Shown here piece after piece: positions 1 to 64,000 of a stretch of DNA of 64,000 nucleotides. Within the stretch, counting starts at the first letter, position 1; every line of letters begins with the position of its first letter. The stretch spans positions 2,728,001-2,792,000 of the forward strand of contig NZ_CP119423.1 of NCBI RefSeq assembly GCF_029223585.1. The letters run 5' to 3'. A model generated the notes under the pieces. The model was not told the DNA's origin and did not search any database. It saw only the letters and a list, made by a program, of their open reading frames with translations. The DNA is from Photobacterium sp. DA100 (GTDB lineage Bacteria > Pseudomonadota > Gammaproteobacteria > Enterobacterales > Vibrionaceae). The position numbers and the translations under genes were made by a program.

Positions 1-2
1 AA

Positions 3-47
3 CGCCTGCAAAAAATCAAGAATTTTTTTTTTGCAGGCGATTTTTTT
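3..47 (+). terminator. Intrinsic terminator of a gene upstream of the window
   Basis: A 13-bp perfect stem (3-15 with 27-39) is followed by seven T at 41-47. It closes a plus-strand gene lying left of the window and separates it from the nrd promoter region. Confidence 0.75.
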
Positions 48-137
48 ATCCTTAAAAATTTTTGATTTTTCCTATGATATTGTCACACCTGCGCAAATCA
101 GTTAGTAGGCACTGACTTAATTTTATGAATCCCCATG

Positions 138-146
138 TTATCCACA
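138..146 (+). promoter_or_regulatory. Consensus DnaA box upstream of nrdA
   Basis: TTATCCACA is the exact DnaA box consensus and lies about 200 bp before the nrdA start. In E. coli the nrdAB promoter is controlled by DnaA through upstream boxes, so the same coupling of dNTP supply to replication is likely here. A single 9-mer can occur by chance; the position makes it credible. Confidence 0.6.
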
Positions 147-166
147 GCCGGTTAAAAATTACCGCC

Positions 167-195
167 TTGCATTACCCTGCCCTCACCACTATCTT
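167..195 (+). promoter_or_regulatory. Candidate nrdA promoter
   Basis: TTGCAT (167-172) and TATCTT (190-195) are separated by 17 bp, matching a sigma-70 layout. It sits between the DnaA box and the NrdR-like box, as expected for a regulated nrd promoter. Assigned from sequence pattern alone. Confidence 0.4.
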
Positions 196-215
196 GTAAC
201 ACTATAAGCTCAACA

Positions 216-231
216 CCCCAATATGTAGTGT
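216..231 (+). promoter_or_regulatory. NrdR-box-like site
   Basis: The 13-bp core CAATATGTAGTGT (219-231) fits the NrdR box consensus (acaCwAtATaTwGtgt) closely. NrdR is the ATP/dATP-sensing repressor of ribonucleotide reductase operons and usually binds paired boxes about three helical turns apart. A partner can be drawn at about 186-201, but it matches only about half of the positions. Confidence 0.5.
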
Positions 232-339
232 TTTAATCGGCAGTCAGAAACCTAACAAAGATCACAATCTTTGCTAACCTCATTGCTAAAACTTACAAAA
301 AACACTGCTACTGATGGAAATCTGGGAAAACTACCAAAA

Positions 340-2607
340 ATGAATCAACAGCTCACTGTTACCAAGCGTGATGGACGCAAAGAAAGTATCGATCTAGACA
401 AAATCCACCGAGTGATCACTTGGGCCGCAGAAGGCCTGGAAAACGTCTCTGTGTCTCAGGTCGAACTAAAATCTCACATTCAGTTCTATGAAGGGATCAA
501 GACTGAAGATATCCACGAAACCATCATTAAAGCAGCAGCTGATCTGATCTCTGAAGAAACGCCTGACTACCAGTATCTGGCAGCCCGTCTGGCCATCTTC
601 CACCTGCGCAAGAAGGCCTACGGCCAATTCGAGCCGCCAAAGCTGTATGACCACGTCACCAACCTTGTCGAAAAAGGCAAGTACGACAAACATTTGCTGG
701 AAGACTACAGTAAAGAAGAATTTGATCTGATGGACACTTACATCGATCACTGGCGTGACATGAACTTCTCTTACGCTGCCGTTAAGCAGTTGGAAGGCAA
801 GTACCTGGTACAGAACCGTGTGAGCGGTGAAATCTTCGAAAGTGCCCAGTTCCTATACATGATGATCGCCGCTTGCCTGTTCGGCAAATACCCGCGCGAC
901 ACCCGTATGGACTACATCAAGCGTTTCTACGATGCGGTATCCCAGTTCAAGGTTTCACTACCGACACCTATTATGTCAGGGGTTCGTACCCCAACTCGTC
1001 AGTTCAGCTCATGTGTACTGATCGAGTGTGACGACAGCCTGGATTCGATCAATGCAACGTCAAGCGCTATTGTACGTTACGTGTCGCAGCGTGCCGGTAT
1101 CGGCATCAACGCTGGCCGTATCCGTGCCCTAGGCTCAGAAATCCGCGGCGGTGAGGCATTCCACACCGGTTGTATCCCATTCTACAAGTACTTCCAGACC
1201 GCGGTTAAATGCTGCTCTCAAGGTGGTGTGCGCGGTGGTGCGGCAACGCTGTTCTACCCAATGTGGCACGGCGAAGTAGAATCACTGCTGGTTCTGAAGA
1301 ACAACCGTGGTGTTGAAGAAAACCGTGTCCGCCACATGGACTACGGCGTACAGATCAACAAACTTATGTACACCCGCCTGATCAAAGGCGAGAACATCAG
1401 CCTGTTCTCTCCGTCTGACGTGCCGGGCCTATACGATGCCTTCTTCGCAGACCAAGACGAATTCGAGCGCCTGTACGTGAAATACGAGCAGGACAGCAGC
1501 ATCAAGCGCAAGAGCGTCAAGGCGATCGAGCTATTCTCGCTGCTAATGCAAGAACGTGCTTCAACCGGCCGTATCTACGTACAAAACGTCGACCACTGTA
1601 ATACCCACAGCCCGTTCGACCCAAGCGTAGCGCCAATCCGCCAGTCTAACCTATGCCTGGAAATTGCCCTGCCGACCAAGCCACTGAACAACGTGGAAGA
1701 CGAAAACGGTGAGATCGCCCTATGTACGCTATCTGCGTTCAACCTAGGCGCCATTGATACACTGGATGACCTGGAAGAGCTGGCAGATCTGACCGTACGT
1801 GCGCTTGATGCACTACTTGATTACCAGGACTACCCACTGCCAGCGGCATACCGCTCGACCATGAACCGCCGTACCCTGGGTGTGGGCGTGATCAACTTCG
1901 CTTACTACCTAGCGAAGAACGGTGTTCGCTACTCGGACGGCAGCGCCAACAACCTGACCCACGAAGCGTTCGAAGCAATCCAGTATTACCTATTAAAAGC
2001 GTCTTTAGGCCTAGCAAAAGAGCAAGGGGCATGCCCGGCATTCAACGAGACAACGTACGCGCAAGGCATCCTGCCTATCGATACCTACAAGAAAGATATC
2101 GATAAAGTGTGCACTGCTGAGCTGCGTTACGACTGGGAAGGGCTACGTGAGGAAATCAAAACCCACGGCCTGCGCAACTCAACCCTGTCAGCCTTGATGC
2201 CATCAGAGACATCATCGCAGATCTCGAATGCGACTAACGGCATCGAACCACCACGTGGTTACGTATCGGTAAAAGCATCGAAAGACGGCATCCTGAAGCA
2301 GGTGGTGCCTGAATACAGCAAGTACAAGGACAACTACGAGCTGCTGTGGAACATCGGCAGCAACGACGGTTACCTGCAGCTAGTTGGCATCATGCAGAAA
2401 TTCATCGACCAGGCGATTTCGGCCAACACCAACTACGACCCGAGCCAGCAGCCGGGCGGAAAAGTGCCGATGAAACTGTTGCTAAAAGACCTGCTAACAG
2501 CGTATAAACTCGGCGTGAAAACCTTGTACTACCACAACACCCGTGACGGCGCTTCTGATAGCCAGGGCGATGTAGGCGCAGACGACTGCACAAGCTGCAA
2601 GATTTAA
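340..2607 (+). CDS. nrdA: Ribonucleoside-diphosphate reductase class Ia, alpha subunit
   Basis: This is the catalytic R1 subunit, which reduces ribonucleoside diphosphates to deoxy forms in the cytoplasm with NrdB. The 755-aa product has an N-terminal ATP-cone and then the ten-stranded barrel. From the ATG at 340 its numbering equals that of E. coli: radical-site Cys439 with Glu441, redox pair Cys225/Cys462, and radical-relay Tyr730-Tyr731. The C-terminal CTSC tail passes electrons from thioredoxin or glutaredoxin. An in-frame TTG at 271 would add 23 residues absent from the family, so 340 was chosen. First gene of an operon with nrdB and yfaE. Confidence 0.97.
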   Translation: MNQQLTVTKRDGRKESIDLDKIHRVITWAAEGLENVSVSQVELKSHIQFYEGIKTEDIHETIIKAAADLISEETPDYQYLAARLAIFHLRKKAYGQFEPPKLYDHVTNLVEKGKYDKHLLEDYSKEEFDLMDTYIDHWRDMNFSYAAVKQLEGKYLVQNRVSGEIFESAQFLYMMIAACLFGKYPRDTRMDYIKRFYDAVSQFKVSLPTPIMSGVRTPTRQFSSCVLIECDDSLDSINATSSAIVRYVSQRAGIGINAGRIRALGSEIRGGEAFHTGCIPFYKYFQTAVKCCSQGGVRGGAATLFYPMWHGEVESLLVLKNNRGVEENRVRHMDYGVQINKLMYTRLIKGENISLFSPSDVPGLYDAFFADQDEFERLYVKYEQDSSIKRKSVKAIELFSLLMQERASTGRIYVQNVDHCNTHSPFDPSVAPIRQSNLCLEIALPTKPLNNVEDENGEIALCTLSAFNLGAIDTLDDLEELADLTVRALDALLDYQDYPLPAAYRSTMNRRTLGVGVINFAYYLAKNGVRYSDGSANNLTHEAFEAIQYYLLKASLGLAKEQGACPAFNETTYAQGILPIDTYKKDIDKVCTAELRYDWEGLREEIKTHGLRNSTLSALMPSETSSQISNATNGIEPPRGYVSVKASKDGILKQVVPEYSKYKDNYELLWNIGSNDGYLQLVGIMQKFIDQAISANTNYDPSQQPGGKVPMKLLLKDLLTAYKLGVKTLYYHNTRDGASDSQGDVGADDCTSCKI

Positions 2608-2617
2608 TGATTTGAAA

Positions 2618-2641
2618 CGGTGGGAGCTTCGGCTCCCACCG
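2618..2641 (+). other. Intercistronic hairpin with cUUCGg loop between nrdA and nrdB
   Basis: A perfect 10-bp stem (2618-2627 with 2632-2641) is closed by a TTCG loop in a C...G context, the extra-stable UUCG tetraloop. No T-run follows and nrdB begins 15 bases later, so it is not a terminator. It more likely sets mRNA stability or the nrdA:nrdB expression ratio (inference). Confidence 0.7.
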
Positions 2642-2655
2642 ATGTTGAGGATAAG

Positions 2656-3789
2656 ATGGCATACAGCACTTTCTGTCAAACCAATAACGACCAACTAAAA
2701 GAGCCAATGTTCTTTGGCCAGCCTGTCAACGTTGCGCGTTATGACCAACAAAAATTTGAGATTTTCGAAAAGCTGATCGAAAAACAGCTTTCTTTCTTCT
2801 GGCGCCCGGAAGAAGTGGATGTGTCCGGCGACCGTATCGATTACAACAACCTGCCGGATCACGAGCGCCACATTTTTATCAGCAACCTGAAGTACCAGAC
2901 CCTGCTGGACTCAATTCAGGGTCGCAGCCCTAACGTGGCGCTGCTGCCGATTGTGTCGATCCCAGAGCTGGAAACCTGGATTGAGACCTGGTCGTTCTCC
3001 GAGACGATCCACTCGCGCTCTTACACCCACATTATCCGTAATATCGTTAACGATCCTGCGGTCGTGTTCGACGATATTGTCGGTAACGAGCATATCATCA
3101 AGCGTGCTGGCGATATTTCCAAGTACTACGATGATCTGATCGCCGCGACCAGTGACTACCACCGCTTCGGCGAAGGCACGCACACGGTCAATGGCGACAC
3201 CATCACGGTAAACCTGCGTGACATCAAGAAAAAGCTCTACCTTTGCATGATGTCGGTCAACGCGCTGGAAGCGATCCGCTTCTACGTCAGCTTCGCCTGC
3301 TCGTTCGCATTCGCCGAGCGTGAATTGATGGAAGGTAACGCTAAAATCATCAAATTGATCGCCCGTGACGAAGCATTGCACCTAACCGGTACCCAGCACA
3401 TCCTGAACCTGCTGCGCACCGGCCAGGACGATCCGGAAATGGCTGAAATTGCCAAAGAATGCAAGGAAGAGTGCTTTGCTATCTTCCGTGATGCGGCCGA
3501 ACAGGAAAAAGAGTGGGCAGAATACCTGTTCAAAGACGGTTCGATGATCGGCCTGAACAAAGACATCCTGTGCCAATACGTTGAGTACATTACCAACCTA
3601 CGTATGGCAGCGGTGGGGCTTGAGCATGCCTACCCGGGTGCGACACAGAACCCGATCCCTTGGATCAACTCTTGGCTCTCATCTGACAACGTCCAGGTTG
3701 CGCCTCAGGAAGCGGAGATCAGCTCCTACCTGGTTGGCCAGATCGACAACGATGTCAGCGCCGATGACCTGGGTGACTTCGAACTATGA
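2656..3789 (+). CDS. nrdB: Ribonucleoside-diphosphate reductase class Ia, beta subunit
   Basis: R2 subunit that holds the diiron centre and the stable tyrosyl radical used by NrdA. The product is 377 aa (E. coli 376). The E-T-I-H-x3-Y segment carries ligands Glu116 and His119 and the radical Tyr123, offset by one from E. coli Tyr122. Further ligands lie in the ARDEALH region. The start at 2656 follows a TTGAGG ribosome site; an in-frame ATG at 2620 lies inside the intercistronic hairpin and adds 12 unrelated residues. The stop overlaps the yfaE start (ATGA). Confidence 0.96.
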
Positions 3790-4073
3790 GTCGAGTCGCC
3801 ATTCGCGTCAATGGTATGGAGGTTCACGGCAACAGCCGTGAGCCTCTGCTCACCCAATTGGAAAAAGCGGGCTTTCAACCTGAATACCAATGCCGAAACG
3901 GTATGTGCGGTGCCTGCCGCTGCAAACTAAAATCCGGCGCGCTCGACCAGCAAGACTCGATGGCGTTTATCGCCCCCAACGAAGTGCTGGCCTGTTGCTC
4001 AGTGCCAAAGAGCAATGTCGAGGTCGAGTTCGATTACCAACTGCAACAGCAAGAACTACAAGCCAACCTTTGA
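3786..4073 (+). CDS. yfaE: 2Fe-2S ferredoxin YfaE, NrdB diferric cofactor maintenance
   Basis: A 95-aa plant-type ferredoxin with the ligand pattern C-x4-C-x2-C (CRNGMCGAC) and a fourth Cys in the segment VLACCS. In E. coli YfaE reduces the NrdB diiron site to regenerate the tyrosyl radical, and the gene order nrdA-nrdB-yfaE is the same. It overlaps nrdB by 4 bases, so translation is probably coupled. Confidence 0.93.
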
Positions 4074-4501
4074 GCCCCTTTGTTGGGGGTGCTTGTTTCG
4101 CTCAGCCAAACTCCGTAATACCTTGTTTCTCCCTTGTTAGCCATGCCAGCAGCCCAGCCCTACACACCTCTTCTCCTTCCCCCTGTTCCAGCCATTAACC
4201 GTACCGTTTAAGCAAACTTACATTGCGGACTATCTACGACTTTTCACGGCTCTTTTGTTCATTGAGAATTACTAGCATTTCGAAAAAATCACATTTATTT
4301 TCAGGTACTTAATTTCAAAGGGGTTATCCCCCTCCTTCCTTATGCACCTCCTTTCATTTTTACTGAACGGCCTATTCACAAAGTCCAAATAGATTTGCCC
4401 TACATTTTAGGCAACCATTTCAGGCAGTTAAAGTTCAAGCATTTAGCTTTCAAACAGATAAACCAGCTTGGCTGTTCACCCTCGCTTCGGAAAGATCCTT
4501 T
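4074..4501. other. Intergenic region between nrd and asr operons
   Basis: About 430 bp without a convincing gene. A weak CCCC/GGGG stem (4077-4092) just after yfaE could be a terminator but lacks a clear T-run. A short palindrome GGGG-TTAT-CCCC occurs at 4320-4331. The AT-rich stretch must carry the promoter of the siroheme/asr operon; I see no strong FNR site in it. Confidence 0.5.
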
Positions 4502-5371
4502 ATGCCATTACGAAAAAGCAACTCAAGCCCTAGCCCATTGCCTATCCGGCCCCCCCGCCCTCGCAGCAATTTGAACCGTGACAGGCAAGGTTTTGTCTCC
4601 TTGGTCGGTGCCGGGCCCGGCGATCCAGAACTGCTGACACTCAAGGCGTTAAAGGCAGTCCAATCGGCCGATGTCATATTGCATGACCATCTCGTCACCA
4701 AAGCGATCATCCAAAATGCCAAGCCTGGCACCAATATCATCGAAGTAGGCAAAAGTTACAACAACCCTTCAGCGACTCAGGAAGGCATCAACACAATGCT
4801 GGTTTCCATGGCTCAACGGGGGCTGCGTATTTGCCGCCTCAAGGGAGGAGACCCATTTGTTTTTGGCCGCGGTAGCGAAGAGGCCATTGCCCTTGAACAG
4901 CAACAAATCCCATTTGAAGTGATTCCAGGGCTCACCGCGGCATTAGGTTGCTGCGCATACAGTGGTATTCCGCTCACTCACAGAGGAGTCTCGCGAGGGT
5001 TTACCGCGGTGACAGCCCGCGGCAACAACGAGCAGTACCAGATCAACTGGGAAAGCCTAGTTAATCTCAATCATACGCTGGTGTTTTACATGGGCTTGCA
5101 CTGCGCAGCATGGATTGCTTCCAGCCTCATGCTGCACGGCATGGCAGGAGACACCCCAACAGCCATTATCAGCCACGGTACCCAGCCACAGCATTACCAG
5201 CTAAGTACCACCCTCATCGAGCTGGAAAATTGCCTGCTCAAACATAAGCCCTCTGCCCCGTCGTTAATTGTCGTCGGTAAGACCGTCGATTTAGCCAATC
5301 AGATCAAATGGCACTCCAACCACCAGCAAACTGAACACCTATTTGAACATTCACTTCAAGGAGCTATCTGA
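4502..5371 (+). CDS. cobA: Uroporphyrinogen-III C-methyltransferase (siroheme synthesis)
   Basis: SAM-dependent methyltransferase converting uroporphyrinogen III to precorrin-2, the precursor of siroheme. SUMT signatures are present: VGAGPGDPELLTLKA near residue 35, RLKGGDPFVFGRGSEE near 112, and the VIPGLTAA segment. It is 289 aa, a stand-alone SUMT rather than the larger CysG fusion, with a proline-rich N-terminal extension of about 28 residues. The stop overlaps asrA (TGATG), so it is the first gene of the asr operon and probably supplies siroheme to AsrC. Start supported by GGAAAG upstream. Confidence 0.92.
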   Translation: MPLRKSNSSPSPLPIRPPRPRSNLNRDRQGFVSLVGAGPGDPELLTLKALKAVQSADVILHDHLVTKAIIQNAKPGTNIIEVGKSYNNPSATQEGINTMLVSMAQRGLRICRLKGGDPFVFGRGSEEAIALEQQQIPFEVIPGLTAALGCCAYSGIPLTHRGVSRGFTAVTARGNNEQYQINWESLVNLNHTLVFYMGLHCAAWIASSLMLHGMAGDTPTAIISHGTQPQHYQLSTTLIELENCLLKHKPSAPSLIVVGKTVDLANQIKWHSNHQQTEHLFEHSLQGAI

Positions 5372-6432
5372 TGGCTAAATACCTCACGCTTGATGAACTC
5401 GATGAGGCGCTGACACATCTGCGCTCACAGTATCGCGTCTTGGCACCAGCCTACGAACATTTCGGCGGGCGGTTCGCCCATACCGACAACCTGATTTATC
5501 AGGATATCGAAAATGCAGCTGATATTGTCTGGCAGGAGAAGTCCCATTTCTCACCGAAGGAAACAGTGCTGCCTATCACCCAGACCCTGTTTCATTTCCA
5601 CGGTGATGAAATCATCCAGCCAAGCGATAACATCAAACCTATCCTGTTGTTCGCCCGCTCGTGTGATATCCACGCGCTAGAGCGACTTGATCATATGTAC
5701 CTGAAAAACGGCAACAATCGCGACTGGTACTACGACCGACTTCGCAAGAAAGTAAAACTGGTCTTGCTCGAATGCCAAAGCAGTTTCGACAACTGCTTCT
5801 GCGTCTCGATGGGTACCAACAAGACAGACAACTACGCCGCAGCGGTGCGATTTGATGACAACGGCGTGGCCATCAGTATCAAAGATCCAAGCCTGCAAGC
5901 TTACTTTGACCTGCTTGGCGCAGAAAACGATTTCGAACCGTTCTTTGTCACCAGCAACCCGGTCAAGGTCCGCACCCCGGACCAGGTCTGCGACGATCCG
6001 GATCGGATCAGACACATCCTGACGCATTACCCGCTATGGCAAAGCTATGACAAACGCTGTATCGGCTGTGGTCGATGCACCACTTCTTGCCCTACCTGTA
6101 CTTGCTACAGCGTGTTCGATATCAGCTACAACACCGAAGCCCGTATTGGTGAGCGGCGCCGCCAGCAGGCAAGCTGTATGACAGGCAATTTCACCGACAT
6201 GGCCGGTGGTCATAGCTTCCGTGATAAAACCGGCGAACGACTGCGCTACCGTGCCTTGCACAAAGTCAATGATTACAAAGCCCGCCAAGGTACTGACCAT
6301 ATGTGCATTGGCTGTGGCCGCTGCGACGACCGCTGCCCGCACTACATTTCATTTTCCAACATCATCAATCGAATGAGTGACGTGGTAGAAAGCACCATTA
6401 ACTCAGCGGCGCTGGAGCCACAACATGACTGA
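5371..6432 (+). CDS. asrA: Anaerobic sulfite reductase subunit A
   Basis: Iron-sulfur electron-transfer subunit of the NADH-dependent sulfite reductase that makes sulfide under anaerobiosis. The 353-aa protein carries two 4Fe-4S motifs in its C-terminal third: CIGCGRC...CPTC and [12 protein letters not shown]. The rest is the globular AsrA / hydrogenase beta-subunit-like domain. The start follows AAGGAG and overlaps the upstream methyltransferase by one base; its end overlaps asrB by 8 bases. Confidence 0.95.
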
Positions 6433-7285
6433 GCAAGCACCTACCCACCACTGCCAATGCCAATGCCAATGCCACAACAAGCACCACGGTGAGGCAGCTA
6501 ACAAGCTGTTGCCAACAGCTTATGACATCCTGGCGATTGAAAAGCACACCGAACTTGAATGGACATTCCGTGTCGCCAAGGACTTCGACGTTCACTACGG
6601 CCAGTTTGTCGAAATTTCACTGCCACTCGCCGGCGAAGCGCCGATCTCCGTCTCTGACTACGGCGACGATTATATTGACTTGCTGATCAGGAAAGTCGGT
6701 CAAGTCACCGATAAGCTTTTTGCGCTTCGTCCCGGTGACAAAGTGTGGATGCGCGGGGTGCACGGCAACGGCTACCCGATGGCTGAATACGAGCAAAAAC
6801 AACTGATTGTCATTGCCGGGGGGACAGGTGTCGCCCCGGTCAAAGGCTTGCTGTCGCATTTCTGCCGTCATCCCGAATCCGTAAAACAGCTCGATATGAT
6901 CCTGGGGTTCAAAAACCGTGAAGCCGTGCTTTTCCAGCCAGATCTCACGCTGTGGCGTCAGCGGCAAAACTTGATTGTCACTCTCGATGAGGGTGAGCCT
7001 GATGAGCAGTTCTGTGTCGGCCGCGTGACCGACTACATCGATCAGCTCGATTTCTCGGCCCCCGAAGCCATTCAGGCCATCGTGGTGGGTCCTCCTATCA
7101 TGATCAAATTCGTGGTACTAGGGCTGCTTGAACGCGGCCTCAGCAAGGAACAAATCTGGGTCGACTACGAGCGCCGCATGGCCTGTGCCGTGGGTAAATG
7201 TGGTCACTGCCGGATCGGTGACAAATACGTATGCCTCGATGGCCCGGTATTTCGTTTCGACCAAGCCCAATACATGATTGACTGA
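6425..7285 (+). CDS. asrB: Anaerobic sulfite reductase subunit B (flavoprotein)
   Basis: FAD/NAD(P)H-binding subunit that feeds electrons into AsrA and AsrC. It has a ferredoxin-reductase fold: an FAD domain with an R-x-G-x-V-T patch, the nucleotide motif [11 protein letters not shown] near residue 137, and a C-terminal 2Fe-2S-type cluster (C-x4-C-x2-[11 protein letters not shown]). The 286-aa protein has an unusual His/Cys/Gln-rich N-terminus ([14 protein letters not shown]) encoded by a hexanucleotide repeat. Fifth position of overlap with asrA and tight spacing to asrC show one operon. Confidence 0.95.
6452..6475 (+). repeat. Hexanucleotide tandem repeat in asrB
   Basis: Three TGCCAA units plus a final TGCCAC run head to tail. 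Being 6 bp long they keep the frame and encode alternating Cys-Gln in the AsrB N-terminus. Copy number could change by slippage without a frameshift. Confidence 0.8.
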
Positions 7286-7294
7286 GGAGTGACC

Positions 7295-8311
7295 ATGAGT
7301 CTCGACATCGACATTATTAAAACCCGCGCCAATGGTGACTACCGCCTGTCCAAGGAGCGGGGTGAGTGCATGATCAGTGTCCGTATCCCGGGGGGGATCA
7401 TGCCCGCTTACCTGCTTTCCACCGCCCAGCATATTGCGGAAACGTTCGGTAATGGTGTCATCCACCTGACGACCCGGCAGAAGCTGGCTATGCCGGGGAT
7501 AAAATATCAAGATATTCCAGCGGTAAACCGCGCCCTCGAGCCATTCATCAAGGACATCACGGTCGAACAGTGCGGTATAGACGTGGAAGATACCCAAGCA
7601 GGTTACCAGAGCATTGGCGGTCGCAATATCGTCGCTTGCCAAGGTAGTCGGATTTGCCAGAAGGCCAATACCGACACCACCGGCCTTGCCCAGCGGCTGG
7701 AGCACCATGTCTACCCTCAACCCTACCACCTAAAAATCGTCCTGGCCGGCTGTCCCAATGACTGCGCCAAGGCCAACATGTCGGACTTTGGTGTGCTCGG
7801 GGTTGCCAAGATTGAATTCAGCAGTGAGCGCTGCATTGGCTGTGGGGCATGTGTCCGCGCCTGCCAACACCATGCGGTTGATTGCCTGGGCCTTGAAAAT
7901 GGCAAAGCGGTCAAAGAAGAGAGTAAGTGCATTGGTTGCGGCGAGTGTGTCCTCGCTTGCCCAACCCTTGCCTGGCAGCGAAATCCGAAACAGCTTTATA
8001 TGGTTAAACTGGGTGGGCGGACCTCCAAGAAAACCCCCAGGGTCGGCAAGCTGTTCATGAACTGGGTGACCGAAGATGTAATCCATCAGGTATTGAACAA
8101 TCTGTTTGAATTTGAGAAAGAGATGCTTGCAGGTAACCCGGTATACCTGCACATGGGACACCTCATCGACAGATCGGGCTACCACGCGTTTAAAAGACGC
8201 GTGCTCGATGGTGTCGAGTTCAACCCCGAGGCCATGGTTGCCGACCGGATCTACTGGGCCGAGGACGAGTATGTCGCCAATATGCATGTTAAAGCTATTG
8301 GTCACGGGTAA
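7295..8311 (+). CDS. asrC: Anaerobic sulfite reductase subunit C (siroheme subunit)
   Basis: Catalytic subunit with coupled siroheme and 4Fe-4S centre, reducing sulfite to sulfide. The siroheme-linked cluster ligands fall in the C-x5-C (CQGSRIC) and C-x3-C (CPNDC) motifs near residues 113-155. A ferredoxin-like insert with CIGCGAC and CIGCGEC lies near 170-210. The chosen ATG at 7295 has TGAGGAG upstream; the in-frame GTG at 7289 overlaps that ribosome site. Length 338 aa is close to the Salmonella protein. Last gene of the operon. Confidence 0.94.
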   Translation: MSLDIDIIKTRANGDYRLSKERGECMISVRIPGGIMPAYLLSTAQHIAETFGNGVIHLTTRQKLAMPGIKYQDIPAVNRALEPFIKDITVEQCGIDVEDTQAGYQSIGGRNIVACQGSRICQKANTDTTGLAQRLEHHVYPQPYHLKIVLAGCPNDCAKANMSDFGVLGVAKIEFSSERCIGCGACVRACQHHAVDCLGLENGKAVKEESKCIGCGECVLACPTLAWQRNPKQLYMVKLGGRTSKKTPRVGKLFMNWVTEDVIHQVLNNLFEFEKEMLAGNPVYLHMGHLIDRSGYHAFKRRVLDGVEFNPEAMVADRIYWAEDEYVANMHVKAIGHG

Positions 8312-8336
8312 GTGACTACAAAGCTCCTCGGTAAAT

Positions 8337-8359
8337 GGGCTGCCATAGTTCGGCAGCCC
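8337..8359. terminator. Hairpin between convergent asrC and yfaY
   Basis: An 8-bp GC-rich stem (8337-8344 with 8352-8359) lies between two converging genes. No proper T-run follows on either strand, so termination strength is uncertain. Confidence 0.5.
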
Positions 8360-8379
8360 CCTGTTAGCAACTGTAACGG

Positions 8380-9600
8380 CTAGTATCTGTTTTCGATGTG
8401 AGTAACACGCTGCAGTGATTCCGAATGGCCAAACACCGGTTTGCCTTCCAGCCAGCGGCGGAGCATGTCGAGGCCAAGGGCAGCCAACACATGACGGTGA
8501 TCACGCACGGCATAGCGGCGTTTGGTCGATACTAGCTGCGCCCATTCCCCTTCGGGTGTCACCAACGCCACCACCACGCCATCGGTTTGCTCTGTCCCTA
8601 TAGCCAAGCCGAGATCCGCTTGATTTTTCTCCCGAGCAGCCTGCGCCAGTGACAAAGCAGCCTCTAGCGGTAGCTTAGCGGTATACTCAGGCGCATTGCC
8701 TCTGCCCAGCACCCAGGACTGAGCGACATGCTCTGCTAGTCGTATGTCATCATGTAGCCAGCTAGTCAGAAAGCCGCCGGTAAAATGCTCGGCTAGCGCT
8801 AGTGAATACCCATTTTTTTCAACGAGTTCGCCAACCTCCGCCAGCAAAGGCTGGTTATGGCCAACCAGGTTATCCCCTAACAGGCTGGCAATAGCTGCCA
8901 CCAATGCCTGGGTTTGCGGGTGTTCTGACGGACAGAACACCTTCACTTCAATAAATGGGATCGCTGAGCGGTAACCTAGCTCGAAGCCTTCCGGCAGCGC
9001 AATAGATTGCAACGACTGGCCAATACCCGATTCCGACAAACCAAACGTATGGAGCCGGATACACTCCCGAGCATTGGTGGTGTAACTCTCCTCCAGCCGC
9101 GGCAGGATTTGCTCATGGGTCATTTTCTTGAATTCGCTCGGGACCCCGGGGGTGAAGAAAACCCAGGCTCGGTTAATCTGCATCGCGAACCCGCAAGCAG
9201 TGCCGATGGGGTTATCCAATACTTCCGAACCTTGTGGCAACATCGCCTGCTTGAGGTTGGTCTCGGGCATCACGCGCCCCAGTTGGGCATATTTCTGCTC
9301 CATCGCCTCGACCCACTCGTCGACCAACTCCAAGCCGACATTTGCCGCAATGGCCGCGGCCTGTGCGGTCAGGTCATCGGTTGTCGGGCCTAAACCGCCA
9401 TTGACAATCACCACATCGGCAGTGAGGCTGCAATGCTCAATTTCCTTGGCCAAGAAATCAAGCTGATCACCCACGGTAGTCCGCCGCGACAGAGGGAACC
9501 CGCGCTGAAAGAACAGTGCCGATAACCAAGCGGCATTGGTATCAGTAATGTCGCCGTGAAGCACTTCTTCGCCCGTACTTATCATTGCTACCTTCAGCAT
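8380..9600 (-). CDS. yfaY: CinA-like protein YfaY
   Basis: Member of the CinA / molybdopterin-binding-fold family related to nicotinamide-nucleotide amidase and ADP-ribose pyrophosphatase CinA. The N-terminal domain starts MISTGEEVLHGDITDTNAAW and contains VNGGLGPTTDD; the C-terminal half aligns with the CinA C-domain but with EHFTGG where active NMN deamidases have a Ser/Thr-rich motif, so deamidase activity is doubtful. The start at 9600 gives the usual N-terminus and follows GGGAG; an ATG 12 bases upstream overlaps that site. 406 aa. Confidence 0.88.
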   Translation of the reverse strand: MLKVAMISTGEEVLHGDITDTNAAWLSALFFQRGFPLSRRTTVGDQLDFLAKEIEHCSLTADVVIVNGGLGPTTDDLTAQAAAIAANVGLELVDEWVEAMEQKYAQLGRVMPETNLKQAMLPQGSEVLDNPIGTACGFAMQINRAWVFFTPGVPSEFKKMTHEQILPRLEESYTTNARECIRLHTFGLSESGIGQSLQSIALPEGFELGYRSAIPFIEVKVFCPSEHPQTQALVAAIASLLGDNLVGHNQPLLAEVGELVEKNGYSLALAEHFTGGFLTSWLHDDIRLAEHVAQSWVLGRGNAPEYTAKLPLEAALSLAQAAREKNQADLGLAIGTEQTDGVVVALVTPEGEWAQLVSTKRRYAVRDHRHVLAALGLDMLRRWLEGKPVFGHSESLQRVTHIENRY

Positions 9601-9835
9601 ATTTTCTCCCATGTTGTCGACCTGCGACTTCCTTTTAGCATCTGGCTTTGTTCATCAGCCAGACAACGGCTTTTACCATATCCCCCCGACATACCGAAAA
9701 TGACGCAACCAGAGCACATCGAGGTGGGTATTGCCTATTCAAGCATATCTCCTGCTATTTCAGCACGTTATTTTTCCACGAAGGCTATCCCACTCAGCCA
9801 GTTATGGCACCAAGACATTAAAAACACACCACAAC

Positions 9836-9853
9836 TGTAAATTATTATTTACA
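9836..9853 (+). promoter_or_regulatory. Perfect TyrR box upstream of tyrP
   Basis: TGTAAA-N6-TTTACA matches the TyrR box consensus exactly. It ends 16 bp before the candidate -35 of the transporter, a position usual for TyrR control. TyrR regulates aromatic amino acid transport and synthesis in enterics and vibrios. Confidence 0.75.
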
Positions 9854-9869
9854 CACAAAAACACAAAAG

Positions 9870-9898
9870 TTGACAGTCATATCCAATCGCTATATTGT
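9870..9898 (+). promoter_or_regulatory. Candidate tyrP promoter
   Basis: TTGACA (9870-9875) is a perfect -35. TATTGT (9893-9898) gives a 17-bp spacer, while TATATT two bases earlier gives 15. The transcript would have an untranslated leader of about 240 bases. Confidence 0.55.
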
Positions 9899-10024
9899 TC
9901 ACAACCAGACGCAAGCCTTATCAAAGAGCTTAAAACCGCCATATATCACTAATGGGAATCAATTAAGCCATGAAAAAACACCAAACGAGCACTTTCTATC
10001 GATAGCCGCAATGGCTAGGTAGAG

Positions 10025-10042
10025 TGTAAATAATAAATGACA
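10025..10042 (+). promoter_or_regulatory. Weak second TyrR-like box in tyrP leader
   Basis: TGTAAA-N6-ATGACA keeps the left half-site and four of six bases of the right one. It lies about 120 bp downstream of the promoter. The rest of the 9601-10148 intergenic region shows only a short hairpin at 9641-9663 before yfaY. Confidence 0.3.
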
Positions 10043-10148
10043 CCCCATTGCCATTGTGGCCCTCTTGATGGATGAAAAGGGAGTAACCACAGGTGCAGAC
10101 ACCGCCTCCCGAGCACGAACCTATTGAATACTCGGAGCAAATAACCCC

Positions 10149-11354
10149 ATGTCTATGAACAAGACTTTCGGCAGTATGCTGATCATCGCCGGTACGACCA
10201 TCGGCGCGGGCATGCTAGCCCTTCCCCTGGCCTCGGCCGGACTTGGTTTTACCACAGCCACTTTGATCATGTTTGGTATCTGGTCTTTGATGACCTACAC
10301 CGCCCTCTTAATGTTAGAAGTGCATCAGTACGCCGATCACCAAGCCACGCTAAATTCCCTGGCCCGTGACCTTCTCGGCAAAAAAGGCCAGTTCCTCGCC
10401 AACTTTGCCGTGTGCTTTCTGATGTACTCGCTTTGTGCCGCGTACATTGCCGGCGGAGGTGGTCAACTCAACGACAAACTGAACAACTGGGTAGGATTGG
10501 AAGTCTCGGCACAGACCAGCACCGTCATTTTTACCCTGGTGATTGCCAGCATTGTGGCGATTGGTACTCACTCGGTCGATATGGTTAACCGAGTACTGTT
10601 TACCCTGAAGGTTATTGCTTTGGTGGTAATGCTCAGCTTGCTGGCGCCAAATGTCGAAGGCGGCTACCTGGTCAATATGCCGGTTGAAAAAGGCCTGATC
10701 ATTTCGGCACTGCCCGTGATCTTTACCTCGTTTGGTTTTCACGGCAGTATTCCATCTATCGTGCGCTACATCGGCTTGGATATCAAAGCCCTGAAAAAGG
10801 TCATGATCATCGGCTCTTCGCTGCCTCTACTGATCTACGTTTTCTGGCAACTGACCAGCCAAGGCGTACTAAGCCAGCAAGATCTGATGGCTAGCAACAG
10901 CCTAGGCTCATTCATTGGCACACTGAGTGAAATGCTGCACAACCCAATGGTTAGCCAGTCCGTCTCAGTTTTCGCTGACTTGGCCTTGGCCACTTCTTTC
11001 TTGGGTGTCAGCCTGGGCCTGTTTGATTTTGTGGCCGACAGCTTTAAGCAAAACGACAAAAAGCATGGCCGCGTACAAACGGCAGCGATGACATTCATTC
11101 CACCACTCGCTTTCGCTTTGTTTTATCCACAGGGCTTTATCACGGCACTGGGTTTCGCTGCCATTGCACTGGTTATCCTGGCGATCTTCCTGCCTGTCGC
11201 CATGGTCAGCGCCCAGCGCAAGCAGCTCGAAGCGAACAGTGGCTACCAGGTGGCCGGCGGCAAGCCCGCCCTGCTCGCTGCAACCGGGGCTGGAGTCCTC
11301 ATTATTACCGCCCAATTTCTGCAGATGGCAGGCGTGATCCCGGCTGTCGGTTAA
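10149..11354 (+). CDS. tyrP: Aromatic amino acid (tyrosine-type) permease
   Basis: Inner-membrane proton-coupled transporter of the hydroxy/aromatic amino acid permease family (TyrP, Mtr, TnaB). It is 401 aa with about eleven hydrophobic segments and opens with the family motif GTTIGAGMLALP near residue 15. A GSIPSIVRY segment near residue 200 is also typical. A ribosome site (GGAG) lies about 10 bases before the ATG. The perfect TyrR box upstream supports a tyrosine or phenylalanine substrate, although TnaB/Mtr-like specificity cannot be excluded from sequence. Confidence 0.85.
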   Translation: MSMNKTFGSMLIIAGTTIGAGMLALPLASAGLGFTTATLIMFGIWSLMTYTALLMLEVHQYADHQATLNSLARDLLGKKGQFLANFAVCFLMYSLCAAYIAGGGGQLNDKLNNWVGLEVSAQTSTVIFTLVIASIVAIGTHSVDMVNRVLFTLKVIALVVMLSLLAPNVEGGYLVNMPVEKGLIISALPVIFTSFGFHGSIPSIVRYIGLDIKALKKVMIIGSSLPLLIYVFWQLTSQGVLSQQDLMASNSLGSFIGTLSEMLHNPMVSQSVSVFADLALATSFLGVSLGLFDFVADSFKQNDKKHGRVQTAAMTFIPPLAFALFYPQGFITALGFAAIALVILAIFLPVAMVSAQRKQLEANSGYQVAGGKPALLAATGAGVLIITAQFLQMAGVIPAVG

Positions 11355-11361
11355 TAGCTAA

Positions 11362-11394
11362 CCCAGCGGCAAGCGTCCTCCGCTTGCCGCTGGG
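11362..11394 (+). terminator. Strong hairpin after tyrP
   Basis: A perfect 14-bp stem (11362-11375 with 11381-11394) with a 5-base loop follows the stop codon by 8 bases. A T-run is not evident, so it may work with Rho or as a 3' stabiliser. Confidence 0.6.
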
Positions 11395-11584
11395 CCTTCC
11401 GCCTGAAATAAATTTGAGCAAAATAATTTATTTTTCCAATCATTCATATAAATTGGTGTTTTTTACAATTTTTTTGCACAAAACTGTACGATTTCAGGCC
11501 ATTGCTACTAGGAATTTTTTATCATTTCAGTGATACTTCCCGCACTTTTTATCCTATCCACCTTGATCTATTGCGGAGCGTATC

Positions 11585-12502
11585 TTGCGCACTTCACTTC
11601 TATCAACTCTAGCCCTGGGGATTGCCGTCAGCACCCCTGCATTCGCATGGAATGAGAATGCCAACCTTGGTGCTTACCAGCAGCCAACCTTTCTAAACAA
11701 CTATGCGACCCAGCCAGCTCAGGATCTGGGGGTGGCCCACGGATACCAGTACGCAGCCATGGATCAAGGGATTGCACTGCAACCAGCGACTTCCGAGCCG
11801 ACAACCTACAGTTTGCCAAAACATTTATCCGTCGCGCCGGAAAAAGATTGGGATTACCTACTGGAGCAGTCATACACCATTTTTGGTTTGAGCGTTGCTA
11901 CCGTCGGGTTGATGACCCTCTTGCCCGAGAGCGTCACCAACTGGGATCCGGAAGATACCAACTTAAGCGGCTTGGGCAAAAAATGGTGGGACAATGTTAA
12001 GGCCGGCCCAGTCTGGGACAAAGATGATCACTATCTGAACTACATCATGCACCCATATTTCGGCGGTGTTTACTACACAGCAGCCCGCCATTCCGGATTT
12101 AACGAATGGGAGTCATTCCTCTATTCGGCAACCATGTCGACATTCTTCTGGGAGTACGGGGTAGAAGCCTTTGCCGAAATCCCATCGATTCAGGACATTA
12201 TTGTCACGCCGCTGTTCGGCGCGGCAGTGGGTGAGTGGATGTTCCAGACCGAAATGGAAATTACCGCCAACCGTGGCAAGGTCATGGGCTCAAAAACCAT
12301 GGGCGACGTCAGCCTATTCCTGCTCAACCCCGTTGGCCATATCCACTACTGGGTAACCGACTGGTGGCGTGGCGACGCCGATGTTAGCCTTACTTACACA
12401 CCGTGGTTCGGCAATACCGATGCCGCCAGCTTCGCCCTTGATGCAGGAGCTGCCTACGATCCGGTCTTCGTTGGCCTCGAACTAAAACTGGCTTTGCAGT
12501 AA
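11585..12502 (+). CDS. DUF3943 family envelope protein
   Basis: A 305-aa exported protein of unknown function. Residues 1-21 form a signal peptide ending AFA. A hydrophobic stretch near 100-115 is followed by a conserved region with the motifs NYIMHPYFGG and FWEYGVEAFAE, typical of DUF3943 proteins, which are predicted to be outer-membrane or periplasmic. It starts at a TTG codon with GGAG about 8 bases upstream; no ATG gives an intact signal peptide. Flanked by terminators on both sides, so monocistronic. Confidence 0.75.
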   Translation: MRTSLLSTLALGIAVSTPAFAWNENANLGAYQQPTFLNNYATQPAQDLGVAHGYQYAAMDQGIALQPATSEPTTYSLPKHLSVAPEKDWDYLLEQSYTIFGLSVATVGLMTLLPESVTNWDPEDTNLSGLGKKWWDNVKAGPVWDKDDHYLNYIMHPYFGGVYYTAARHSGFNEWESFLYSATMSTFFWEYGVEAFAEIPSIQDIIVTPLFGAAVGEWMFQTEMEITANRGKVMGSKTMGDVSLFLLNPVGHIHYWVTDWWRGDADVSLTYTPWFGNTDAASFALDAGAAYDPVFVGLELKLALQ

Positions 12503-12517
12503 AGTAAAGAAATAGAC

Positions 12518-12558
12518 AGCAAAAAAGTGCGATCTCTATCGCCTTTTTTGCTGCTTTT
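12518..12558 (+). terminator. Terminator after the DUF3943 gene
   Basis: AGCAAAAAAG (12518-12527) pairs with CTTTTTTGCT (12543-12552), followed by GCTTTT. The stem is AT-rich but complete. Confidence 0.65.
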
Positions 12559-12686
12559 CAAGAAATTACATATTTTATTTCATATTTCGTGAAGAAGTGT
12601 CACGATTTTATACCGCATGCATATTTAGAACGCCGTTTTTGATATAGCATCTGACAAATATCACAATAAATAACAAAGCCTTGGTG

Positions 12687-14681
12687 ATGAACCAAAATTT
12701 TTCTCTGTTAGAGTTCCTGCAGACTCCTGTATGGATTTTCGACATTCACCAAAAACGCATTCTCTGGGCAAACTCCGCCGCATTGCCATTGTGGGAAGCG
12801 AAAACTACCGACGAACTCACAGCCCGTGATCTCAGCCTCGATATGTCCGAAGCGGTTGATGCCATATTGGATGGCTACCTAAGCCGTTTCCAGCAGGGAG
12901 AGAAAATCAAGACCTGGTGGTACTTCTCCCCTAACGATGTCATCAAAAAAGCATTATGTTATTTTTCGGGTATGCCCGGTCCCGACGGCAACACTGTCAT
13001 GCTGGTTGAGGTGATCGCCGAAGAAGCCAGCCTGCGCCGAGAGTTGGCGTTCTCAGGCAGCTCAAACCTCGCCTTGCTGTTCGATGAAAGCGGTAGCCTA
13101 ATCAGTGCTAACAACTCTTTTACCCATTCTTTTGGAGAAGATCTCAAAGATCTGGCCAGTTTTCTCGGTGACGCCCAATTGGCTGATAAATGGCTGGCGG
13201 CAGCCCGCAATGAAGGTGTTCTCAAGGCCAAGCGCCTGTGCTGGACCGGAAAAAGTCACCACTGGCTCAATATCGATGGTAAGTGGCTGTCCGATAAGCA
13301 CCAACTGCTCCTGAGCTTGATCAACATCAGCCAGGAAAAAGAACAGCTCCACAAAGCCAAATACAATGCCGAGCATGATTTTCTGACCGGGCTGCTCAAC
13401 CGCCGCGGTATCACGAACGCCATTGTCGAAAATCAGCACAGTCAGCATCCGTATAGCCTGCTATTCCTCGATATAGATGGCTTTAAGCTGGTCAATGATA
13501 CCTATGGCCATGCCATTGGCGACAAACTGCTACGGGCCATCGCCATTCGCTTGCAAGAAGAAGTGAAGTTCAAAGGGTTACTGGCACGATTCGGCGGTGA
13601 TGAGTTTATCGTCCAAGCTGAGCACCGAAATATCGAGAACTCGGCGACGTTTGCTAAGCAGCTGATCAAAGCCCTGAACCGCCCTTTCCACCTCAAGGAG
13701 GTAGGCGAGCTGTCCATTGGTTGCAGTATCGGCACCTCGGACTATCCGACCGATGCGCGGGATATCGAAACCTTGGTAACCCAAGCCGACATGGCTATGC
13801 ACCGTGCCAAGTTACGCGGCCGTAACCGCAGCCACCACTTCTCGCCTGATATGGCAGATGCTCTCTATCGAAAGATGACTCTGCGGCACCACCTGACTCT
13901 GGCCCTAGAAGCCGAGGCTTTCGAGCTCTATTACCAACCGATTGTCGACATGAACTCAAAGTCGCTCAAAGGCTTCGAGGCCTTGATCCGCTGGCACGAC
14001 GAGGAGTTGGGGCAAGTCTCCCCAGGAGAGTTCATCCCACTGGCCGAGGAAACCGGCCAGATTGTCCCGCTTGGTAAGTGGATCCTCAAAACCGCCTGCA
14101 AGCAACTGGCGCTATGGCGGGAAAAATACGGCAAGACGTTTATCATGAGCGTCAACCTTTCCCGTGCCCAGCTGCAATCTAGCTTGGCACCGACCATCGA
14201 AGGGTTGCTGAACCGCTACCAGATCCCTCCGTCACAGCTAGCCTTGGAGCTCACTGAGTCCACCATGCTGCAGGAGTACGATGAAGCTAAACAGTGCTTG
14301 GATGATCTGGCTTCCCTGGGCCTAGAGCTTTATCTCGACGACTTTGGGACCGGTTACTCTTCCTTGTCGCAGCTGCAGGATTTGCCGATCAGCACCGTTA
14401 AACTGGATCAGAGTTTTGTCCAAGGGGAGCACAAAGGCAGCCAGGCGATTATTGAGGCGACCCAGGCCATCTGCGAAAAGCTGGCACTCAAAGTGGTGGC
14501 TGAAGGTGTCGAGACCGAAGCGCAATTGCGTTATTTGCAGCAATGCCGCTTCGACTTCTGCCAAGGCTACTACCTCGGCCGGCCAATGCCAGCCCATGAG
14601 CATGAGGAGCGAAATTTCTCCTTGCTCAACACTATTCCGGAAGCCCCACTACAAGAGCAAAAACCAGAGGTGGTGCAGTAG
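12687..14681 (+). CDS. Dual GGDEF-EAL c-di-GMP signalling protein with PAS-like sensor
   Basis: Cytoplasmic 664-aa protein that could both make and degrade c-di-GMP. Residues about 1-230 hold two PAS-like segments without membrane spans. The GGDEF domain has an intact GGDEF active site at 303-307 but no RxxD inhibitory site before it. The EAL domain has EAL at 431-433 plus the ELTES, DDFGTGYSSL and KLDQSFV motifs needed for metal binding and catalysis. Both halves therefore look active, and the sensor probably sets the net direction. The ATG at 12687 was chosen; an in-frame TTG two codons earlier is possible. Confidence 0.92.
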   Translation: MNQNFSLLEFLQTPVWIFDIHQKRILWANSAALPLWEAKTTDELTARDLSLDMSEAVDAILDGYLSRFQQGEKIKTWWYFSPNDVIKKALCYFSGMPGPDGNTVMLVEVIAEEASLRRELAFSGSSNLALLFDESGSLISANNSFTHSFGEDLKDLASFLGDAQLADKWLAAARNEGVLKAKRLCWTGKSHHWLNIDGKWLSDKHQLLLSLINISQEKEQLHKAKYNAEHDFLTGLLNRRGITNAIVENQHSQHPYSLLFLDIDGFKLVNDTYGHAIGDKLLRAIAIRLQEEVKFKGLLARFGGDEFIVQAEHRNIENSATFAKQLIKALNRPFHLKEVGELSIGCSIGTSDYPTDARDIETLVTQADMAMHRAKLRGRNRSHHFSPDMADALYRKMTLRHHLTLALEAEAFELYYQPIVDMNSKSLKGFEALIRWHDEELGQVSPGEFIPLAEETGQIVPLGKWILKTACKQLALWREKYGKTFIMSVNLSRAQLQSSLAPTIEGLLNRYQIPPSQLALELTESTMLQEYDEAKQCLDDLASLGLELYLDDFGTGYSSLSQLQDLPISTVKLDQSFVQGEHKGSQAIIEATQAICEKLALKVVAEGVETEAQLRYLQQCRFDFCQGYYLGRPMPAHEHEERNFSLLNTIPEAPLQEQKPEVVQ

Positions 14682-14697
14682 TATTTCGCGCCTGCCA

Positions 14698-16586
14698 ATC
14701 GAGTAGGAGGAGGCCTCACGGCCTCCGTCCTCTCACACCACCGTACAAGCGTGGGTCGCATACGGCGGTTCCGAATATATTTTCAGTGACTCATACCCAT
14801 CTCTCAATGAGTACATGCCCATCTCCTTGAACCGTTTCGTTGGCATGGCCTGATTGAGCTGCGGCGATAAAGCCAGATGCCACCATCCTTTCTCTGACAT
14901 CGCTAGCTTCCAAGCATTGCGCTCGTTTACGCCTTCTTGGCGTAACCATATCGCTATGCTGTGTCTGCGTTTTCGCTGCTTGAGTCGGTAGCACCGTAAG
15001 CGCCGTCTTATCCATTCATCCAAGCGCTGCATCGCGCTTTTCCGCATGGCGAGCTTGAAGTAGTGTTGCCAACCTCTTAGATATTGAGTTAGTTCGACTA
15101 TTACTGTCTTCAACTCTCGTCCTCGATTCCGCTTCGTTATTTGACGCACTCGCTTCTTCATGTGAGTTTGTGCTGTCTTCGAGATATGGATACTTCCATC
15201 TCGTTGGAAGCGATGGCCTAAGTAAGTCCGCTCTGTCACTCTTGTTGCTGCACTCTTCTCCCGGTTGACCGTGAGTTTCAGTTTCTGCTCCAAGAACTCC
15301 GTTATCGAGGCTTTTACTCGATTTGCGGCTTCCTCACTGTGCACGTAGATTTGGCAGTCGTCTGCATATCGGCAGAACTTATGCCCTCTTCGTTCAAGCT
15401 CTTTATCCAACTCATCTAATACGATATTTGATAGCAGCGGAGATAATGGGCCACCCTGTGGTGTCCCTCGTTGCCTCTGCTCGACTAACCCGTTTCGCAT
15501 TATGCCTGCCTGTAGGTATGACCTGATCAGCTTCAGTACCCGTTTATCTGTGATATCTTTCGATAACCTGTGCATCAGCCTATCGTGGTTCACAGTATCG
15601 AAGTATTTCGCTAGGTCAACATCGACTACATAACCCCGCCCCTCCCTGATGTAGTGGCTTGCTGCCGCCAGAGCATGGTGGGCACTACGGTTGGGCCTGA
15701 ACCCGTAACTGCTGTTGGAGAACTTAGGTTCGTAGATATCTGTCAGGACTGATGTGATGGCCTGCTGGACGATCCTATCAAGTACCGTTGGGATACCTAG
15801 CTGCCTCACTCCCCCACTAGGTTTAGGGATTTCTACACCCAAGACGGGTTGGGGTTGATAGCTACCGTCCAGAAGGCTCTGGCGGAGCGCTTGCCCATTG
15901 GAAGACTGCCGAAGCACCGAGATAGTGGCTGCTATGTCGAGTTTATCAACCCCAGCACATCCCTTGTTCTTCTTTACTCTTCTCAGGGCTTGGTTCAGAT
16001 TCGTTGATGAACAGATCTGCTCCATCAACTGAGTGGAGGTCACCAAGACTCGTCCTCCTGTCTACGCCAAACATGCTTGTCATTCTTCGTGGCCATGAGC
16101 GTCACTTGCGGTGTTGCCCATTGGTACGTAGAGATATTGTTCATCTTGCTATGACTCCACATGATTGAGTGTCTAATGACTGCTTCTTGATATATTCAGT
16201 TCCGGCCTTCCCTTGGGTTGTACTTCCCCAAGGTACTATGCCTTCTGCTGACTTCTTATTAACCGTCACGCAGCATCACTGCTGCACTAGTCTCGTCCGA
16301 GACAGCTAATAAGATCTCCCGAGGTAAGACGTTGTTCTTTCCCTTGGTTGTGCCTGATTTACCCGTACACACTTCCCGTCGAGGCATTGGGCTATTCTAT
16401 ATATGGCTAGGTTACCCAAGTTGTACTGGCCTACTATCAGATTTCTGTTCGTCACAACCAAGTTTTGCCGTTTGCTTCCTTCAGATCCCACCTCACGGTG
16501 GGCACCCTTGCATAGGCTAACGGTTCTCGCTCGACTGAGCCCGTAGAGGACTTTCACCTCCTAGAACAACGCCATGCTCGGCGCAC
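14698..16586 (-). mobile_element. Group II intron (probable class C)
   Basis: A complete 1,889-bp ribozyme-type retroelement. The 5' end reads GTGCGCC (from 16586 downward) followed by the conserved GAGCATGGCG and GTGAAAGTCCTC segments. The 3' end has a domain V-like hairpin (about 14715-14756) and a domain VI stem ending CCTACTCGAT at 14698. The maturase ORF occupies domain IV and its last codons run into domain V. It lies 8 bases past the stem of an intrinsic terminator, the preferred target of class C introns. Short IEP without an endonuclease domain agrees with that class. Confidence 0.88.
14733..16046 (-). CDS. ltrA: Group II intron reverse transcriptase/maturase
   Basis: Intron-encoded protein needed for splicing and retrohoming. 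The 437-aa product has the RT palm blocks, including DLAKYFDTVNHD, GTPQGGPLSPLLSN and the catalytic YADD at 227-230. A maturase (X) domain follows at about 290-400, ending in the NERNAWKLAMSEKGWW segment. No HNH endonuclease domain is present. Starts at TTG (16046) with AGGAGG seven bases upstream; GTG at 16043 is an alternative. All catalytic residues are intact, so it looks active. Confidence 0.93.
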   Translation of the reverse strand: MVTSTQLMEQICSSTNLNQALRRVKKNKGCAGVDKLDIAATISVLRQSSNGQALRQSLLDGSYQPQPVLGVEIPKPSGGVRQLGIPTVLDRIVQQAITSVLTDIYEPKFSNSSYGFRPNRSAHHALAAASHYIREGRGYVVDVDLAKYFDTVNHDRLMHRLSKDITDKRVLKLIRSYLQAGIMRNGLVEQRQRGTPQGGPLSPLLSNIVLDELDKELERRGHKFCRYADDCQIYVHSEEAANRVKASITEFLEQKLKLTVNREKSAATRVTERTYLGHRFQRDGSIHISKTAQTHMKKRVRQITKRNRGRELKTVIVELTQYLRGWQHYFKLAMRKSAMQRLDEWIRRRLRCYRLKQRKRRHSIAIWLRQEGVNERNAWKLAMSEKGWWHLALSPQLNQAMPTKRFKEMGMYSLRDGYESLKIYSEPPYATHACTVV

Positions 16587-16593
16587 CATTAAT

Positions 16594-16622
16594 AATAAGG
16601 CCAGTCAGTGACTGGCCTTATT
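16594..16622 (-). terminator. Terminator of the permease gene, target of the intron
   Basis: A near-perfect 14-bp palindrome ending CCTTATTATT in the minus direction closes the methyltransferase-permease pair. The group II intron begins 8 bases beyond it. Confidence 0.8.
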
Positions 16623-16670
16623 ACTGTTTACCACCTTGTGCACAAGGATTGTCCAAGCCTTCCCGTGCCG

Positions 16671-17399
16671 CTAGACAAATTTCGGTGCCATTCCCTGCCA
16701 AATGGCAATCACCCCTGAGACCGAGCACAGCACCAGCAAGGCATAGCGCAGCCACTCGGCCCGGATCAAATGCTGGATCCGGTAGGCAAACAAACTGGCC
16801 AAGATAGGCGCAGGCATGATCATCATGCCGTATTTGAAATGCCACCAGCTAAAGTGCCCTGTCGCGGTCAGGGCGAGCAACGAAAGGATGCTGCTAAAGG
16901 TGAAATAGCCCGCCAGGTTGGCCCTGAGCTTGCCGGCCTCGGCATGTTGCAGGACCAGGGCCATAGGCGGACCGCCGATAGCCGTTGATGTCCCCATCAG
17001 CCCCGAGGCAAATCCTGCCCAGAACAAAGCCTTCGGCGTTGGCCTGATCCTCACTTTGAGCAAGCTGATCACCACCGCCAGCAAGACTCCAGCACCAAGC
17101 ACCAAAGCCAACGACTCCGCGGTGATATACAGCAGTAATGCTCCAGCAACGATCGTCCCTGGCACCCGCCCGACAAAAGCCGCGCCCAAGCCACGAAACG
17201 ACACCTGAGAGCGGTATTGCCACATATTGATCAGCGCCAGCACCAAGCCAACCAAGGTAATGGTGCCGGGCACAAAACGGGGCTCAAAGAAATACACGAT
17301 GGGTGCCGCAACGATGGCCATACCGAATCCCACGGTGCTTTGTACAAAACACCCTGCCGCCAGGGCAATGGCGCAATATACTAATGTGCTGGTTTCCAT
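16671..17399 (-). CDS. TauE/SafE-family sulfite/anion permease
   Basis: A 242-aa inner-membrane protein with about seven to eight hydrophobic segments and the family motif SxxGFGxAIVAAP near residues 22-33, plus GTSTAIGGPPMAL near 140 in the second half. TauE/SafE proteins export or import small anions such as sulfite, sulfoacetate or taurine-derived compounds; the substrate here is unknown. Its ATG abuts the stop of the upstream methyltransferase gene (TAAATG), so the two are translationally coupled. Confidence 0.85.
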   Translation of the reverse strand: METSTLVYCAIALAAGCFVQSTVGFGMAIVAAPIVYFFEPRFVPGTITLVGLVLALINMWQYRSQVSFRGLGAAFVGRVPGTIVAGALLLYITAESLALVLGAGVLLAVVISLLKVRIRPTPKALFWAGFASGLMGTSTAIGGPPMALVLQHAEAGKLRANLAGYFTFSSILSLLALTATGHFSWWHFKYGMMIMPAPILASLFAYRIQHLIRAEWLRYALLVLCSVSGVIAIWQGMAPKFV

Positions 17400-18587
17400 T
17401 TAATCCTTTAACTCCGCATGGATCATAATATTACGCGGGGTGATCGGCTTGTCGCAGAAGGTCCCGACCGTCACGGTATACCCCGCCTCTTCCATAAAGC
17501 ATGCCCGGTCATAGACCAGCCACATTTCCAACGGCCGGCGGAACAGCTGGCGCAGCAACTCCAACCGCTCGACCCAGTCAAACCGCTGCTCGCCGACATG
17601 CTGCCAATGGGCAAAGTCAATATTCTCCGGTAACATCAGCCCCTTTTGCCCTGCTGCCCAGCGGCAAAAAGCCTCAAAGCCATCATTGAACAAGGCCTTC
17701 TGGACATTGGGGACCGGCAGATAATCGTCTTGCCCGGTTACGCTGCGTTGCAGGCTGTCAAAGCCAAGCCGGAAGCTGACTTCAACAACGCGGAGATTTC
17801 GAACTCGGTTGCCCGCCGTCACCGTCTCCTGCAACGGCAGCCGAAGATCATGCTTGCTCAGGGTTAATGCGCTTTGCTTCGCCGGCATCGACATCGGTTG
17901 GTAGGCACGGTCGCGGATGAGATGGTAACAGCAGGGCGAAACACTGACCGCTTGCCCCCTGCGCTCGGCCACACGCTGCAACAGCGAGACGTGCAGATCG
18001 CCACAGGCATGTAAAGCGACCGCATGCTGCTGGGATAAAATATATTGGCCACTCTGCGGTGAAAACGCATCGCCATGGACAAAGGTCATCGGCAGCCCCA
18101 GCTTACGGGCGGCTGCGTCACCGCTTTCGCACAGTGCCTGCTGCCATTCCAGGCTGGTTACCGCCGTGTTGTGCGTCGCGGCCAGCACCCTTCCGAGAAA
18201 CCCTTTTCCGGCACACCATTCCAGCCATGGCAGCGACAGCGCTGGCAGCACACCGTTGAACGCCTGCAGCTGTTGCCATTTGCGGCCCGGAATACCGGCA
18301 TCGAGACCACGGGGCGTAGTACGCTCGACCTGAGGCAAAGCCTCAAGCGAGGCAAGCAGGTGCATGGCGGCGGCCTGCGGGATCCAGCGGCTCAGCGCAT
18401 CAGCGAGCAAGCCGGCATCCTGACGAAATAGGGCGAGTTGCTGATCATCCAAGCCCAGCAGCCATTGAGTTAGTGCGGGGTGACGCTGCTCCCATTCGGG
18501 CTGTGACGTGGAAAAGGGCATAAACTGCCACCATTCACGGGTATCCGTCAGTAGGCGATCAAGTTGGGAAAAGCGCGGGGCGTGCAT
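17400..18587 (-). CDS. SAM-dependent methyltransferase (Methyltransf_32-like)
   Basis: A 395-aa class I methyltransferase-like protein of unknown substrate. The SAM-binding motif I is EWCAGKGFLGR near residue 135, followed by VALHACGDLH near 190 and SPCCYH near 215, a combination found in the Methyltransf_32 / GSTCD-like group. It forms a two-gene unit with the TauE/SafE permease. The link between the two functions is not evident from sequence. Confidence 0.75.
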   Translation of the reverse strand: MHAPRFSQLDRLLTDTREWWQFMPFSTSQPEWEQRHPALTQWLLGLDDQQLALFRQDAGLLADALSRWIPQAAAMHLLASLEALPQVERTTPRGLDAGIPGRKWQQLQAFNGVLPALSLPWLEWCAGKGFLGRVLAATHNTAVTSLEWQQALCESGDAAARKLGLPMTFVHGDAFSPQSGQYILSQQHAVALHACGDLHVSLLQRVAERRGQAVSVSPCCYHLIRDRAYQPMSMPAKQSALTLSKHDLRLPLQETVTAGNRVRNLRVVEVSFRLGFDSLQRSVTGQDDYLPVPNVQKALFNDGFEAFCRWAAGQKGLMLPENIDFAHWQHVGEQRFDWVERLELLRQLFRRPLEMWLVYDRACFMEEAGYTVTVGTFCDKPITPRNIMIHAELKD

Positions 18588-18670
18588 GGTGTACTCTTGG
18601 ATTAATCAGACAGCCCGCTATTGTAAACCTAATTAGGGCAAATGGGCAGAAAGAGACCCTTTCAAGATAA

Positions 18671-18700
18671 GAAACAAACAGGCTGCCGAGTGGCAGCCTG
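18671..18700 (-). terminator. cysB terminator
   Basis: A 9-bp stem (18679-18687 with 18692-18700) is followed on the minus strand by TTTGTTTCTT. It begins only 9 bases after the cysB stop. Confidence 0.8.
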
Positions 18701-18708
18701 AGGAGCGG

Positions 18709-19731
<1,023 letters not shown>

Positions 19732-19757
19732 TTATGCCCGGCGCAGTTCTGTGCGGG

Positions 19758-19782
19758 GTTATATAACGTTATGTTATATAAC
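19758..19782. promoter_or_regulatory. Tandem GTTATATAAC palindromes upstream of cysB
   Basis: The 10-bp palindrome GTTATATAAC occurs at 19758-19767 and again at 19773-19782, spaced 15 bp start to start with GTTAT between. It lies 75-100 bp upstream of the cysB start, in the 300-bp region shared with the divergent gene at 19985. CysB is usually autoregulated, so an operator is plausible; AT-rich promoter elements could also explain it. Confidence 0.45.
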
Positions 19783-19984
19783 TTATAGACCGAGTTTCCC
19801 AGCATCGTATGTCAAATTTTCAACCGTTAAGCGACATTTAACACAAAATGGCACACACTTGTCCCTTGCCAGCGCGTCAGCGTTGAAAAAACCACCAGCT
19901 CCCGGGCAGATCTTCGAGAAAGCGATCTCGCCGCTATGACCCATTATCGATATGGTGTATCTTATAGGGCTTGAGTAAGCACGG

Positions 19985-20761
19985 ATGGTCTTCTACCCCA
20001 TGAGCATGCCACTAATTATTGGCCTGGTAAGCCTGTTGCTGATCTTGATCGTTGGCTACAACATCATTATTCAGTACCGACAGAAACTGGAAAGCACAAA
20101 GCAGCAGGAATTAGCAAAATTCATCGCCATTATTGATGCAACCGAAGAGCTGATCAGTAACGCTCACCACCTTCCCTACAGTAAGGATCTACTGGTCTGC
20201 CTAAACAAGCGGGTACTGTTCTCGCTGCAGGCCATGAAGGAAACGGACCCAGCGGATAAGTCACTACCGCAGCGAATTACCAATGTCACCGAGCAAATCG
20301 GCCAGCTCCAGGCCAACTATTCTCAGGCAGATGTGGCCAGCTTCAAGGTTCCGAGTACCGACAAGCAAGCGCTTGGCATGCTTCAGCTTGTCAAACGCCT
20401 GAAAAATGTCATCAAGAGCGAGCACAGCAAAGGCCGGATGCCGACCCAAGCCTTTGTGACCGAGAATGCCCGCCTAGAGGGTATCCAGCTGAGGATCAAT
20501 ATCGAGAATGTGATCAAGCGCGCCAATGATGCCCGTGTCAAAAGACAGCTGGGTACAGCCAAGCAGCTGCTAAAGAAGGGCATCGATGTGCTGTCGAGCA
20601 AAAATGACGACTATGCCAATCAGGCCCGCGAGAAGCTGCAGAAGATGTTGCAAGACGTTGATAGCAGCCAGAACATGAGCCACGAACAGCAGCGCCAGCA
20701 AATGCTTGAGAAAGAGCAGGATGAGCTGGATGTCCTGTTCCAGCCCAAGCGCAAATGGTAA
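19985..20761 (+). CDS. Membrane-anchored coiled-coil protein, function unknown
   Basis: A 258-aa protein with one N-terminal membrane segment (about residues 8-28, IIGLVSLLLILIVGYNIII) and a long helical, charge-rich cytoplasmic part. Conserved as a neighbour of cysB in vibrios, where it is often labelled a DNA-repair ATPase-like protein; no Walker motif is visible, so that label is not supported here. The start is uncertain: ATG at 20000 (MSMPLIIG...) would put the hydrophobic segment nearer the N-terminus. Neither has a strong ribosome site. Confidence 0.7.
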   Translation: MVFYPMSMPLIIGLVSLLLILIVGYNIIIQYRQKLESTKQQELAKFIAIIDATEELISNAHHLPYSKDLLVCLNKRVLFSLQAMKETDPADKSLPQRITNVTEQIGQLQANYSQADVASFKVPSTDKQALGMLQLVKRLKNVIKSEHSKGRMPTQAFVTENARLEGIQLRINIENVIKRANDARVKRQLGTAKQLLKKGIDVLSSKNDDYANQAREKLQKMLQDVDSSQNMSHEQQRQQMLEKEQDELDVLFQPKRKW

Positions 20762-20807
20762 CACTGTTTGCGACACGGCAAACAGGCCAAGACGCGCTCC
20801 AGATACT

Positions 20808-20836
20808 AGGCCACCGTTACGGTGGCCTTTGTTTTT
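20808..20836 (+). terminator. Terminator after the coiled-coil protein gene
   Basis: A 9-bp stem (20808-20816 with 20820-20828) with a 3-base loop is followed by TTGTTTTT. Confidence 0.85.
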
Positions 20837-20912
20837 CTGGCGATTGGCTCTTTCATCCCCACCGTTGGTATACTGGCCGCATATCAACAACAAGACTCAA
20901 CAAACCTAACCG

Positions 20913-21707
20913 ATGAATACAAGCCAACAGATGATCGACACGCTACTGGCGCCGATCAAGCAGTTCCTGCAATGCGAGACGCCAGAAGCCTGGATCGACG
21001 AAGCCAAGAAACCCCAGAACCTCACCGCGCTTCTGGTTGACCACTGCAACTGCGAGCTGAAAGCCAGCCAGACCGCCATGTTTTTGATCCGCAAGTACGC
21101 GGTAGATGCCGAGAGTGGAAAAGCGTTACTGGAATGGGCCAAGCCATACGAAGAATTCGTCTATGGTGCCGAGCGCGATACCCGCAACTTCCATGGCCGG
21201 AAAAACGGTCTGGCCGCCGAACTGACGCCCAGGGCCGATTTTGCCCATGGCAAAGAGCTTATCGACAAGATGGTTCGCCTGATCAAGGAAGAATTCCACC
21301 ACTTCGAGCAGGTTCTGGAAATTATGGGCAACCGCGGTATCCCGTACTCCAGCCTAAGTGCCGGCCGCTACGCCAAAGGACTGATGAAGATTGTTCGTAC
21401 CCATGAGCCAGGTACCTTGATTGATAAGCTGATCATCGGCGCTTACATCGAAGCCCGCTCCTGCGAGCGTTTTGCCAAGCTGGCTCCTTACCTCGATGAG
21501 GAGCTGAAAAAGTTCTATGTGTCCCTGCTGCGCTCCGAGGCCCGCCATTATCAAGACTACCTCAAGCTGGCCGAGCAAATCGCAGGCGCTGATATCAGCG
21601 CTCGAGTGAAGGCAATCGGTGCCCGCGAGGCGGAGCTCATCAACAGCCCCGACGACAGCTTCCGTTTCCACAGCGGCGTACCGACGTTCGAGACTGCAAC
21701 AGTTTAA
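20913..21707 (+). CDS. miaE: tRNA 2-methylthio-N6-isopentenyladenosine(37) hydroxylase
   Basis: Non-haem diiron monooxygenase that hydroxylates ms2i6A37 of tRNA to ms2io6A. The 264-aa all-helical protein has the two ligand motifs of the ferritin-like fold: KEEFHHFEQV near residue 130 and SEARHYQDYL near 210, plus the ligand Glu in the YIEARSCERF helix. Convergent with topA. Confidence 0.93.
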   Translation: MNTSQQMIDTLLAPIKQFLQCETPEAWIDEAKKPQNLTALLVDHCNCELKASQTAMFLIRKYAVDAESGKALLEWAKPYEEFVYGAERDTRNFHGRKNGLAAELTPRADFAHGKELIDKMVRLIKEEFHHFEQVLEIMGNRGIPYSSLSAGRYAKGLMKIVRTHEPGTLIDKLIIGAYIEARSCERFAKLAPYLDEELKKFYVSLLRSEARHYQDYLKLAEQIAGADISARVKAIGAREAELINSPDDSFRFHSGVPTFETATV

Positions 21708-21835
21708 GGGATCCTGGGTCCTGCAAGCAGTCTCTAGATTACCGAAGCTTTTTAAAGCTCTTTTGCTCTTGATTTTTTCCTAGGAACCAGAATCCGCTCT
21801 TCCCAGCCTCCTTCGCTTTCAAGCATAAAAAAACC

Positions 21836-21845
21836 GCCTGTCGGC
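21836..21845. repeat. Target-site duplication, left copy
   Basis: GCCTGTCGGC immediately precedes the left inverted repeat of the IS and is repeated exactly at 23276-23285. It is the loop and upper stem of the former topA terminator. Confidence 0.9.
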
Positions 21846-21854
21846 TAACTCCTA

Positions 21855-23186
21855 TCAATTAAGATGCTTGGAGCGAACCACATAGCGAGTTTTACTGATA
21901 CGAACGGTCCTTGATTTGGGCCGTTTTTTTCGCTCAGGCAAAATATAACGTTTTACTCGCTCTCGCATTGCCCTTAACTTCTTGGGTATTGAGCCGGGCG
22001 ATGCGATTGCACACCACATTAATTCATCCTGGATATCCCTCAAAGCCATCATAAAACTGATCCGTAAAGGCGACACTTTAGCTTCTTTCGCTATTCGGCT
22101 TATTTCCAACCGGACTAGATTATAGGCAATTAAGGTGCCCCAGATCTCCTGCTCAACACCTTCGATTGATTGACTGCGAAGTAGGATCTCATCCTCAAGC
22201 ATGTCGTGTTTTATCTCCCCGTAACTGTTTTCGATTTCCCATCGTTCGAAGTAAACATTAAGCAAGGATTGCAGGTCATATTTTTTGTCTGTTAGGGACG
22301 TCAAAACCCCTTTGATATGATTGGGTTGATCTTTTTCTGGATAAAGCGCAAGTCTAGCCTGCCACTTTTCAGGCAGATGAGGATCTTTTTTGCGAGCTTG
22401 TTGAGAAACATTCATTTCTACTATCAAGTCACGCCCGTCTTCATCTAACTGCTCTATGATTGTGTACTTTGTATTGGATTTAATGGGAGTCATCCAGTGG
22501 CTAGAACCATGTTGGTTTTGCCAGTTAATCATCAACTCTGCACCTAAATAGCATCGGTCGAAAATAGTAAGGGAGTTGGCTGTTGCAGAGGAAATGAGTT
22601 GCTTGGCGTAGCTTTCTTCACCCTTGTAGCTAGGACCAAAAGCGACATTATGGATTAGCCGACTTCGGAGGGAGCAGAGTGCACATAGCCTTACAACTGG
22701 GTATTCAGTATGGCGAGTTTTACTGTGCTTAACGTATTGAAAATGCTCTGCAAGGGCTGGGGTATCGTGGGTCCTAAATTGCGTGCCATCTACAGAGAAA
22801 AGCTTTAACCCGAACCATGTATCTTCACTATCCTCTGTTTGTACCCAATGCTGTGAAGTTAATGTAAATAGGGCTTCGAGAGGCTTAGCTGTTAACCGTT
22901 TTCTTGCTTGGGGGATCGCACTCGGAGCAATGGACTCACCTAGAGAACTGGAAAGCTTAAGGTCTAGCTTATCAAGTACATCGGTAATCGGTCTATCACG
23001 GTATAAACCAATCCCAACAACAAGCCAGACCACAAGCTCAGCAGGTAGCTTCCGTCGCCTTAAACTTGCCTTGTTGGTGTCATCGAGTGCTTGTTGAATC
23101 CACTCAAGAGGCAACTCTTTTTGAAACAAAGAGAGTGAGTCAGGTGAAGCAAAATCATCAACATCGATCAGCCAATGTGCCAACAT
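21855..23186 (-). CDS. IS4-family transposase (DDE)
   Basis: DDE transposase with all three catalytic acids in context: Asp in FSVDGTQFR, Asp in TIFDRCYLG, and Glu in the IS4 signature Y-x2-R-x3-E-x6-K (YFERWEIENSYGEIK). The ATG at 23186 (MLAHWL, 443 aa) comes straight after the T-run of a hairpin; an ATG 15 bases upstream lies inside that hairpin and would rarely be used. No frameshift is needed. Confidence 0.92.
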   Translation of the reverse strand: MLAHWLIDVDDFASPDSLSLFQKELPLEWIQQALDDTNKASLRRRKLPAELVVWLVVGIGLYRDRPITDVLDKLDLKLSSSLGESIAPSAIPQARKRLTAKPLEALFTLTSQHWVQTEDSEDTWFGLKLFSVDGTQFRTHDTPALAEHFQYVKHSKTRHTEYPVVRLCALCSLRSRLIHNVAFGPSYKGEESYAKQLISSATANSLTIFDRCYLGAELMINWQNQHGSSHWMTPIKSNTKYTIIEQLDEDGRDLIVEMNVSQQARKKDPHLPEKWQARLALYPEKDQPNHIKGVLTSLTDKKYDLQSLLNVYFERWEIENSYGEIKHDMLEDEILLRSQSIEGVEQEIWGTLIAYNLVRLEISRIAKEAKVSPLRISFMMALRDIQDELMWCAIASPGSIPKKLRAMRERVKRYILPERKKRPKSRTVRISKTRYVVRSKHLN

Positions 23187-23221
23187 AAAAAATACCCTCA
23201 TACTTAATGTCTGAGGGTATT
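23187..23221 (-). terminator. Hairpin before the transposase start
   Basis: A perfect 10-bp stem (23191-23200 with 23212-23221) is followed on the minus strand by TTTTT and then the transposase ATG. Such structures in IS elements stop or mask transcripts that read in from flanking genes, here from topA. Confidence 0.7.
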
Positions 23222-23275
23222 TTCACTCAACCGTAGGATCATTCAACTGATCAATGGCTTAACTGATCGGTGTTA

Positions 23276-23294
23276 GCCTGTCGGCGGTTTTTTA
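23276..23294. terminator. topA terminator split by the IS (right half and duplicated loop)
   Basis: Rejoining the flanks across one copy of the duplication restores a bidirectional terminator, A-rich run plus CCGCC / GGCGG stem plus T-run, formed by 21829-21845 and 23286-23294. After insertion the left half (21829-21845) and right half lie 1.43 kb apart, each keeping one copy of the GCC-TGTC-GGC loop. Confidence 0.8.
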
Positions 23295-25940
23295 TTAGTC
23301 GTCAGCTTTCTCTTTTTTCGGCTTCTTGCGCTTGTCGGTAATTTCCCACTTACCGTCAATGTAAAGCCCCGTCCAGCCCGATGGCTTACCATCGATTTCC
23401 GAACGGATGTAGTTCTCTTTGGTCTTGCGGCTAAAGCGAACCACGGTCGGACGGCCATCCGGATCTTCTGTCGGCGCATCGGTCAGGTACATGAACTTCG
23501 GCGACAAGCGGTCTTTGAAGCGCACCAGCTCTTCTACCAGCGGCGCACGAGTCTCACGCGATTTCGGGAAGGTACTGGCCGCCATGAACAAACCGGAAGC
23601 ACCGTCACGCAGTACGAAATACGCATCAGGATCCTGGCTACAAGGCAGCTCAGGCAGATGAACCGGATCTTCCTTCGGCGGTGCGATTTCACCGTTCTTC
23701 AGGATCTTACGGGTATTCTTACAGGTCTCGTTGGTACAACCCATGTACTTACCGAAGCGACCGTTCTTGAGCTCCATGTCCGAGCCACATTTATCACACT
23801 CGATAACCGGGCCATCGTAGCCCTTGAGCTTGAACTCGCCTTTCTCAACCACATAGCCATCACAACTCGGGTTGTTACCACATACATGCAGCTTACGGTC
23901 GGCATCGATCAGGTAAGCGTCCATCGCCGTGCTACATTTCGGACAACGCTTCTTGGCACGCAGGGCTGCCGTTTCAACGTCTTCCTCCAGCACATTGACG
24001 ATACCTTCCTCGTCACCTAGGTTAATGGTCGTCTTACAACGCTCCTTCGGCGGAAGCGCATAGCCAGAACAGCCCAGGAACACGCCGGTTGAAGCAGTTC
24101 GGATCCCCATCGGACGCTCACACGTCGGGCACTTGATATCGGTCAGTACGATGTTGTTCGGCTTCATACCGCCTTCGGCTTCGTCCAACTCGGCTTTTTC
24201 CAGCTCGGTAGTGAAGTCGCTAAAGAACTTGTCCAACACCGACTTCCAGCTCGCTTCGCCCTCGGCGATTTTATCGAGGTTGCCTTCCATCCGGGCGGTA
24301 AAGTCGTAGTCCATCAGGTCTGCGAAGCTCTCGTCAAGACGGTCAGAGACAATTTCCCCCATCTTCTCGGCATAGAAACGACGCTGATCAACACGCACAT
24401 AACCACGATCCTGAATGGTCGAGATGATGGAGGCGTAGGTTGAAGGACGACCGATACCTCGTTTTTCCAGCTCTTTTACCAGTGCCGCTTCGGTAAAGCG
24501 TGCAGGTGGCTTAGTAAAGTGCTGTTTCGGCTCCAACGATTCCAGTTTGAGCGTATCGCCCACATGAACCATTGGCAGCGTAGTATCTTCGTTCTTGCCT
24601 GACGGGCGCTGTACTTGCGTCCAACCGGCAAAGCGCAAGGTACGGCCTTTCGCTTTCAGGGTAAAGTCGCCCGCTTCCACCGTAATCGTGGTTGAGTCGT
24701 ACTTAGCCGGCACCATCTGACAAGCCACGAACTGACGCCAGATCAAGTCATAGAGCTTGATCGCATCTTGCTCCATGCCTTCAAGGTTTTCCGCTTTCAC
24801 GTCAACGCTGGAAGGACGGATTGCTTCGTGCGCTTCCTGGGCATTGCCCTTGCTGCCGTATACGTTCGGCGAAGACGGCAGGTAGTTATCGCCGTACTCG
24901 CTAGCAATAAACTCACGCGCCGCCTCTACCGCTTCCTTCGACAGGTTGGTCGAGTCGGTACGCATATAGGTAATGTAACCCGCCTCGTACAGACGCTGGG
25001 CCAGTCCCATCGTCCGTTTAACGCCGTAGCCCAGACGGGTACTTGCCGCCTGCTGCAGCGTCGAGGTGATGTACGGTGCTGACGGCTTGCTGCTGGTTGG
25101 TCGGTCTTCACGGTCTTTGACCTGGAAGGCCGCCTTTTCCAACAGGGCTTTCGCCGCCATGGTGTCAGCTTCGTTTACCGGACGGAACGTCTTGCCCGCT
25201 TGCTGTGCCACCATCAAACGCAGGGCATCGCTGCCTGCGGTTTGGGTGTTGGCATGCATGTCCCAGTATTCTTCCGGGTCGAACGCCTTGATCTCGCGTT
25301 CGCGTTCTACAATCAGCTTAACCGCAACCGACTGTACACGGCCCGCAGAAAGGCCACGCGCGACTTTCTTCCACAACAGAGGGGAAACCATGAAGCCGAC
25401 CACGCGGTCAAGGAAGCGGCGTGCCTGCTGCGCGTTGACGCCATCCATGTTCAGCTCACCCGGCTGCTCGAAAGCCTGCTGGATAGCATTTTTGGTGATC
25501 TCGTTGAAAACCACTCGCTTGTAACGCTCATCATCGCCGCCGATGATCTCACGAAGGTGCCACGCAATAGCCTCCCCTTCGCGGTCCAAATCGGTCGCGA
25601 GATAAACATAGTCAGCGTCTGCTGCTAGCTTCTGTAGTTCATTGACCACTTTTTCCTTGCCAGGAAGCACTTCGTACTGGGCTGCCCAGTCATTGTAAGG
25701 GTCAACGCCCATTTTATTGATTAGCGCTTTTCGTTCTTTTTCTTTTTTAATGCGCGCTTTTTCTTCTGCGCTCAAGCCCTTGGTTGAAGTAGCCGCCGCT
25801 TTTTTGCCCGTGCTTCGTGCACCGGTCGGCAAATCACGAACGTGACCGACGCTTGACTTAACAACGAAGTCCTTACCCAAGTACTTATTGATTGTCTTCG
25901 CCTTGGCTGGGGACTCCACAATAACGAGAGATTTACCCAT
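23295..25940 (-). CDS. topA: DNA topoisomerase I
   Basis: Type IA topoisomerase that relaxes negative supercoils. The 881-aa product has an N-terminal Toprim domain ([17 protein letters not shown] start, [13 protein letters not shown] acid cluster near 112), the catalytic Tyr in [14 protein letters not shown] near residue 325, and C-terminal zinc ribbons with C-x2-C pairs (about 600-730). A final Lys-rich tail follows. Length is close to E. coli (865). Its terminator has been interrupted by the IS. Confidence 0.96.
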
Positions 25941-26607
25941 AATAATTCTATTACGTCCTCGTGCTCACAAAACTTAAAATTAAAACAACTAGTTGCACGC
26001 TAAAAAAACTAGAGCTAGCACGGCAACGCTGGTACACCAAACTGATTAAGTAACTATTTAAATCTCGAAATCCAACCGGTTGAGGACTGCTCCGGATAAC
26101 TAGTTACGTAATGTGATTGGTATTTACATATTGGGCTACAATCGGAGAAGGTCAACTGCTTTTTAACAAAATGGGACCGTTTGGTCGTCCCTTCCCCACT
26201 TGTTAACAGCTGGTTACGCCATTCAATGTACAGGAAAAAAGCGTGCCGACAAGACGTGCTGCAACGCGATATTCCCCTCATTTATTCCGCAATGCTAAAA
26301 ACAACTCCCACAATGGGCGCTAATCATTACCACCTCAGCAACACTTTGACTATAAAAAACCGCGATTTTTTGCCGTTGCTCACAGATTTTCGGTAATTCA
26401 AACAGTTAATGCCTATTCTTTGTACCTTGCTGTTTTATCGCCCACTTTATTTCAAGATATAACCAGTCTCCGATAAAAATCAACAACGCCAAAAAAATGG
26501 CAGTGCCCACTTGGGTGCAAAATTTGTCATCGTCCACCAACTCCAATACACTTAGCGGCCTCGGCCGGAGACATTGCCGGCACCTGCTGTGAGATGAGAG
26601 AGACACA
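25941..26607. other. Intergenic region upstream of topA and yciN
   Basis: 667 bp, AT-rich, between divergent topA and yciN. It must hold the topA promoters. Several short ORFs are present but lack coding features, apart from the low-confidence 43-codon frame at 26406-26537. Confidence 0.5.
26406..26537 (-). CDS. Candidate 43-aa single-pass membrane peptide
   Basis: A GTG-started frame preceded by GGAG encodes an acidic start (VDDDKF), a hydrophobic run of about 15 residues (TAIFLALLIFIGDW) and a basic tail (KWAIKQQGTKNRH). This is the pattern of small bacterial membrane proteins. Homology is unknown and a chance ORF remains possible. Confidence 0.25.
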   Translation of the reverse strand: MDDDKFCTQVGTAIFLALLIFIGDWLYLEIKWAIKQQGTKNRH

Positions 26608-26856
26608 ATGAGCACCAAAGAAACCATTTCAACTGATGACCTGCTAATGATTGCCAACCAGCAAATTCAAGATCATGAAGCCTACATCGACGGTATGCGT
26701 GCCACTTCCGTTGAAGAGCGTGGCGGGGTACTGATTTTCAAAGGCGAATTCTTCCTCGATGACAAGGGCCTGCCGACCGAAAAGACCACGGCAGTCTTCA
26801 ACATGTTCAAATACCTTGCCCACCAGCTATCGCCGAAGTTTACCCTCGGCAAATAA
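26608..26856 (+). CDS. yciN: YciN family protein (DUF2498)
   Basis: An 82-aa cytoplasmic protein of unknown function. It aligns along its length with E. coli YciN, including the conserved FFLDxxGLPTxKTTAVFNMFKxLAHxLS block at about 47-76. The position next to topA is conserved in enterics and vibrios. Confidence 0.9.
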   Translation: MSTKETISTDDLLMIANQQIQDHEAYIDGMRATSVEERGGVLIFKGEFFLDDKGLPTEKTTAVFNMFKYLAHQLSPKFTLGK

Positions 26857-26876
26857 TTCCGCCCTGCCATCATGGC

Positions 26877-26909
26877 GAAAAAAAACAGCCCTGCCGAAGC
26901 GGGGCTGTT
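26877..26909 (-). terminator. Terminator of the sohB-DUF805 unit
   Basis: ACAGCCC/GGGCTGT-type stem with a CTTCGG apex is followed on the minus strand by eight T. It lies between yciN and the DUF805 gene and may also limit yciN transcripts. Confidence 0.8.
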
Positions 26910-26935
26910 GACTGTCCGGCGCCAAGATACAATGA

Positions 26936-27358
26936 TCACATATCGATGGTCATTGTCTCTTTGCTGTCCTTGGACTGATCATCAGGACGCGGAGCCGGCG
27001 GCGGGTTGCCACGCCCCTTAGGATCAGCACCAAACTGGTTAGGCCCCGGCGTACCATCCAAAATGCCCAGCTCGACAATCACAAAGATCGGACCGATAAG
27101 AGGCAAGAAGGTCAGGATGATCCACCACGCACTCTTGTTACGATCATGCAGGCGCTTCACATTCAGCGCCACCGAAGCCCAGAACACAAACACCAACACC
27201 ACAATCGACAAAATATTCAGCAACGAGTTGCCCGCGTTTTCCGGTGTCGAATAAAGAAACACCGGCAGCGACACCAACAGCACCGGGATGCTGTAGATCC
27301 AGTAATCGCGACGGCGCATCCGTCCTTGAAATGAAAACAAGGCCCACTTTTGATCCAT
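26936..27358 (-). CDS. DUF805 family inner-membrane protein
   Basis: A 140-aa membrane protein. The family opening FSFQGRMRRRDYWIY (about residues 7-21) precedes four hydrophobic segments, with the VKRLHDRNKSAWW motif between the second and third. The C-terminal tail is Pro/Asp-rich and soluble. The chosen ATG follows AGAGGTTACG; a longer in-frame start adds 20 residues not seen in the family. Lies 26 bp after sohB, same strand. Confidence 0.85.
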   Translation of the reverse strand: MDQKWALFSFQGRMRRRDYWIYSIPVLLVSLPVFLYSTPENAGNSLLNILSIVVLVFVFWASVALNVKRLHDRNKSAWWIILTFLPLIGPIFVIVELGILDGTPGPNQFGADPKGRGNPPPAPRPDDQSKDSKETMTIDM

Positions 27359-27384
27359 CGTAACCTCTTTATACCGCTCGATGT

Positions 27385-28446
27385 TTAAACAATAGGACGC
27401 TGGCCGCGGCTGATCCATTTCAGCAGCAAGTTGTCAGCGGCATCACCGGTTGCACCTGCCAGCTTTTCTGCCAGCTTCTTGCGCTGGACATAGCGGACCT
27501 GTAGAACTTCACGCTCCTTGCAAGAGTGGCTGATGTAATCATCGCTGGTGCCAATTTCGTCTACCAAGCCAAGCTCCAACGCCTGCTTGCCGAACCAGTG
27601 CTCACCGGTCGCGACTTTGGCGAGATCCAGCTCTGGGCGGTGCTCCGACACGAAAGCCTTGAACAAGCCGTGGGTTTCTTCGATCTCGCTCTGGAATTTC
27701 TCGCGGGCCTTGTCGGTGTTTTCACCGAACATGGTCAGGGTGCGCTTGAACTCACCAGCGGTAATTTGCTCAAACTCAATATCGTTTTTCTTCAATACTT
27801 TATTGAAATTTGGTAGCTGGGCAATCACCCCAATGGAACCGACCACCGCAAACGGTGCCGAGATGATTTTATCGGCCACACAGGCCATCATGTAGCCACC
27901 GCTGGCTGCGACTTTATCGACCGAGATCGTCAGCTTGATCCCTGCGGCTTTGAGGCGGTCAAGCTGGGAAGAAGCCAAACCGTAGCCATGCACCATACCG
28001 CCGCCTGTTTCGAGGCGCAGCAACACTTCATCACCTTCCATTGCCACCGCAAGGATCGCCGTGACTTCCTCACGCAGTGAAGCCACTTCGCGGGCATCGA
28101 TGCTGCCATGGAAATCCAGCACAAAGAGGCGGGGCTCACGCGAATGAGACAAGTCACCTTCTTTGGCCGCTTTCTTGACTTCGTTCTGTCGAGCCTTGTG
28201 CTTTTCCTTGTCCGCTTTCTTTTCCGCCTTGTCGCGCGCCTTGAGCAACGGCTTATCAAACAAGTGAGACTCCAGTTGATGCACGGTGTGCTTGTACTGC
28301 TCAGTCAGGTCAGTGACTTCTAGCTCACCTTTCTGGCTTCCATGATGGCCTTTCACTGTTTTAGCCACCACCAGAATCGCGATGAAGGCAATAACCACCG
28401 TGGCAATCTTGGCTAGGAACAATCCATAATCAAACAAAAAATCCAA
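27385..28446 (-). CDS. sohB: Inner-membrane peptidase SohB
   Basis: Signal-peptide-peptidase-like serine protease of family S49, anchored by an N-terminal membrane segment with the active domain facing the periplasm. The protease domain (about 105-320) contains ETGGGMVHGYG, DKVAASGGYMMAC with the nucleophile Ser, and VVGSIGVIAQ. A Lys-rich linker (about 70-100) connects it to the membrane segment. The start is TTG at 28446, with GAGGA upstream, aligning with E. coli SohB (MELLSEYG); an ATG at 28470 would add eight residues and has no ribosome site. Confidence 0.9.
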   Translation of the reverse strand: MDFLFDYGLFLAKIATVVIAFIAILVVAKTVKGHHGSQKGELEVTDLTEQYKHTVHQLESHLFDKPLLKARDKAEKKADKEKHKARQNEVKKAAKEGDLSHSREPRLFVLDFHGSIDAREVASLREEVTAILAVAMEGDEVLLRLETGGGMVHGYGLASSQLDRLKAAGIKLTISVDKVAASGGYMMACVADKIISAPFAVVGSIGVIAQLPNFNKVLKKNDIEFEQITAGEFKRTLTMFGENTDKAREKFQSEIEETHGLFKAFVSEHRPELDLAKVATGEHWFGKQALELGLVDEIGTSDDYISHSCKEREVLQVRYVQRKKLAEKLAGATGDAADNLLLKWISRGQRPIV

Positions 28447-28601
28447 TGTCGAGTCCTCATTTTTTGACATTCAGCCATTGTAACCAAGTTGTCACCCATA
28501 CCGCTATCGCAATATAGCCAAACCGCGTCAAGATGCGCGTTTAAGCGGGAATAATTTGGGTATACAATGGGCAAACGAAAAAACCAATAAGGAAGTACAC
28601 A

Positions 28602-29363
28602 GTGGATTATCAAATCGCTGAAAACTCACTGAAAGATAGAGTTATTCTGGTAACCGGAGCGGGTGATGGAATTGGCCGCCAGGCAGCCATCAGCTATGCC
28701 GCCCACGGCGCGACCGTTATCCTGCTGGGCCGTACCGTCGCCAAGCTAGAAGCCGTTTACGACGAGATTGAAGCCCTGGGCTACCCGCAGCCTGCGATCA
28801 TCCCGATGGATATGATGGGGGCCACCAAGCAGAACTACCTCGACATGGCAGACACTATCGAGGGACAATTTGGCCGCTTGGACGGCGTCCTGCACAACGC
28901 TTCGCTGCTGGGCGTGCTCAGCCCGTTTGACCAACTCGGCGAAGACACCTACGACGACGTGATGCAGGTCAATGTCAAAGCCCAGTTCCTGCTGACCCAG
29001 GCGATTATGCCGCTGGTGAAAAAAGCCGAAGACGGCCGCATTGTCTTCACGTCATCCACTGTGGGCCACCAGGGCCGCTCATTCTGGGGCGCCTACTCGA
29101 TCTCCAAGTTTGCCACCGAAGGCATGATGCAGATCCTGGCCGATGAAATGGCCAACACCAATGTCCGCGTCAATGCCATCAACCCAGGCGGGACCCGCAC
29201 GGGTATGCGTGCCAAGGCCTTCCCGGCGGAGGATCCGTCATTGCTGAAGACCCCGGAGGAGATCATGCCGCTGTATCTCTACCTGATGGGCCCTGAGAGC
29301 AAGGACATCAACGGCCAGTGCATTGATGCCCAGCCAAAGCGCAAGCCGGGCGCCGCCAGCTAG
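28602..29363 (+). CDS. yciK: Short-chain dehydrogenase YciK
   Basis: 253-aa classical SDR oxidoreductase. It has the nucleotide motif VTGAGDGIGRQA near residue 18, the NNAG equivalent LHNASLLG near 104, the catalytic SxxxYxxxK (YSISKFA) near 168, and the INPGGTRT loop. Starts at GTG with AAGGAAG upstream. Substrate unknown, as for E. coli YciK. Confidence 0.9.
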   Translation: MDYQIAENSLKDRVILVTGAGDGIGRQAAISYAAHGATVILLGRTVAKLEAVYDEIEALGYPQPAIIPMDMMGATKQNYLDMADTIEGQFGRLDGVLHNASLLGVLSPFDQLGEDTYDDVMQVNVKAQFLLTQAIMPLVKKAEDGRIVFTSSTVGHQGRSFWGAYSISKFATEGMMQILADEMANTNVRVNAINPGGTRTGMRAKAFPAEDPSLLKTPEEIMPLYLYLMGPESKDINGQCIDAQPKRKPGAAS

Positions 29364-29390
29364 TGATTGGCTGTGTAACCGCAGATAATA

Positions 29391-29416
29391 AAAAAGCAGC
29401 CAATGGCTGCTTTTTT
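29391..29416. terminator. Bidirectional terminator between yciK and rluB
   Basis: A 12-bp stem with A-run and T-run on opposite sides lies between convergent genes. Confidence 0.9.
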
Positions 29417-29441
29417 TAATTATCGTCTGCTGTGACCACGC

Positions 29442-30512
29442 TTATTTGCGGCTACGTGGCTTAGCCGGCTTGTTCTTCAGCGGGTTACGACGGTTCGCGG
29501 CATTACCCGACGGCTTGCGGCGCGGGCCGTTAGTGCTCTCTTCGCCTTGGTTACGGCGAGTGGATGGATTGCCTGACGGCTTACGGCGCGACTCGTTGCG
29601 GCTATCCTCACCCTGGTTACGGCTAGGCGAGCGACGCTGGTCCTGACGTCCGCGGCGACCGCGGCCGGTGTCTTCGTTCAGGCGCTCTTCGTGACGACGC
29701 ACGGCGCGACGGATCTGGCGAACGCCACGCTTACGCTTCTGGCCTTCAACCGTCAGCATGGTTTCCGTCTCGGCTGGCAGCTCAACTTTCTCGCGAAGAT
29801 AGTTCACTTCTTTGAGTTCAAGCTCCATCCAACCGCCTCGCGGCAGGTCTTTGGTCAGGAAGATGTCACCGTAGCGCACACGCTTCAGGCGACTTACTGT
29901 CACGCCCTGAGAATCCCACAAACGGCGAACCTCACGGTTACGGCCTTCGGTAATCACCACGTAGAAAGTATGGTTCATACCTTCACCACCGGCGTAAACC
30001 ACGTCTTCGAAGCGTGCCATGCCGTCTTCCAGCTCAACACCCTTAACCAGGTTGCGCACCATCTCTTCGGTCACTTCGCCGAATACACGAACCATGTACT
30101 CACGCTCAACACAGCGGCTTGGGTGCATCAGGCGGTTAGCCAGCTCACCATCGGTGGTGAACAGCAGCAGGCCCGCGGTGTTGGCATCAAGACGGCCAAC
30201 CGATACCCAGCGACCACCGTTAAGGCGAGGCAGACGGTCAAATACCGTGCGGCGACCTTCTGGATCATGACGGGTACACAGTTCACCTTCAGGTTTGTTG
30301 TACGCCAATACTCGGCACACTTCTTCTGAAGACGACACCAACTGGATTTTGTGACCATCAATGCGAACATTGACTGACAGATCTTCCAGTCGGTCACCAA
30401 GCTTGGCTACCTTACCGTCGATACTGACTCGACCCTGCTGGATCATTAATTCGATTTCTCGGCGAGAACCCTGGCCAGAACGTGCCAGTACCTTCTGTAA
30501 TTTTTCACTCAT
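29442..30512 (-). CDS. rluB: 23S rRNA pseudouridine(2605) synthase
   Basis: Converts U2605 of 23S rRNA to pseudouridine. It has an N-terminal S4 RNA-binding domain ([19 protein letters not shown]) and the RsuA-family catalytic block [18 protein letters not shown] with the essential Asp near residue 110. The last 80-90 residues form a basic, low-complexity tail with an imperfect repeat around RRKPSGN and RRNQGE, absent from the core fold and probably RNA-binding. The start at 30512 (MSEKL) is the family N-terminus. 356 aa. Confidence 0.93.
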
Positions 30513-30679
30513 TAGACAAACCTTTGTCGCCTTCACAGGCGTCGAAATATCATCGTGCTTTAAGCCATCTTAAAGCGATGGCGGATTATGCCAAAAGCTT
30601 AGCTGAGATACCACCGAAAACACCTTGATAGCCCGGTATTTCCTGTCATTTTTTCACTCACTAAACAACCTGATGCACA

Positions 30680-31300
30680 TTACTCAAACGGCGACGGATC
30701 ACCGGCACCCACCCGGGCAATTTCCATTTCATCGTTGCTAAAATCAATCACCGTGGTCGGCTGCTCACCGAGATACCCGCCATTGATGATCAAATCCACC
30801 GCGTGCTCAAGCTTGTCGCGGATCTCGTCCGGATCGGACTCGGTGGTTTCGTTACCCGGCAAAATCAGCGATGTCGACATCATCGGCTCGCCCAGCGCCT
30901 CCAGCAGGGCCAACGCAATGGCGTTGTCCGGCACGCGGATCCCGATGGTCTTGCGCTTGGGGTTCATCAGGCGGCGCGGGACTTCCTTAGTGCCCTTGAA
31001 AATGAAGGTGTAGGCACCCGGCGTGTTATTGCGGAGCAAGCGGTACGCGGCGTTATCCACCCGGGCATACAGCGACAGCTCGGAAAGGTCACGGCACAGC
31101 AAGGTAAAGTTATGCTTATCGTTCAAGCGGCGGATCTGGCAGATCCGCTCCAGTGCCGACTTGTTCTCCAGCTGGCAGCCAAGGGCATAGCCCGAATCGG
31201 TCGGATACACAATCACCCCGCCATTGCGGATAATCGCCACCGCCTGGTTGATCAATCGATTTTGCGGCGTTTCAGGGTGAACATAAAAAAACTGACTCAT
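30680..31300 (-). CDS. yciO: YciO, Sua5/YciO/YrdC-family protein
   Basis: A 206-aa protein with the double-stranded-RNA-binding-like fold of the Sua5/YrdC family, opening AIIRNGGVIVYPTDSGYALGC and containing GTKEVPRRLMNPKRKTIGIRVPDN. YrdC makes threonylcarbamoyl-AMP for tRNA t6A; YciO paralogues keep the fold, but their role is less clear. It lies 23 bp after rnm on the same strand. Confidence 0.9.
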   Translation of the reverse strand: MSQFFYVHPETPQNRLINQAVAIIRNGGVIVYPTDSGYALGCQLENKSALERICQIRRLNDKHNFTLLCRDLSELSLYARVDNAAYRLLRNNTPGAYTFIFKGTKEVPRRLMNPKRKTIGIRVPDNAIALALLEALGEPMMSTSLILPGNETTESDPDEIRDKLEHAVDLIINGGYLGEQPTTVIDFSNDEMEIARVGAGDPSPFE

Positions 31301-31323
31301 TCTTCCTCCATGGGAAATGCCGC

Positions 31324-32190
31324 CTAATCGTGCACTTCCTCGTCTATGCGTTTCTTCTCAACGCTCCAGTCCTGCCAGACTTCAGACACGCCCTTGGGCA
31401 GCCACAGGTTGCGGCCCAGTTCGGTCCATGGCGAGGCATAATGGAAATCAGAGCCCTGCGAAGCGAGTAATTGGTAGTCGATCGAATAGTCCCCGAGCAG
31501 GCGCCTTTCCTGGGGTGACTGCTGCGGCTGCGCCACTTCCATGGCATCGCCTTTGGCTGCGACAAAGGCAGTGAGCAGGCGCTTTTGCCATTTGGCGGTC
31601 ATCTTGTAGCGACCGGGATGGGCAAGCACCGCCTGCCCACCAGCTCGGTGGATTGCCTCAACGGCCTCGGCCATCGTACACCAGTTGGGCGGCACATAGC
31701 CCGGGTTGTTTCGGGTCAGGAAATTCTTGAAGACCGCCTGCATATTCTTGGCGTAGCCCTGCTCGACAATCCACTGGGCAAAGTGGGCGCGGGTCAAGGT
31801 CGCGCCGTTGGCAATCGCCATCGCACCAGCCAGCGCGCCCGGCATCCTGTTCTTTTCCAGCCGCTCTCCCATCATGGCAGCGCGATCGGCGCGGCGCTGT
31901 GCCTGCGCTTCAATCAGGGCAACAATGGCAGGGTGCTCAGGATCAATATTCAAACCGACAATGTGAATATCAAAATTTTGCCAAAGTGTCGATATTTCAA
32001 TGCCTTTGATGAGAGTCAGAGGCAGTTTTTGTGCTTCTATCACCTGCTCGGCAGCAGCCAGCCCCGCCACAGTATCGTGATCGGTGATCGCCAACACATC
32101 GACCCGGCGCTCAACGGCGCGCAACACAAGTTCTTCCGGCGACAACCGCCCGTCCGATGCGGTGGTGTGGCTATGTAAATCAAACAACAT
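31324..32190 (-). CDS. rnm: RNase AM (formerly TrpH), PHP-family 5'-3' exonuclease
   Basis: 288-aa PHP-domain phosphoesterase. Metal-binding motifs are at the N-terminus: [11 protein letters not shown], then ITDHDTVAG near residue 37 and KGIEIS near 63, with a second His/Asp site in VLAHPG and QGSDFH near the C-terminus. E. coli Rnm matures the 5' ends of rRNAs and degrades short RNAs; the old name reflects its place next to trp. Divergent from the trp operon, sharing its regulatory region. Confidence 0.92.
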
Positions 32191-32201
32191 AAATTATCTT
32201 C

Positions 32202-32252
32202 TTGACTTTACTCTAGCGAACTAGTTTACTAGTACGTAATTACCTAGTACGT
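32202..32252 (+). promoter_or_regulatory. trp promoter with tandem TrpR operator
   Basis: TTGACT (32202-32207) and TTTACT (32225-32230) are spaced 17 bp. The palindrome CGAACTAGTTTACTAGTACG (32217-32236) overlaps the -10 and nearly equals the E. coli trp operator. A second half-operator CTAGTACGT (32244-32252) repeats the one at 32229-32237, allowing tandem TrpR binding. The -35 is only 12 bp from the divergent rnm start, so rnm may also feel TrpR. Confidence 0.92.
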
Positions 32253-32309
32253 CACTGGCCGTCCAGTATATTCACTGATAGGCCTGTATAACACTGAAAG
32301 GATAGATAC

Positions 32310-32384
32310 ATGGTACAGCAAATTCACCGTCAGCTCTGCGCTTTCTCATCTTGGTGGTGGCACTTCCCAACGCGGGTGGTGTGA
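32310..32384 (+). CDS. trpL: trp operon leader peptide
   Basis: A 24-aa peptide with three consecutive Trp codons at 32352-32360, the sensor for charged tRNA-Trp. AAGGATAG precedes the ATG. Ribosome stalling at these codons would favour pairing of the GCGGGT segment at the end of trpL with the downstream ACCCGC, preventing terminator formation. Confidence 0.95.
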   Translation: MVQQIHRQLCAFSSWWWHFPTRVV

Positions 32385-32410
32385 TTAGCTGTGCCTTAAA
32401 CAGATTACAC

Positions 32411-32437
32411 AAACCCGCCATGACGCGGGTTTTTTTA
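32411..32437 (+). terminator. trp attenuator
   Basis: ACCCGC (32413-32418) pairs with GCGGGT (32425-32430), followed by T7. The alternative antiterminator uses the GCGGGT at 32372-32377 inside the trpL frame against ACCCGC. This is the standard proteobacterial attenuation layout. Confidence 0.92.
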
Positions 32438-32507
32438 TACCAGATTCAGCCTGACAGCAATTTTACCGGGGCGCCTGAGTGAACAGCGCCCTGACAAGGA
32501 AAAGACT

Positions 32508-33521
32508 ATGATCATCGTACTCAAGCCAAATGCCACCGAGCAACAAGCCAAAGAAATTCTCGCCCGCATCGAAGGCGCCGGCCTCAAGCCGCTCTACATG
32601 CCTGGCGTGGAACGTATTGTTCTGGGGGCATTGGGCGATGAGCGCGTGCTCCAGCAATTGCACCTTGATGCCTACCCTTGCGTAGAAACCGTCAAGCCGA
32701 TCCTGACCAAGTACAAGATGGTGAGCCGTGAAGTGCAGGCCCACGATACCGTGGTTCGTTTCGGCAATGCCGCTGTGGGCGGCGACAAGTTTGCCGTGAT
32801 TGCCGGCCCTTGCTCAGTTGAATCTGAAGAGCAACTACTGAGCGTCGCCGAAGTGGTGAAAAAACACGGCGCTGTTGCCCTGCGTGGTGGTGCCTACAAG
32901 CCGCGTACCAGCCCGTACGATTTCCAGGGAATGGGAATTGAGGGGCTGAAGCTGCTGAAAAAGGCCAACGAGCAGCTCGGTATCCCAACCGTTTCTGAGG
33001 TGATGGAAGTCAGCCAGATGGATTCAATGTGTGAATATATCGACTGCCTTCAAATTGGCGCGCGCAATATGCAGAACTACGCGCTGCTAAAAGCTGTCGG
33101 TGAAAGCAAAAAACCGGTCTTGCTCAAACGCGGACTTTCAGCCACTATCGAGGAGCTGTTACTCGCGGCGGAGTACATCTATGACGCAGGCAACCCGAAT
33201 ATCATCCTGTGTGAAAGAGGGATCCGTACCTACGAGACAGCGACACGGAATACATTGGATTTGAACGCCGTGGCATACCTCAAGCAGCGCACCCACCTGC
33301 CGGTGGTCGTTGACCCAAGCCATGGTACCGGGGTGCGTGAGCTGGTGATCCCACTGTCACGTGCTGCGGCAGCGGTTGGTGCTGACGGCATTATCGTCGA
33401 ATCACACCTTAACCCGTGTGAAGCCTTGTCGGACGGCCACCAGGCACTGACCGGTCCAATGTTTGAACAGTTGATGCAAGAGTTGAAACCGTTTGTAGAA
33501 GCGGCAGGGAGAACGCTGTGA
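32508..33521 (+). CDS. aroF: 3-deoxy-7-phosphoheptulonate (DAHP) synthase, class I-beta
   Basis: Condenses phosphoenolpyruvate and erythrose 4-phosphate, the first step of the shikimate pathway. The 337-aa protein resembles the Thermotoga-type enzyme: an N-terminal ferredoxin-like (ACT-like) regulatory domain at about 1-68, then a barrel with AGPCSVE, RGGAYKPRTSPYDFQG, LLKRG, CERGIRT and DPSHGTG. E. coli AroF/G/H are class I-alpha and lack this form. It is the first structural gene of the trp operon, overlaps trpE (GTGA), and so falls under TrpR and attenuation. The symbol follows common annotation; it is not orthologous to E. coli aroF. Confidence 0.93.
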   Translation: MIIVLKPNATEQQAKEILARIEGAGLKPLYMPGVERIVLGALGDERVLQQLHLDAYPCVETVKPILTKYKMVSREVQAHDTVVRFGNAAVGGDKFAVIAGPCSVESEEQLLSVAEVVKKHGAVALRGGAYKPRTSPYDFQGMGIEGLKLLKKANEQLGIPTVSEVMEVSQMDSMCEYIDCLQIGARNMQNYALLKAVGESKKPVLLKRGLSATIEELLLAAEYIYDAGNPNIILCERGIRTYETATRNTLDLNAVAYLKQRTHLPVVVDPSHGTGVRELVIPLSRAAAAVGADGIIVESHLNPCEALSDGHQALTGPMFEQLMQELKPFVEAAGRTL

Positions 33522-35101
33522 ATACCAACCCACTAGGCGTCGGCGAGCTGGAACTGCTCAGCCTCGATGTCCCCTATGTTGCGGATCCGACGGAGCTGTA
33601 TTACTCCGTCTGTGGCGACCGCCCACACAACCTATTGCTGGAGTCGGCCGAAATCGACTCCAAACAAGATCTCAAGAGCCTGATGCTCATCGACGCGGCA
33701 GTGCGTATCGTCTGCCGCGGCAAAGTGGTCACCCTGGAAGCCTTGACCGATAACGGCCTCAATGTACTGCAGACCCTGGAGGGCAAGATGCCCGCCGATA
33801 TCCGCGCAGTACGCGAAGGACGCCAGCTCGCGTTGACGTTCCCGGCGGCAGAGCGCGCCCTCGACGAAGACAGCCGCCTACGCCAAACCTCCTCGTTTGA
33901 TGCATTGCGCATGATCCAGCACGCCTTCGATATCGCAGGCCATCCGCGTGAAGCCCTGTTTCTCGGCGGCCTGTTCGCCTATGACGTGGTTGACGGTTTC
34001 GAGCCGTTGCCGGGCGTCAAACAGGACAACCGCTGCCCGGACTACCTCTTCTATATTGCCGAAACGCTGCTAGTGATCGACCACCAGCGCCGCAAAGGCA
34101 AATTGCAGGCCACCCTGTTCGGGGGCGACGAGTACACCTCGAGCTATTTCGAGCTCAGCCGCCGCCTGCAGCACATCAAGGAGGCCTGCCTCGAGCCAAT
34201 GCCGCTTCCGGCTGCCCAGCTAGTGGATGAGTGCGAACCGGTGGTCAGTGTCAGCGACGACGATTTCTGCCAACAGGTCATTGACCTCAAGCGGCATGTG
34301 GTCAATGGCGACGTGTTCCAGGTGGTCCCGTCCCGCCAGTTCACCCTGCCGTGCCCGTCGCCGCTCAATGCCTACAAAGAGCTGAAGATCGGCAACCCGA
34401 GTCCTTACATGTTCTACCTGCAGGATGCTGACTTCACCCTGTTCGGCGCCTCGCCGGAAAGTGCGCTGAAGTACTGCACCGAGAGCAACCAGATTGAGAT
34501 TTACCCGATTGCCGGTACCCGCCACCGCGGTAAGAACCCGGATGGCTCAATCAATTTGGATCTTGATGGCCGCATCGAGCTTGAACTGCGCTGCGATATG
34601 AAAGAAAACGCCGAGCACATGATGCTGGTCGACCTGGCCCGTAACGATGTCGCCCGTATCAGTGAACCGGGTAGCCGCTATGTCGCCGATTTGCTCAAAG
34701 TCGACCGCTACAGCCATGTGATGCACCTGGTGTCCCGTGTTGTCGGCCAGCTCCGTGGCGATCTGGATGCCCTGCACGCCTACCAGGCCTGTATGAATAT
34801 GGGGACGCTAACCGGTGCACCGAAAATCCGTGCCATGCAGCTTATCCGTGATGTCGAGCAGCGCCGCCGTGGCAGCTATGGCGGTGCGGTAGGCTACCTG
34901 ACCGGCCATGGTGATATGGATACCTGTATCGTGATCCGCTCGGCCTACGTCGAAGATGATGTTGCCAGCGTGCAGGCCGGGGCCGGCGTGGTATATGACT
35001 CGGTGCCTCAGGCAGAGGCCGATGAGACCCGCGGCAAGGCACAGGCGGTGATCACGGCTATTCGCAAGGCACACAGTGCCCCAGAACGTCAATCGCACTA
35101 A
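33518..35101 (+). CDS. trpE: Anthranilate synthase component I
   Basis: Converts chorismate to anthranilate with ammonia supplied by TrpG. 527 aa. The Trp feedback site LLESAEIDSK is present near residue 40, and the chorismate-binding core includes PIAGTRHRG, DLARND and the GAPKIRAMQ segment. Starts at GTG overlapping the DAHP synthase stop, with GGGAGAA upstream. Retained LLES suggests tryptophan inhibition. Confidence 0.95.
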   Translation: MNTNPLGVGELELLSLDVPYVADPTELYYSVCGDRPHNLLLESAEIDSKQDLKSLMLIDAAVRIVCRGKVVTLEALTDNGLNVLQTLEGKMPADIRAVREGRQLALTFPAAERALDEDSRLRQTSSFDALRMIQHAFDIAGHPREALFLGGLFAYDVVDGFEPLPGVKQDNRCPDYLFYIAETLLVIDHQRRKGKLQATLFGGDEYTSSYFELSRRLQHIKEACLEPMPLPAAQLVDECEPVVSVSDDDFCQQVIDLKRHVVNGDVFQVVPSRQFTLPCPSPLNAYKELKIGNPSPYMFYLQDADFTLFGASPESALKYCTESNQIEIYPIAGTRHRGKNPDGSINLDLDGRIELELRCDMKENAEHMMLVDLARNDVARISEPGSRYVADLLKVDRYSHVMHLVSRVVGQLRGDLDALHAYQACMNMGTLTGAPKIRAMQLIRDVEQRRRGSYGGAVGYLTGHGDMDTCIVIRSAYVEDDVASVQAGAGVVYDSVPQAEADETRGKAQAVITAIRKAHSAPERQSH

Positions 35102-35111
35102 GGAGCCACGG

Positions 35112-35735
35112 ATGTCCCTACCTCATATTGTATTGCTTGATAACTTTGACTCCTTTACCTACAACCTGGTGGACCAGTTCCGCTCGCTGGGCTGTGAAGT
35201 AACGATTTACCGCAACAGCCTGACCGCCCAGCAAATGGAGCAGGCACTGGCTGAAAAAACCAACCCGGTACTGGTGTTGTCACCGGGCCCGGGTGCCCCT
35301 GCCGATGCGGGCTGTATGCCTGAGCTGATCAAACAGGTTCGTGGCAAAATCCCGATGATTGGCATCTGCCTAGGCCACCAGGCCATTGTTGAAGCCTATG
35401 GCGGCAAAGTGTCAGGCGCAGGTGAAATCGTTCATGGTAAATCAGCCATGATGACCCATACCGGCCATGACGTATTTGGTGAATTGCCAAGCCCATTATC
35501 GATTGCCCGTTACCACTCGCTGGTTGCCGAAACGGTACCCGAGAGCCTGAATATCATTGCCGATGTTGACGGCCTGGTCATGGCGGTGACCAATGATGAG
35601 GATCGGGTGTGCGGTTACCAATTCCACCCGGAATCCATCCTCACCACCCAAGGTGCCCAGCTACTGACCAATACGCTGGCGTGGGTCACGTCGTCACCGA
35701 CCAATAATGAGCGAACCAGTCATCAGCCGGTATAG
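35112..35735 (+). CDS. trpG: Anthranilate synthase component II (glutamine amidotransferase)
   Basis: Class I glutamine amidotransferase providing ammonia to TrpE. 207 aa. LLDNFDSFTYNL opens the domain, GICLGHQAI carries the nucleophile Cys near residue 85, and FHPES the catalytic His-Glu pair. It is free-standing, unlike the TrpG-TrpD fusion of E. coli. The start at 35112 follows AAGGAG; an earlier in-frame ATG overlaps trpE and adds unrelated residues. Confidence 0.95.
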   Translation: MSLPHIVLLDNFDSFTYNLVDQFRSLGCEVTIYRNSLTAQQMEQALAEKTNPVLVLSPGPGAPADAGCMPELIKQVRGKIPMIGICLGHQAIVEAYGGKVSGAGEIVHGKSAMMTHTGHDVFGELPSPLSIARYHSLVAETVPESLNIIADVDGLVMAVTNDEDRVCGYQFHPESILTTQGAQLLTNTLAWVTSSPTNNERTSHQPV

Positions 35736-35753
35736 ACAACAAGGATTTTAATT

Positions 35754-36764
35754 ATGGATGCGACCATCTACACCATTGCCAACAAGCTCTACGACCAGCA
35801 AGGCTTGAGCCAGGAAGAAAGCCAGACCCTGTTCGATGCCATCATCAAGGGCGAAGTCGAGCCCGTGCTGCTATCGGCAGTCCTAACGGCACTGAAAATC
35901 AAAGGCGAAACCCCGGCTGAAATCGCCGGAGCCGCCAAGGCCCTGCTGGCCAATGCCAATCCGTTCCCGAGTCCCGAGTACGACTTTGCCGACATCGTCG
36001 GTACCGGCGGCGACGGGGCCAACACCATCAACATCTCCACCACGGCCGCTTTCGTGGCCGCCGCTTGTGGCGTGAAGGTGGCCAAGCACGGCAACCGCGG
36101 GGTATCGAGCAAGTCGGGCTCTTCAGATCTGCTCGACAAATTTGGCATCAACCTGGCCATGGCGCCGGAGACAGCGCGCGAAGCTCTCGATGATCTGGGC
36201 GTGTGCTTCCTGTTCGCCCCGCAATACCACGGCGGTGTGCGCCATGCGATGCCGGTGCGCCAGAGCTTGAAAACACGCACCATCTTCAATGTACTGGGTC
36301 CTTTGATTAACCCGGCTCGTCCTAACATCGAGCTAATGGGGGTCTACGACGCTTCACTGGTTCGCCCGATTGCCGAGACCATGGCAGCCATGGGGATGAA
36401 GCGCGCCGCGGTTGTCCACGGCAGCGGCTTGGACGAAGTCGCTATCCATGGAGAAACCACGGTGGCTGAAATCATCGATGGCGAAATCACCGAGTATAGC
36501 TTGACGCCCGCTGACTTCGGCCTTGAAAGCCACCCGCTCGAAGCGATCAAGGGTGGAGAGCCGGAGGAAAACCGTGCCATTATTACCAATATCCTGACCG
36601 GCAAAGGCACCGATGCCCAGATGGGCGCCGTGGCAGTCAATGTGGCCTTGCTGCTTCGCCTATTCGGCCAGCAGGATCTCAAGGCCAACGCCGAGAAAGC
36701 CATCAACGTCATGAAGTCTGGCAAGGCCTTTGAGCTTGTCGGCCAACTTGCAGCACGAGGTTAA
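35754..36764 (+). CDS. trpD: Anthranilate phosphoribosyltransferase
   Basis: Transfers phosphoribose from PRPP to anthranilate. 336 aa. Contains the PRPP-binding loop [15 protein letters not shown] near residue 80 and [17 protein letters not shown] near 105, both diagnostic of TrpD. Only 2 bp separate it from trpCF. Confidence 0.95.
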
Positions 36765-36766
36765 GC

Positions 36767-38137
36767 ATGGAAACAGTTCTAGCCAAAATTGTCGCCGACA
36801 AACGTATTTGGGTTGAAGCGCGCAAAGCCGAGCAGCCATTGGCATCGTTCAAAGACAGCCTAGTACCGAGCGACCGTAGCTTCTACGAAGCACTATCAGG
36901 CGATCAGGCCGCCTTTATTCTGGAATGCAAAAAGGCCTCACCGTCCAAGGGCTTGATCCGCCAGGATTTCGACCTCGACATGATTGCCCGGGTATACAAC
37001 GGCCATGCCAGCGCCATCTCGGTGCTGACCGACGAAAAGTACTTCCAGGGCAGCTTTGACTTCCTGCCGGTGGTCCGCGACCAGGTGACCCAGCCGGTAC
37101 TGTGCAAAGACTTCATGATCGATACCTACCAGGTCTACCTGGCCCGTCACTACCATGCCGATGCCATCTTGCTGATGCTATCGGTATTGAATGACGAGGA
37201 ATACCGTGAACTGGCTGAGGTTGCCGAACAGCTCAACCTGGGGATCCTGACCGAAGTCAGCAACGAGGCGGAGCTCGAGCGCGCCATCGCCCTCAAGGCC
37301 AAGGTGGTGGGGATCAACAACCGTAACCTGCGCGATCTCAGCATTGATCTGAACCGTACTAAAGAGCTGGCCCCCCGCCTTCCGGAAGACACGATTGTGA
37401 TTTCCGAGTCGGGGATCTACAACCACCAGCAGGTGCGCGAACTGGCAGCTTATGCCAACGGCTTTTTGATCGGCAGCTCGCTGATGGCCGAAGACAACTT
37501 GGAACTGGCGGTACGCCGGGTCTTGCTGGGCGACAACAAAGTCTGCGGTCTGACCCATGCCGACGATGCGGCGGCCGCTTACCAAAGCGGAGCGGTCTAC
37601 GGCGGCCTGATCTTCGTCTCCTCCTCCCCTCGGGCCGTCGACATCGAGCAGGCGCGGATGATCATGAGTGGCGCGCCGCTGAAATACGTCGGCGTCTTCC
37701 GCAACACCGATCCCGGAGCCGTTGCCAAAGCCGCCAAAGCCCTGTCGCTGGCTGCGGTCCAGCTGCACGGTGACGAGGATCACGACTACATTGCCGCCCT
37801 GAAGGGACAGCTGCCCGAAGAGTGCGAGATCTGGAAAGCCCACGGTATCACCGATCACGCACCGGAGCTGGATAAGTGGCAGGTCGACCGCCACCTGCTC
37901 GATAGCAGAGTCGGCAGCCTGTCAGGTGGCACCGGCATTGCTTTTGACTGGAGCCTGATCCCTGACGAGCAGAAGCAAATCACTATGCTCGCGGGCGGCC
38001 TCAATCCAGACAATGTCTGTGAAGCAGCCAGCCTTGGCTGTCGAGGACTGGATTTGAATTCCGGGGTTGAAAGCGAGCCCGGCAAAAAAGACCCAACAAA
38101 ATTGAAAGCGGCTTTCGCGGCTATTAGAAAGTATTAA
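36767..38137 (+). CDS. trpCF: Bifunctional indole-3-glycerol-phosphate synthase / phosphoribosylanthranilate isomerase
   Basis: A fusion of two barrels performing steps 3 and 4 of tryptophan synthesis. TrpC (about 1-255) shows FILECKKASPSKG and ISESGIYN; TrpF (about 256-456) begins KVCGLTHADDA and carries VQLHGDED. The gene fusion is the usual gammaproteobacterial form. 456 aa. Confidence 0.95.
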   Translation: METVLAKIVADKRIWVEARKAEQPLASFKDSLVPSDRSFYEALSGDQAAFILECKKASPSKGLIRQDFDLDMIARVYNGHASAISVLTDEKYFQGSFDFLPVVRDQVTQPVLCKDFMIDTYQVYLARHYHADAILLMLSVLNDEEYRELAEVAEQLNLGILTEVSNEAELERAIALKAKVVGINNRNLRDLSIDLNRTKELAPRLPEDTIVISESGIYNHQQVRELAAYANGFLIGSSLMAEDNLELAVRRVLLGDNKVCGLTHADDAAAAYQSGAVYGGLIFVSSSPRAVDIEQARMIMSGAPLKYVGVFRNTDPGAVAKAAKALSLAAVQLHGDEDHDYIAALKGQLPEECEIWKAHGITDHAPELDKWQVDRHLLDSRVGSLSGGTGIAFDWSLIPDEQKQITMLAGGLNPDNVCEAASLGCRGLDLNSGVESEPGKKDPTKLKAAFAAIRKY

Positions 38138-38149
38138 GGAAAATAAACC

Positions 38150-39340
38150 ATGAGTAAGATAAGTGCCTACTTCGGCGAGTTCGGGGGACAATACGTTCCA
38201 CAGATCCTCGTCCCTGCGCTGGACCAGCTAGAAGCCGCTTTTGTGGAAGCCCAGCAAGATCCAGCCTTCCAGAAAGAGTTTGTCGATCTGCTGAAAGATT
38301 ACGCAGGCCGCCCAACGGCCCTGACTTTGTGCCAGAACCTGACCAAGGGCACCAAGACCAAACTTTACCTCAAGCGAGAAGACTTGCTCCACGGCGGTGC
38401 CCACAAGACCAACCAAGTCCTTGGCCAAGCGCTGCTGGCGAAACGCATGGGCAAAGAGGAAATCATCGCCGAAACCGGGGCCGGCCAGCATGGTGTGGCG
38501 ACGGCCCTTGCCTGTGCGCTGCTCGGCCTCAAGTGCCGCGTCTACATGGGGGCCAAAGATGTTGAGCGCCAGAGCCCGAACGTCTTCCGGATGAAACTGA
38601 TGGGCGCAGAAGTGATCCCGGTCCACTCGGGCTCAGCAACGCTGAAGGATGCCTGCAACGAAGCCATGCGTGACTGGACGGCCACTTACGACAAAGCGCA
38701 TTACCTATTGGGTACGGCTGCGGGCCCGCATCCTTTCCCGACTATTGTGCGTGAATTCCAGCACATCATCGGCGAAGAAACCAAAGCGCAAATCCTTGAA
38801 AAAGAAGGCCGTCTACCCGATGCCGTTATCGCCTGTGTCGGCGGAGGCTCGAATGCTATTGGTATGTTCTCCGATTTCATTGACGAAGAAAGTGTTGGCC
38901 TGATTGGTGTCGAACCTGCCGGTAAAGGTCTGGATACCGACATGCACGGCGCGCCGCTAAAACACGGCAAGCTGGGGATCTTCTTTGGTATGAAAGCCCC
39001 GCTAATGCAGGACGAGCATGGCCAGGTCGAGGAGTCTTATTCGGTATCTGCCGGTCTGGACTTTCCATCAGTCGGCCCACAGCATGCTCACCTCAATGCG
39101 ATAGGCCGCGCGACATACGAGGCAGTAACCGACGATGAAGCGCTGGAGGCTTTCCAGGAGCTTGCTCGCAACGAAGGGATCATCCCTGCCCTTGAGTCAG
39201 CGCACGCACTGGCCCACGCCTTAAAGATGATTAAAGCCAACCCTGAAAAAGAACAGCTGCTGGTCGTTAACCTATCTGGCCGTGGCGACAAAGATATTTT
39301 CACTGTACACGATATTCTAGATGCAAAAGGAGTGCTGTAA
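38150..39340 (+). CDS. trpB: Tryptophan synthase beta chain
   Basis: PLP enzyme that joins indole and serine. 396 aa. The PLP lysine lies in [12 protein letters not shown] near residue 87, and the phosphate-binding loop GGGSNAIG is near 232. The GAGQHG segment near 110 carries the catalytic Glu. Stop overlaps trpA by one base (TAATG), consistent with equimolar complex formation. Confidence 0.96.
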
Positions 39341-40149
39341 TGGATCGTTACCAAGCCCAATTTGACCGCCTGGCGGCGAAAAACGAAGGCGCCTTTGTTC
39401 CTTTTGTGACTATCGGTGATCCGAATCCGGAGCAATCACTGAAGATCATTGAAACCTTGGTCGAAGCCGGAGCCGATGCCCTTGAGCTGGGGATCCCGTT
39501 CTCCGACCCGCTGGCGGATGGCCCGACCATCCAAGGCGCAACGATCCGTGCGATGGAATCTGGCACCACCCCAGCAGTCTGTTTTGATTTGCTGAGCCAG
39601 ATCCGAGCCAAGTACCCAGAGATGCCAATTGGCCTTTTAATGTACGCCAATTTGGTATTCACCAATGGGATCGAAAACTTCTACCAGCAATGTGCCGAAG
39701 CCGGTGTCGATTCGGTACTGGTTGCCGATGTACCGCTGAAAGAGTCCGAAGAGTTCCGGACAGCGGCGGCAAAGTACGGTATTCACCCTATTTTCATTGC
39801 CCCACCCAATGCCGATGAGGAAACATTGAAAACCGTATCTGAGTTCGGTGGTGGTTACACATACCTGCTTTCGCGTGCTGGCGTAACAGGTACCGAGACC
39901 AAAGCGGGAGCCCCGATCAATCACCTGCTGGACAGCCTGAAAGCGCACAATGCACCGCCTGCGCTACTGGGTTTTGGCATTTCCGAGCCACAGCAAGTTG
40001 CCGAGGCGATTGAAGCTGGCGCAGCCGGGGCGATCTCCGGCTCTGCCGTGGTGAAGGTCATTGAAAACAACCTTGATGATAATGATGCCATGCTGAGCAA
40101 CATGTACAGCTTTATTAGCAACATGAAGGCTGCAACCCGTAAGGGCTGA
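39340..40149 (+). CDS. trpA: Tryptophan synthase alpha chain
   Basis: Cleaves indole-3-glycerol phosphate to indole for TrpB. 269 aa barrel. Catalytic Glu49 and Asp60 are in [16 protein letters not shown]; the flexible loop contains [10 protein letters not shown]. Last gene of the operon, followed by a terminator. Confidence 0.96.
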
Positions 40150-40169
40150 GCCCTTAGCCGGTGACACAA

Positions 40170-40206
40170 AAGCCGTCCCAGCTCACCCTGCGGGCGGCTT
40201 TTTTTA
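40170..40206 (+). terminator. trp operon terminator
   Basis: AAGCCG-CCC pairs with GGG-CGGCTT (one bulged T) and is followed by a T-run. It ends the seven-gene trp transcript. Confidence 0.85.
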
Positions 40207-40465
40207 TTTCCCTGCTGCTTTTTGGTTCAAGATCAAAGATCTCTTTGCCCTTCCCCCATACAGTAACCAACTTGTTAACGCCCGGTAGCAACAAATTGCA
40301 AGTTTGAAAGACAATAATGCTACTCTGGTAAAAGAATGATTGATCAACGTGATATTTCCGTGTAAAAACACACGCGCAGAATATCGGATTAACATTTAGT
40401 ACAATTACAAAACAATTCTCCGATATTTTTGCGAACAATATCAAACACAACTGAGGTATCTAACC

Positions 40466-41725
40466 GTGTTAAAAGAAAAAGGACTGTTTGGCAATATCGG
40501 CGTGCAAGTCGTCATTGCCATGTGTGTGGGGACCCTCGTCGGTGCGATGATGGGCCAGTCTGCAAGTATGTTTGCCCCGCTGGGCAGCATCTTCATCCAC
40601 CTGATCAAGATGTTGGTGATCCCACTGGTTGCCGTAGCCATTATCTCCGGTGCCGCAGGGCTTGGCAGCAGCCAGTCTGCTGGTAAAGTCGGCCTCTCTA
40701 CGCTGGGCTTCTTCGGCCTGACCTCCGCCGTGGCCGTTGCCTTGGCCCTGTTCATGGGCGTGGTGTTCCAGCCGGGCGTGGGCGTCGATATGACGGGCGT
40801 CGAGGGCATGTTCTCCAATGTCTATGCCGACAAGGGTGAAATGCCGACATTCTGGGCAACCGTACTCGGTATGATCCCGACTAACGTCTTCCAGTCACTG
40901 AACGAAGCGAATATCCTGCAAATTTTGGTTTTCTGCCTCTTCTTTGGTATTGCGGTTTCTAAGCTGGAAAAAGAACGTCGCGATCCTTTGATCAACGGCG
41001 TAAATGCCATCGTTGATGCCATGGTATGGATGATCAACGTGGTAATGAAAATCGCCCCGCTGGGTGTCTTTGGCCTGATGGCTGATGCCGTTGGTACCTT
41101 TGGCTTTAGTGCCTTGATGGTCGTGTTCAAGCTATTTGTGGTCTACGTCGTCGCTATCCTGATCTACGGCTTTATCTTCTACCCAGCCATGATCAAAGCA
41201 TTCAGCAAAACCTCACCGCTTAAGTTCCTGTCGGCCATGAAAAAACCACAGGCTGTTGCCCTGTCGACCGCTTCCTCCATGGCAACCCTGCCGGTCACCA
41301 TGGAAGTATGTGAGGAAGAGTTGGGCGTGAAAAACTCAACTGCTTCGTTCGTACTGCCGCTAGGCGCAACCATCAACATGAGTGGTAATGCGATTTACTA
41401 CGGCCTGGTCGCCATCTTCTTTGCCCAGATGTTCAACGTTGAACTGGGTATGGGTGCCTATATCGCCATCATCGTCACCTCGACGCTGGGTGCTGTTGGC
41501 CAGGCCGGTGTTCCGGGCCCCTCTTTCTTAGTGGTTGCGGTATTGCTTGCAGCCGGTATTCCAATCGAAGGCCTACCGCTGCTGTTTGCCCTTGACCGTA
41601 TCTTCGACATGATCCGGACCGCCCTCAATATTACCGGCGATGCCGCTTGTGCCGTGATTGTCGACAACATGATCAATGACGGGCCGCAGGAGACGCCGGA
41701 GCCGGAATCCAGCCACCACGGCTAA
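40466..41725 (+). CDS. Dicarboxylate/amino acid:cation symporter (DAACS family)
   Basis: A 419-aa inner-membrane Na+ or H+ coupled carrier for glutamate, aspartate or C4-dicarboxylates. Family motifs: the serine-rich reentrant segment ALSTASSMATLPVT near residue 270, the cation-site segment PLGATINMSGNAIY near 297, and the second hairpin around AVGQAGVPGPSFL near 345. About eight membrane segments. Starts at GTG with GAGGTATC upstream. Substrate not certain (GltP- or SstT-like). Confidence 0.88.
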   Translation: MLKEKGLFGNIGVQVVIAMCVGTLVGAMMGQSASMFAPLGSIFIHLIKMLVIPLVAVAIISGAAGLGSSQSAGKVGLSTLGFFGLTSAVAVALALFMGVVFQPGVGVDMTGVEGMFSNVYADKGEMPTFWATVLGMIPTNVFQSLNEANILQILVFCLFFGIAVSKLEKERRDPLINGVNAIVDAMVWMINVVMKIAPLGVFGLMADAVGTFGFSALMVVFKLFVVYVVAILIYGFIFYPAMIKAFSKTSPLKFLSAMKKPQAVALSTASSMATLPVTMEVCEEELGVKNSTASFVLPLGATINMSGNAIYYGLVAIFFAQMFNVELGMGAYIAIIVTSTLGAVGQAGVPGPSFLVVAVLLAAGIPIEGLPLLFALDRIFDMIRTALNITGDAACAVIVDNMINDGPQETPEPESSHHG

Positions 41726-41755
41726 CGATATCCCGCTCGATGCAGGCAAAACACC

Positions 41756-41787
41756 AAAGGCTGTAGGGTTAATACCTGCAGCCTTTT
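41756..41787 (+). terminator. Terminator after the symporter gene
   Basis: AAAGGCTGTAGG pairs with CCTGCAGCCTTT (one G-T pair), ending in TTTT. Confidence 0.8.
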
Positions 41788-41837
41788 GCTTACTGGTGTA
41801 CTATGTAGCCAAGTAACAAACATGTGTAATTATTGAA

Positions 41838-42377
41838 ATGAAGCAACTAATTGATTTTATTCCACTGGTCGTATTCTTTATTCTCTACAAAACCCATGAT
41901 ATCTATGTCGCGACCGGGGCATTGATTATCGCCACGGCGATTCAGGTGGCTGTCACCTGGATGCTGTATAAGAAGGTCGAGAAAATGCAGCTGGTGACGT
42001 TTGTCATGGTCGCTGTGTTTGGCGGGCTGACCCTTTTCATGCACGATGACAACTTCATCAAGTGGAAAGTCACCATTGTGTACGGCATTTTTGCTGTTGG
42101 CTTGGCTATCAGCCAATTTTTGGGCAAGCCATTGATAAAAGGTATGTTAGGCAAAGAACTCAGCCTGCCGGACAACGTCTGGAACCGGATAAACGGCGCT
42201 TGGGCACTGTTTTTCGTTGTATGTGCCGTCGTGAATGTCTATATTGCCTTCCGCCTGCCACTGGACGTGTGGGTTAACTTCAAAGTATTCGGCCTGTTGA
42301 TCCTGACTTTGATTTTCACCCTTGCTACCGGCGGCTATATTTACCACCATATGCCAAAAGAACCTGATTCAGAGTAG
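41838..42377 (+). CDS. yciB: Inner-membrane septation protein A (YciB)
   Basis: A 179-aa protein with five to six membrane segments, opening [17 protein letters not shown] as in E. coli YciB. Linked in E. coli to cell-envelope synthesis and septation. Lies 14 bp upstream of yciA on the same strand. Confidence 0.92.
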
Positions 42378-42391
42378 TACAGAGTCGCATC

Positions 42392-42787
42392 ATGACATCA
42401 GAAAATAATATTCCTCGCGGGCAGTTACTGCTTCGCACTCTTGCAATGCCAGCCGATACAAACGCCAACGGCGATATCTTTGGTGGCTGGATTATGTCTC
42501 AACTTGACCTAGCTGGTGCCATCTTGGCGAAAGAAATTTCAGGTGGCCGTGTCGTAACTGTGTCTGTCGATAGCATTGCTTTCAAGGCGCCTGTCAGCGT
42601 GGGTGACGTTGTATGCTGCTACGGCGAATGCTGCCGGATCGGTAACTCTTCGATGAGCGTCGCGCTAGAAGTATGGGTCAAGCCTGTTGCCATTGATGCT
42701 GTCGGTGAACGCTACCGAGTATGTGAAGCAACATTCAACTATGTTGCCATTGACAGCAACGGCCGCCCTCGTCCAGTTAAAAAGTAA
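42392..42787 (+). CDS. yciA: Acyl-CoA thioester hydrolase YciA
   Basis: A 131-aa hot-dog-fold thioesterase. TLAMPADTNANGDIFGGWIMSQLD carries the catalytic Asn/Asp region, followed by VDSIAFKAPVSVGD. Hydrolyses a broad range of acyl-CoA. Operon with yciB. Confidence 0.93.
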   Translation: MTSENNIPRGQLLLRTLAMPADTNANGDIFGGWIMSQLDLAGAILAKEISGGRVVTVSVDSIAFKAPVSVGDVVCCYGECCRIGNSSMSVALEVWVKPVAIDAVGERYRVCEATFNYVAIDSNGRPRPVKK

Positions 42788-42890
42788 GCTCACAGTGCCA
42801 ATCTTTATAAGTCATTGAATTATGAAATTTACGTTATAAATTTTGCTCACAGACTTATGTAGACTGGTATGCAACACCATCGAGTTCCGC

Positions 42891-42926
42891 AAAAAAGCCC
42901 TAACATAATGCTAGGGCTTTTTTTTT
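42891..42926 (+). terminator. Terminator after yciA
   Basis: A 12-bp stem (AAAAAAGCCCTA with TAGGGCTTTTTT) followed by further T. Confidence 0.9.
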
Positions 42927-43020
42927 CATTTATGATAGGAAAAATTTATCACTCATTGTCACCTCACCTTCCGTTTCAGCAACGTAATTGTGGGGCCGGC
43001 AGTTACATGGAGAGAGCTAC

Positions 43021-43320
43021 ATGTGGTACGTTATTTTTTCCCAGGATGTCGAAAACAGCCTTGAGCGCCGCCTTAGCGTGCGTGAAAAACACTTGGCACG
43101 CTTGAAAGACCTGCAAGAGCAGGGCCGCCTGCTGGTCGCCGGCCCGATGCCGGCGATCGACAGCGAGAATCCTGGTGAGGCAGGCTTTACCGGCTCGACC
43201 GTGATTGCTGACTTCAATTCCCTGGACGACGCCCAGGCTTGGGCCGATACCGACCCGTACATCGAAGCCGGTGTCTACGAAAAGGTGATCGTAAAGCCGT
43301 TCAAGAAAGTCCTCCCATAA
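43021..43320 (+). CDS. yciI: YciI family protein
   Basis: 99-aa protein with the YCII / ferredoxin-like fold. Contains [22 protein letters not shown], with the conserved His, and [18 protein letters not shown] with the conserved Asp. Catalytic role unclear in the family. The ATG at 43021 has GGAGAG upstream and gives the family N-terminus MWYVIFSQD. Confidence 0.92.
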
Positions 43321-43344
43321 TCCGTAATTTGAGATAACAACGTT

Positions 43345-43734
43345 ATGCTAAAACGCACCCTCGTTTTATTAGGCGCTGTCTTGTTGGCAGGCTGCGCATC
43401 AAACTCCGAGCAGCAGGCAATCATGGATCTGGCAAAAGCCCGGGCCCGTGCAATCAACAACAAAGCCCCGTACGAGAAAATTGATCAATACCAGATCATG
43501 AAAGCCCAGGCGCGGGAAAACATTGTCGAAATCACCATCCTGTACGGCGGCGGCGGCAAGACCCCACCGACCAAGGCAGCAAAAAGTGCGGCACTCAACT
43601 ACTGCAACAGCAATGAACTCAGCCCAATGGTGAGCGAGGGGGTGAACTACAATATCGTGATTATGGATATGCGTGGCCGCCCGATGGTGACGCAGCCGAT
43701 CACTGCTGAGGTTTGTAGTCAATTAGCGAATTAG
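43345..43734 (+). CDS. Probable type II secretion pilotin lipoprotein (GspS-beta / AspS-like)
   Basis: A 129-aa lipoprotein: signal peptide with lipobox LLAGC, Cys at residue 17. The rest is one small domain with IMKAQARENIVEITILYGGG and a C-terminal half with two cysteines (about residues 92 and 125) able to form a disulfide. Size, lipobox and pattern resemble the AspS pilotins of Vibrio, which guide the GspD secretin to the outer membrane. No T2SS gene is in the window; GspS-beta genes typically lie apart from the gsp operon. Assigned from remembered family features. Confidence 0.6.
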   Translation: MLKRTLVLLGAVLLAGCASNSEQQAIMDLAKARARAINNKAPYEKIDQYQIMKAQARENIVEITILYGGGGKTPPTKAAKSAALNYCNSNELSPMVSEGVNYNIVIMDMRGRPMVTQPITAEVCSQLAN

Positions 43735-43799
43735 TAACGGGCGATTGGCGTTTTTTACCCGCAATCAACCCAACCAACTAAAGCTTTATACAGCTGGAT

Positions 43800-43873
43800 A
43801 AAATTTCAAAACTTAGCCTTCAGGGAAGAAGGCTTAGAGCTACATGGATGTACTCGTGCGCTTTTGAAATTTT
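43800..43873. repeat. Dispersed imperfect palindromic repeat, copy A
   Basis: A 74-bp element with 12-bp perfect terminal inverted repeats (AAAATTTCAAAA at 43800-43811, TTTTGAAATTTT at 43862-43873), an inner AGCCTT/AAGGCT hairpin and ACATGGATGTACTCGTGCG before the right end. It shares termini and right-arm sequence with the element at 49550-49634. Confidence 0.6.
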
Positions 43874-43897
43874 CATCCTGATGATTTAAAGCCCTCG

Positions 43898-43926
43898 AAA
43901 AAACGCCAGCATTGCTGGCGTTTTTT
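43898..43926. terminator. Bidirectional terminator between the pilotin and methyltransferase genes
   Basis: A 13-bp perfect stem (43898-43910 with 43914-43926), A-run on one side and T-run on the other. Confidence 0.92.
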
Positions 43927-43943
43927 CTTTTGGTTCTGTGGGA

Positions 43944-44882
43944 TTACGAGCGCTCAAATAGCAGCACTTTCAGCCCGCCTTCCGGGTCGATATCCTTGAA
44001 CTCCGGCGGATTTTCTAAGCGGTGCTGATAAGCAAGCTCCGGCGCTTCGGCAGCCATTCCTTCAATCAGGAAGGACGAGGATACACCCGGATCGTTGACA
44101 CAGGCGAGAACCTGGCCAGTTGCCGTCAGCAGTTCTGGCAATCGGCGCAAGATTTTCTGGTAGTCCTTGGTCAGGGCAAAGCTGCCTTTTTGGAATGACG
44201 GCGGGTCGATAATGATCAGATCATAAGGCCCAAGCTTGCGTACCTTGCCCCACGACTTGAACAGCTCATGACCAAGGAAGCTGACCTTGGACAAATCATG
44301 CTGGTTTAGATGGTGGTTGTCACGGCCACGGCTCAAGGCCGCCTTGGCCATATCCAAGTTGACCACATGCTCTGCCCCGCCGGCGATGGCCGCAACCGAA
44401 AAACCACAGGTATAAGCGAACAAGTTCAACACCCGCTTACCCTCGGCATGGCGCATTACCCAGTCACGGCCGTAGCGCATATCCAGAAACAAGCCGTTAT
44501 TCTGCTTGCGGCCAAGATCCAACTTGAACGTCAGGCCATTCTCCACCACATCTTGGTACTCTCGGCTCTCGCCCCACAGCACTTCCATCGGAGAGCCTTG
44601 ACGGTCACGGTGCTGCAGCAGCAGCGATGTCGCGCCTGATTGCAGCCACGAAGGGGAGCCTACCAGCGTCTCGAGCATCTGGTGCAATTCCGCCAAGAAG
44701 GCTTCGGATGGTTCTTTGAACAATGAAACCAGCACTTGGCCACCCAGCCAATCCACGGTCAATTGCTCAAGGCCTGGCCAGCAGCGGCCACGGCCATGGA
44801 ATAACCGGCGCACTTCATGTGGCGGCGTCGCCAACTCTGCCATTAGGTGTTGCTCAAGGTTTTTTACTGCACTCGGTTCCAT
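43944..44882 (-). CDS. Class I SAM methyltransferase, RlmI/RlmK-like
   Basis: A 312-aa RNA methyltransferase-like protein. It has the sequence FAYTCGFSVAAIAGGAEHVVNLD (motif I), DNHHLN, and the catalytic-type LIIIDPPSFQKGSF near 220 typical of 23S rRNA cytosine/guanine methyltransferases. It is shorter than RlmI and has no PUA domain, so the target is uncertain. Confidence 0.8.
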   Translation of the reverse strand: MEPSAVKNLEQHLMAELATPPHEVRRLFHGRGRCWPGLEQLTVDWLGGQVLVSLFKEPSEAFLAELHQMLETLVGSPSWLQSGATSLLLQHRDRQGSPMEVLWGESREYQDVVENGLTFKLDLGRKQNNGLFLDMRYGRDWVMRHAEGKRVLNLFAYTCGFSVAAIAGGAEHVVNLDMAKAALSRGRDNHHLNQHDLSKVSFLGHELFKSWGKVRKLGPYDLIIIDPPSFQKGSFALTKDYQKILRRLPELLTATGQVLACVNDPGVSSSFLIEGMAAEAPELAYQHRLENPPEFKDIDPEGGLKVLLFERS

Positions 44883-44947
44883 AGTTCTACCGGGTTGGGA
44901 AATTCAGGGGCGGTAGTATACCAAACACCGTCGCGGCAAAGATAATA

Positions 44948-45157
44948 TTAAGCCACGAGCTTAAGGTTTTCTTGCTCGGGTTGACGATAGCTGGCGAGGT
45001 GGACGTATTCGGCCTGAAGGCGAACTTGTCGTTGGCGGCGGGTGCGGTGTTTGACTAATTTGCGTTGTCGACGAAATGACGCCAGCCCCCAAAAACGTGA
45101 TTGGTTCTTCTTTTTCTTCAATCGCATGCGAAGCGACACGGAGCGGGTAAGGCGCAT
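44948..45157 (-). CDS. Small highly basic hypothetical protein
   Basis: A 69-aa protein with about one third Arg/Lys residues, starting MRLTRSVSLRMRLKKKK. A promoter-like TTACAT-N17-TATAAT lies upstream (about 45200-45230) and a small hairpin (GTCTAGG/CCTAGAC) sits in the leader before the ATG. No family recognised; ribosome- or nucleic-acid-associated by charge only. Could be a chance ORF. Confidence 0.45.
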   Translation of the reverse strand: MRLTRSVSLRMRLKKKKNQSRFWGLASFRRQRKLVKHRTRRQRQVRLQAEYVHLASYRQPEQENLKLVA

Positions 45158-45379
45158 ATTGAATCTCAGTCTAGGTAAATCCTAGACCGATATTATAAGT
45201 GAAACTTTCCTGTAATGTAATTTCAAACGATTAAAATAGCAGCAGTTGGTCGCGAATTAACAATGAAAAACACAAGGCTTGCACAATTTATTATCATTAA
45301 GCCCTATTTTCCTACATAACCTCGCTAAAAACCGGTTACTTGATAACCAACTGCCGCACGGGAAACGTTGTGCCCGGCG

Positions 45380-46069
45380 CTATTTTCTTTTTCCAGGCAA
45401 TACGGGCCATGCCAGCTCCCAAGGCGTAGCCCATTCGGCCAGTACCTGTTGAGTCTCTGCGAATTGCCACAGCTCGCCCTGCTCGGGTGGGCAGGTAAAC
45501 TGCCACTGCTGCCCAGCATACCGGAAGCGCAATGCATAGGCGTGCAAATAACCACGATCCGCCGGCTCGTTGCCATAGATATCATCTCCGGTGATCCCGG
45601 AGCCGACACTGCGCAGCGCCACTCGGATCTGATGGGTCTTACCGGTATGCGGCTTGCACAGAAACAGCCGACGCCCTTGCCCTGCCGCGGCCGAAAAGAA
45701 CTGGGTGATCGCCGGATTCTCGCGGCTGTTTTCCAGTTTCCAGCTACTCCGGCGCGAACGGGTCATATCGCCGGTCACTACACCTTGCTTCTTCTTCGGT
45801 TTCTTGCTGCCAATCGCCACGTAGAACTTCTCAACTTCACGCTCAGCAAAATTCGCTGACAGCTTGGCGGCTGCCTCGCGGTTGCGGCCAAGCAATAAGA
45901 TCCCCGACGTCATCTTATCCAGGCGATGGATCAGGTAGAGTTGCGCATCCCCACTTTGCTTTGCCACTTCTTGCAACAGCATTACATCGCCATCATCTTT
46001 ATGCACAGAGACACCTGGATGTTTGTTGATCACAAGAAAATCTGGGTGGGTGTGGAGAATATCGAACAT
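45380..46069 (-). CDS. RluA-family RNA pseudouridine synthase
   Basis: A 229-aa single-domain synthase without an S4 domain. The catalytic motif is HRLDKMTSGILLLGRN near residue 48, with the nucleophile Asp; CKPHTGKTHQIRVAL near 135 is the second conserved block. RNA target unknown (RluA, TruC and RluE-like groups share these motifs). Confidence 0.88.
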   Translation of the reverse strand: MFDILHTHPDFLVINKHPGVSVHKDDGDVMLLQEVAKQSGDAQLYLIHRLDKMTSGILLLGRNREAAAKLSANFAEREVEKFYVAIGSKKPKKKQGVVTGDMTRSRRSSWKLENSRENPAITQFFSAAAGQGRRLFLCKPHTGKTHQIRVALRSVGSGITGDDIYGNEPADRGYLHAYALRFRYAGQQWQFTCPPEQGELWQFAETQQVLAEWATPWELAWPVLPGKRK

Positions 46070-46188
46070 AACTAACTCTTCATTGACTGGCTCTTCGCTG
46101 ATGGGCTCTTGGTTGACAGCGTTAGCCGATAGGGAGTGCGAAGTATACCGCTTATCGGCAGTTTTTCCACACCGCTCAAAGCGAGCAA

Positions 46189-46215
46189 TAAAAAGCGGGA
46201 GCCATTGGCTCCCGC
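46189..46215 (-). terminator. Terminator of the NSS transporter gene
   Basis: A 9-bp stem (46195-46203 with 46207-46215) with an A-run at 46189-46194, read as T on the minus strand. Confidence 0.85.
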
Positions 46216-46242
46216 AGTCAAGTATCGATGGTATTGACAGAG

Positions 46243-47676
46243 TTACAGTTTCTTAGAAACCAGGGCACCGAGACCAATAATGGCTAGGCCCAATACCATG
46301 ATTTCACCTTTACCGCTGTCAAAGCCCGCTTTCACGCCCGCGATGGCAACGATAGCGATAGCAAATGGGATCACGTACTTCACTAGGGTGTACCATAGGC
46401 CGAACAGTGGGAATTTGATTTCGCCGTCATTGGTGATTTCTTTTTCAAGCTCACTACGGCTCAAACGCCAGCCTGCAAAGATACATACCAACATACCGCC
46501 GACCGCTAGGAAGATCTTGTCAGTTAGCAAGTCGAAGATATCGAAAGCACCGGTCTCGAACAGTGTTGGACCCAAGCCTCCAAGCGATAGCGATGCGAAT
46601 ACACACAGGAAGGCCATGACCGCACTTGCCGAGAACACCGCGCTCGAACGCTTCATGCCTTTTTCGTCAATCAGGTATGACACAACCACTTCAAGCAGAG
46701 AAACAGAAGAAGTCAGTGCTGCAACGCTCAGGCCGATGAAGAACAGAAGCGCAAGCAACAGGCCAACGATGCCACCCATTTCCGCAAATAGCTGAGGAAC
46801 GACAACGAAGATCAGGCCAGGGCCGGCGGCTGGCTCCATGCTGAACGCAAACATTGCAGGGAACATCGCCACACCCGCCAGGATGGCAACTGCCGTATCC
46901 ATCGCCGTCACCATAGCGGTGGTTTGTACCAGGTTCTCTTTCTTCTTCAGGTAGCTACCGTATGTGATCATACAGCCCATACCCAAACTCAGTGAGAAGA
47001 ACGCCTGCCCCAGTGCGGCCAGTACAACCGTGCTATCGACTTTAGAGAAATCAGGTTTGAACAGGAACTCAAGGCCAGCTGTCGCGCCTGGAAGGCTCAG
47101 GCCTTTGACGGCAACCAGGATAAGGATAGCGAAAAGAAGAGGCATCAGGATCTTGCCGGCTTTCTCGATACCGCCTGAAATCCCCTTGATCACCACCAGG
47201 ATGTTGAACAACAAGTAAAGCCCCATCCAGAACAGAGGCTGGACTGGGTTAGAGATGAAGCCACCAAAGCTGTCACCAATCGCTTCTGGTGTACTCAGGA
47301 GACCTGTTGCAATTTTATAGATATACGCAATTGCCCAGCCGCCTACGACCGGGTAGAAGCCCATGATAAGTAGGCCACTAACCACACCGATAACACCGAC
47401 GAAAGACCAACGGCGATCAGTTGATTTGAAAGCACCTACTGCGGAAAGACCTGTTTTACGACCCACGGCAAATTCAGTCAGCATGACGCTGAAACCGATA
47501 AAGATAACGAACAATAGGTAAATAGCTACGAAAGCACCACCACCACTCTCACCAGCTGTGTATGGGAACTTCCAGATGTTACCAAGACCTACTGCGGATC
47601 CTGCCGCGGCCATAACGAAGCCTAATTTAGAACCCCAACTATCGCGGGGTTGTGTGGTTGTATTAGTAGTAGCCAC
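46243..47676 (-). CDS. Sodium-dependent transporter of the NSS (SNF) family
   Basis: A 477-aa inner-membrane Na+-coupled amino acid carrier. The signature SWGSKLGFVMAAAGSAVGLGNIWKFPY (residues about 13-39) forms the unwound first helix and Na+ site of LeuT-type proteins. About twelve membrane segments. Starts at GTG with GGAGAG upstream. Substrate unknown. Confidence 0.92.
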   Translation of the reverse strand: MATTNTTTQPRDSWGSKLGFVMAAAGSAVGLGNIWKFPYTAGESGGGAFVAIYLLFVIFIGFSVMLTEFAVGRKTGLSAVGAFKSTDRRWSFVGVIGVVSGLLIMGFYPVVGGWAIAYIYKIATGLLSTPEAIGDSFGGFISNPVQPLFWMGLYLLFNILVVIKGISGGIEKAGKILMPLLFAILILVAVKGLSLPGATAGLEFLFKPDFSKVDSTVVLAALGQAFFSLSLGMGCMITYGSYLKKKENLVQTTAMVTAMDTAVAILAGVAMFPAMFAFSMEPAAGPGLIFVVVPQLFAEMGGIVGLLLALLFFIGLSVAALTSSVSLLEVVVSYLIDEKGMKRSSAVFSASAVMAFLCVFASLSLGGLGPTLFETGAFDIFDLLTDKIFLAVGGMLVCIFAGWRLSRSELEKEITNDGEIKFPLFGLWYTLVKYVIPFAIAIVAIAGVKAGFDSGKGEIMVLGLAIIGLGALVSKKL

Positions 47677-48052
47677 GTTCTCTCCAAGGTTTTGTTGTGT
47701 TTGCTAGAGTTTGCTTACGTAGGCGTCTAAAATTGTTGTGTAAACGTAAATGGAAACCTATGTGTACACTTATAAGGTTCTTAATAACGCTCTACATATG
47801 GCAAGTAAAACAGGTTGCGATTAGAATGTGAAGCCCGCTCATCTACTTTTTGATCATTTACTGCTTTTTTACCTCATTTCTTCGTTTTTTGCTTATTTTT
47901 TGCACTTCAACCTCGTGCAAATTTCACATTACTCATACAATTCAGTGATTTCTCCTTATCAAACATAGCACATAACTGGCAGAAAATTTCGCTGGTATTC
48001 CTCTAGTTTCAATGCAAAATAGAGTAATATATCCAACTCATTAAAAATAAAG
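47677..48052. other. Intergenic region between divergent NSS transporter and cls
   Basis: 376 bp, AT-rich, expected to hold both promoters. Includes the short palindrome GTGTACAC around 47762-47769. No gene or clear operator was recognised. Confidence 0.5.
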
Positions 48053-49510
48053 ATGGAACAGTTTTATCAAGTCTTGGCTTGGGCAAGCGTCTTCTTCTAT
48101 TGGCTGATTATTGCTGCCGTGACCATGCGCATTGTCTTCAAGCGCAGAGTGGTCGGCGTCTCTCTCGCCTGGCTCATGATCATCTATATCATCCCAATTG
48201 GCGGGGTGATCGCATACCTGTTATTCGGTGAGCTCAATTTAGGTAAGAAGCGCGCCCAACGCGCCGAAGACATGTTCGAGCCTTTTGCCGACTGGTTCCA
48301 GCGCCTCAATGACTGCCCAGGCCACCAGCCGGAACTGATGAGCGAACATGCCCGCCCTATCAGTGATTTATGCGAAAATCGCCTTGGTATCCCGGCCCTG
48401 AGCGGCAATATCCTGTCACTACAGGATTCGCCGCAGACCATCCTGCGCTCCCTCATCGATGACATTCACCAGGCCAACAACTCCATTCAAATGGAATTTT
48501 ACATCTGGCACCCCGGCGGGCTGGCCGACGAAGTGGCGACCGCGTTGATCATGGCCGCCAAGCGTGGGGTTGAGATCAGGATCTTGCTTGATGCAGCCGG
48601 CAGCATGCGTTTCTTCCGCTCCCATTGGCCAAAGCTGATGCGCCATGCCGGCATCGAAATTGTCGAAGCGTTGGCAGTCACCCCATTCAGGATGTTCCTG
48701 CGCCGGATGGACTTGCGCCAGCACCGCAAAATTGTCGTTATCGACGAGAGGATTGGCTATACCGGCTCGATGAACCTGGTCGATCCGGCCTATTTCAAAA
48801 CCGATGCCGGCGTCGGCCAGTGGATTGATGTCATGGTCAGGGTTACGGGGCCATCCGTCGCGGTCCTTAACGGCATCCAAGCCTGGGATTGGGAAGTGGA
48901 AACCGGGGAGCGTTTCTTGCCGCGGTTACCTGAATGTACGTTGCCAAGCTCGGTCGAAGCCTCCGACATGATCCAGGTCATCCCATCCGGGCCGGGGATG
49001 CCCGATGAGATCATCCACCAAGCCCTACTGCTAAGCATTTACCAAGCCAAGGAAAACGTGGTCATCACCACGCCATATTTTGTCCCGAGCGAGAACCTGC
49101 TGCATGCGATGAAAGGAGCCGCCCACCGAGGCGTCACCGTGGATATCATCATTCCCGACAAGAATGACTCCATCATGGTGGAATGGGCCAGCCGCTCTTT
49201 CTTTTCCGAGCTGCTCGCCGCCGGTGTCCGCATCCACCGCTTCCATGGCGGGTTGCTCCACACCAAGTCAGTGGTGATCGACAAGACCCATTGCCTGATC
49301 GGCACGGTTAACCTGGATATGCGCAGCCTGTGGCTAAACTTCGAAGTCACCCTGGCAGTGGATAACGCCGAGTTCACCAAACAACTGAACTGGCTACAGA
49401 AGGAATATATGAGTGACTCGAGCTTGGTCGACAGGGGGGAATGGGAAAAACGGCGGGTCAGCAACAAACTGATTGAACAGTTCTTTTATATGTTTAGCCC
49501 GTTGCTGTAA
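48053..49510 (+). CDS. cls: Cardiolipin synthase
   Basis: 485-aa phospholipase-D-superfamily enzyme condensing two phosphatidylglycerols to cardiolipin. Two N-terminal membrane segments (about 5-60) precede two HKD active sites: HRKIVVIDERIGYTGSMN near 227 and HTKSVVIDKTHCLIGTVN near 403. ClsA-like architecture. No strong ribosome site precedes the ATG (AAAATAAAG). Confidence 0.94.
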   Translation: MEQFYQVLAWASVFFYWLIIAAVTMRIVFKRRVVGVSLAWLMIIYIIPIGGVIAYLLFGELNLGKKRAQRAEDMFEPFADWFQRLNDCPGHQPELMSEHARPISDLCENRLGIPALSGNILSLQDSPQTILRSLIDDIHQANNSIQMEFYIWHPGGLADEVATALIMAAKRGVEIRILLDAAGSMRFFRSHWPKLMRHAGIEIVEALAVTPFRMFLRRMDLRQHRKIVVIDERIGYTGSMNLVDPAYFKTDAGVGQWIDVMVRVTGPSVAVLNGIQAWDWEVETGERFLPRLPECTLPSSVEASDMIQVIPSGPGMPDEIIHQALLLSIYQAKENVVITTPYFVPSENLLHAMKGAAHRGVTVDIIIPDKNDSIMVEWASRSFFSELLAAGVRIHRFHGGLLHTKSVVIDKTHCLIGTVNLDMRSLWLNFEVTLAVDNAEFTKQLNWLQKEYMSDSSLVDRGEWEKRRVSNKLIEQFFYMFSPLL

Positions 49511-49549
49511 TAAATTGATTCGTTTGCAGAAAAGCAATATAGCTTGGTG

Positions 49550-49634
49550 ATTTCAAAGCCTACCCGGGCATGGATGGCCCGGGCTGGCGTTCCAGGGTCG
49601 GAGCGGCATAGATGCCTTTATGCGTTTTTGAAAT
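49550..49634. repeat. Dispersed imperfect palindromic repeat, copy B
   Basis: An 85-bp element with terminal inverted repeats ATTTCAAA (49550-49557) and TTTGAAAT (49627-49634) and an inner GCCCGGGC-type hairpin. Its right arm (CATAGATGCC..ATGCG) resembles that of copy A. Between cls and the amidase. Confidence 0.55.
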
Positions 49635-49657
49635 TACGCCTAGCTAAGTTGCAGAAG

Positions 49658-49680
49658 AAGCAGTAAAACTTTACTGCTTT
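49658..49680. terminator. Terminator between cls and the amidase gene
   Basis: AAGCAGTAA (49658-49666) pairs with TTACTGCTT (49671-49679), between convergent genes. The T-rich tail is short. Confidence 0.55.
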
Positions 49681-49684
49681 ATAA

Positions 49685-50530
49685 TTACTTTCCCACCCGC
49701 TTTGCCAACAAATCCAGCACCAATCGGCTGTCTGCATCTCGGATAGTCGGTAGCTGGAATCGTGCCTCGCGGGTATCTTTGAGTGAAACTTTGGCACTAA
49801 TCAAGGCTTCCTCGTCCCCCGCTTCTGCCAGGCAATGACCGAATGCATCCAGAATACGCGAACCGCCCCAGAAACGGCTATTGCCTTCGAGTGCGCAGCT
49901 GTTTGCCATCAGCAAAGGCACACCATAAGTCATCGAGATAAAGTCGGTATTGGTTTTCCAGCCCTGCGGGTTAGAGAATTCATCGGAGACAATATCTGCC
50001 GCAGAATTGACCGGAGCCAGCATCAGGGCGGGCTTGTCCAGCATTGCAAGGTGCGGCAACGCAGGGTTCCATAAATCCGCACAGATCAGGGTATGCATCG
50101 GCCAGCCCGCGATCGGCTCGCACGGCTCCAGGCCTTGGCCCTTGCTATACCATTTGGCTTCTTCCAAACCGCCATAATTTGGCAGATTCAGCTTGCGGTG
50201 GACGTGAACCAGCTGGCCGTTTTTCACCATCGCTTGCGCATTGTAAAACTCACCGGCACTATCTTCCTCGACAAACCCGGCACTGACGACCATATCACCG
50301 GCTGCCGCGGCCAGTTCGTCAAACAACGGGTGGCTGACGGGCATGGCGACATCCAGCGTTTTTTCTCGCAGGCTGTAGCCTGTTAGCGACAGTTCAGGAA
50401 ACAACAGCAGTTCAATGCCACGCTCACGGGCCTGTTCGATATAAGCTAGGTGTTTTTGCAGGTTGGCCGCTGCATCGCCCAGTATCGGTGCGATCTGGGC
50501 AATACCGACATGTAGTACTTGTTTTGTCAT
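49685..50530 (-). CDS. Carbon-nitrogen hydrolase (nitrilase superfamily amidase)
   Basis: 281-aa cytoplasmic hydrolase with the E-K-C triad: Glu in FPELSLTGY near residue 45, Lys in HRKLNLPNYG near 112, Cys in LICADLWNP near 150. Likely cleaves a small amide or carbamoyl compound. Follows the osmoprotectant importer on the same strand but across a terminator, so co-transcription is only partial at best. Confidence 0.88.
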   Translation of the reverse strand: MTKQVLHVGIAQIAPILGDAAANLQKHLAYIEQARERGIELLLFPELSLTGYSLREKTLDVAMPVSHPLFDELAAAAGDMVVSAGFVEEDSAGEFYNAQAMVKNGQLVHVHRKLNLPNYGGLEEAKWYSKGQGLEPCEPIAGWPMHTLICADLWNPALPHLAMLDKPALMLAPVNSAADIVSDEFSNPQGWKTNTDFISMTYGVPLLMANSCALEGNSRFWGGSRILDAFGHCLAEAGDEEALISAKVSLKDTREARFQLPTIRDADSRLVLDLLAKRVGK

Positions 50531-50607
50531 AATAAAACCTCATACCCGCCTGCATCAAAACCGAAAACCGCTTGATGCGCACATTCACTGTTAATACAGG
50601 CTGGCAT

Positions 50608-50632
50608 TAAAAAGCCAGCTGATGCTGGCCTT
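50608..50632 (-). terminator. Terminator of the osmoprotectant operon
   Basis: GCCAGC/GCTGGC stem (50614-50619 with 50624-50629) followed on the minus strand by five T. Confidence 0.8.
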
Positions 50633-50674
50633 TGATTGATTTTTGGCGCTAGGTAACCCGGTCTCGGGCAAACT

Positions 50675-51562
50675 TTACAGCAGGCCGTTTTGCTCCAGGA
50701 ACTGGCGCGACACACGTTCGATAGACAGACCATCTACGTCGACCAAGGCGTTCAGACTGGACATGGTCTCGTCATTCATCAGAGCAGACAATTTGTTCAA
50801 CTGCTGGGCCAACGCGGGGTTAGCCTCTAGCGTATCAGTGCGCACCACCGGCGTCAGTGCATAGTTGGGAAAGTGCTGGCGGTCATCTTTCAAGACGTAG
50901 AACCCAAACGCCTTAACACGGCCATCGGTCGCAAATACCATCGTGACATCAACCACTTCCTGAGCCAGTGCCTGGTACACCAGTCCCGAGTTCATTTTAC
51001 GCAGGTTACGGCGCGGCATATCGAACTCGTAGGCCTCAAGCAGGGATTTCAAACCGTCAGGGCGAGCCGAGAACTCAACGTTACTGGCCATCTGCGCGTC
51101 TTTGCCATCTTCCGACTGCAGCCAGTTCATCATATCGGTGATCGACTCGATGCCCTTCTCTTTGGCAAAATCCTGGCGCATAGCCAATGCATAGGTATTG
51201 TTGGCTTGGGATGGGTCAAGCCAAATCAAGCCCACCTTTTCATCCAGCGCTTTAACCCGTTGGTAGGTTTCTTCCGGCGTCAGTTTTTCTGTCACCTTGT
51301 TGAACGTCACCAAGCCCGTACCGGTGTATTCCCAGTAAAGGTCAATCTGACCGTTGAGCTGAGCCGTACGCAATACTGTTGATCCCATCCCATCGCGCTG
51401 GTCGACGTCATAACCCAGACCCGCTAGATACTGCGCGGTCATCGAAGACATGATCAACTGCTCGGTATAGCCCTTGCCGCCAACGACCAGTTTGCCTGCC
51501 GCCTGTGCCGAAACCGAGAACATCATTGCCACGGTAGCCAATAAAGCGATTACGCGTTTCAT
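50675..51562 (-). CDS. Osmoprotectant ABC transporter, substrate-binding protein
   Basis: A 295-aa periplasmic binding protein of the OpuC/YehZ (glycine betaine, choline or carnitine) type. Signal peptide MKRVIALLATVAMMFSVSAQA, then KLVVGGKGYTEQLI and DLYWEYTGTGL typical of this family. The start at 51562 has CGGAG upstream and gives a normal signal peptide; an ATG at 51583 overlaps the permease stop and adds seven residues. Last gene of the four-gene importer. Confidence 0.88.
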   Translation of the reverse strand: MKRVIALLATVAMMFSVSAQAAGKLVVGGKGYTEQLIMSSMTAQYLAGLGYDVDQRDGMGSTVLRTAQLNGQIDLYWEYTGTGLVTFNKVTEKLTPEETYQRVKALDEKVGLIWLDPSQANNTYALAMRQDFAKEKGIESITDMMNWLQSEDGKDAQMASNVEFSARPDGLKSLLEAYEFDMPRRNLRKMNSGLVYQALAQEVVDVTMVFATDGRVKAFGFYVLKDDRQHFPNYALTPVVRTDTLEANPALAQQLNKLSALMNDETMSSLNALVDVDGLSIERVSRQFLEQNGLL

Positions 51563-51582
51563 CTTAGTTTTACTCCGTGCCA

Positions 51583-52314
51583 TTACTTACGGTTAGGGTT
51601 AACACCCTTGCTCACAATCAGGAAGGTCACCACCCCCAGGACCATATCCATGATCAGTGCTAATACCGCTGTCGGAATAGCACCAGCCAGCATCATAGGG
51701 GTATCGTAAAGGTCGATACCGGCGAAGATGAGCTCACCCAAACCGGTACCACCAATCTGGAAAGCCAGCGGCACGGTACCGATATTGATCGCAAAAGCAG
51801 TACGGATCCCCGCCATGATGACGTACATCGCATTGGGCATTTCTACCTTCGCCAATTGTTGCATCGGTGTTAGGCCGATACCGGTTGCCGCCTCTTTCAG
51901 GTGCGCAGGCACCGAAAGCAACCCGGTGTAGGTATTGCGCAGGATCGGCAGGATCGAAGCAAAGGCCAGGGCGAAAATCGCCGGTTTGTCACCGATACCC
52001 AAGAAGCTCATCGACAAAGCCAGAACCGCCAGGGTCGGTACCGTGGTACCGATATTGAAGATCTGCATCACCAAATCGGCGGCCTTACGGCAGGCCGGGC
52101 GACTCAGGATAATCCCCACCGGAACACCAATCAGGATAGCAATAGAGCCTGAGATCAATGTCAGCTTGATGTGGTGGCCCGACAGATACAGGATTTCATC
52201 CCAGTAATAGACAAACTGCTCGACAAAGCCTGATGACTGGACCCAGATCCCCAGCAGGAACACGGTCACCAGCAGCAAGGCATTGAAGTAAGGGCTCAAG
52301 TTAATAGACTTCAT
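51583..52314 (-). CDS. Osmoprotectant ABC transporter, permease
   Basis: A 243-aa inner-membrane permease with about six segments and the EAA-type loop LKEAATGIGLTPMQQLAKVEMPNA that contacts the ATPase. Three bases separate it from the ATPase gene. Confidence 0.9.
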   Translation of the reverse strand: MKSINLSPYFNALLLVTVFLLGIWVQSSGFVEQFVYYWDEILYLSGHHIKLTLISGSIAILIGVPVGIILSRPACRKAADLVMQIFNIGTTVPTLAVLALSMSFLGIGDKPAIFALAFASILPILRNTYTGLLSVPAHLKEAATGIGLTPMQQLAKVEMPNAMYVIMAGIRTAFAINIGTVPLAFQIGGTGLGELIFAGIDLYDTPMMLAGAIPTAVLALIMDMVLGVVTFLIVSKGVNPNRK

Positions 52315-52317
52315 CCC

Positions 52318-53439
52318 TTACCCCTTTTTACGGAAACTGGCTCCCAGGTGGTGTGTAATACCACGCTGTGAAATTTCACCACACAATTGGCCTTGCTCAT
52401 CGACCACAGCCAGCCAGCTGATATCGTGGGCAAACATCTTGGACACCACGGCACGCAAGTCCTGCTCCTGGTTCATCAAGATAGGCAGGCCGTCATAATG
52501 ATCGCCACACAAACCACGCTGGCTCATCGCCACCGACTTGGTGATCATCCCCACTGGCTGCTGCTGGTTGTTCACCATCACTATCATGCCGTGGCCGTAG
52601 TCGTTCATGCGCTGCAGGGCAACTTCCAGTGAATCGCCCGGGGTTACCGTCGGCACCTGGCGTTCCATGACTTCACCGGCGGTCGACAGCTGAAGGCGCT
52701 TCAGGGTACGGTCGGTACCGACGAAATCGGCCACAAAATCAGTAGCAGGATGAGCCAGAAGCTGATCCGGGCTTGAATATTGCTCCAGCTGGCCATCACG
52801 GAAGATCGCGACTTTGTCAGCCATCTTCACCGCTTCATCAATATCGTGGGACACGAACATGATGGTCTTCTTCAGCTCTTTGTTCATCTTCAGGAACTCT
52901 TCCTGAATCACTTCGCGGTTGATTGGGTCGATTGCACCAAAAGGTTCATCCATCAAAAGTACCGGTGCATCGGCCGCCAGCGCACGGATCACACCGACAC
53001 GCTGCTGCTGGCCACCCGACAGTTCATTCGGGTAGCGCTTCATGAAGGTATTCGGATCCAGGGCGACCATGTCCAGCAGGTCTTTGGCACGCTGGGTGCA
53101 GCGCTTGGCATCCCACCCCATCAGTTTCGGGATCAGGCTGATGTTCTCTTCGATGGTCATGTTCGGGAACAGACCGATCTGCTGGATCACGTAACCGATG
53201 TTGCGGCGCAAGGTCACTGTATCGATATCTGTTGTGTCTTCGCCGTTGATCAGCACACGACCAGATGTTGGGGTTACCAAGCGGTTGATCATTTTCAGCG
53301 TGGTCGTTTTACCACAGCCCGATGGGCCCAGCAGGACACAGATTTCGCCGGTCGGTACTTCCATGTTGATATGATCGGCTGCTGTCACCACACCCTGTGG
53401 TGTTTCAAAAACTTTTGTCAGGTTCTCAAGTTGAATCAT
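52318..53439 (-). CDS. Osmoprotectant ABC transporter, ATP-binding protein
   Basis: 373-aa ATPase: Walker A GPSGCGKTT near residue 39, signature LSGGQQQRVG near 141, Walker B VLLMDEPFGAID near 160. The C-terminal 120 residues hold tandem CBS domains, which in OpuA/OpuC-type systems sense ionic strength or c-di-AMP-like ligands; the ligand here is not known. Confidence 0.93.
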   Translation of the reverse strand: MIQLENLTKVFETPQGVVTAADHINMEVPTGEICVLLGPSGCGKTTTLKMINRLVTPTSGRVLINGEDTTDIDTVTLRRNIGYVIQQIGLFPNMTIEENISLIPKLMGWDAKRCTQRAKDLLDMVALDPNTFMKRYPNELSGGQQQRVGVIRALAADAPVLLMDEPFGAIDPINREVIQEEFLKMNKELKKTIMFVSHDIDEAVKMADKVAIFRDGQLEQYSSPDQLLAHPATDFVADFVGTDRTLKRLQLSTAGEVMERQVPTVTPGDSLEVALQRMNDYGHGMIVMVNNQQQPVGMITKSVAMSQRGLCGDHYDGLPILMNQEQDLRAVVSKMFAHDISWLAVVDEQGQLCGEISQRGITHHLGASFRKKG

Positions 53440-53466
53440 GAAAACGCCCTCTTAAATTCGTAAAAC

Positions 53467-54123
53467 TTAGCCGTGAACGACGACACCTTTCGGTGTGAAT
53501 TTCTTTTGGATTTTCGCCAATACCGTGTCGGCAAAAATTGCCAACAGGCTCACAGCTACAGCACCAACAATCAGCTGGCGCGGATCAGACTGGCTGATCC
53601 CTCGTGCAATAAACGTCCCCAAACCACCGGCACCGATGTAGGTGGCGATCGCCATAACACCGATGTTCATCACCACGGCGGTACGCACACCCGCCATGAT
53701 CACCGGGATTGCCAGTGGAATTTCCACCAAACGCAGGCGCTGGATGTTAGTCAGGCCGATGCCCCTTGCCGCTTCGCGCAAGGCCGGGTCAACGTTGTTG
53801 ATTGCGGTGTAGGTATTACGAATAATTGGCAACTGCGAATAGAGCAGAACCGCAATCACTGCAGGCAGATAGCCAATACCCTGGCCGATCATCGACAGCA
53901 CAGGGATCATGATCCCAAACAAGGCAATAGAAGGGATCGTAATGATAATGGACGCAACGTATAGCACCACATTGGCGACACGTTGATTCTGGGTAATTGC
54001 GATACCAATAGGTACCCCTGTCATCATTGCAAGGCCAACGGCCAGGCTCACCAATGACAGATGCTCTACAGTTCGAGAGACAATGACATCCCAGTTGTCC
54101 AGAACGAAATTGAAAATTTCCAA
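53467..54123 (-). CDS. Osmoprotectant ABC transporter, permease (first gene)
   Basis: A 218-aa permease paralogous to the one at 51583, with the EAA loop LREAARGIGLTNIQRLRLVEIPLA. Two different permeases imply a heterodimeric channel, as in OpuB/OpuC and YehWXYZ systems. First gene of the operon. Confidence 0.9.
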   Translation of the reverse strand: MEIFNFVLDNWDVIVSRTVEHLSLVSLAVGLAMMTGVPIGIAITQNQRVANVVLYVASIIITIPSIALFGIMIPVLSMIGQGIGYLPAVIAVLLYSQLPIIRNTYTAINNVDPALREAARGIGLTNIQRLRLVEIPLAIPVIMAGVRTAVVMNIGVMAIATYIGAGGLGTFIARGISQSDPRQLIVGAVAVSLLAIFADTVLAKIQKKFTPKGVVVHG

Positions 54124-54187
54124 TTTGCACTCCTGGATTTACAAGTTGAACACAGATTGTTTATTGATTATTTCCGCTTAGATGCCG

Positions 54188-54217
54188 GAAATAGTGATAC
54201 AACCATAAGGTTGTCAA
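54188..54217 (-). promoter_or_regulatory. Osmoprotectant operon promoter with internal inverted repeat
   Basis: On the minus strand TTGACA (54212-54217) and TATTTC (54188-54193) are spaced 18 bp. Between them lies the inverted repeat ACAACC-N4-GGTTGT (54199-54214), partly covering the -35, a likely operator. No regulator gene is adjacent. The remainder of 54124-54530 (about 400 bp) shows no gene. Confidence 0.5.
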
Positions 54218-54530
54218 AACAGGGGCTCCGCCCTGATAGACATGGTTTTCACCATAAGCACCGCCTGCCAGACCATAAGTCATACAAGCGGCAAAGGAAG
54301 GGGGATTCTAGTGAGTAACCCTGAACAGCTCAAGTTTTTTCAGGAATTATTTTGATCTCACCACTTATTGACGCTCAAAAAACACACAAACAAGTGCTAA
54401 GCCAATGATTTTATATGAAGCTTAAAAAGCAAAATTACAATGAACTCATTCTATTTTGTTTTCATTTCTTTGCCTCATTTCTTAAAGAAACAACTACAAT
54501 TAATTCAGTATGATGATTGGGGGAGATTCA

Positions 54531-55028
54531 ATGCTGCGAGCACGTGCGAAACTTATGTTATTTTGTCTAGTTGGTTCCCTGTGCCTTTCCACTGCATTTT
54601 CCGCTTGGAGCAAAGGCATTCCGCTGGCGATTTCAGGCAAGAGCCTGTCAGGGGACAAGTTGTCGCTTGAGCTTGAACGCAGCCAACTCGAACAGCTTCC
54701 CCAAACCTCCCTCTCGACTAACCTGCCTTGGCTAGAGCAGAGCGCGACCTTTCAAGGGGTCCGGCTGCTGACACTGCTAGAGCACCTCAATCTGTCAGTC
54801 TCCAAGCTCAAACTGCTGGCCCTCAACGACTACTCGGTGGTCGTCAGCCATGATTACATCAAGCAATACAACCCATTACTGGCCATCAAGCAAGATGGCC
54901 AGTATCTAAAAGTGCGCGATTACGGCCCGTACTGGATCATTATTTCATTGAATGAACATCCCGACGCCGCCGCAACCGAGCACCTAGCAAACATGGTCTG
55001 GCAACTTGCGTATATCGAAACGCACTAA
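54531..55028 (+). CDS. Periplasmic molybdopterin-oxidoreductase-fold protein without cofactor Cys
   Basis: A 165-aa exported protein. Residues 1-25 are a signal peptide. The mature part has the small sulfite-oxidase-like fold pattern, with FQGVRLLTLLEHL, the LNDYSVVVS segment and DYGPYWIIISL near the C-terminus. No cysteine occurs after the signal peptide, so molybdenum cannot be bound through Cys as in sulfite oxidases; a ligand-sensing role is more likely (inference). The start at 54531 follows GGGGGAG. Twelve bases from the diguanylate cyclase gene, same strand. Confidence 0.75.
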   Translation: MLRARAKLMLFCLVGSLCLSTAFSAWSKGIPLAISGKSLSGDKLSLELERSQLEQLPQTSLSTNLPWLEQSATFQGVRLLTLLEHLNLSVSKLKLLALNDYSVVVSHDYIKQYNPLLAIKQDGQYLKVRDYGPYWIIISLNEHPDAAATEHLANMVWQLAYIETH

Positions 55029-55040
55029 CCGAGTAGCGTT

Positions 55041-56189
55041 ATGGAAAAATGTCGTAGCCGTAAAATCACCACCCTACTCGCCTTTATAACACCGCTGCTT
55101 TTCATCAGTATCCTGATGGCCGTGACCGCGCTCAAACGCAACTCAGATGTTATTGCCAACAGCCAAAATGAAGTGGCATGGTATGTACTCCAGCTCAACA
55201 AAGAATATGCAGAATTCCACCACCTGCTGCACCGCTACAGTGTTGGCACCAGTGATCATAACGATATGATGCTGCAGTATGAAATTCTATGGAGCCGCTT
55301 CAAGACCATCCTCACCAACACCCATATCAGCCATATTTACCACTTTGACGGCGCCTACCACCAAATCAGCAAGCAGTTTGACTATATCCAGTCCATCGAG
55401 CCGCAGCTACTTGCACTCCAACCGGAGAATGCAGACTCAGACTTGAGCAAGCAGGTCAAGGACAACTACGAAAATCTCGTGGTTTTCCTCAGCCACAAAT
55501 TCCGGCTATCGAGCGGCGATCTGCTCAAAAAAGTAAAAGCGACCCATGCGATGAAAATGCTTATTTATTTCTTGCTCTGCGCCATTGTCCTGCTTGGCGG
55601 GATTTTACTGTGGTCGTTATGGCAAGAGTCTAAGTCGATGCGCAAGCTGGCAATGAGCGATACCTTGACCGGAATTCATAGCCGGTTGTGGCTTAACCAC
55701 CAGCTCACTGAGTTAATCGATACCAAGCAGCCCTTTCGCTTCTACCTGATTGATTTGGATGGGTTCAAGCTGGTCAACGACACCCTGGGTCACCATGCTG
55801 GGGATACCCTGCTGAAAACCGTTGCAAACCGGTTAGCGGCACTGAGCGGGGAGCACTACCACGTCGCCCGGATGGGCGGGGATGAATTTGCAGTTATCGA
55901 ATTGCTCGCGGTGCAACACGAAATCAATATCAGCCAAAAACTACTCAACAGTTTCCAGCAGCCGGCAATGTTGAATGGCAAACCTTTCGCTATTTCTGCC
56001 AGTATCGGCAGCAGCGAATACCCGCTCAATGCATCAAGCATGAGTGAAGTACTGCAACAAGCTGATTTCGCGATGTATGAAGTCAAACAACGGGGAAAGA
56101 ATGGGGTGCTGGACTATCAGCAATCCGCCCCCGCAACCGATCCCGGCACGACTTCTTCTAACGTCAAGCCATTCTCGAAAAGTGTGTAA
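55041..56189 (+). CDS. Membrane diguanylate cyclase with periplasmic sensor domain
   Basis: 382 aa. Membrane segment 1 at about 10-28, a periplasmic helical region at about 30-170, membrane segment 2 at about 172-195, then a cytoplasmic GGDEF domain with the active site GGDEF at 279-283. No RxxD inhibitory site precedes it. Together with the upstream periplasmic protein it looks like a two-gene sensor unit that makes c-di-GMP in response to an external cue. Confidence 0.9.
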   Translation: MEKCRSRKITTLLAFITPLLFISILMAVTALKRNSDVIANSQNEVAWYVLQLNKEYAEFHHLLHRYSVGTSDHNDMMLQYEILWSRFKTILTNTHISHIYHFDGAYHQISKQFDYIQSIEPQLLALQPENADSDLSKQVKDNYENLVVFLSHKFRLSSGDLLKKVKATHAMKMLIYFLLCAIVLLGGILLWSLWQESKSMRKLAMSDTLTGIHSRLWLNHQLTELIDTKQPFRFYLIDLDGFKLVNDTLGHHAGDTLLKTVANRLAALSGEHYHVARMGGDEFAVIELLAVQHEINISQKLLNSFQQPAMLNGKPFAISASIGSSEYPLNASSMSEVLQQADFAMYEVKQRGKNGVLDYQQSAPATDPGTTSSNVKPFSKSV

Positions 56190-56210
56190 GAGTCTATGCC
56201 TTTCGGCCAG

Positions 56211-56242
56211 AAACAAAAAAGCGCCCGTTTGATGACGGGCGC
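56211..56242 (-). terminator. Terminator of the alcohol dehydrogenase gene
   Basis: GCGCCCGT (56221-56228) pairs with ACGGGCGC (56235-56242); the A-run at 56211-56220 reads as T on the minus strand. It may also limit the convergent cyclase transcript. Confidence 0.8.
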
Positions 56243-56316
56243 AAAAATCAATAGTGCAGTGGATAGTGCCTGCTTATCTTTCATCAATTCCCGCTGAGCA
56301 GGCACTCAAAAAAGGC

Positions 56317-57465
56317 TTACATTGCCGCGGCAAAGATGGCTGAAATCTCCTCGTGGCTTGCTTGTTTCGGGTTGGTGAAACCACATGCATCTTTCAGGGC
56401 ATTATCCGCAAGCACAGCAATATCCTCGGCTTTGGCACCCAGCACCTCCAGCCCCGACGGGATGCCGACATCTTTGGACAGCGCCTGGATCGCTTCAAGT
56501 GCAGCTTCTGCACCCTGCTCAGGCGTCAGCCCTTCGACCTTCATGCCCATCGCCTTAGCAACATCAGTCAGGCGCTCAGGGCAAACCTGCGCGTTGTAAC
56601 GCTGGACGTGCGGTAGCAATACTGCATTACAGACACCGTGTGGCAGATCGTAGAAACCACCTAGCTGGTGCGCCATGGCGTGAACGTAACCCAGTGAAGC
56701 GTTGTTGAAGGCCATACCGGCCATAAACTGCGCATACGCCATTTGCTCGCGCGCTTCGATGTTCTGGCCGTCTTTCACTGCGGTGCGCAGGTGGGCCTGG
56801 ATCAGCTCGATAGCCTTGATCGCCACAGCATCGGTGATCGGCGTTGCCGCCGTAGACACATAGGCCTCAACCGCATGGGTCAGCGCGTCCATGCCGGTCG
56901 CAGCCGTCAGGGATGCTGGTTTGGCTAGCATCAGCTCAGGGTCATTGACAGACATCAACGGGGTGGTGTTCTTATCAACGATGGCCATTTTGATATGGCG
57001 CGCTTCATCGGTAATGATGCAGAAGCGGGTCATTTCACTGGCAGTACCGGCTGTAGTGTTGATCGCAACCAGCGGCAGCTGCGGTTTAGCTGATTGGTCG
57101 ACACCTTCGTAGTCAGCAATCTCACCACCATTGGCAGCGACAAGGGCAATCCCCTTGGCACAGTCGTGCGGAGAGCCACCGCCCAGTGAAATCACAAAGT
57201 CACATTCACCTTCTCTGAGCAATGCCAGACCGGCCTCAACATTGCCAATTGTCGGATTTGGTTGTGTACCATCAAAAACAATAGAATTAATATCACGCTG
57301 TGCCAGAAAATCGGCAACCTGCTTGACCATACCAATTTGGCTAAGCACTTTATCGGTCACAATCAGGGCTTTTTTAAAACCGTGAGCTTTCACCGAATCA
57401 GCGGCTTCAGTCAGGCAGCCCGCGCCCATCAGGTTTACCGCAGGGATGAAAAATGCGCTACTCAT
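56317..57465 (-). CDS. Iron-containing alcohol dehydrogenase, YiaY-like
   Basis: 382-aa group III dehydrogenase, close to E. coli YiaY along its length. NAD-binding [14 protein letters not shown] near residue 98; iron ligands in [14 protein letters not shown] (Asp/His) and [16 protein letters not shown] (His, His) near 193-280. YiaY oxidises L-threonine weakly; 1,3-propanediol or ethanol are alternative substrates. Confidence 0.9.
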
Positions 57466-57767
57466 GATAAATTCTCCATAATTATCAAAAACTAATTACC
57501 ATAAACCGCTTGTAAACCAAAGAACCACTTAATGTTCAGGCGGGCTAGACGTAACCAGTCTCTGTGTGTGCGAATAAAAGCTACCACCAAAAAAGTGTGC
57601 AACAATTTGATCTGAGACAAGTTATAAATTCCCGGCAAAAAATGATCGAGGGGATTTTGAGCAAGATCACCAAATCAACAGGTTACACACCAACATTGTC
57701 CACAAGGAGAAACACTACTTTTCGATTTATCACTAAGCAGTAGAAGCGTTTGTGAGCTAGCGCTCAT
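57466..57767. other. Intergenic region between the dehydrogenase and gbpA
   Basis: About 300 bp, AT-rich, containing the promoter of the dehydrogenase gene. A site TTGAT-N4-GACAA at 57607-57620 resembles an FNR box but breaks consensus in the right half. Confidence 0.4.
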
Positions 57768-57797
57768 AAAAAAACGCTGGCTTGTGCCAGCGTTTTT
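57768..57797 (-). terminator. gbpA terminator
   Basis: A 12-bp stem (57770-57781 with 57786-57797) with an A-run at its left, read as T on the minus strand. Confidence 0.88.
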
Positions 57798-57818
57798 CCG
57801 ATCTCACCACTTGGTTAG

Positions 57819-59327
57819 CTATTGCTTGATCCAGGCATCTTGCCAAGCAGAACCGTATCCCGGTTCGTAGTGATACGGCGAGTCGATGTTGCACCAGCCG
57901 CCTTCAGGGAAAGGACGGCACTGGTAGGTATTGCCATCGCGGCCGAGTACCACAGTCTGGCCCGGTACATAGCTACCGATACCTTCAGGGTAGGCATAAT
58001 CATAATCCCCACCACCTGAGCTCTCCTTGATAGTGATTGACTTGGCCTCGACCACCTGTTGCTCGTTGCTAGCCGGATCTGTCGCCGTCACTACCACGCT
58101 GAACGACCCCGTCTGATTGGTAGACAGTGACATACCAACACTGCTGTTATTGATAACATCATTGTCCGATGCCAATTGCTGGCCGGTGCTATCAAGCAGC
58201 GCCATGTTAATCTTGTAGTGCCCCTCAGAGCTCACCGTGGCTTCGATGTGAGCTTTACCGTCAGCCCCCAAGGTGTATTGACTTTCCAGCCCTTGGACGG
58301 TTACCGGCGCAGGCTCAATCACATCCCCATCACGCACATCGAGAGCGTAGCTATAATCTGGGTTGGTGACAAAAACCTGGTTGGCATACAGATCAGATGG
58401 CTGGTAAACGATATCGCCGGAGGCTTGTTCCACACCGATTTGAGTCACAGTCGGGTATGTCTCGTTGATCAACTGGGCCAGATCATATGACCAGGTATTG
58501 ATGTTCTCGTTTGTGGCTGTGATTGACAGCTTCTCGAAAACAATTTCTGAGCCTTGTTTATTGAAGATCCGGAACCAGATGCTGTCGCCATCCTGGGCTT
58601 CTACCCCAGGCTTGACGTATTGGCCCTTAGAGGTCCACTCCGGCGGCAGCACTTCACCGTCAAAACGGATATCGCTACAGTTGTAGAAGCCTTCACCGAC
58701 CGGATCATTACGCTGCCAGCGGGTTACCAGCGTGGCATCACCACTGCGACCGCTTGGCAAGGTCACATTGATTAGGTAATACTGGCCGTTGCCTTCCTCC
58801 GTCACTGCTACATTGCCTGCAGTATCAATCAGCTCCAGATCATCCCAATCCAAACGACTATGGGCAGCATTGTAGCCCGGCTTGGTCAGGTAGAACTGCC
58901 AGAAGCTCGGGTTATGCGGGGCGGTTGCGCGGTAGCGCAAGGTGAAGGTCTCACCAGCTTTCATCTCAGTACGCTGCCAGTGCTCAGAGGCCACGCTCAT
59001 GCCGCTCTTGCGCGTGTCGCCACCAGAACAGATAGCCCCATCGGGCACTGCGGCTTTGACGGCATCCATATTGTTGTAATTCGGTACCAAGGCTGCAAAC
59101 TCGTTCTTCTGCACCAATGGATAGGTCCCCGATTCCAAAAATGACGCGCGGCACGCCTCATTCGGGATCTGCGAGCCATCAGATGGGCCCCAGTGGCCGC
59201 CATCTGATTCACAAATCACTTGGCGGGCTGCTGGGTACTCAGCATAGCCGTGGGCATTGACGTGAAGTGAAGAAAGGGCTGCCATGACTGACATTGCGCC
59301 CAACGAAAAGTGAATAACTTTATTCAT
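57819..59327 (-). CDS. gbpA: GbpA, secreted chitin-active LPMO / N-acetylglucosamine-binding protein
   Basis: A 502-aa secreted protein for attachment to chitin. The signal peptide ends at Ala25 so that His26 becomes the N-terminus; with His138 (TAPHNPSFW) it forms the copper histidine brace of AA10 monooxygenases. Residues about 26-205 are the LPMO domain, 210-415 two GbpA middle domains, and about 440-502 a C-terminal chitin-binding module rich in Trp/Tyr. In V. cholerae GbpA leaves by type II secretion. A c-di-GMP riboswitch precedes it. Confidence 0.95.
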   Translation of the reverse strand: MNKVIHFSLGAMSVMAALSSLHVNAHGYAEYPAARQVICESDGGHWGPSDGSQIPNEACRASFLESGTYPLVQKNEFAALVPNYNNMDAVKAAVPDGAICSGGDTRKSGMSVASEHWQRTEMKAGETFTLRYRATAPHNPSFWQFYLTKPGYNAAHSRLDWDDLELIDTAGNVAVTEEGNGQYYLINVTLPSGRSGDATLVTRWQRNDPVGEGFYNCSDIRFDGEVLPPEWTSKGQYVKPGVEAQDGDSIWFRIFNKQGSEIVFEKLSITATNENINTWSYDLAQLINETYPTVTQIGVEQASGDIVYQPSDLYANQVFVTNPDYSYALDVRDGDVIEPAPVTVQGLESQYTLGADGKAHIEATVSSEGHYKINMALLDSTGQQLASDNDVINNSSVGMSLSTNQTGSFSVVVTATDPASNEQQVVEAKSITIKESSGGGDYDYAYPEGIGSYVPGQTVVLGRDGNTYQCRPFPEGGWCNIDSPYHYEPGYGSAWQDAWIKQ

Positions 59328-59397
59328 GTTTAGCTTCCATTATGATTATTGTGGGAAGCCAGCTAACGGGAAGAAGCCACTGCTTTTATCTTGCTTT

Positions 59398-59510
59398 TCC
59401 CAATCAGGTAACCCCGCTACCATAGAGGCAAATCATTGAAACAAACATGACCGCTCCTTAGGCCGGAAGTTTTGCGCCCTATCCTTTCAGATAATTAGCC
59501 TTTAGCTGAC
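59398..59510 (-). ncRNA. c-di-GMP-I riboswitch (GEMM-I) in the gbpA leader
   Basis: On the minus strand the conserved core reads GGGCGCAAAACTTCCGGCCT (59460-59479), preceded by a hairpin with a GAAA tetraloop (about 59480-59494), and followed by GGTAGCGGGGTTACC (59407-59421), the two hallmark segments of GEMM-I. Homologous to the Vc1 riboswitch upstream of V. cholerae gbpA. Downstream, GCTTCC (59354-59359) can pair with GGAAGC (59333-59338), the ribosome site of gbpA, so translational control is likely. Confidence 0.93.
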
Positions 59511-59753
59511 GATACAAAAATAGGTCACTTCAATTTGTTGGTTCGCCTTGAACCGCTCGATTAAAGAACCCGGTTATATTTATAGTGTGTTTCTAATTCA
59601 CCACAAAAAATTATAAATTAACAATGGAATGGCGATCTCATTTAATTCACAGTTATTAATATTAATAAATTAATTTGACGAGATGTAATATTTCATTCAC
59701 CTAAAAACATTCACCCTACAAATAATAATCCAGCCAAACCAACATGAATAATA
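59511..59753. other. AT-rich intergenic region upstream of the gbpA riboswitch
   Basis: About 240 bp between the riboswitch and the end of the kinase gene. It must contain the gbpA promoter. No gene or clear motif seen. Confidence 0.5.
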
Positions 59754-61547
59754 TTAGTGCACAGAGATGGTAAGTTGCACAATAACAATAAAAAACAAAC
59801 AGAGCGATACGACTTTCCAGAACCTGACCGGGTTCTTGCTTTTCAAACAACGTCCACTTGCCTGCTTCATTATTTCAGCCGAAGGATGGAACAAATCACC
59901 GGCGAGTTCAGAAAAGGCCGCATAACGCAGATTGGCTTGAGGAAAGCACCCTTTTCGTATCACCAGGTCTAACCAGGATGGCAGATCGCGGCGGTAATTC
60001 CCCAAAGGTATATATTCCGGCCATCGGCTTATAGCCGGTGACGATGTAACAGTCTTAGAAAAAGAATAGGGAAAATGCCCGGTCAACATCTCGTAAATAA
60101 TGATAGATACAGAATACATGTCAGACCTCATGGACAATTCTCCCCCAGACAAACACTCTGGTGATAAATATTTAATATCACCAACGGGTACGGTTTCCAC
60201 TATAGGGGTATGTATTTCATCAAAGTGTTCAGAATAAACTGAACCAAAGTCAATAATAACAATTTGATCAAGTTGATTAACGATAAGGTTTTCTGGTTTG
60301 ATATCGCGGTGAATAAGGCGATGACGCTGCAAAACACGAAGTGACTTAATTATCTCCTCTGCCATTAGCCGCACTTCACCTAAATCTGGCTTGGGGTTAT
60401 CGTCCATCCACTGACGTAATGTTTTTCCTTCAACCCAATCACAGACATGATATAGAAAGGGGGAATGACGGGAAAAAGGATGAATCTTCATTATCCGCGG
60501 GTTAGATATCTGCTCCCCCAACCAACCCTCGCGAACGAACCCTTGCAAATACTGATAGTCCTCTGCAAAATTCAGTGAGGGCATCTTCAGTACATAGCGT
60601 TTAGTGTCAAATTCACTGACCGCCAAATAAACATGGCTCCGTGGGCCGCTGTGCAATACCCGCAGAATACGGTACTGGTCAATCCGGTTGCCTTCTTCCA
60701 GTACCGGCGGGATCACCCGCCCAGTCAACTCCTCAATATATTCATCCATGGTCAGGCTTGGCAGCGACTGGACTTCAAGCAGCACACTCGAGACATTGTC
60801 CTGGCTGCCCGATGCCAGTGCGGCCTCCACCAGCTGGCGAGCTTGCTGTTCGGCTGGCAAAACGGCCGCGGACAAAATTTGCTGCAGTTCGGCTTCGCCC
60901 AACCACTCGTGGATGCCGTCTGTTACCAACAGCAGCCGGTCAGCATGCTCTAGCCGTATTTGCTGGAAATCGACTTCAATGTGGCTGTCCATGCCCAGCG
61001 AGCGAGTGAGAAAAGACTGCTGACCATATAGCTGGCGACGGTGATCTTGGGTAAGTGGAATCAGGGTCTGATTACGGTAGAGATAGGCTCGCGTATCTCC
61101 CACATGCATTATATAAGCCGTATTGAACTTGATGATCACGGCGCAAAAGGTAGTTACCAAGCCGTTATGCTGCAGCTCGGATTGGCAGCTCTGAGAGTAA
61201 AGCCATTGGTTCAGGGCATGCAGCACTTTGCCTGCTGACTGCTTCACCCCCCAGGTTTTTGGCGTTGCATAGTATTCTTCGACAAACTGACTCACACTGA
61301 TCTGGCTCGCTCGCTGCCCCTGCTCGCTGCAGCTCACCCCGTCTGCCAGGCAGGCAACGACCCCTTTGTGTACCAGTTCATCACGCTGCGCAGGCTGGCA
61401 GATTGCAAACGCATCTTGGTTACTGGGCTTACACCCGGCCACCGAATACCCGCCAAAGTCCAACTTTAGGGTATTGGTCCTTGAAGCCCATTCCCCCCTA
61501 TCCGCTCTCTGGTGGGATATGCCTTCTGGCCCAGTTGTGTTATCCAT
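59754..61547 (-). CDS. Bifunctional PP2C phosphatase - Ser/Thr protein kinase
   Basis: A 597-aa fusion. Residues about 28-265 are a PP2C phosphatase with SNQDAF, CLADGVS, HVGDTRAYLYR, LLVTDGIHE and GSQDNVS metal motifs. Residues about 289-560 are a protein kinase: Lys in YVLKMPS, HRDIKPEN with the catalytic Asp at 415, DFG in IDFGSVY, and SPE in place of APE; the glycine loop is degenerate (HSGPRSHV). A C-terminal membrane segment (about 575-595) anchors it. It follows the nitrate transporter gene on the same strand, suggesting control of nitrate uptake or reduction. Confidence 0.9.
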   Translation of the reverse strand: MDNTTGPEGISHQRADRGEWASRTNTLKLDFGGYSVAGCKPSNQDAFAICQPAQRDELVHKGVVACLADGVSCSEQGQRASQISVSQFVEEYYATPKTWGVKQSAGKVLHALNQWLYSQSCQSELQHNGLVTTFCAVIIKFNTAYIMHVGDTRAYLYRNQTLIPLTQDHRRQLYGQQSFLTRSLGMDSHIEVDFQQIRLEHADRLLLVTDGIHEWLGEAELQQILSAAVLPAEQQARQLVEAALASGSQDNVSSVLLEVQSLPSLTMDEYIEELTGRVIPPVLEEGNRIDQYRILRVLHSGPRSHVYLAVSEFDTKRYVLKMPSLNFAEDYQYLQGFVREGWLGEQISNPRIMKIHPFSRHSPFLYHVCDWVEGKTLRQWMDDNPKPDLGEVRLMAEEIIKSLRVLQRHRLIHRDIKPENLIVNQLDQIVIIDFGSVYSEHFDEIHTPIVETVPVGDIKYLSPECLSGGELSMRSDMYSVSIIIYEMLTGHFPYSFSKTVTSSPAISRWPEYIPLGNYRRDLPSWLDLVIRKGCFPQANLRYAAFSELAGDLFHPSAEIMKQASGRCLKSKNPVRFWKVVSLCLFFIVIVQLTISVH

Positions 61548-61650
61548 CCTCTCCTCCTAGAGCCCCTTCACCCTGCAGTTGGTCACCCCAGTACTTTCCA
61601 TCAGCACGGCCGGCGGCCTACTCTGCCCCTGCAGGGTAGGCCGGCCAAGC

Positions 61651-63126
61651 TTATCGGTTGGCGACATCAATCATCACGATACTGCCGTCTTCATTGATCT
61701 CGGCGATCTGCCCACTTGGCTCTTCCATCATCAACAAGGTAATGAAGCCGATGACCGCCGTTGCCGCTATCACGTAGAAGAAGGTACTGTAATCAACCAC
61801 TGACAAAATGGTCAGGTAACACACCGCCCCAACGTTCCCGTAGGCGCCGGTCATCCCGGCGATTTGGCCGGTCATCCTGCGTTTTATCAGTGGTACGGTC
61901 GCAAACACCGCCCCTTCCCCCGACTGGACGAAGAACGAACAAGCCATTGCCGCTACCACCGCGAGCCATAGCGGCCAGCTGCTATCCACCTGCCCCATCA
62001 GGAAGTAGCCGGCAGCCAACCCTGCCGTCAAGATCAGCAAGGTCGGTTTACGGCCGAACTTATCGGAAATCCAGCCGCCTCCCGGACGGGACATAAGGTT
62101 CATGAAGGCATAGGCAGAGGCGACCATACCGGCCATCACCGGTGTGAGCTCAAAGGTTTCCGAAAAAAACAGCGGCAGCATTGAAACCACGGCCAATTCA
62201 GAGCCAAAGGTGGCAAAGTACAACACATTCAAAATCGCTACCTGCTTGAATTTATAGCGATGCACTTCGGGCACCGGCTTCTCAAATACCGTTTTATTGA
62301 CCCGCCATACCTGCAGAACTTCATAGCAATAAATCAGGGCAAGCACGGCATAGATGGTCATCACCGTGCTGTCCCCCAGCATGCCTATCCCGGTCGGCGA
62401 AAGCTTCCATGCCAGCAAAGCCAAGGCCCCATACATAGGCAACTTCATAAACAGCAGCAGGAAGAAGTCCCCTTTCGAGGTCACCTCCATTGCTCCCAAC
62501 TGCTTGGGCTTGAAATAAGTCGAGCCCTTTGGGGTATCTGTCACGTTGGCATAGAATACAAAGGCGAACAGCAGACTCATCATGCCGGTGATCGCCATGG
62601 CGTAACGCCAGCCATCTTCGCCGCCGAACAACACAGCAACAGTGGGCAAGGTAAAGGCCGCCGCCGCAGAGCCGAAGTTACCCCAACCGCCATAGATCCC
62701 TTCTGCCGTCCCCAACTCATGATGCGGGAACCACTCAGAGACCAAGCGGATCCCGACCACAAACCCGGCCCCGATAAAACCCAGGGCAAAACGGGCAATC
62801 GCCGCCTGGACGAAGCTGTCTGCAAAAGCGAACACAAAACAAGGAATGGAGCAAACAGCCAGCAAGGCCGCATAAACCAACCTTGGGCCATATTTATCGG
62901 TGAGCATGCCGATCAGCACCCGGGCAGGTATGGTGAAGGCAACATTGAGGATCAGCAGGGTTTTAATCTCTGCCGTAGTGAGCCCCAACGAGCTTTTCAC
63001 CGATTGCAGCAGCGGCGCAAAGTTGAACCACACTACAAAAGTGATGAAAAACGCGAACCAACTAAGGTGGAGAATTTTCATTTTCCCCGTAAACGAAAGG
63101 ATATTGAACTTGCCTATTTCCGACAT
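61651..63126 (-). CDS. Nitrate/nitrite transporter, NarK/NasA-type MFS
   Basis: 491-aa inner-membrane MFS carrier with twelve segments. Nitrate-porter signatures include GFIGAGFVVGIRLVSEWFP near residue 115 and the GGWGNFGSAAAAF stretch near 145, with a second signature in AYGNVGAVCYL near 422. Downstream of nirBD, so an assimilatory nitrate/nitrite importer is likely. Confidence 0.92.
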   Translation of the reverse strand: MSEIGKFNILSFTGKMKILHLSWFAFFITFVVWFNFAPLLQSVKSSLGLTTAEIKTLLILNVAFTIPARVLIGMLTDKYGPRLVYAALLAVCSIPCFVFAFADSFVQAAIARFALGFIGAGFVVGIRLVSEWFPHHELGTAEGIYGGWGNFGSAAAAFTLPTVAVLFGGEDGWRYAMAITGMMSLLFAFVFYANVTDTPKGSTYFKPKQLGAMEVTSKGDFFLLLFMKLPMYGALALLAWKLSPTGIGMLGDSTVMTIYAVLALIYCYEVLQVWRVNKTVFEKPVPEVHRYKFKQVAILNVLYFATFGSELAVVSMLPLFFSETFELTPVMAGMVASAYAFMNLMSRPGGGWISDKFGRKPTLLILTAGLAAGYFLMGQVDSSWPLWLAVVAAMACSFFVQSGEGAVFATVPLIKRRMTGQIAGMTGAYGNVGAVCYLTILSVVDYSTFFYVIAATAVIGFITLLMMEEPSGQIAEINEDGSIVMIDVANR

Positions 63127-63365
63127 TTTGGTGCTTCCTGTATTAACTGACTTACACCTTTAATGCATTGTTCATACCAAAATTATTACACTTAAATATC
63201 AAGAACTTACCCTTACAAACTCATTAAATCAAACCATCCAGCACCAACATGAGCCAAAACTTAACTATCAAGCACCATATCGATCCAATTTATAACAAAT
63301 TTGGCCTGCTTGTTAGAAACAAATCGACACTCCTTATCCATTTAAAATATAGGGTTAAATAGCAT

Positions 63366-63398
63366 GAAAAAATAATCACAGCAAAAGCTGTGATTATT
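63366..63398 (-). terminator. Terminator after nirD
   Basis: A perfect 12-bp stem (63371-63382 with 63387-63398) with AAAA loop and T-rich tail on the minus strand. It separates nirBD from the transporter-kinase pair, which may have its own promoter in 63127-63365. Confidence 0.85.
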
Positions 63399-63417
63399 AG
63401 TGTAAATAGCTAATTGA

Positions 63418-63756
63418 CTACAAATTAAGCTGCACCTTTTCTCCTTGGCATCGCACCGCGAAAGTCTTCAATTTCACTTCCGGCTGCTCAATACACTGAC
63501 CTGTTTGCAAGCTGTAGTGCTGCTTGTACAGGGGGGAGGCCACCACCACCTCATCACCTATCGAACCCATGATCCCCCGCGACAGTACATTGGCCTCACC
63601 AATCGGATCGTAGTTCTCGACAGCATACAGGGAATCTGACCGGTGACAGTAAAAGATTGCCACTTGCTCGTGGCCCCATAGCACACAAACGCCGGAGTTT
63701 TTAATGAGTGCATCTCGATGACACACGCTATACCACTCAGCCTGCTTCTGCTCCAT
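63418..63756 (-). CDS. nirD: Nitrite reductase (NADH) small subunit
   Basis: 112-aa Rieske-fold subunit of the cytoplasmic siroheme nitrite reductase that makes ammonium. It lacks the Cys/His iron-sulfur ligands of true Rieske proteins, as usual for NirD. The start at 63756 follows AAGAGGAGGG; a longer frame to 63837 would overlap nirB and lacks family similarity. Confidence 0.9.
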   Translation of the reverse strand: MEQKQAEWYSVCHRDALIKNSGVCVLWGHEQVAIFYCHRSDSLYAVENYDPIGEANVLSRGIMGSIGDEVVVASPLYKQHYSLQTGQCIEQPEVKLKTFAVRCQGEKVQLNL

Positions 63757-63769
63757 GCTACCCTCCTCT

Positions 63770-64000
63770 TTACTTCGTAATATCAATAACATTAATTGAT
63801 TCACCAACAAATCCACCGGGCGAAGTGCCAGCCGCAATGTTGGCCTGACCTTGCTCCAGTACCCTTTCTTCCCTGGTCATAGGCCTGCGCTGTCCCCGCT
63901 CCGACACATAGGCCAATCGGCTATCTTGCTGTTCACTGTTGATAAAGTGCCTGAAACGCTTGAGTTTTTCAGGCGATGCCAAGGTAGTTTTCCACTCACA
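63770..64000 (-). CDS. nirB: Nitrite reductase (NADH) large subunit, C-terminal fragment
   Basis: The last 76 codons of a gene that continues past the window. The sequence EWKTTLASPEKLKRFRHFIN followed by YVSERGQRRPMT matches the conserved C-terminal end of NirB. The stop lies 13 bases before the nirD start. The siroheme and FAD domains are outside the window. Confidence 0.88.
   Translation of the reverse strand, partial: CEWKTTLASPEKLKRFRHFINSEQQDSRLAYVSERGQRRPMTREERVLEQGQANIAAGTSPGGFVGESINVIDITK

Follow-up and report, generated by a model that had tools for sequence, protein, structure and literature searches.

The leader of a gbpA-like gene of Photobacterium sp. DA100 carries a c-di-GMP-I aptamer followed by a putative translational expression platform, and modeling of its alternative folds suggests, with somewhat better than even confidence, a riboswitch of the OFF type, in which c-di-GMP would lower production of the encoded LPMO. 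The leader lies on the minus strand of the window, by which is meant the whole stretch of 64,000 nucleotides that was analyzed (contig NZ_CP119423.1, positions 2,728,001 to 2,792,000). The riboswitch class and the kind of target gene are known, and the platform would be a new variant, with a predicted sign opposite to that of the V. cholerae riboswitch Vc1; a literature search, with most subscription papers beyond its reach, turned up nothing on this leader in Photobacterium.

In the proposed mechanism the 5' strand of aptamer helix P1 (59510-59502) would pair, when no ligand is bound, with positions 59366-59358 to form helix X, which would occupy part of the anti-Shine-Dalgarno (anti-SD) strand and loosen the hairpin over the Shine-Dalgarno (SD) sequence. 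On binding of c-di-GMP, P1 (GUCAG/CUGAU) would close the aptamer at the expense of X, and the released UGGCUUCC would cover GGAAGCUA, with less LPMO as the outcome; a further hairpin, Z, lying between P1 and X, would draw the strands together (Table 1). Computation yielded the aptamer match, the conservation of the anti-SD and X strands, a compensatory change that occurs twice on the tree, and the energies of the folds. The identity of the ligand, its binding, the sign of the response and its effect on the gene are what we infer.

Table 1. Features of the leader and of the gene that follows it (window positions)
Feature	Positions	Strand	Basis
c-di-GMP-I (GEMM-I) aptamer, Rfam-delimited	59404..59510	-	RF01051, 63.5 bits vs 35
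GUCAGCUAA: P1 5' strand (GUCAG) and putative helix X 5' strand (all nine bases)	59502..59510	-	sequence; complementarity, conservation
CUGAU: P1 3' strand	59403..59407	-	sequence
GGGAAAAGC: putative platform hairpin Z 5' strand, immediately 3' of P1	59393..59401	-	folds; swap test
GCUUCUUCCC: putative platform hairpin Z 3' strand, immediately 5' of X	59368..59377	-	folds; swap test
UUAGCUGGC: putative helix X 3' strand, overlaps anti-SD strand	59358..59366	-	complementarity, conservation
UGGCUUCC: anti-Shine-Dalgarno strand	59354..59361	-	96.4% of cells paired with SD strand, 14 leaders
GGAAGCUA: Shine-Dalgarno strand of the gbpA-like gene	59331..59338	-	sequence, pairing
gbpA-like LPMO gene, 502 aa: LPMO_10 + GbpA_2; GbpA_D3 below cut-off	57819..59327	-	Pfam, NCBIfam sub-cut-off, PDB relatives

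The aptamer and the downstream gene

A first-pass annotation had recognized a c-di-GMP-I core from the letters alone and had named a covariance-model search as its check; that search returned a full-length match to RF01051 (model positions 1-87 of 87; window 59510-59404, minus strand) with 63.5 bits and an E-value of 4.4e-10, above the Rfam gathering score of 35. P1, as read from the sequences, has 5 bp in the genome of the window (G000) and 4-5 bp across the 10 aptamer-bearing leaders compared below. In the covariance-model alignment the segments GGC, GCGCAAA and GGUUACC of the window aptamer agree with the RF01051 consensus, and the ligand-contact segments are thus conserved. The window aptamer has a G, not an A, preceding GC, which presumably speaks against a cGAMP-type pocket, and we take the Vc2 contacts G20, A47 and C92 to be transferable onto it. 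These three are the ligand-contact residues of Vc2 named in the accessible text of PMC4744006.

Seventy-six bases lie between the aptamer and the start codon (59327). A 14-codon open frame (59448-59404, minus strand), with AAGGAG ahead of its ATG, crosses the aptamer and stops within the P1 3' strand; inspection by eye did not show it in any other leader with an aptamer, and it was taken as chance. RF01051 is present in 41 of the 52 genomes of the genus, and G000 itself carries three c-di-GMP-I aptamers, the window copy being the lowest-scoring of them. One of the others (L001) is upstream of a gene with TfoX_N and TfoX_C domains and the second (L002, 1501-1584) is upstream of a GH18 chitinase gene (Glyco_hydro_18 and ChitinaseA_N domains), through which c-di-GMP may control the attack on chitin at more than one gene of this genome.

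The downstream gene had been called gbpA, a name that holds in part. Its product, which is 85% identical to its relative in P. rosenbergii and 83% to that in P. lutimaris, has LPMO_10 and GbpA_2 above the Pfam cut-offs and GbpA_D3 slightly below (23.4 vs 27), and is a GbpA-like LPMO, but against the NCBIfam GbpA equivalog NF009690 it scores 231.9 bits where the cut-off is 481; a Vibrio GbpA that passes this model, with 746 bits, is 30% identical to it over the matched part. Judged by these profile scores, gbpA is an approximate name and gbpA-like the safer one. The first-pass annotation had also pointed to two proteins with GGDEF motifs as nearby sources of ligand. Both open reading frames are in the window (12648-14678, plus strand, and 55041-56189), but the protein encoded at 12648-14678 has an EAL domain too (239 bits) and may break down c-di-GMP besides making it.

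Other features of the window were recorded alongside these. The gene 5' of the leader (59754-61547, minus strand) encodes a PP2C phosphatase fused to a protein kinase domain, and TGAGATCGCCATTCCA (59640-59625, minus strand), also 5' of the leader and with variants before several related genes (by eye), is a possible regulator site. Elsewhere in the window, group II intron domains (16204-16502, minus strand) and a Trp operon leader (32346-32438, plus strand) score above the Rfam cut-offs.

A conserved hairpin over the ribosome site

The SD GGAAGC (59338-59333) is complementary to GCTTCC (59359-59354), and inspection of the window found both of these, together with GGGAA (59401-59397) and TTCCC (59357-59353), where they had been reported. 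Conservation was evaluated in 15 leaders of close gbpA-like genes from 14 genomes, taken from among the matches listed (58-100% identity over at least 340 residues). The SD-masking hairpin that had been proposed for the window is kept in 14 of these 15 Photobacterium leaders; the alignment consists of those 14, G024, which is without the anti-SD strand, having been left out. Standard pairs between UGGCUUCC and GGAAGCUA occupy 96.4% of the cells, compared with 22-62% after sliding by 1-3 columns. Among the 14 leaders zero pairs show a change on both sides; the case for this helix comes from conservation and not from covariation. The pattern RCTGGCTTCN{8,24}GGAAGYT has one match in G000, which is the window leader (two in the reversed control), and at least one match in 31 of the 52 genus genomes; because these also include sites outside gbpA-like leaders, the pattern alone is a weak argument and conservation the better one. 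By that measure the hairpin exceeds chance.

A conserved pairing centered on the SD speaks against a transcriptional or mRNA-decay switch, acting through access of Rho or RNase, to which the SD hairpin would be secondary. A terminator was also sought as a candidate element, and no terminator-like site was found within 59300-59760; a switch of this kind is very improbable.

The route by which the first-pass annotation had supposed the hairpin to be released, pairing of GGGAA with the second TTCCC (59357-59353), was dropped: in G000 folds its probability is 0.005 when unconstrained and 0.000 with either P1 or X forced. GGGAA pairs instead with the first UUCCC (59372-59368), at 0.74-0.97 in the G000 ensembles, and by eye the aptamer-bearing leaders have GGGAA, at the place it occupies in G000, in one case of 10 and GGAA in seven.

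A candidate link between aptamer and hairpin

The sequences suggest a better link than GGGAA release, namely pairing of the P1 5' strand with the anti-SD region. GUCAGCUAA and UUAGCUGGC can form 9 bp, including one G-U, and since the P1 5' strand belongs to this helix, X and P1 would be mutually exclusive. The 14 leaders that keep the anti-SD hairpin also keep the X run, with 8-9 pairs in 13 of them and 6 in G050. At one pair of X, 12 leaders have C-G and two (G036b and G050, both without aptamer) have U-A, a replacement that needs two changes on the tree. The covariation score of X, 0.065 vs 0.035 for shuffled alignments, was reached by 2 of 500 shuffles, and the fraction of X cells that are paired, 93.6% vs 92.4% shuffled, by 34 of 500. 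Further results count against X: a single pair covaries, 225 of 500 shuffles have as many pairs with changes on both strands, and the run within single leaders was reached by 2-71 of 400 shuffles and, for G050, by 371 of 400. The evidence for X, a conserved position and one repeated compensatory change, is moderate.

Energetics of the alternative states

The folds, which exclude coaxial stacking and aptamer tertiary contacts, were calculated for the 10 aptamer-bearing leaders with either P1 or X forced. With P1 forced, anti-SD pairing is 0.90-1.00 in all 10; with X forced it ranges from 0.00 to 0.97 in the same leaders. Under three settings, opening the SD costs more in the P1 state than in the X state in 10 of 10 leaders, with differences in these constrained folds of 1.9-5.5, 1.5-6.5 and 0.1-2.75 kcal/mol, and in G000 with the full aptamer imposed the cost is 6.85 for P1 vs 2.49 for X; because X overlaps the anti-SD strand, this difference is in part geometric and built in.

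Other results count against the OFF model. X can coexist with a shortened anti-SD hairpin, anti-SD pairing with X forced being 0.97 in G005 and 0.59-0.60 in G027 and G033. When the two forced states are compared, X is the lower in seven of the 10 leaders, and P1 is the lower, by 0.6-3.8 kcal/mol, in G033, G027 and G001, where the P1 state is thus already favored without ligand. In unconstrained folds X has a probability of 0.44-0.99 in six leaders, G000 among them with 0.63, and does not exceed 0.07 in G034, G033, G027 and G001.

The three leaders in which P1 prevails without ligand speak for an ON switch like Vc1, in which c-di-GMP would raise translation by way of a rearrangement invisible to secondary-structure folding, and so does the report, in the portion of PMC4744006 available, that Vc1, before V. 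cholerae gbpA, is ON. Such a switch seems unlikely here, if by no means far-fetched: the anti-SD helix persists in every aptamer-bearing leader when P1 is forced, the GGGAA pairing that might have released it stays at or below 0.005 in G000, and in the 13 leaders of Vibrio GbpA-type genes that carry RF01051 the sequence between aptamer and gene differs by eye from the Photobacterium platform. Because the Vibrio platforms differ in this way, and because Vc1 is described in the same text as being without an apparent anti-SD, the sign of Vc1 need not transfer. The OFF model is accordingly retained as the preferred reading, with confidence tempered slightly by the unconstrained folds and by the disagreement over the sign of Vc2.

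Hairpin Z was evaluated by exchanging strands between leaders; the mean duplex energy is -8.1 kcal/mol with the own partner vs -5.5 kcal/mol when swapped, and 26 of 5000 permutations were equal or better. The matrix covers seven of the 10 aptamer-bearing leaders (G027, G034 and G037 were left out) and includes identical strands (G033 is the same as G001, and G000 and G012 have one strand in common); G033 and G001 pair better with a foreign partner than with their own. A repeated element of 159 bases lies inside the Z loop in G033 (L034 1648-1806) and G027 (G027:C1:299706-299865). Among the matches listed it occurs 6 times in G033, 17 in G027, 5 in G001 and 0 in G000 and G012, and it is probably a small transposable element.

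Presence and absence of the aptamer

The aptamer scores over the cut-off in 10 of the 15 leaders (G000, G012, G033, G027, G001, G005, G014, G034, G038 and G037; 56.8-69.5 bits), and RF01051 was not found in the other five (G019, G036a, G036b, G050 and G024). For these leaders, among the matches listed, the protein tree implies five changes of aptamer state; the outgroup row G224, which had fallen inside the ingroup, was left out of the tree on which aptamer and X changes were counted. Leaders with and without the aptamer offer a natural experiment on loss of the switch. Both the X and the anti-SD strands are kept in four of the five aptamer-less leaders, and G024 has lost the stretch from the 5' part of P2 to the loop before the SD, anti-SD strand included. 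Under the OFF model, either keeping X or losing the anti-SD strand would leave the gene on. Folds of the aptamer-less leaders bear this out incompletely: with X, opening the SD becomes cheaper in G036b (5.28 to 3.84) and G050 (4.67 to 1.46), slightly cheaper in G019 (4.82 to 4.44), and more costly in G036a (2.99 to 3.93).

The persistence of X and the anti-SD strands in four leaders that lost the aptamer, and the five changes of state, which suggest that the aptamer is dispensable, would also suit a constitutive leader structure, in which the anti-SD hairpin and X protect the 5' end or keep basal translation low and the aptamer has little effect. By eye, several leaders have a TATAAA-like stretch shortly 5' of X, which would possibly put X where the mRNA begins; no promoter-like site came up when the window was scanned with a consensus. 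A constitutive role is doubtful, as two-thirds of the leaders have the aptamer over the cut-off and the P1 5' strand lies within X, making P1 and X exclusive.

In the tandem copies of G036 (L112 and L113) other sequence stands in place of the aptamer, and UAUCGGAUGAG is common to both; the replacement region matches no Rfam family at E 0.01 and may represent either a decayed aptamer or a different sensor. Returning to the OFF model, a broader history can be proposed as a speculation of rather low probability: the conserved platform (X 5' strand and anti-SD hairpin) would have outlived the aptamer several times, the G036 tandem copies would have kept X (one by compensatory change) and may have swapped the sensor, and, compared with V. 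cholerae, the aptamer-bearing species would have reversed the sign with which c-di-GMP acts on a GbpA-type protein.

Two further sets of leaders were searched outside the alignment. Among the matches listed, RF01051 occurs in 0 of 9 leaders of other Photobacterium LPMO genes (L115, L116 and L118-L124), two of which encode proteins that share, over about 220 residues, 67% (L121, in G004) and 63% (L124, the second copy in G005) identity with the window protein, and, again among the matches listed, in 0 of 25 LPMO leaders of other genera.

Comparison with known c-di-GMP-I riboswitches

Inuzuka 2018, whose title is on masking of the ribosome-binding site, is reportedly the primary paper on Vc2. 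Vc2 differs from the window leader in sitting before VC1722, which we take to be tfoY, and not before a GbpA-type gene; G000 has its own copy before the TfoX-domain gene of L001. The available part of PMC9262584 describes Vc2 as a switch that turns translation OFF, P1 being its key switching element, and the window platform, with its putative control by P1, would work in the same way if the model holds. The OFF label is at odds with the accessible text of PMC4545359, according to which Vc2 raised reporter expression with c-di-GMP in a heterologous host. Cd1, the transcriptional c-di-GMP-I OFF switch of C. difficile, belongs to the same aptamer family as the window leader and works via a terminator in the account that the consulted portion of PMC9262584 gives of it, unlike the window leader with its lack of a terminator-like site between 59300 and 59760.

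Vc1 shares with the window leader the aptamer class and a position before a GbpA-type chitin-binding LPMO. It binds c-di-GMP, with a reported sign of ON, and the authors of the study, seeing in it neither an apparent terminator nor an anti-SD, called its mechanism unclear (PMC4744006, in its Discussion as far as available); according to the accessible part of PMC4545359, c-di-GMP also represses the V. cholerae gbpA promoter, by a separate route that does not depend on Vc1. The window leader differs from this description of Vc1 in having a conserved anti-SD hairpin, and it is predicted to be OFF. With an explicit anti-SD and an identifiable link to P1, the window leader would allow a direct test of whether c-di-GMP controls the translation of a GbpA-type gene, with a predicted sign opposite to that of Vc1.
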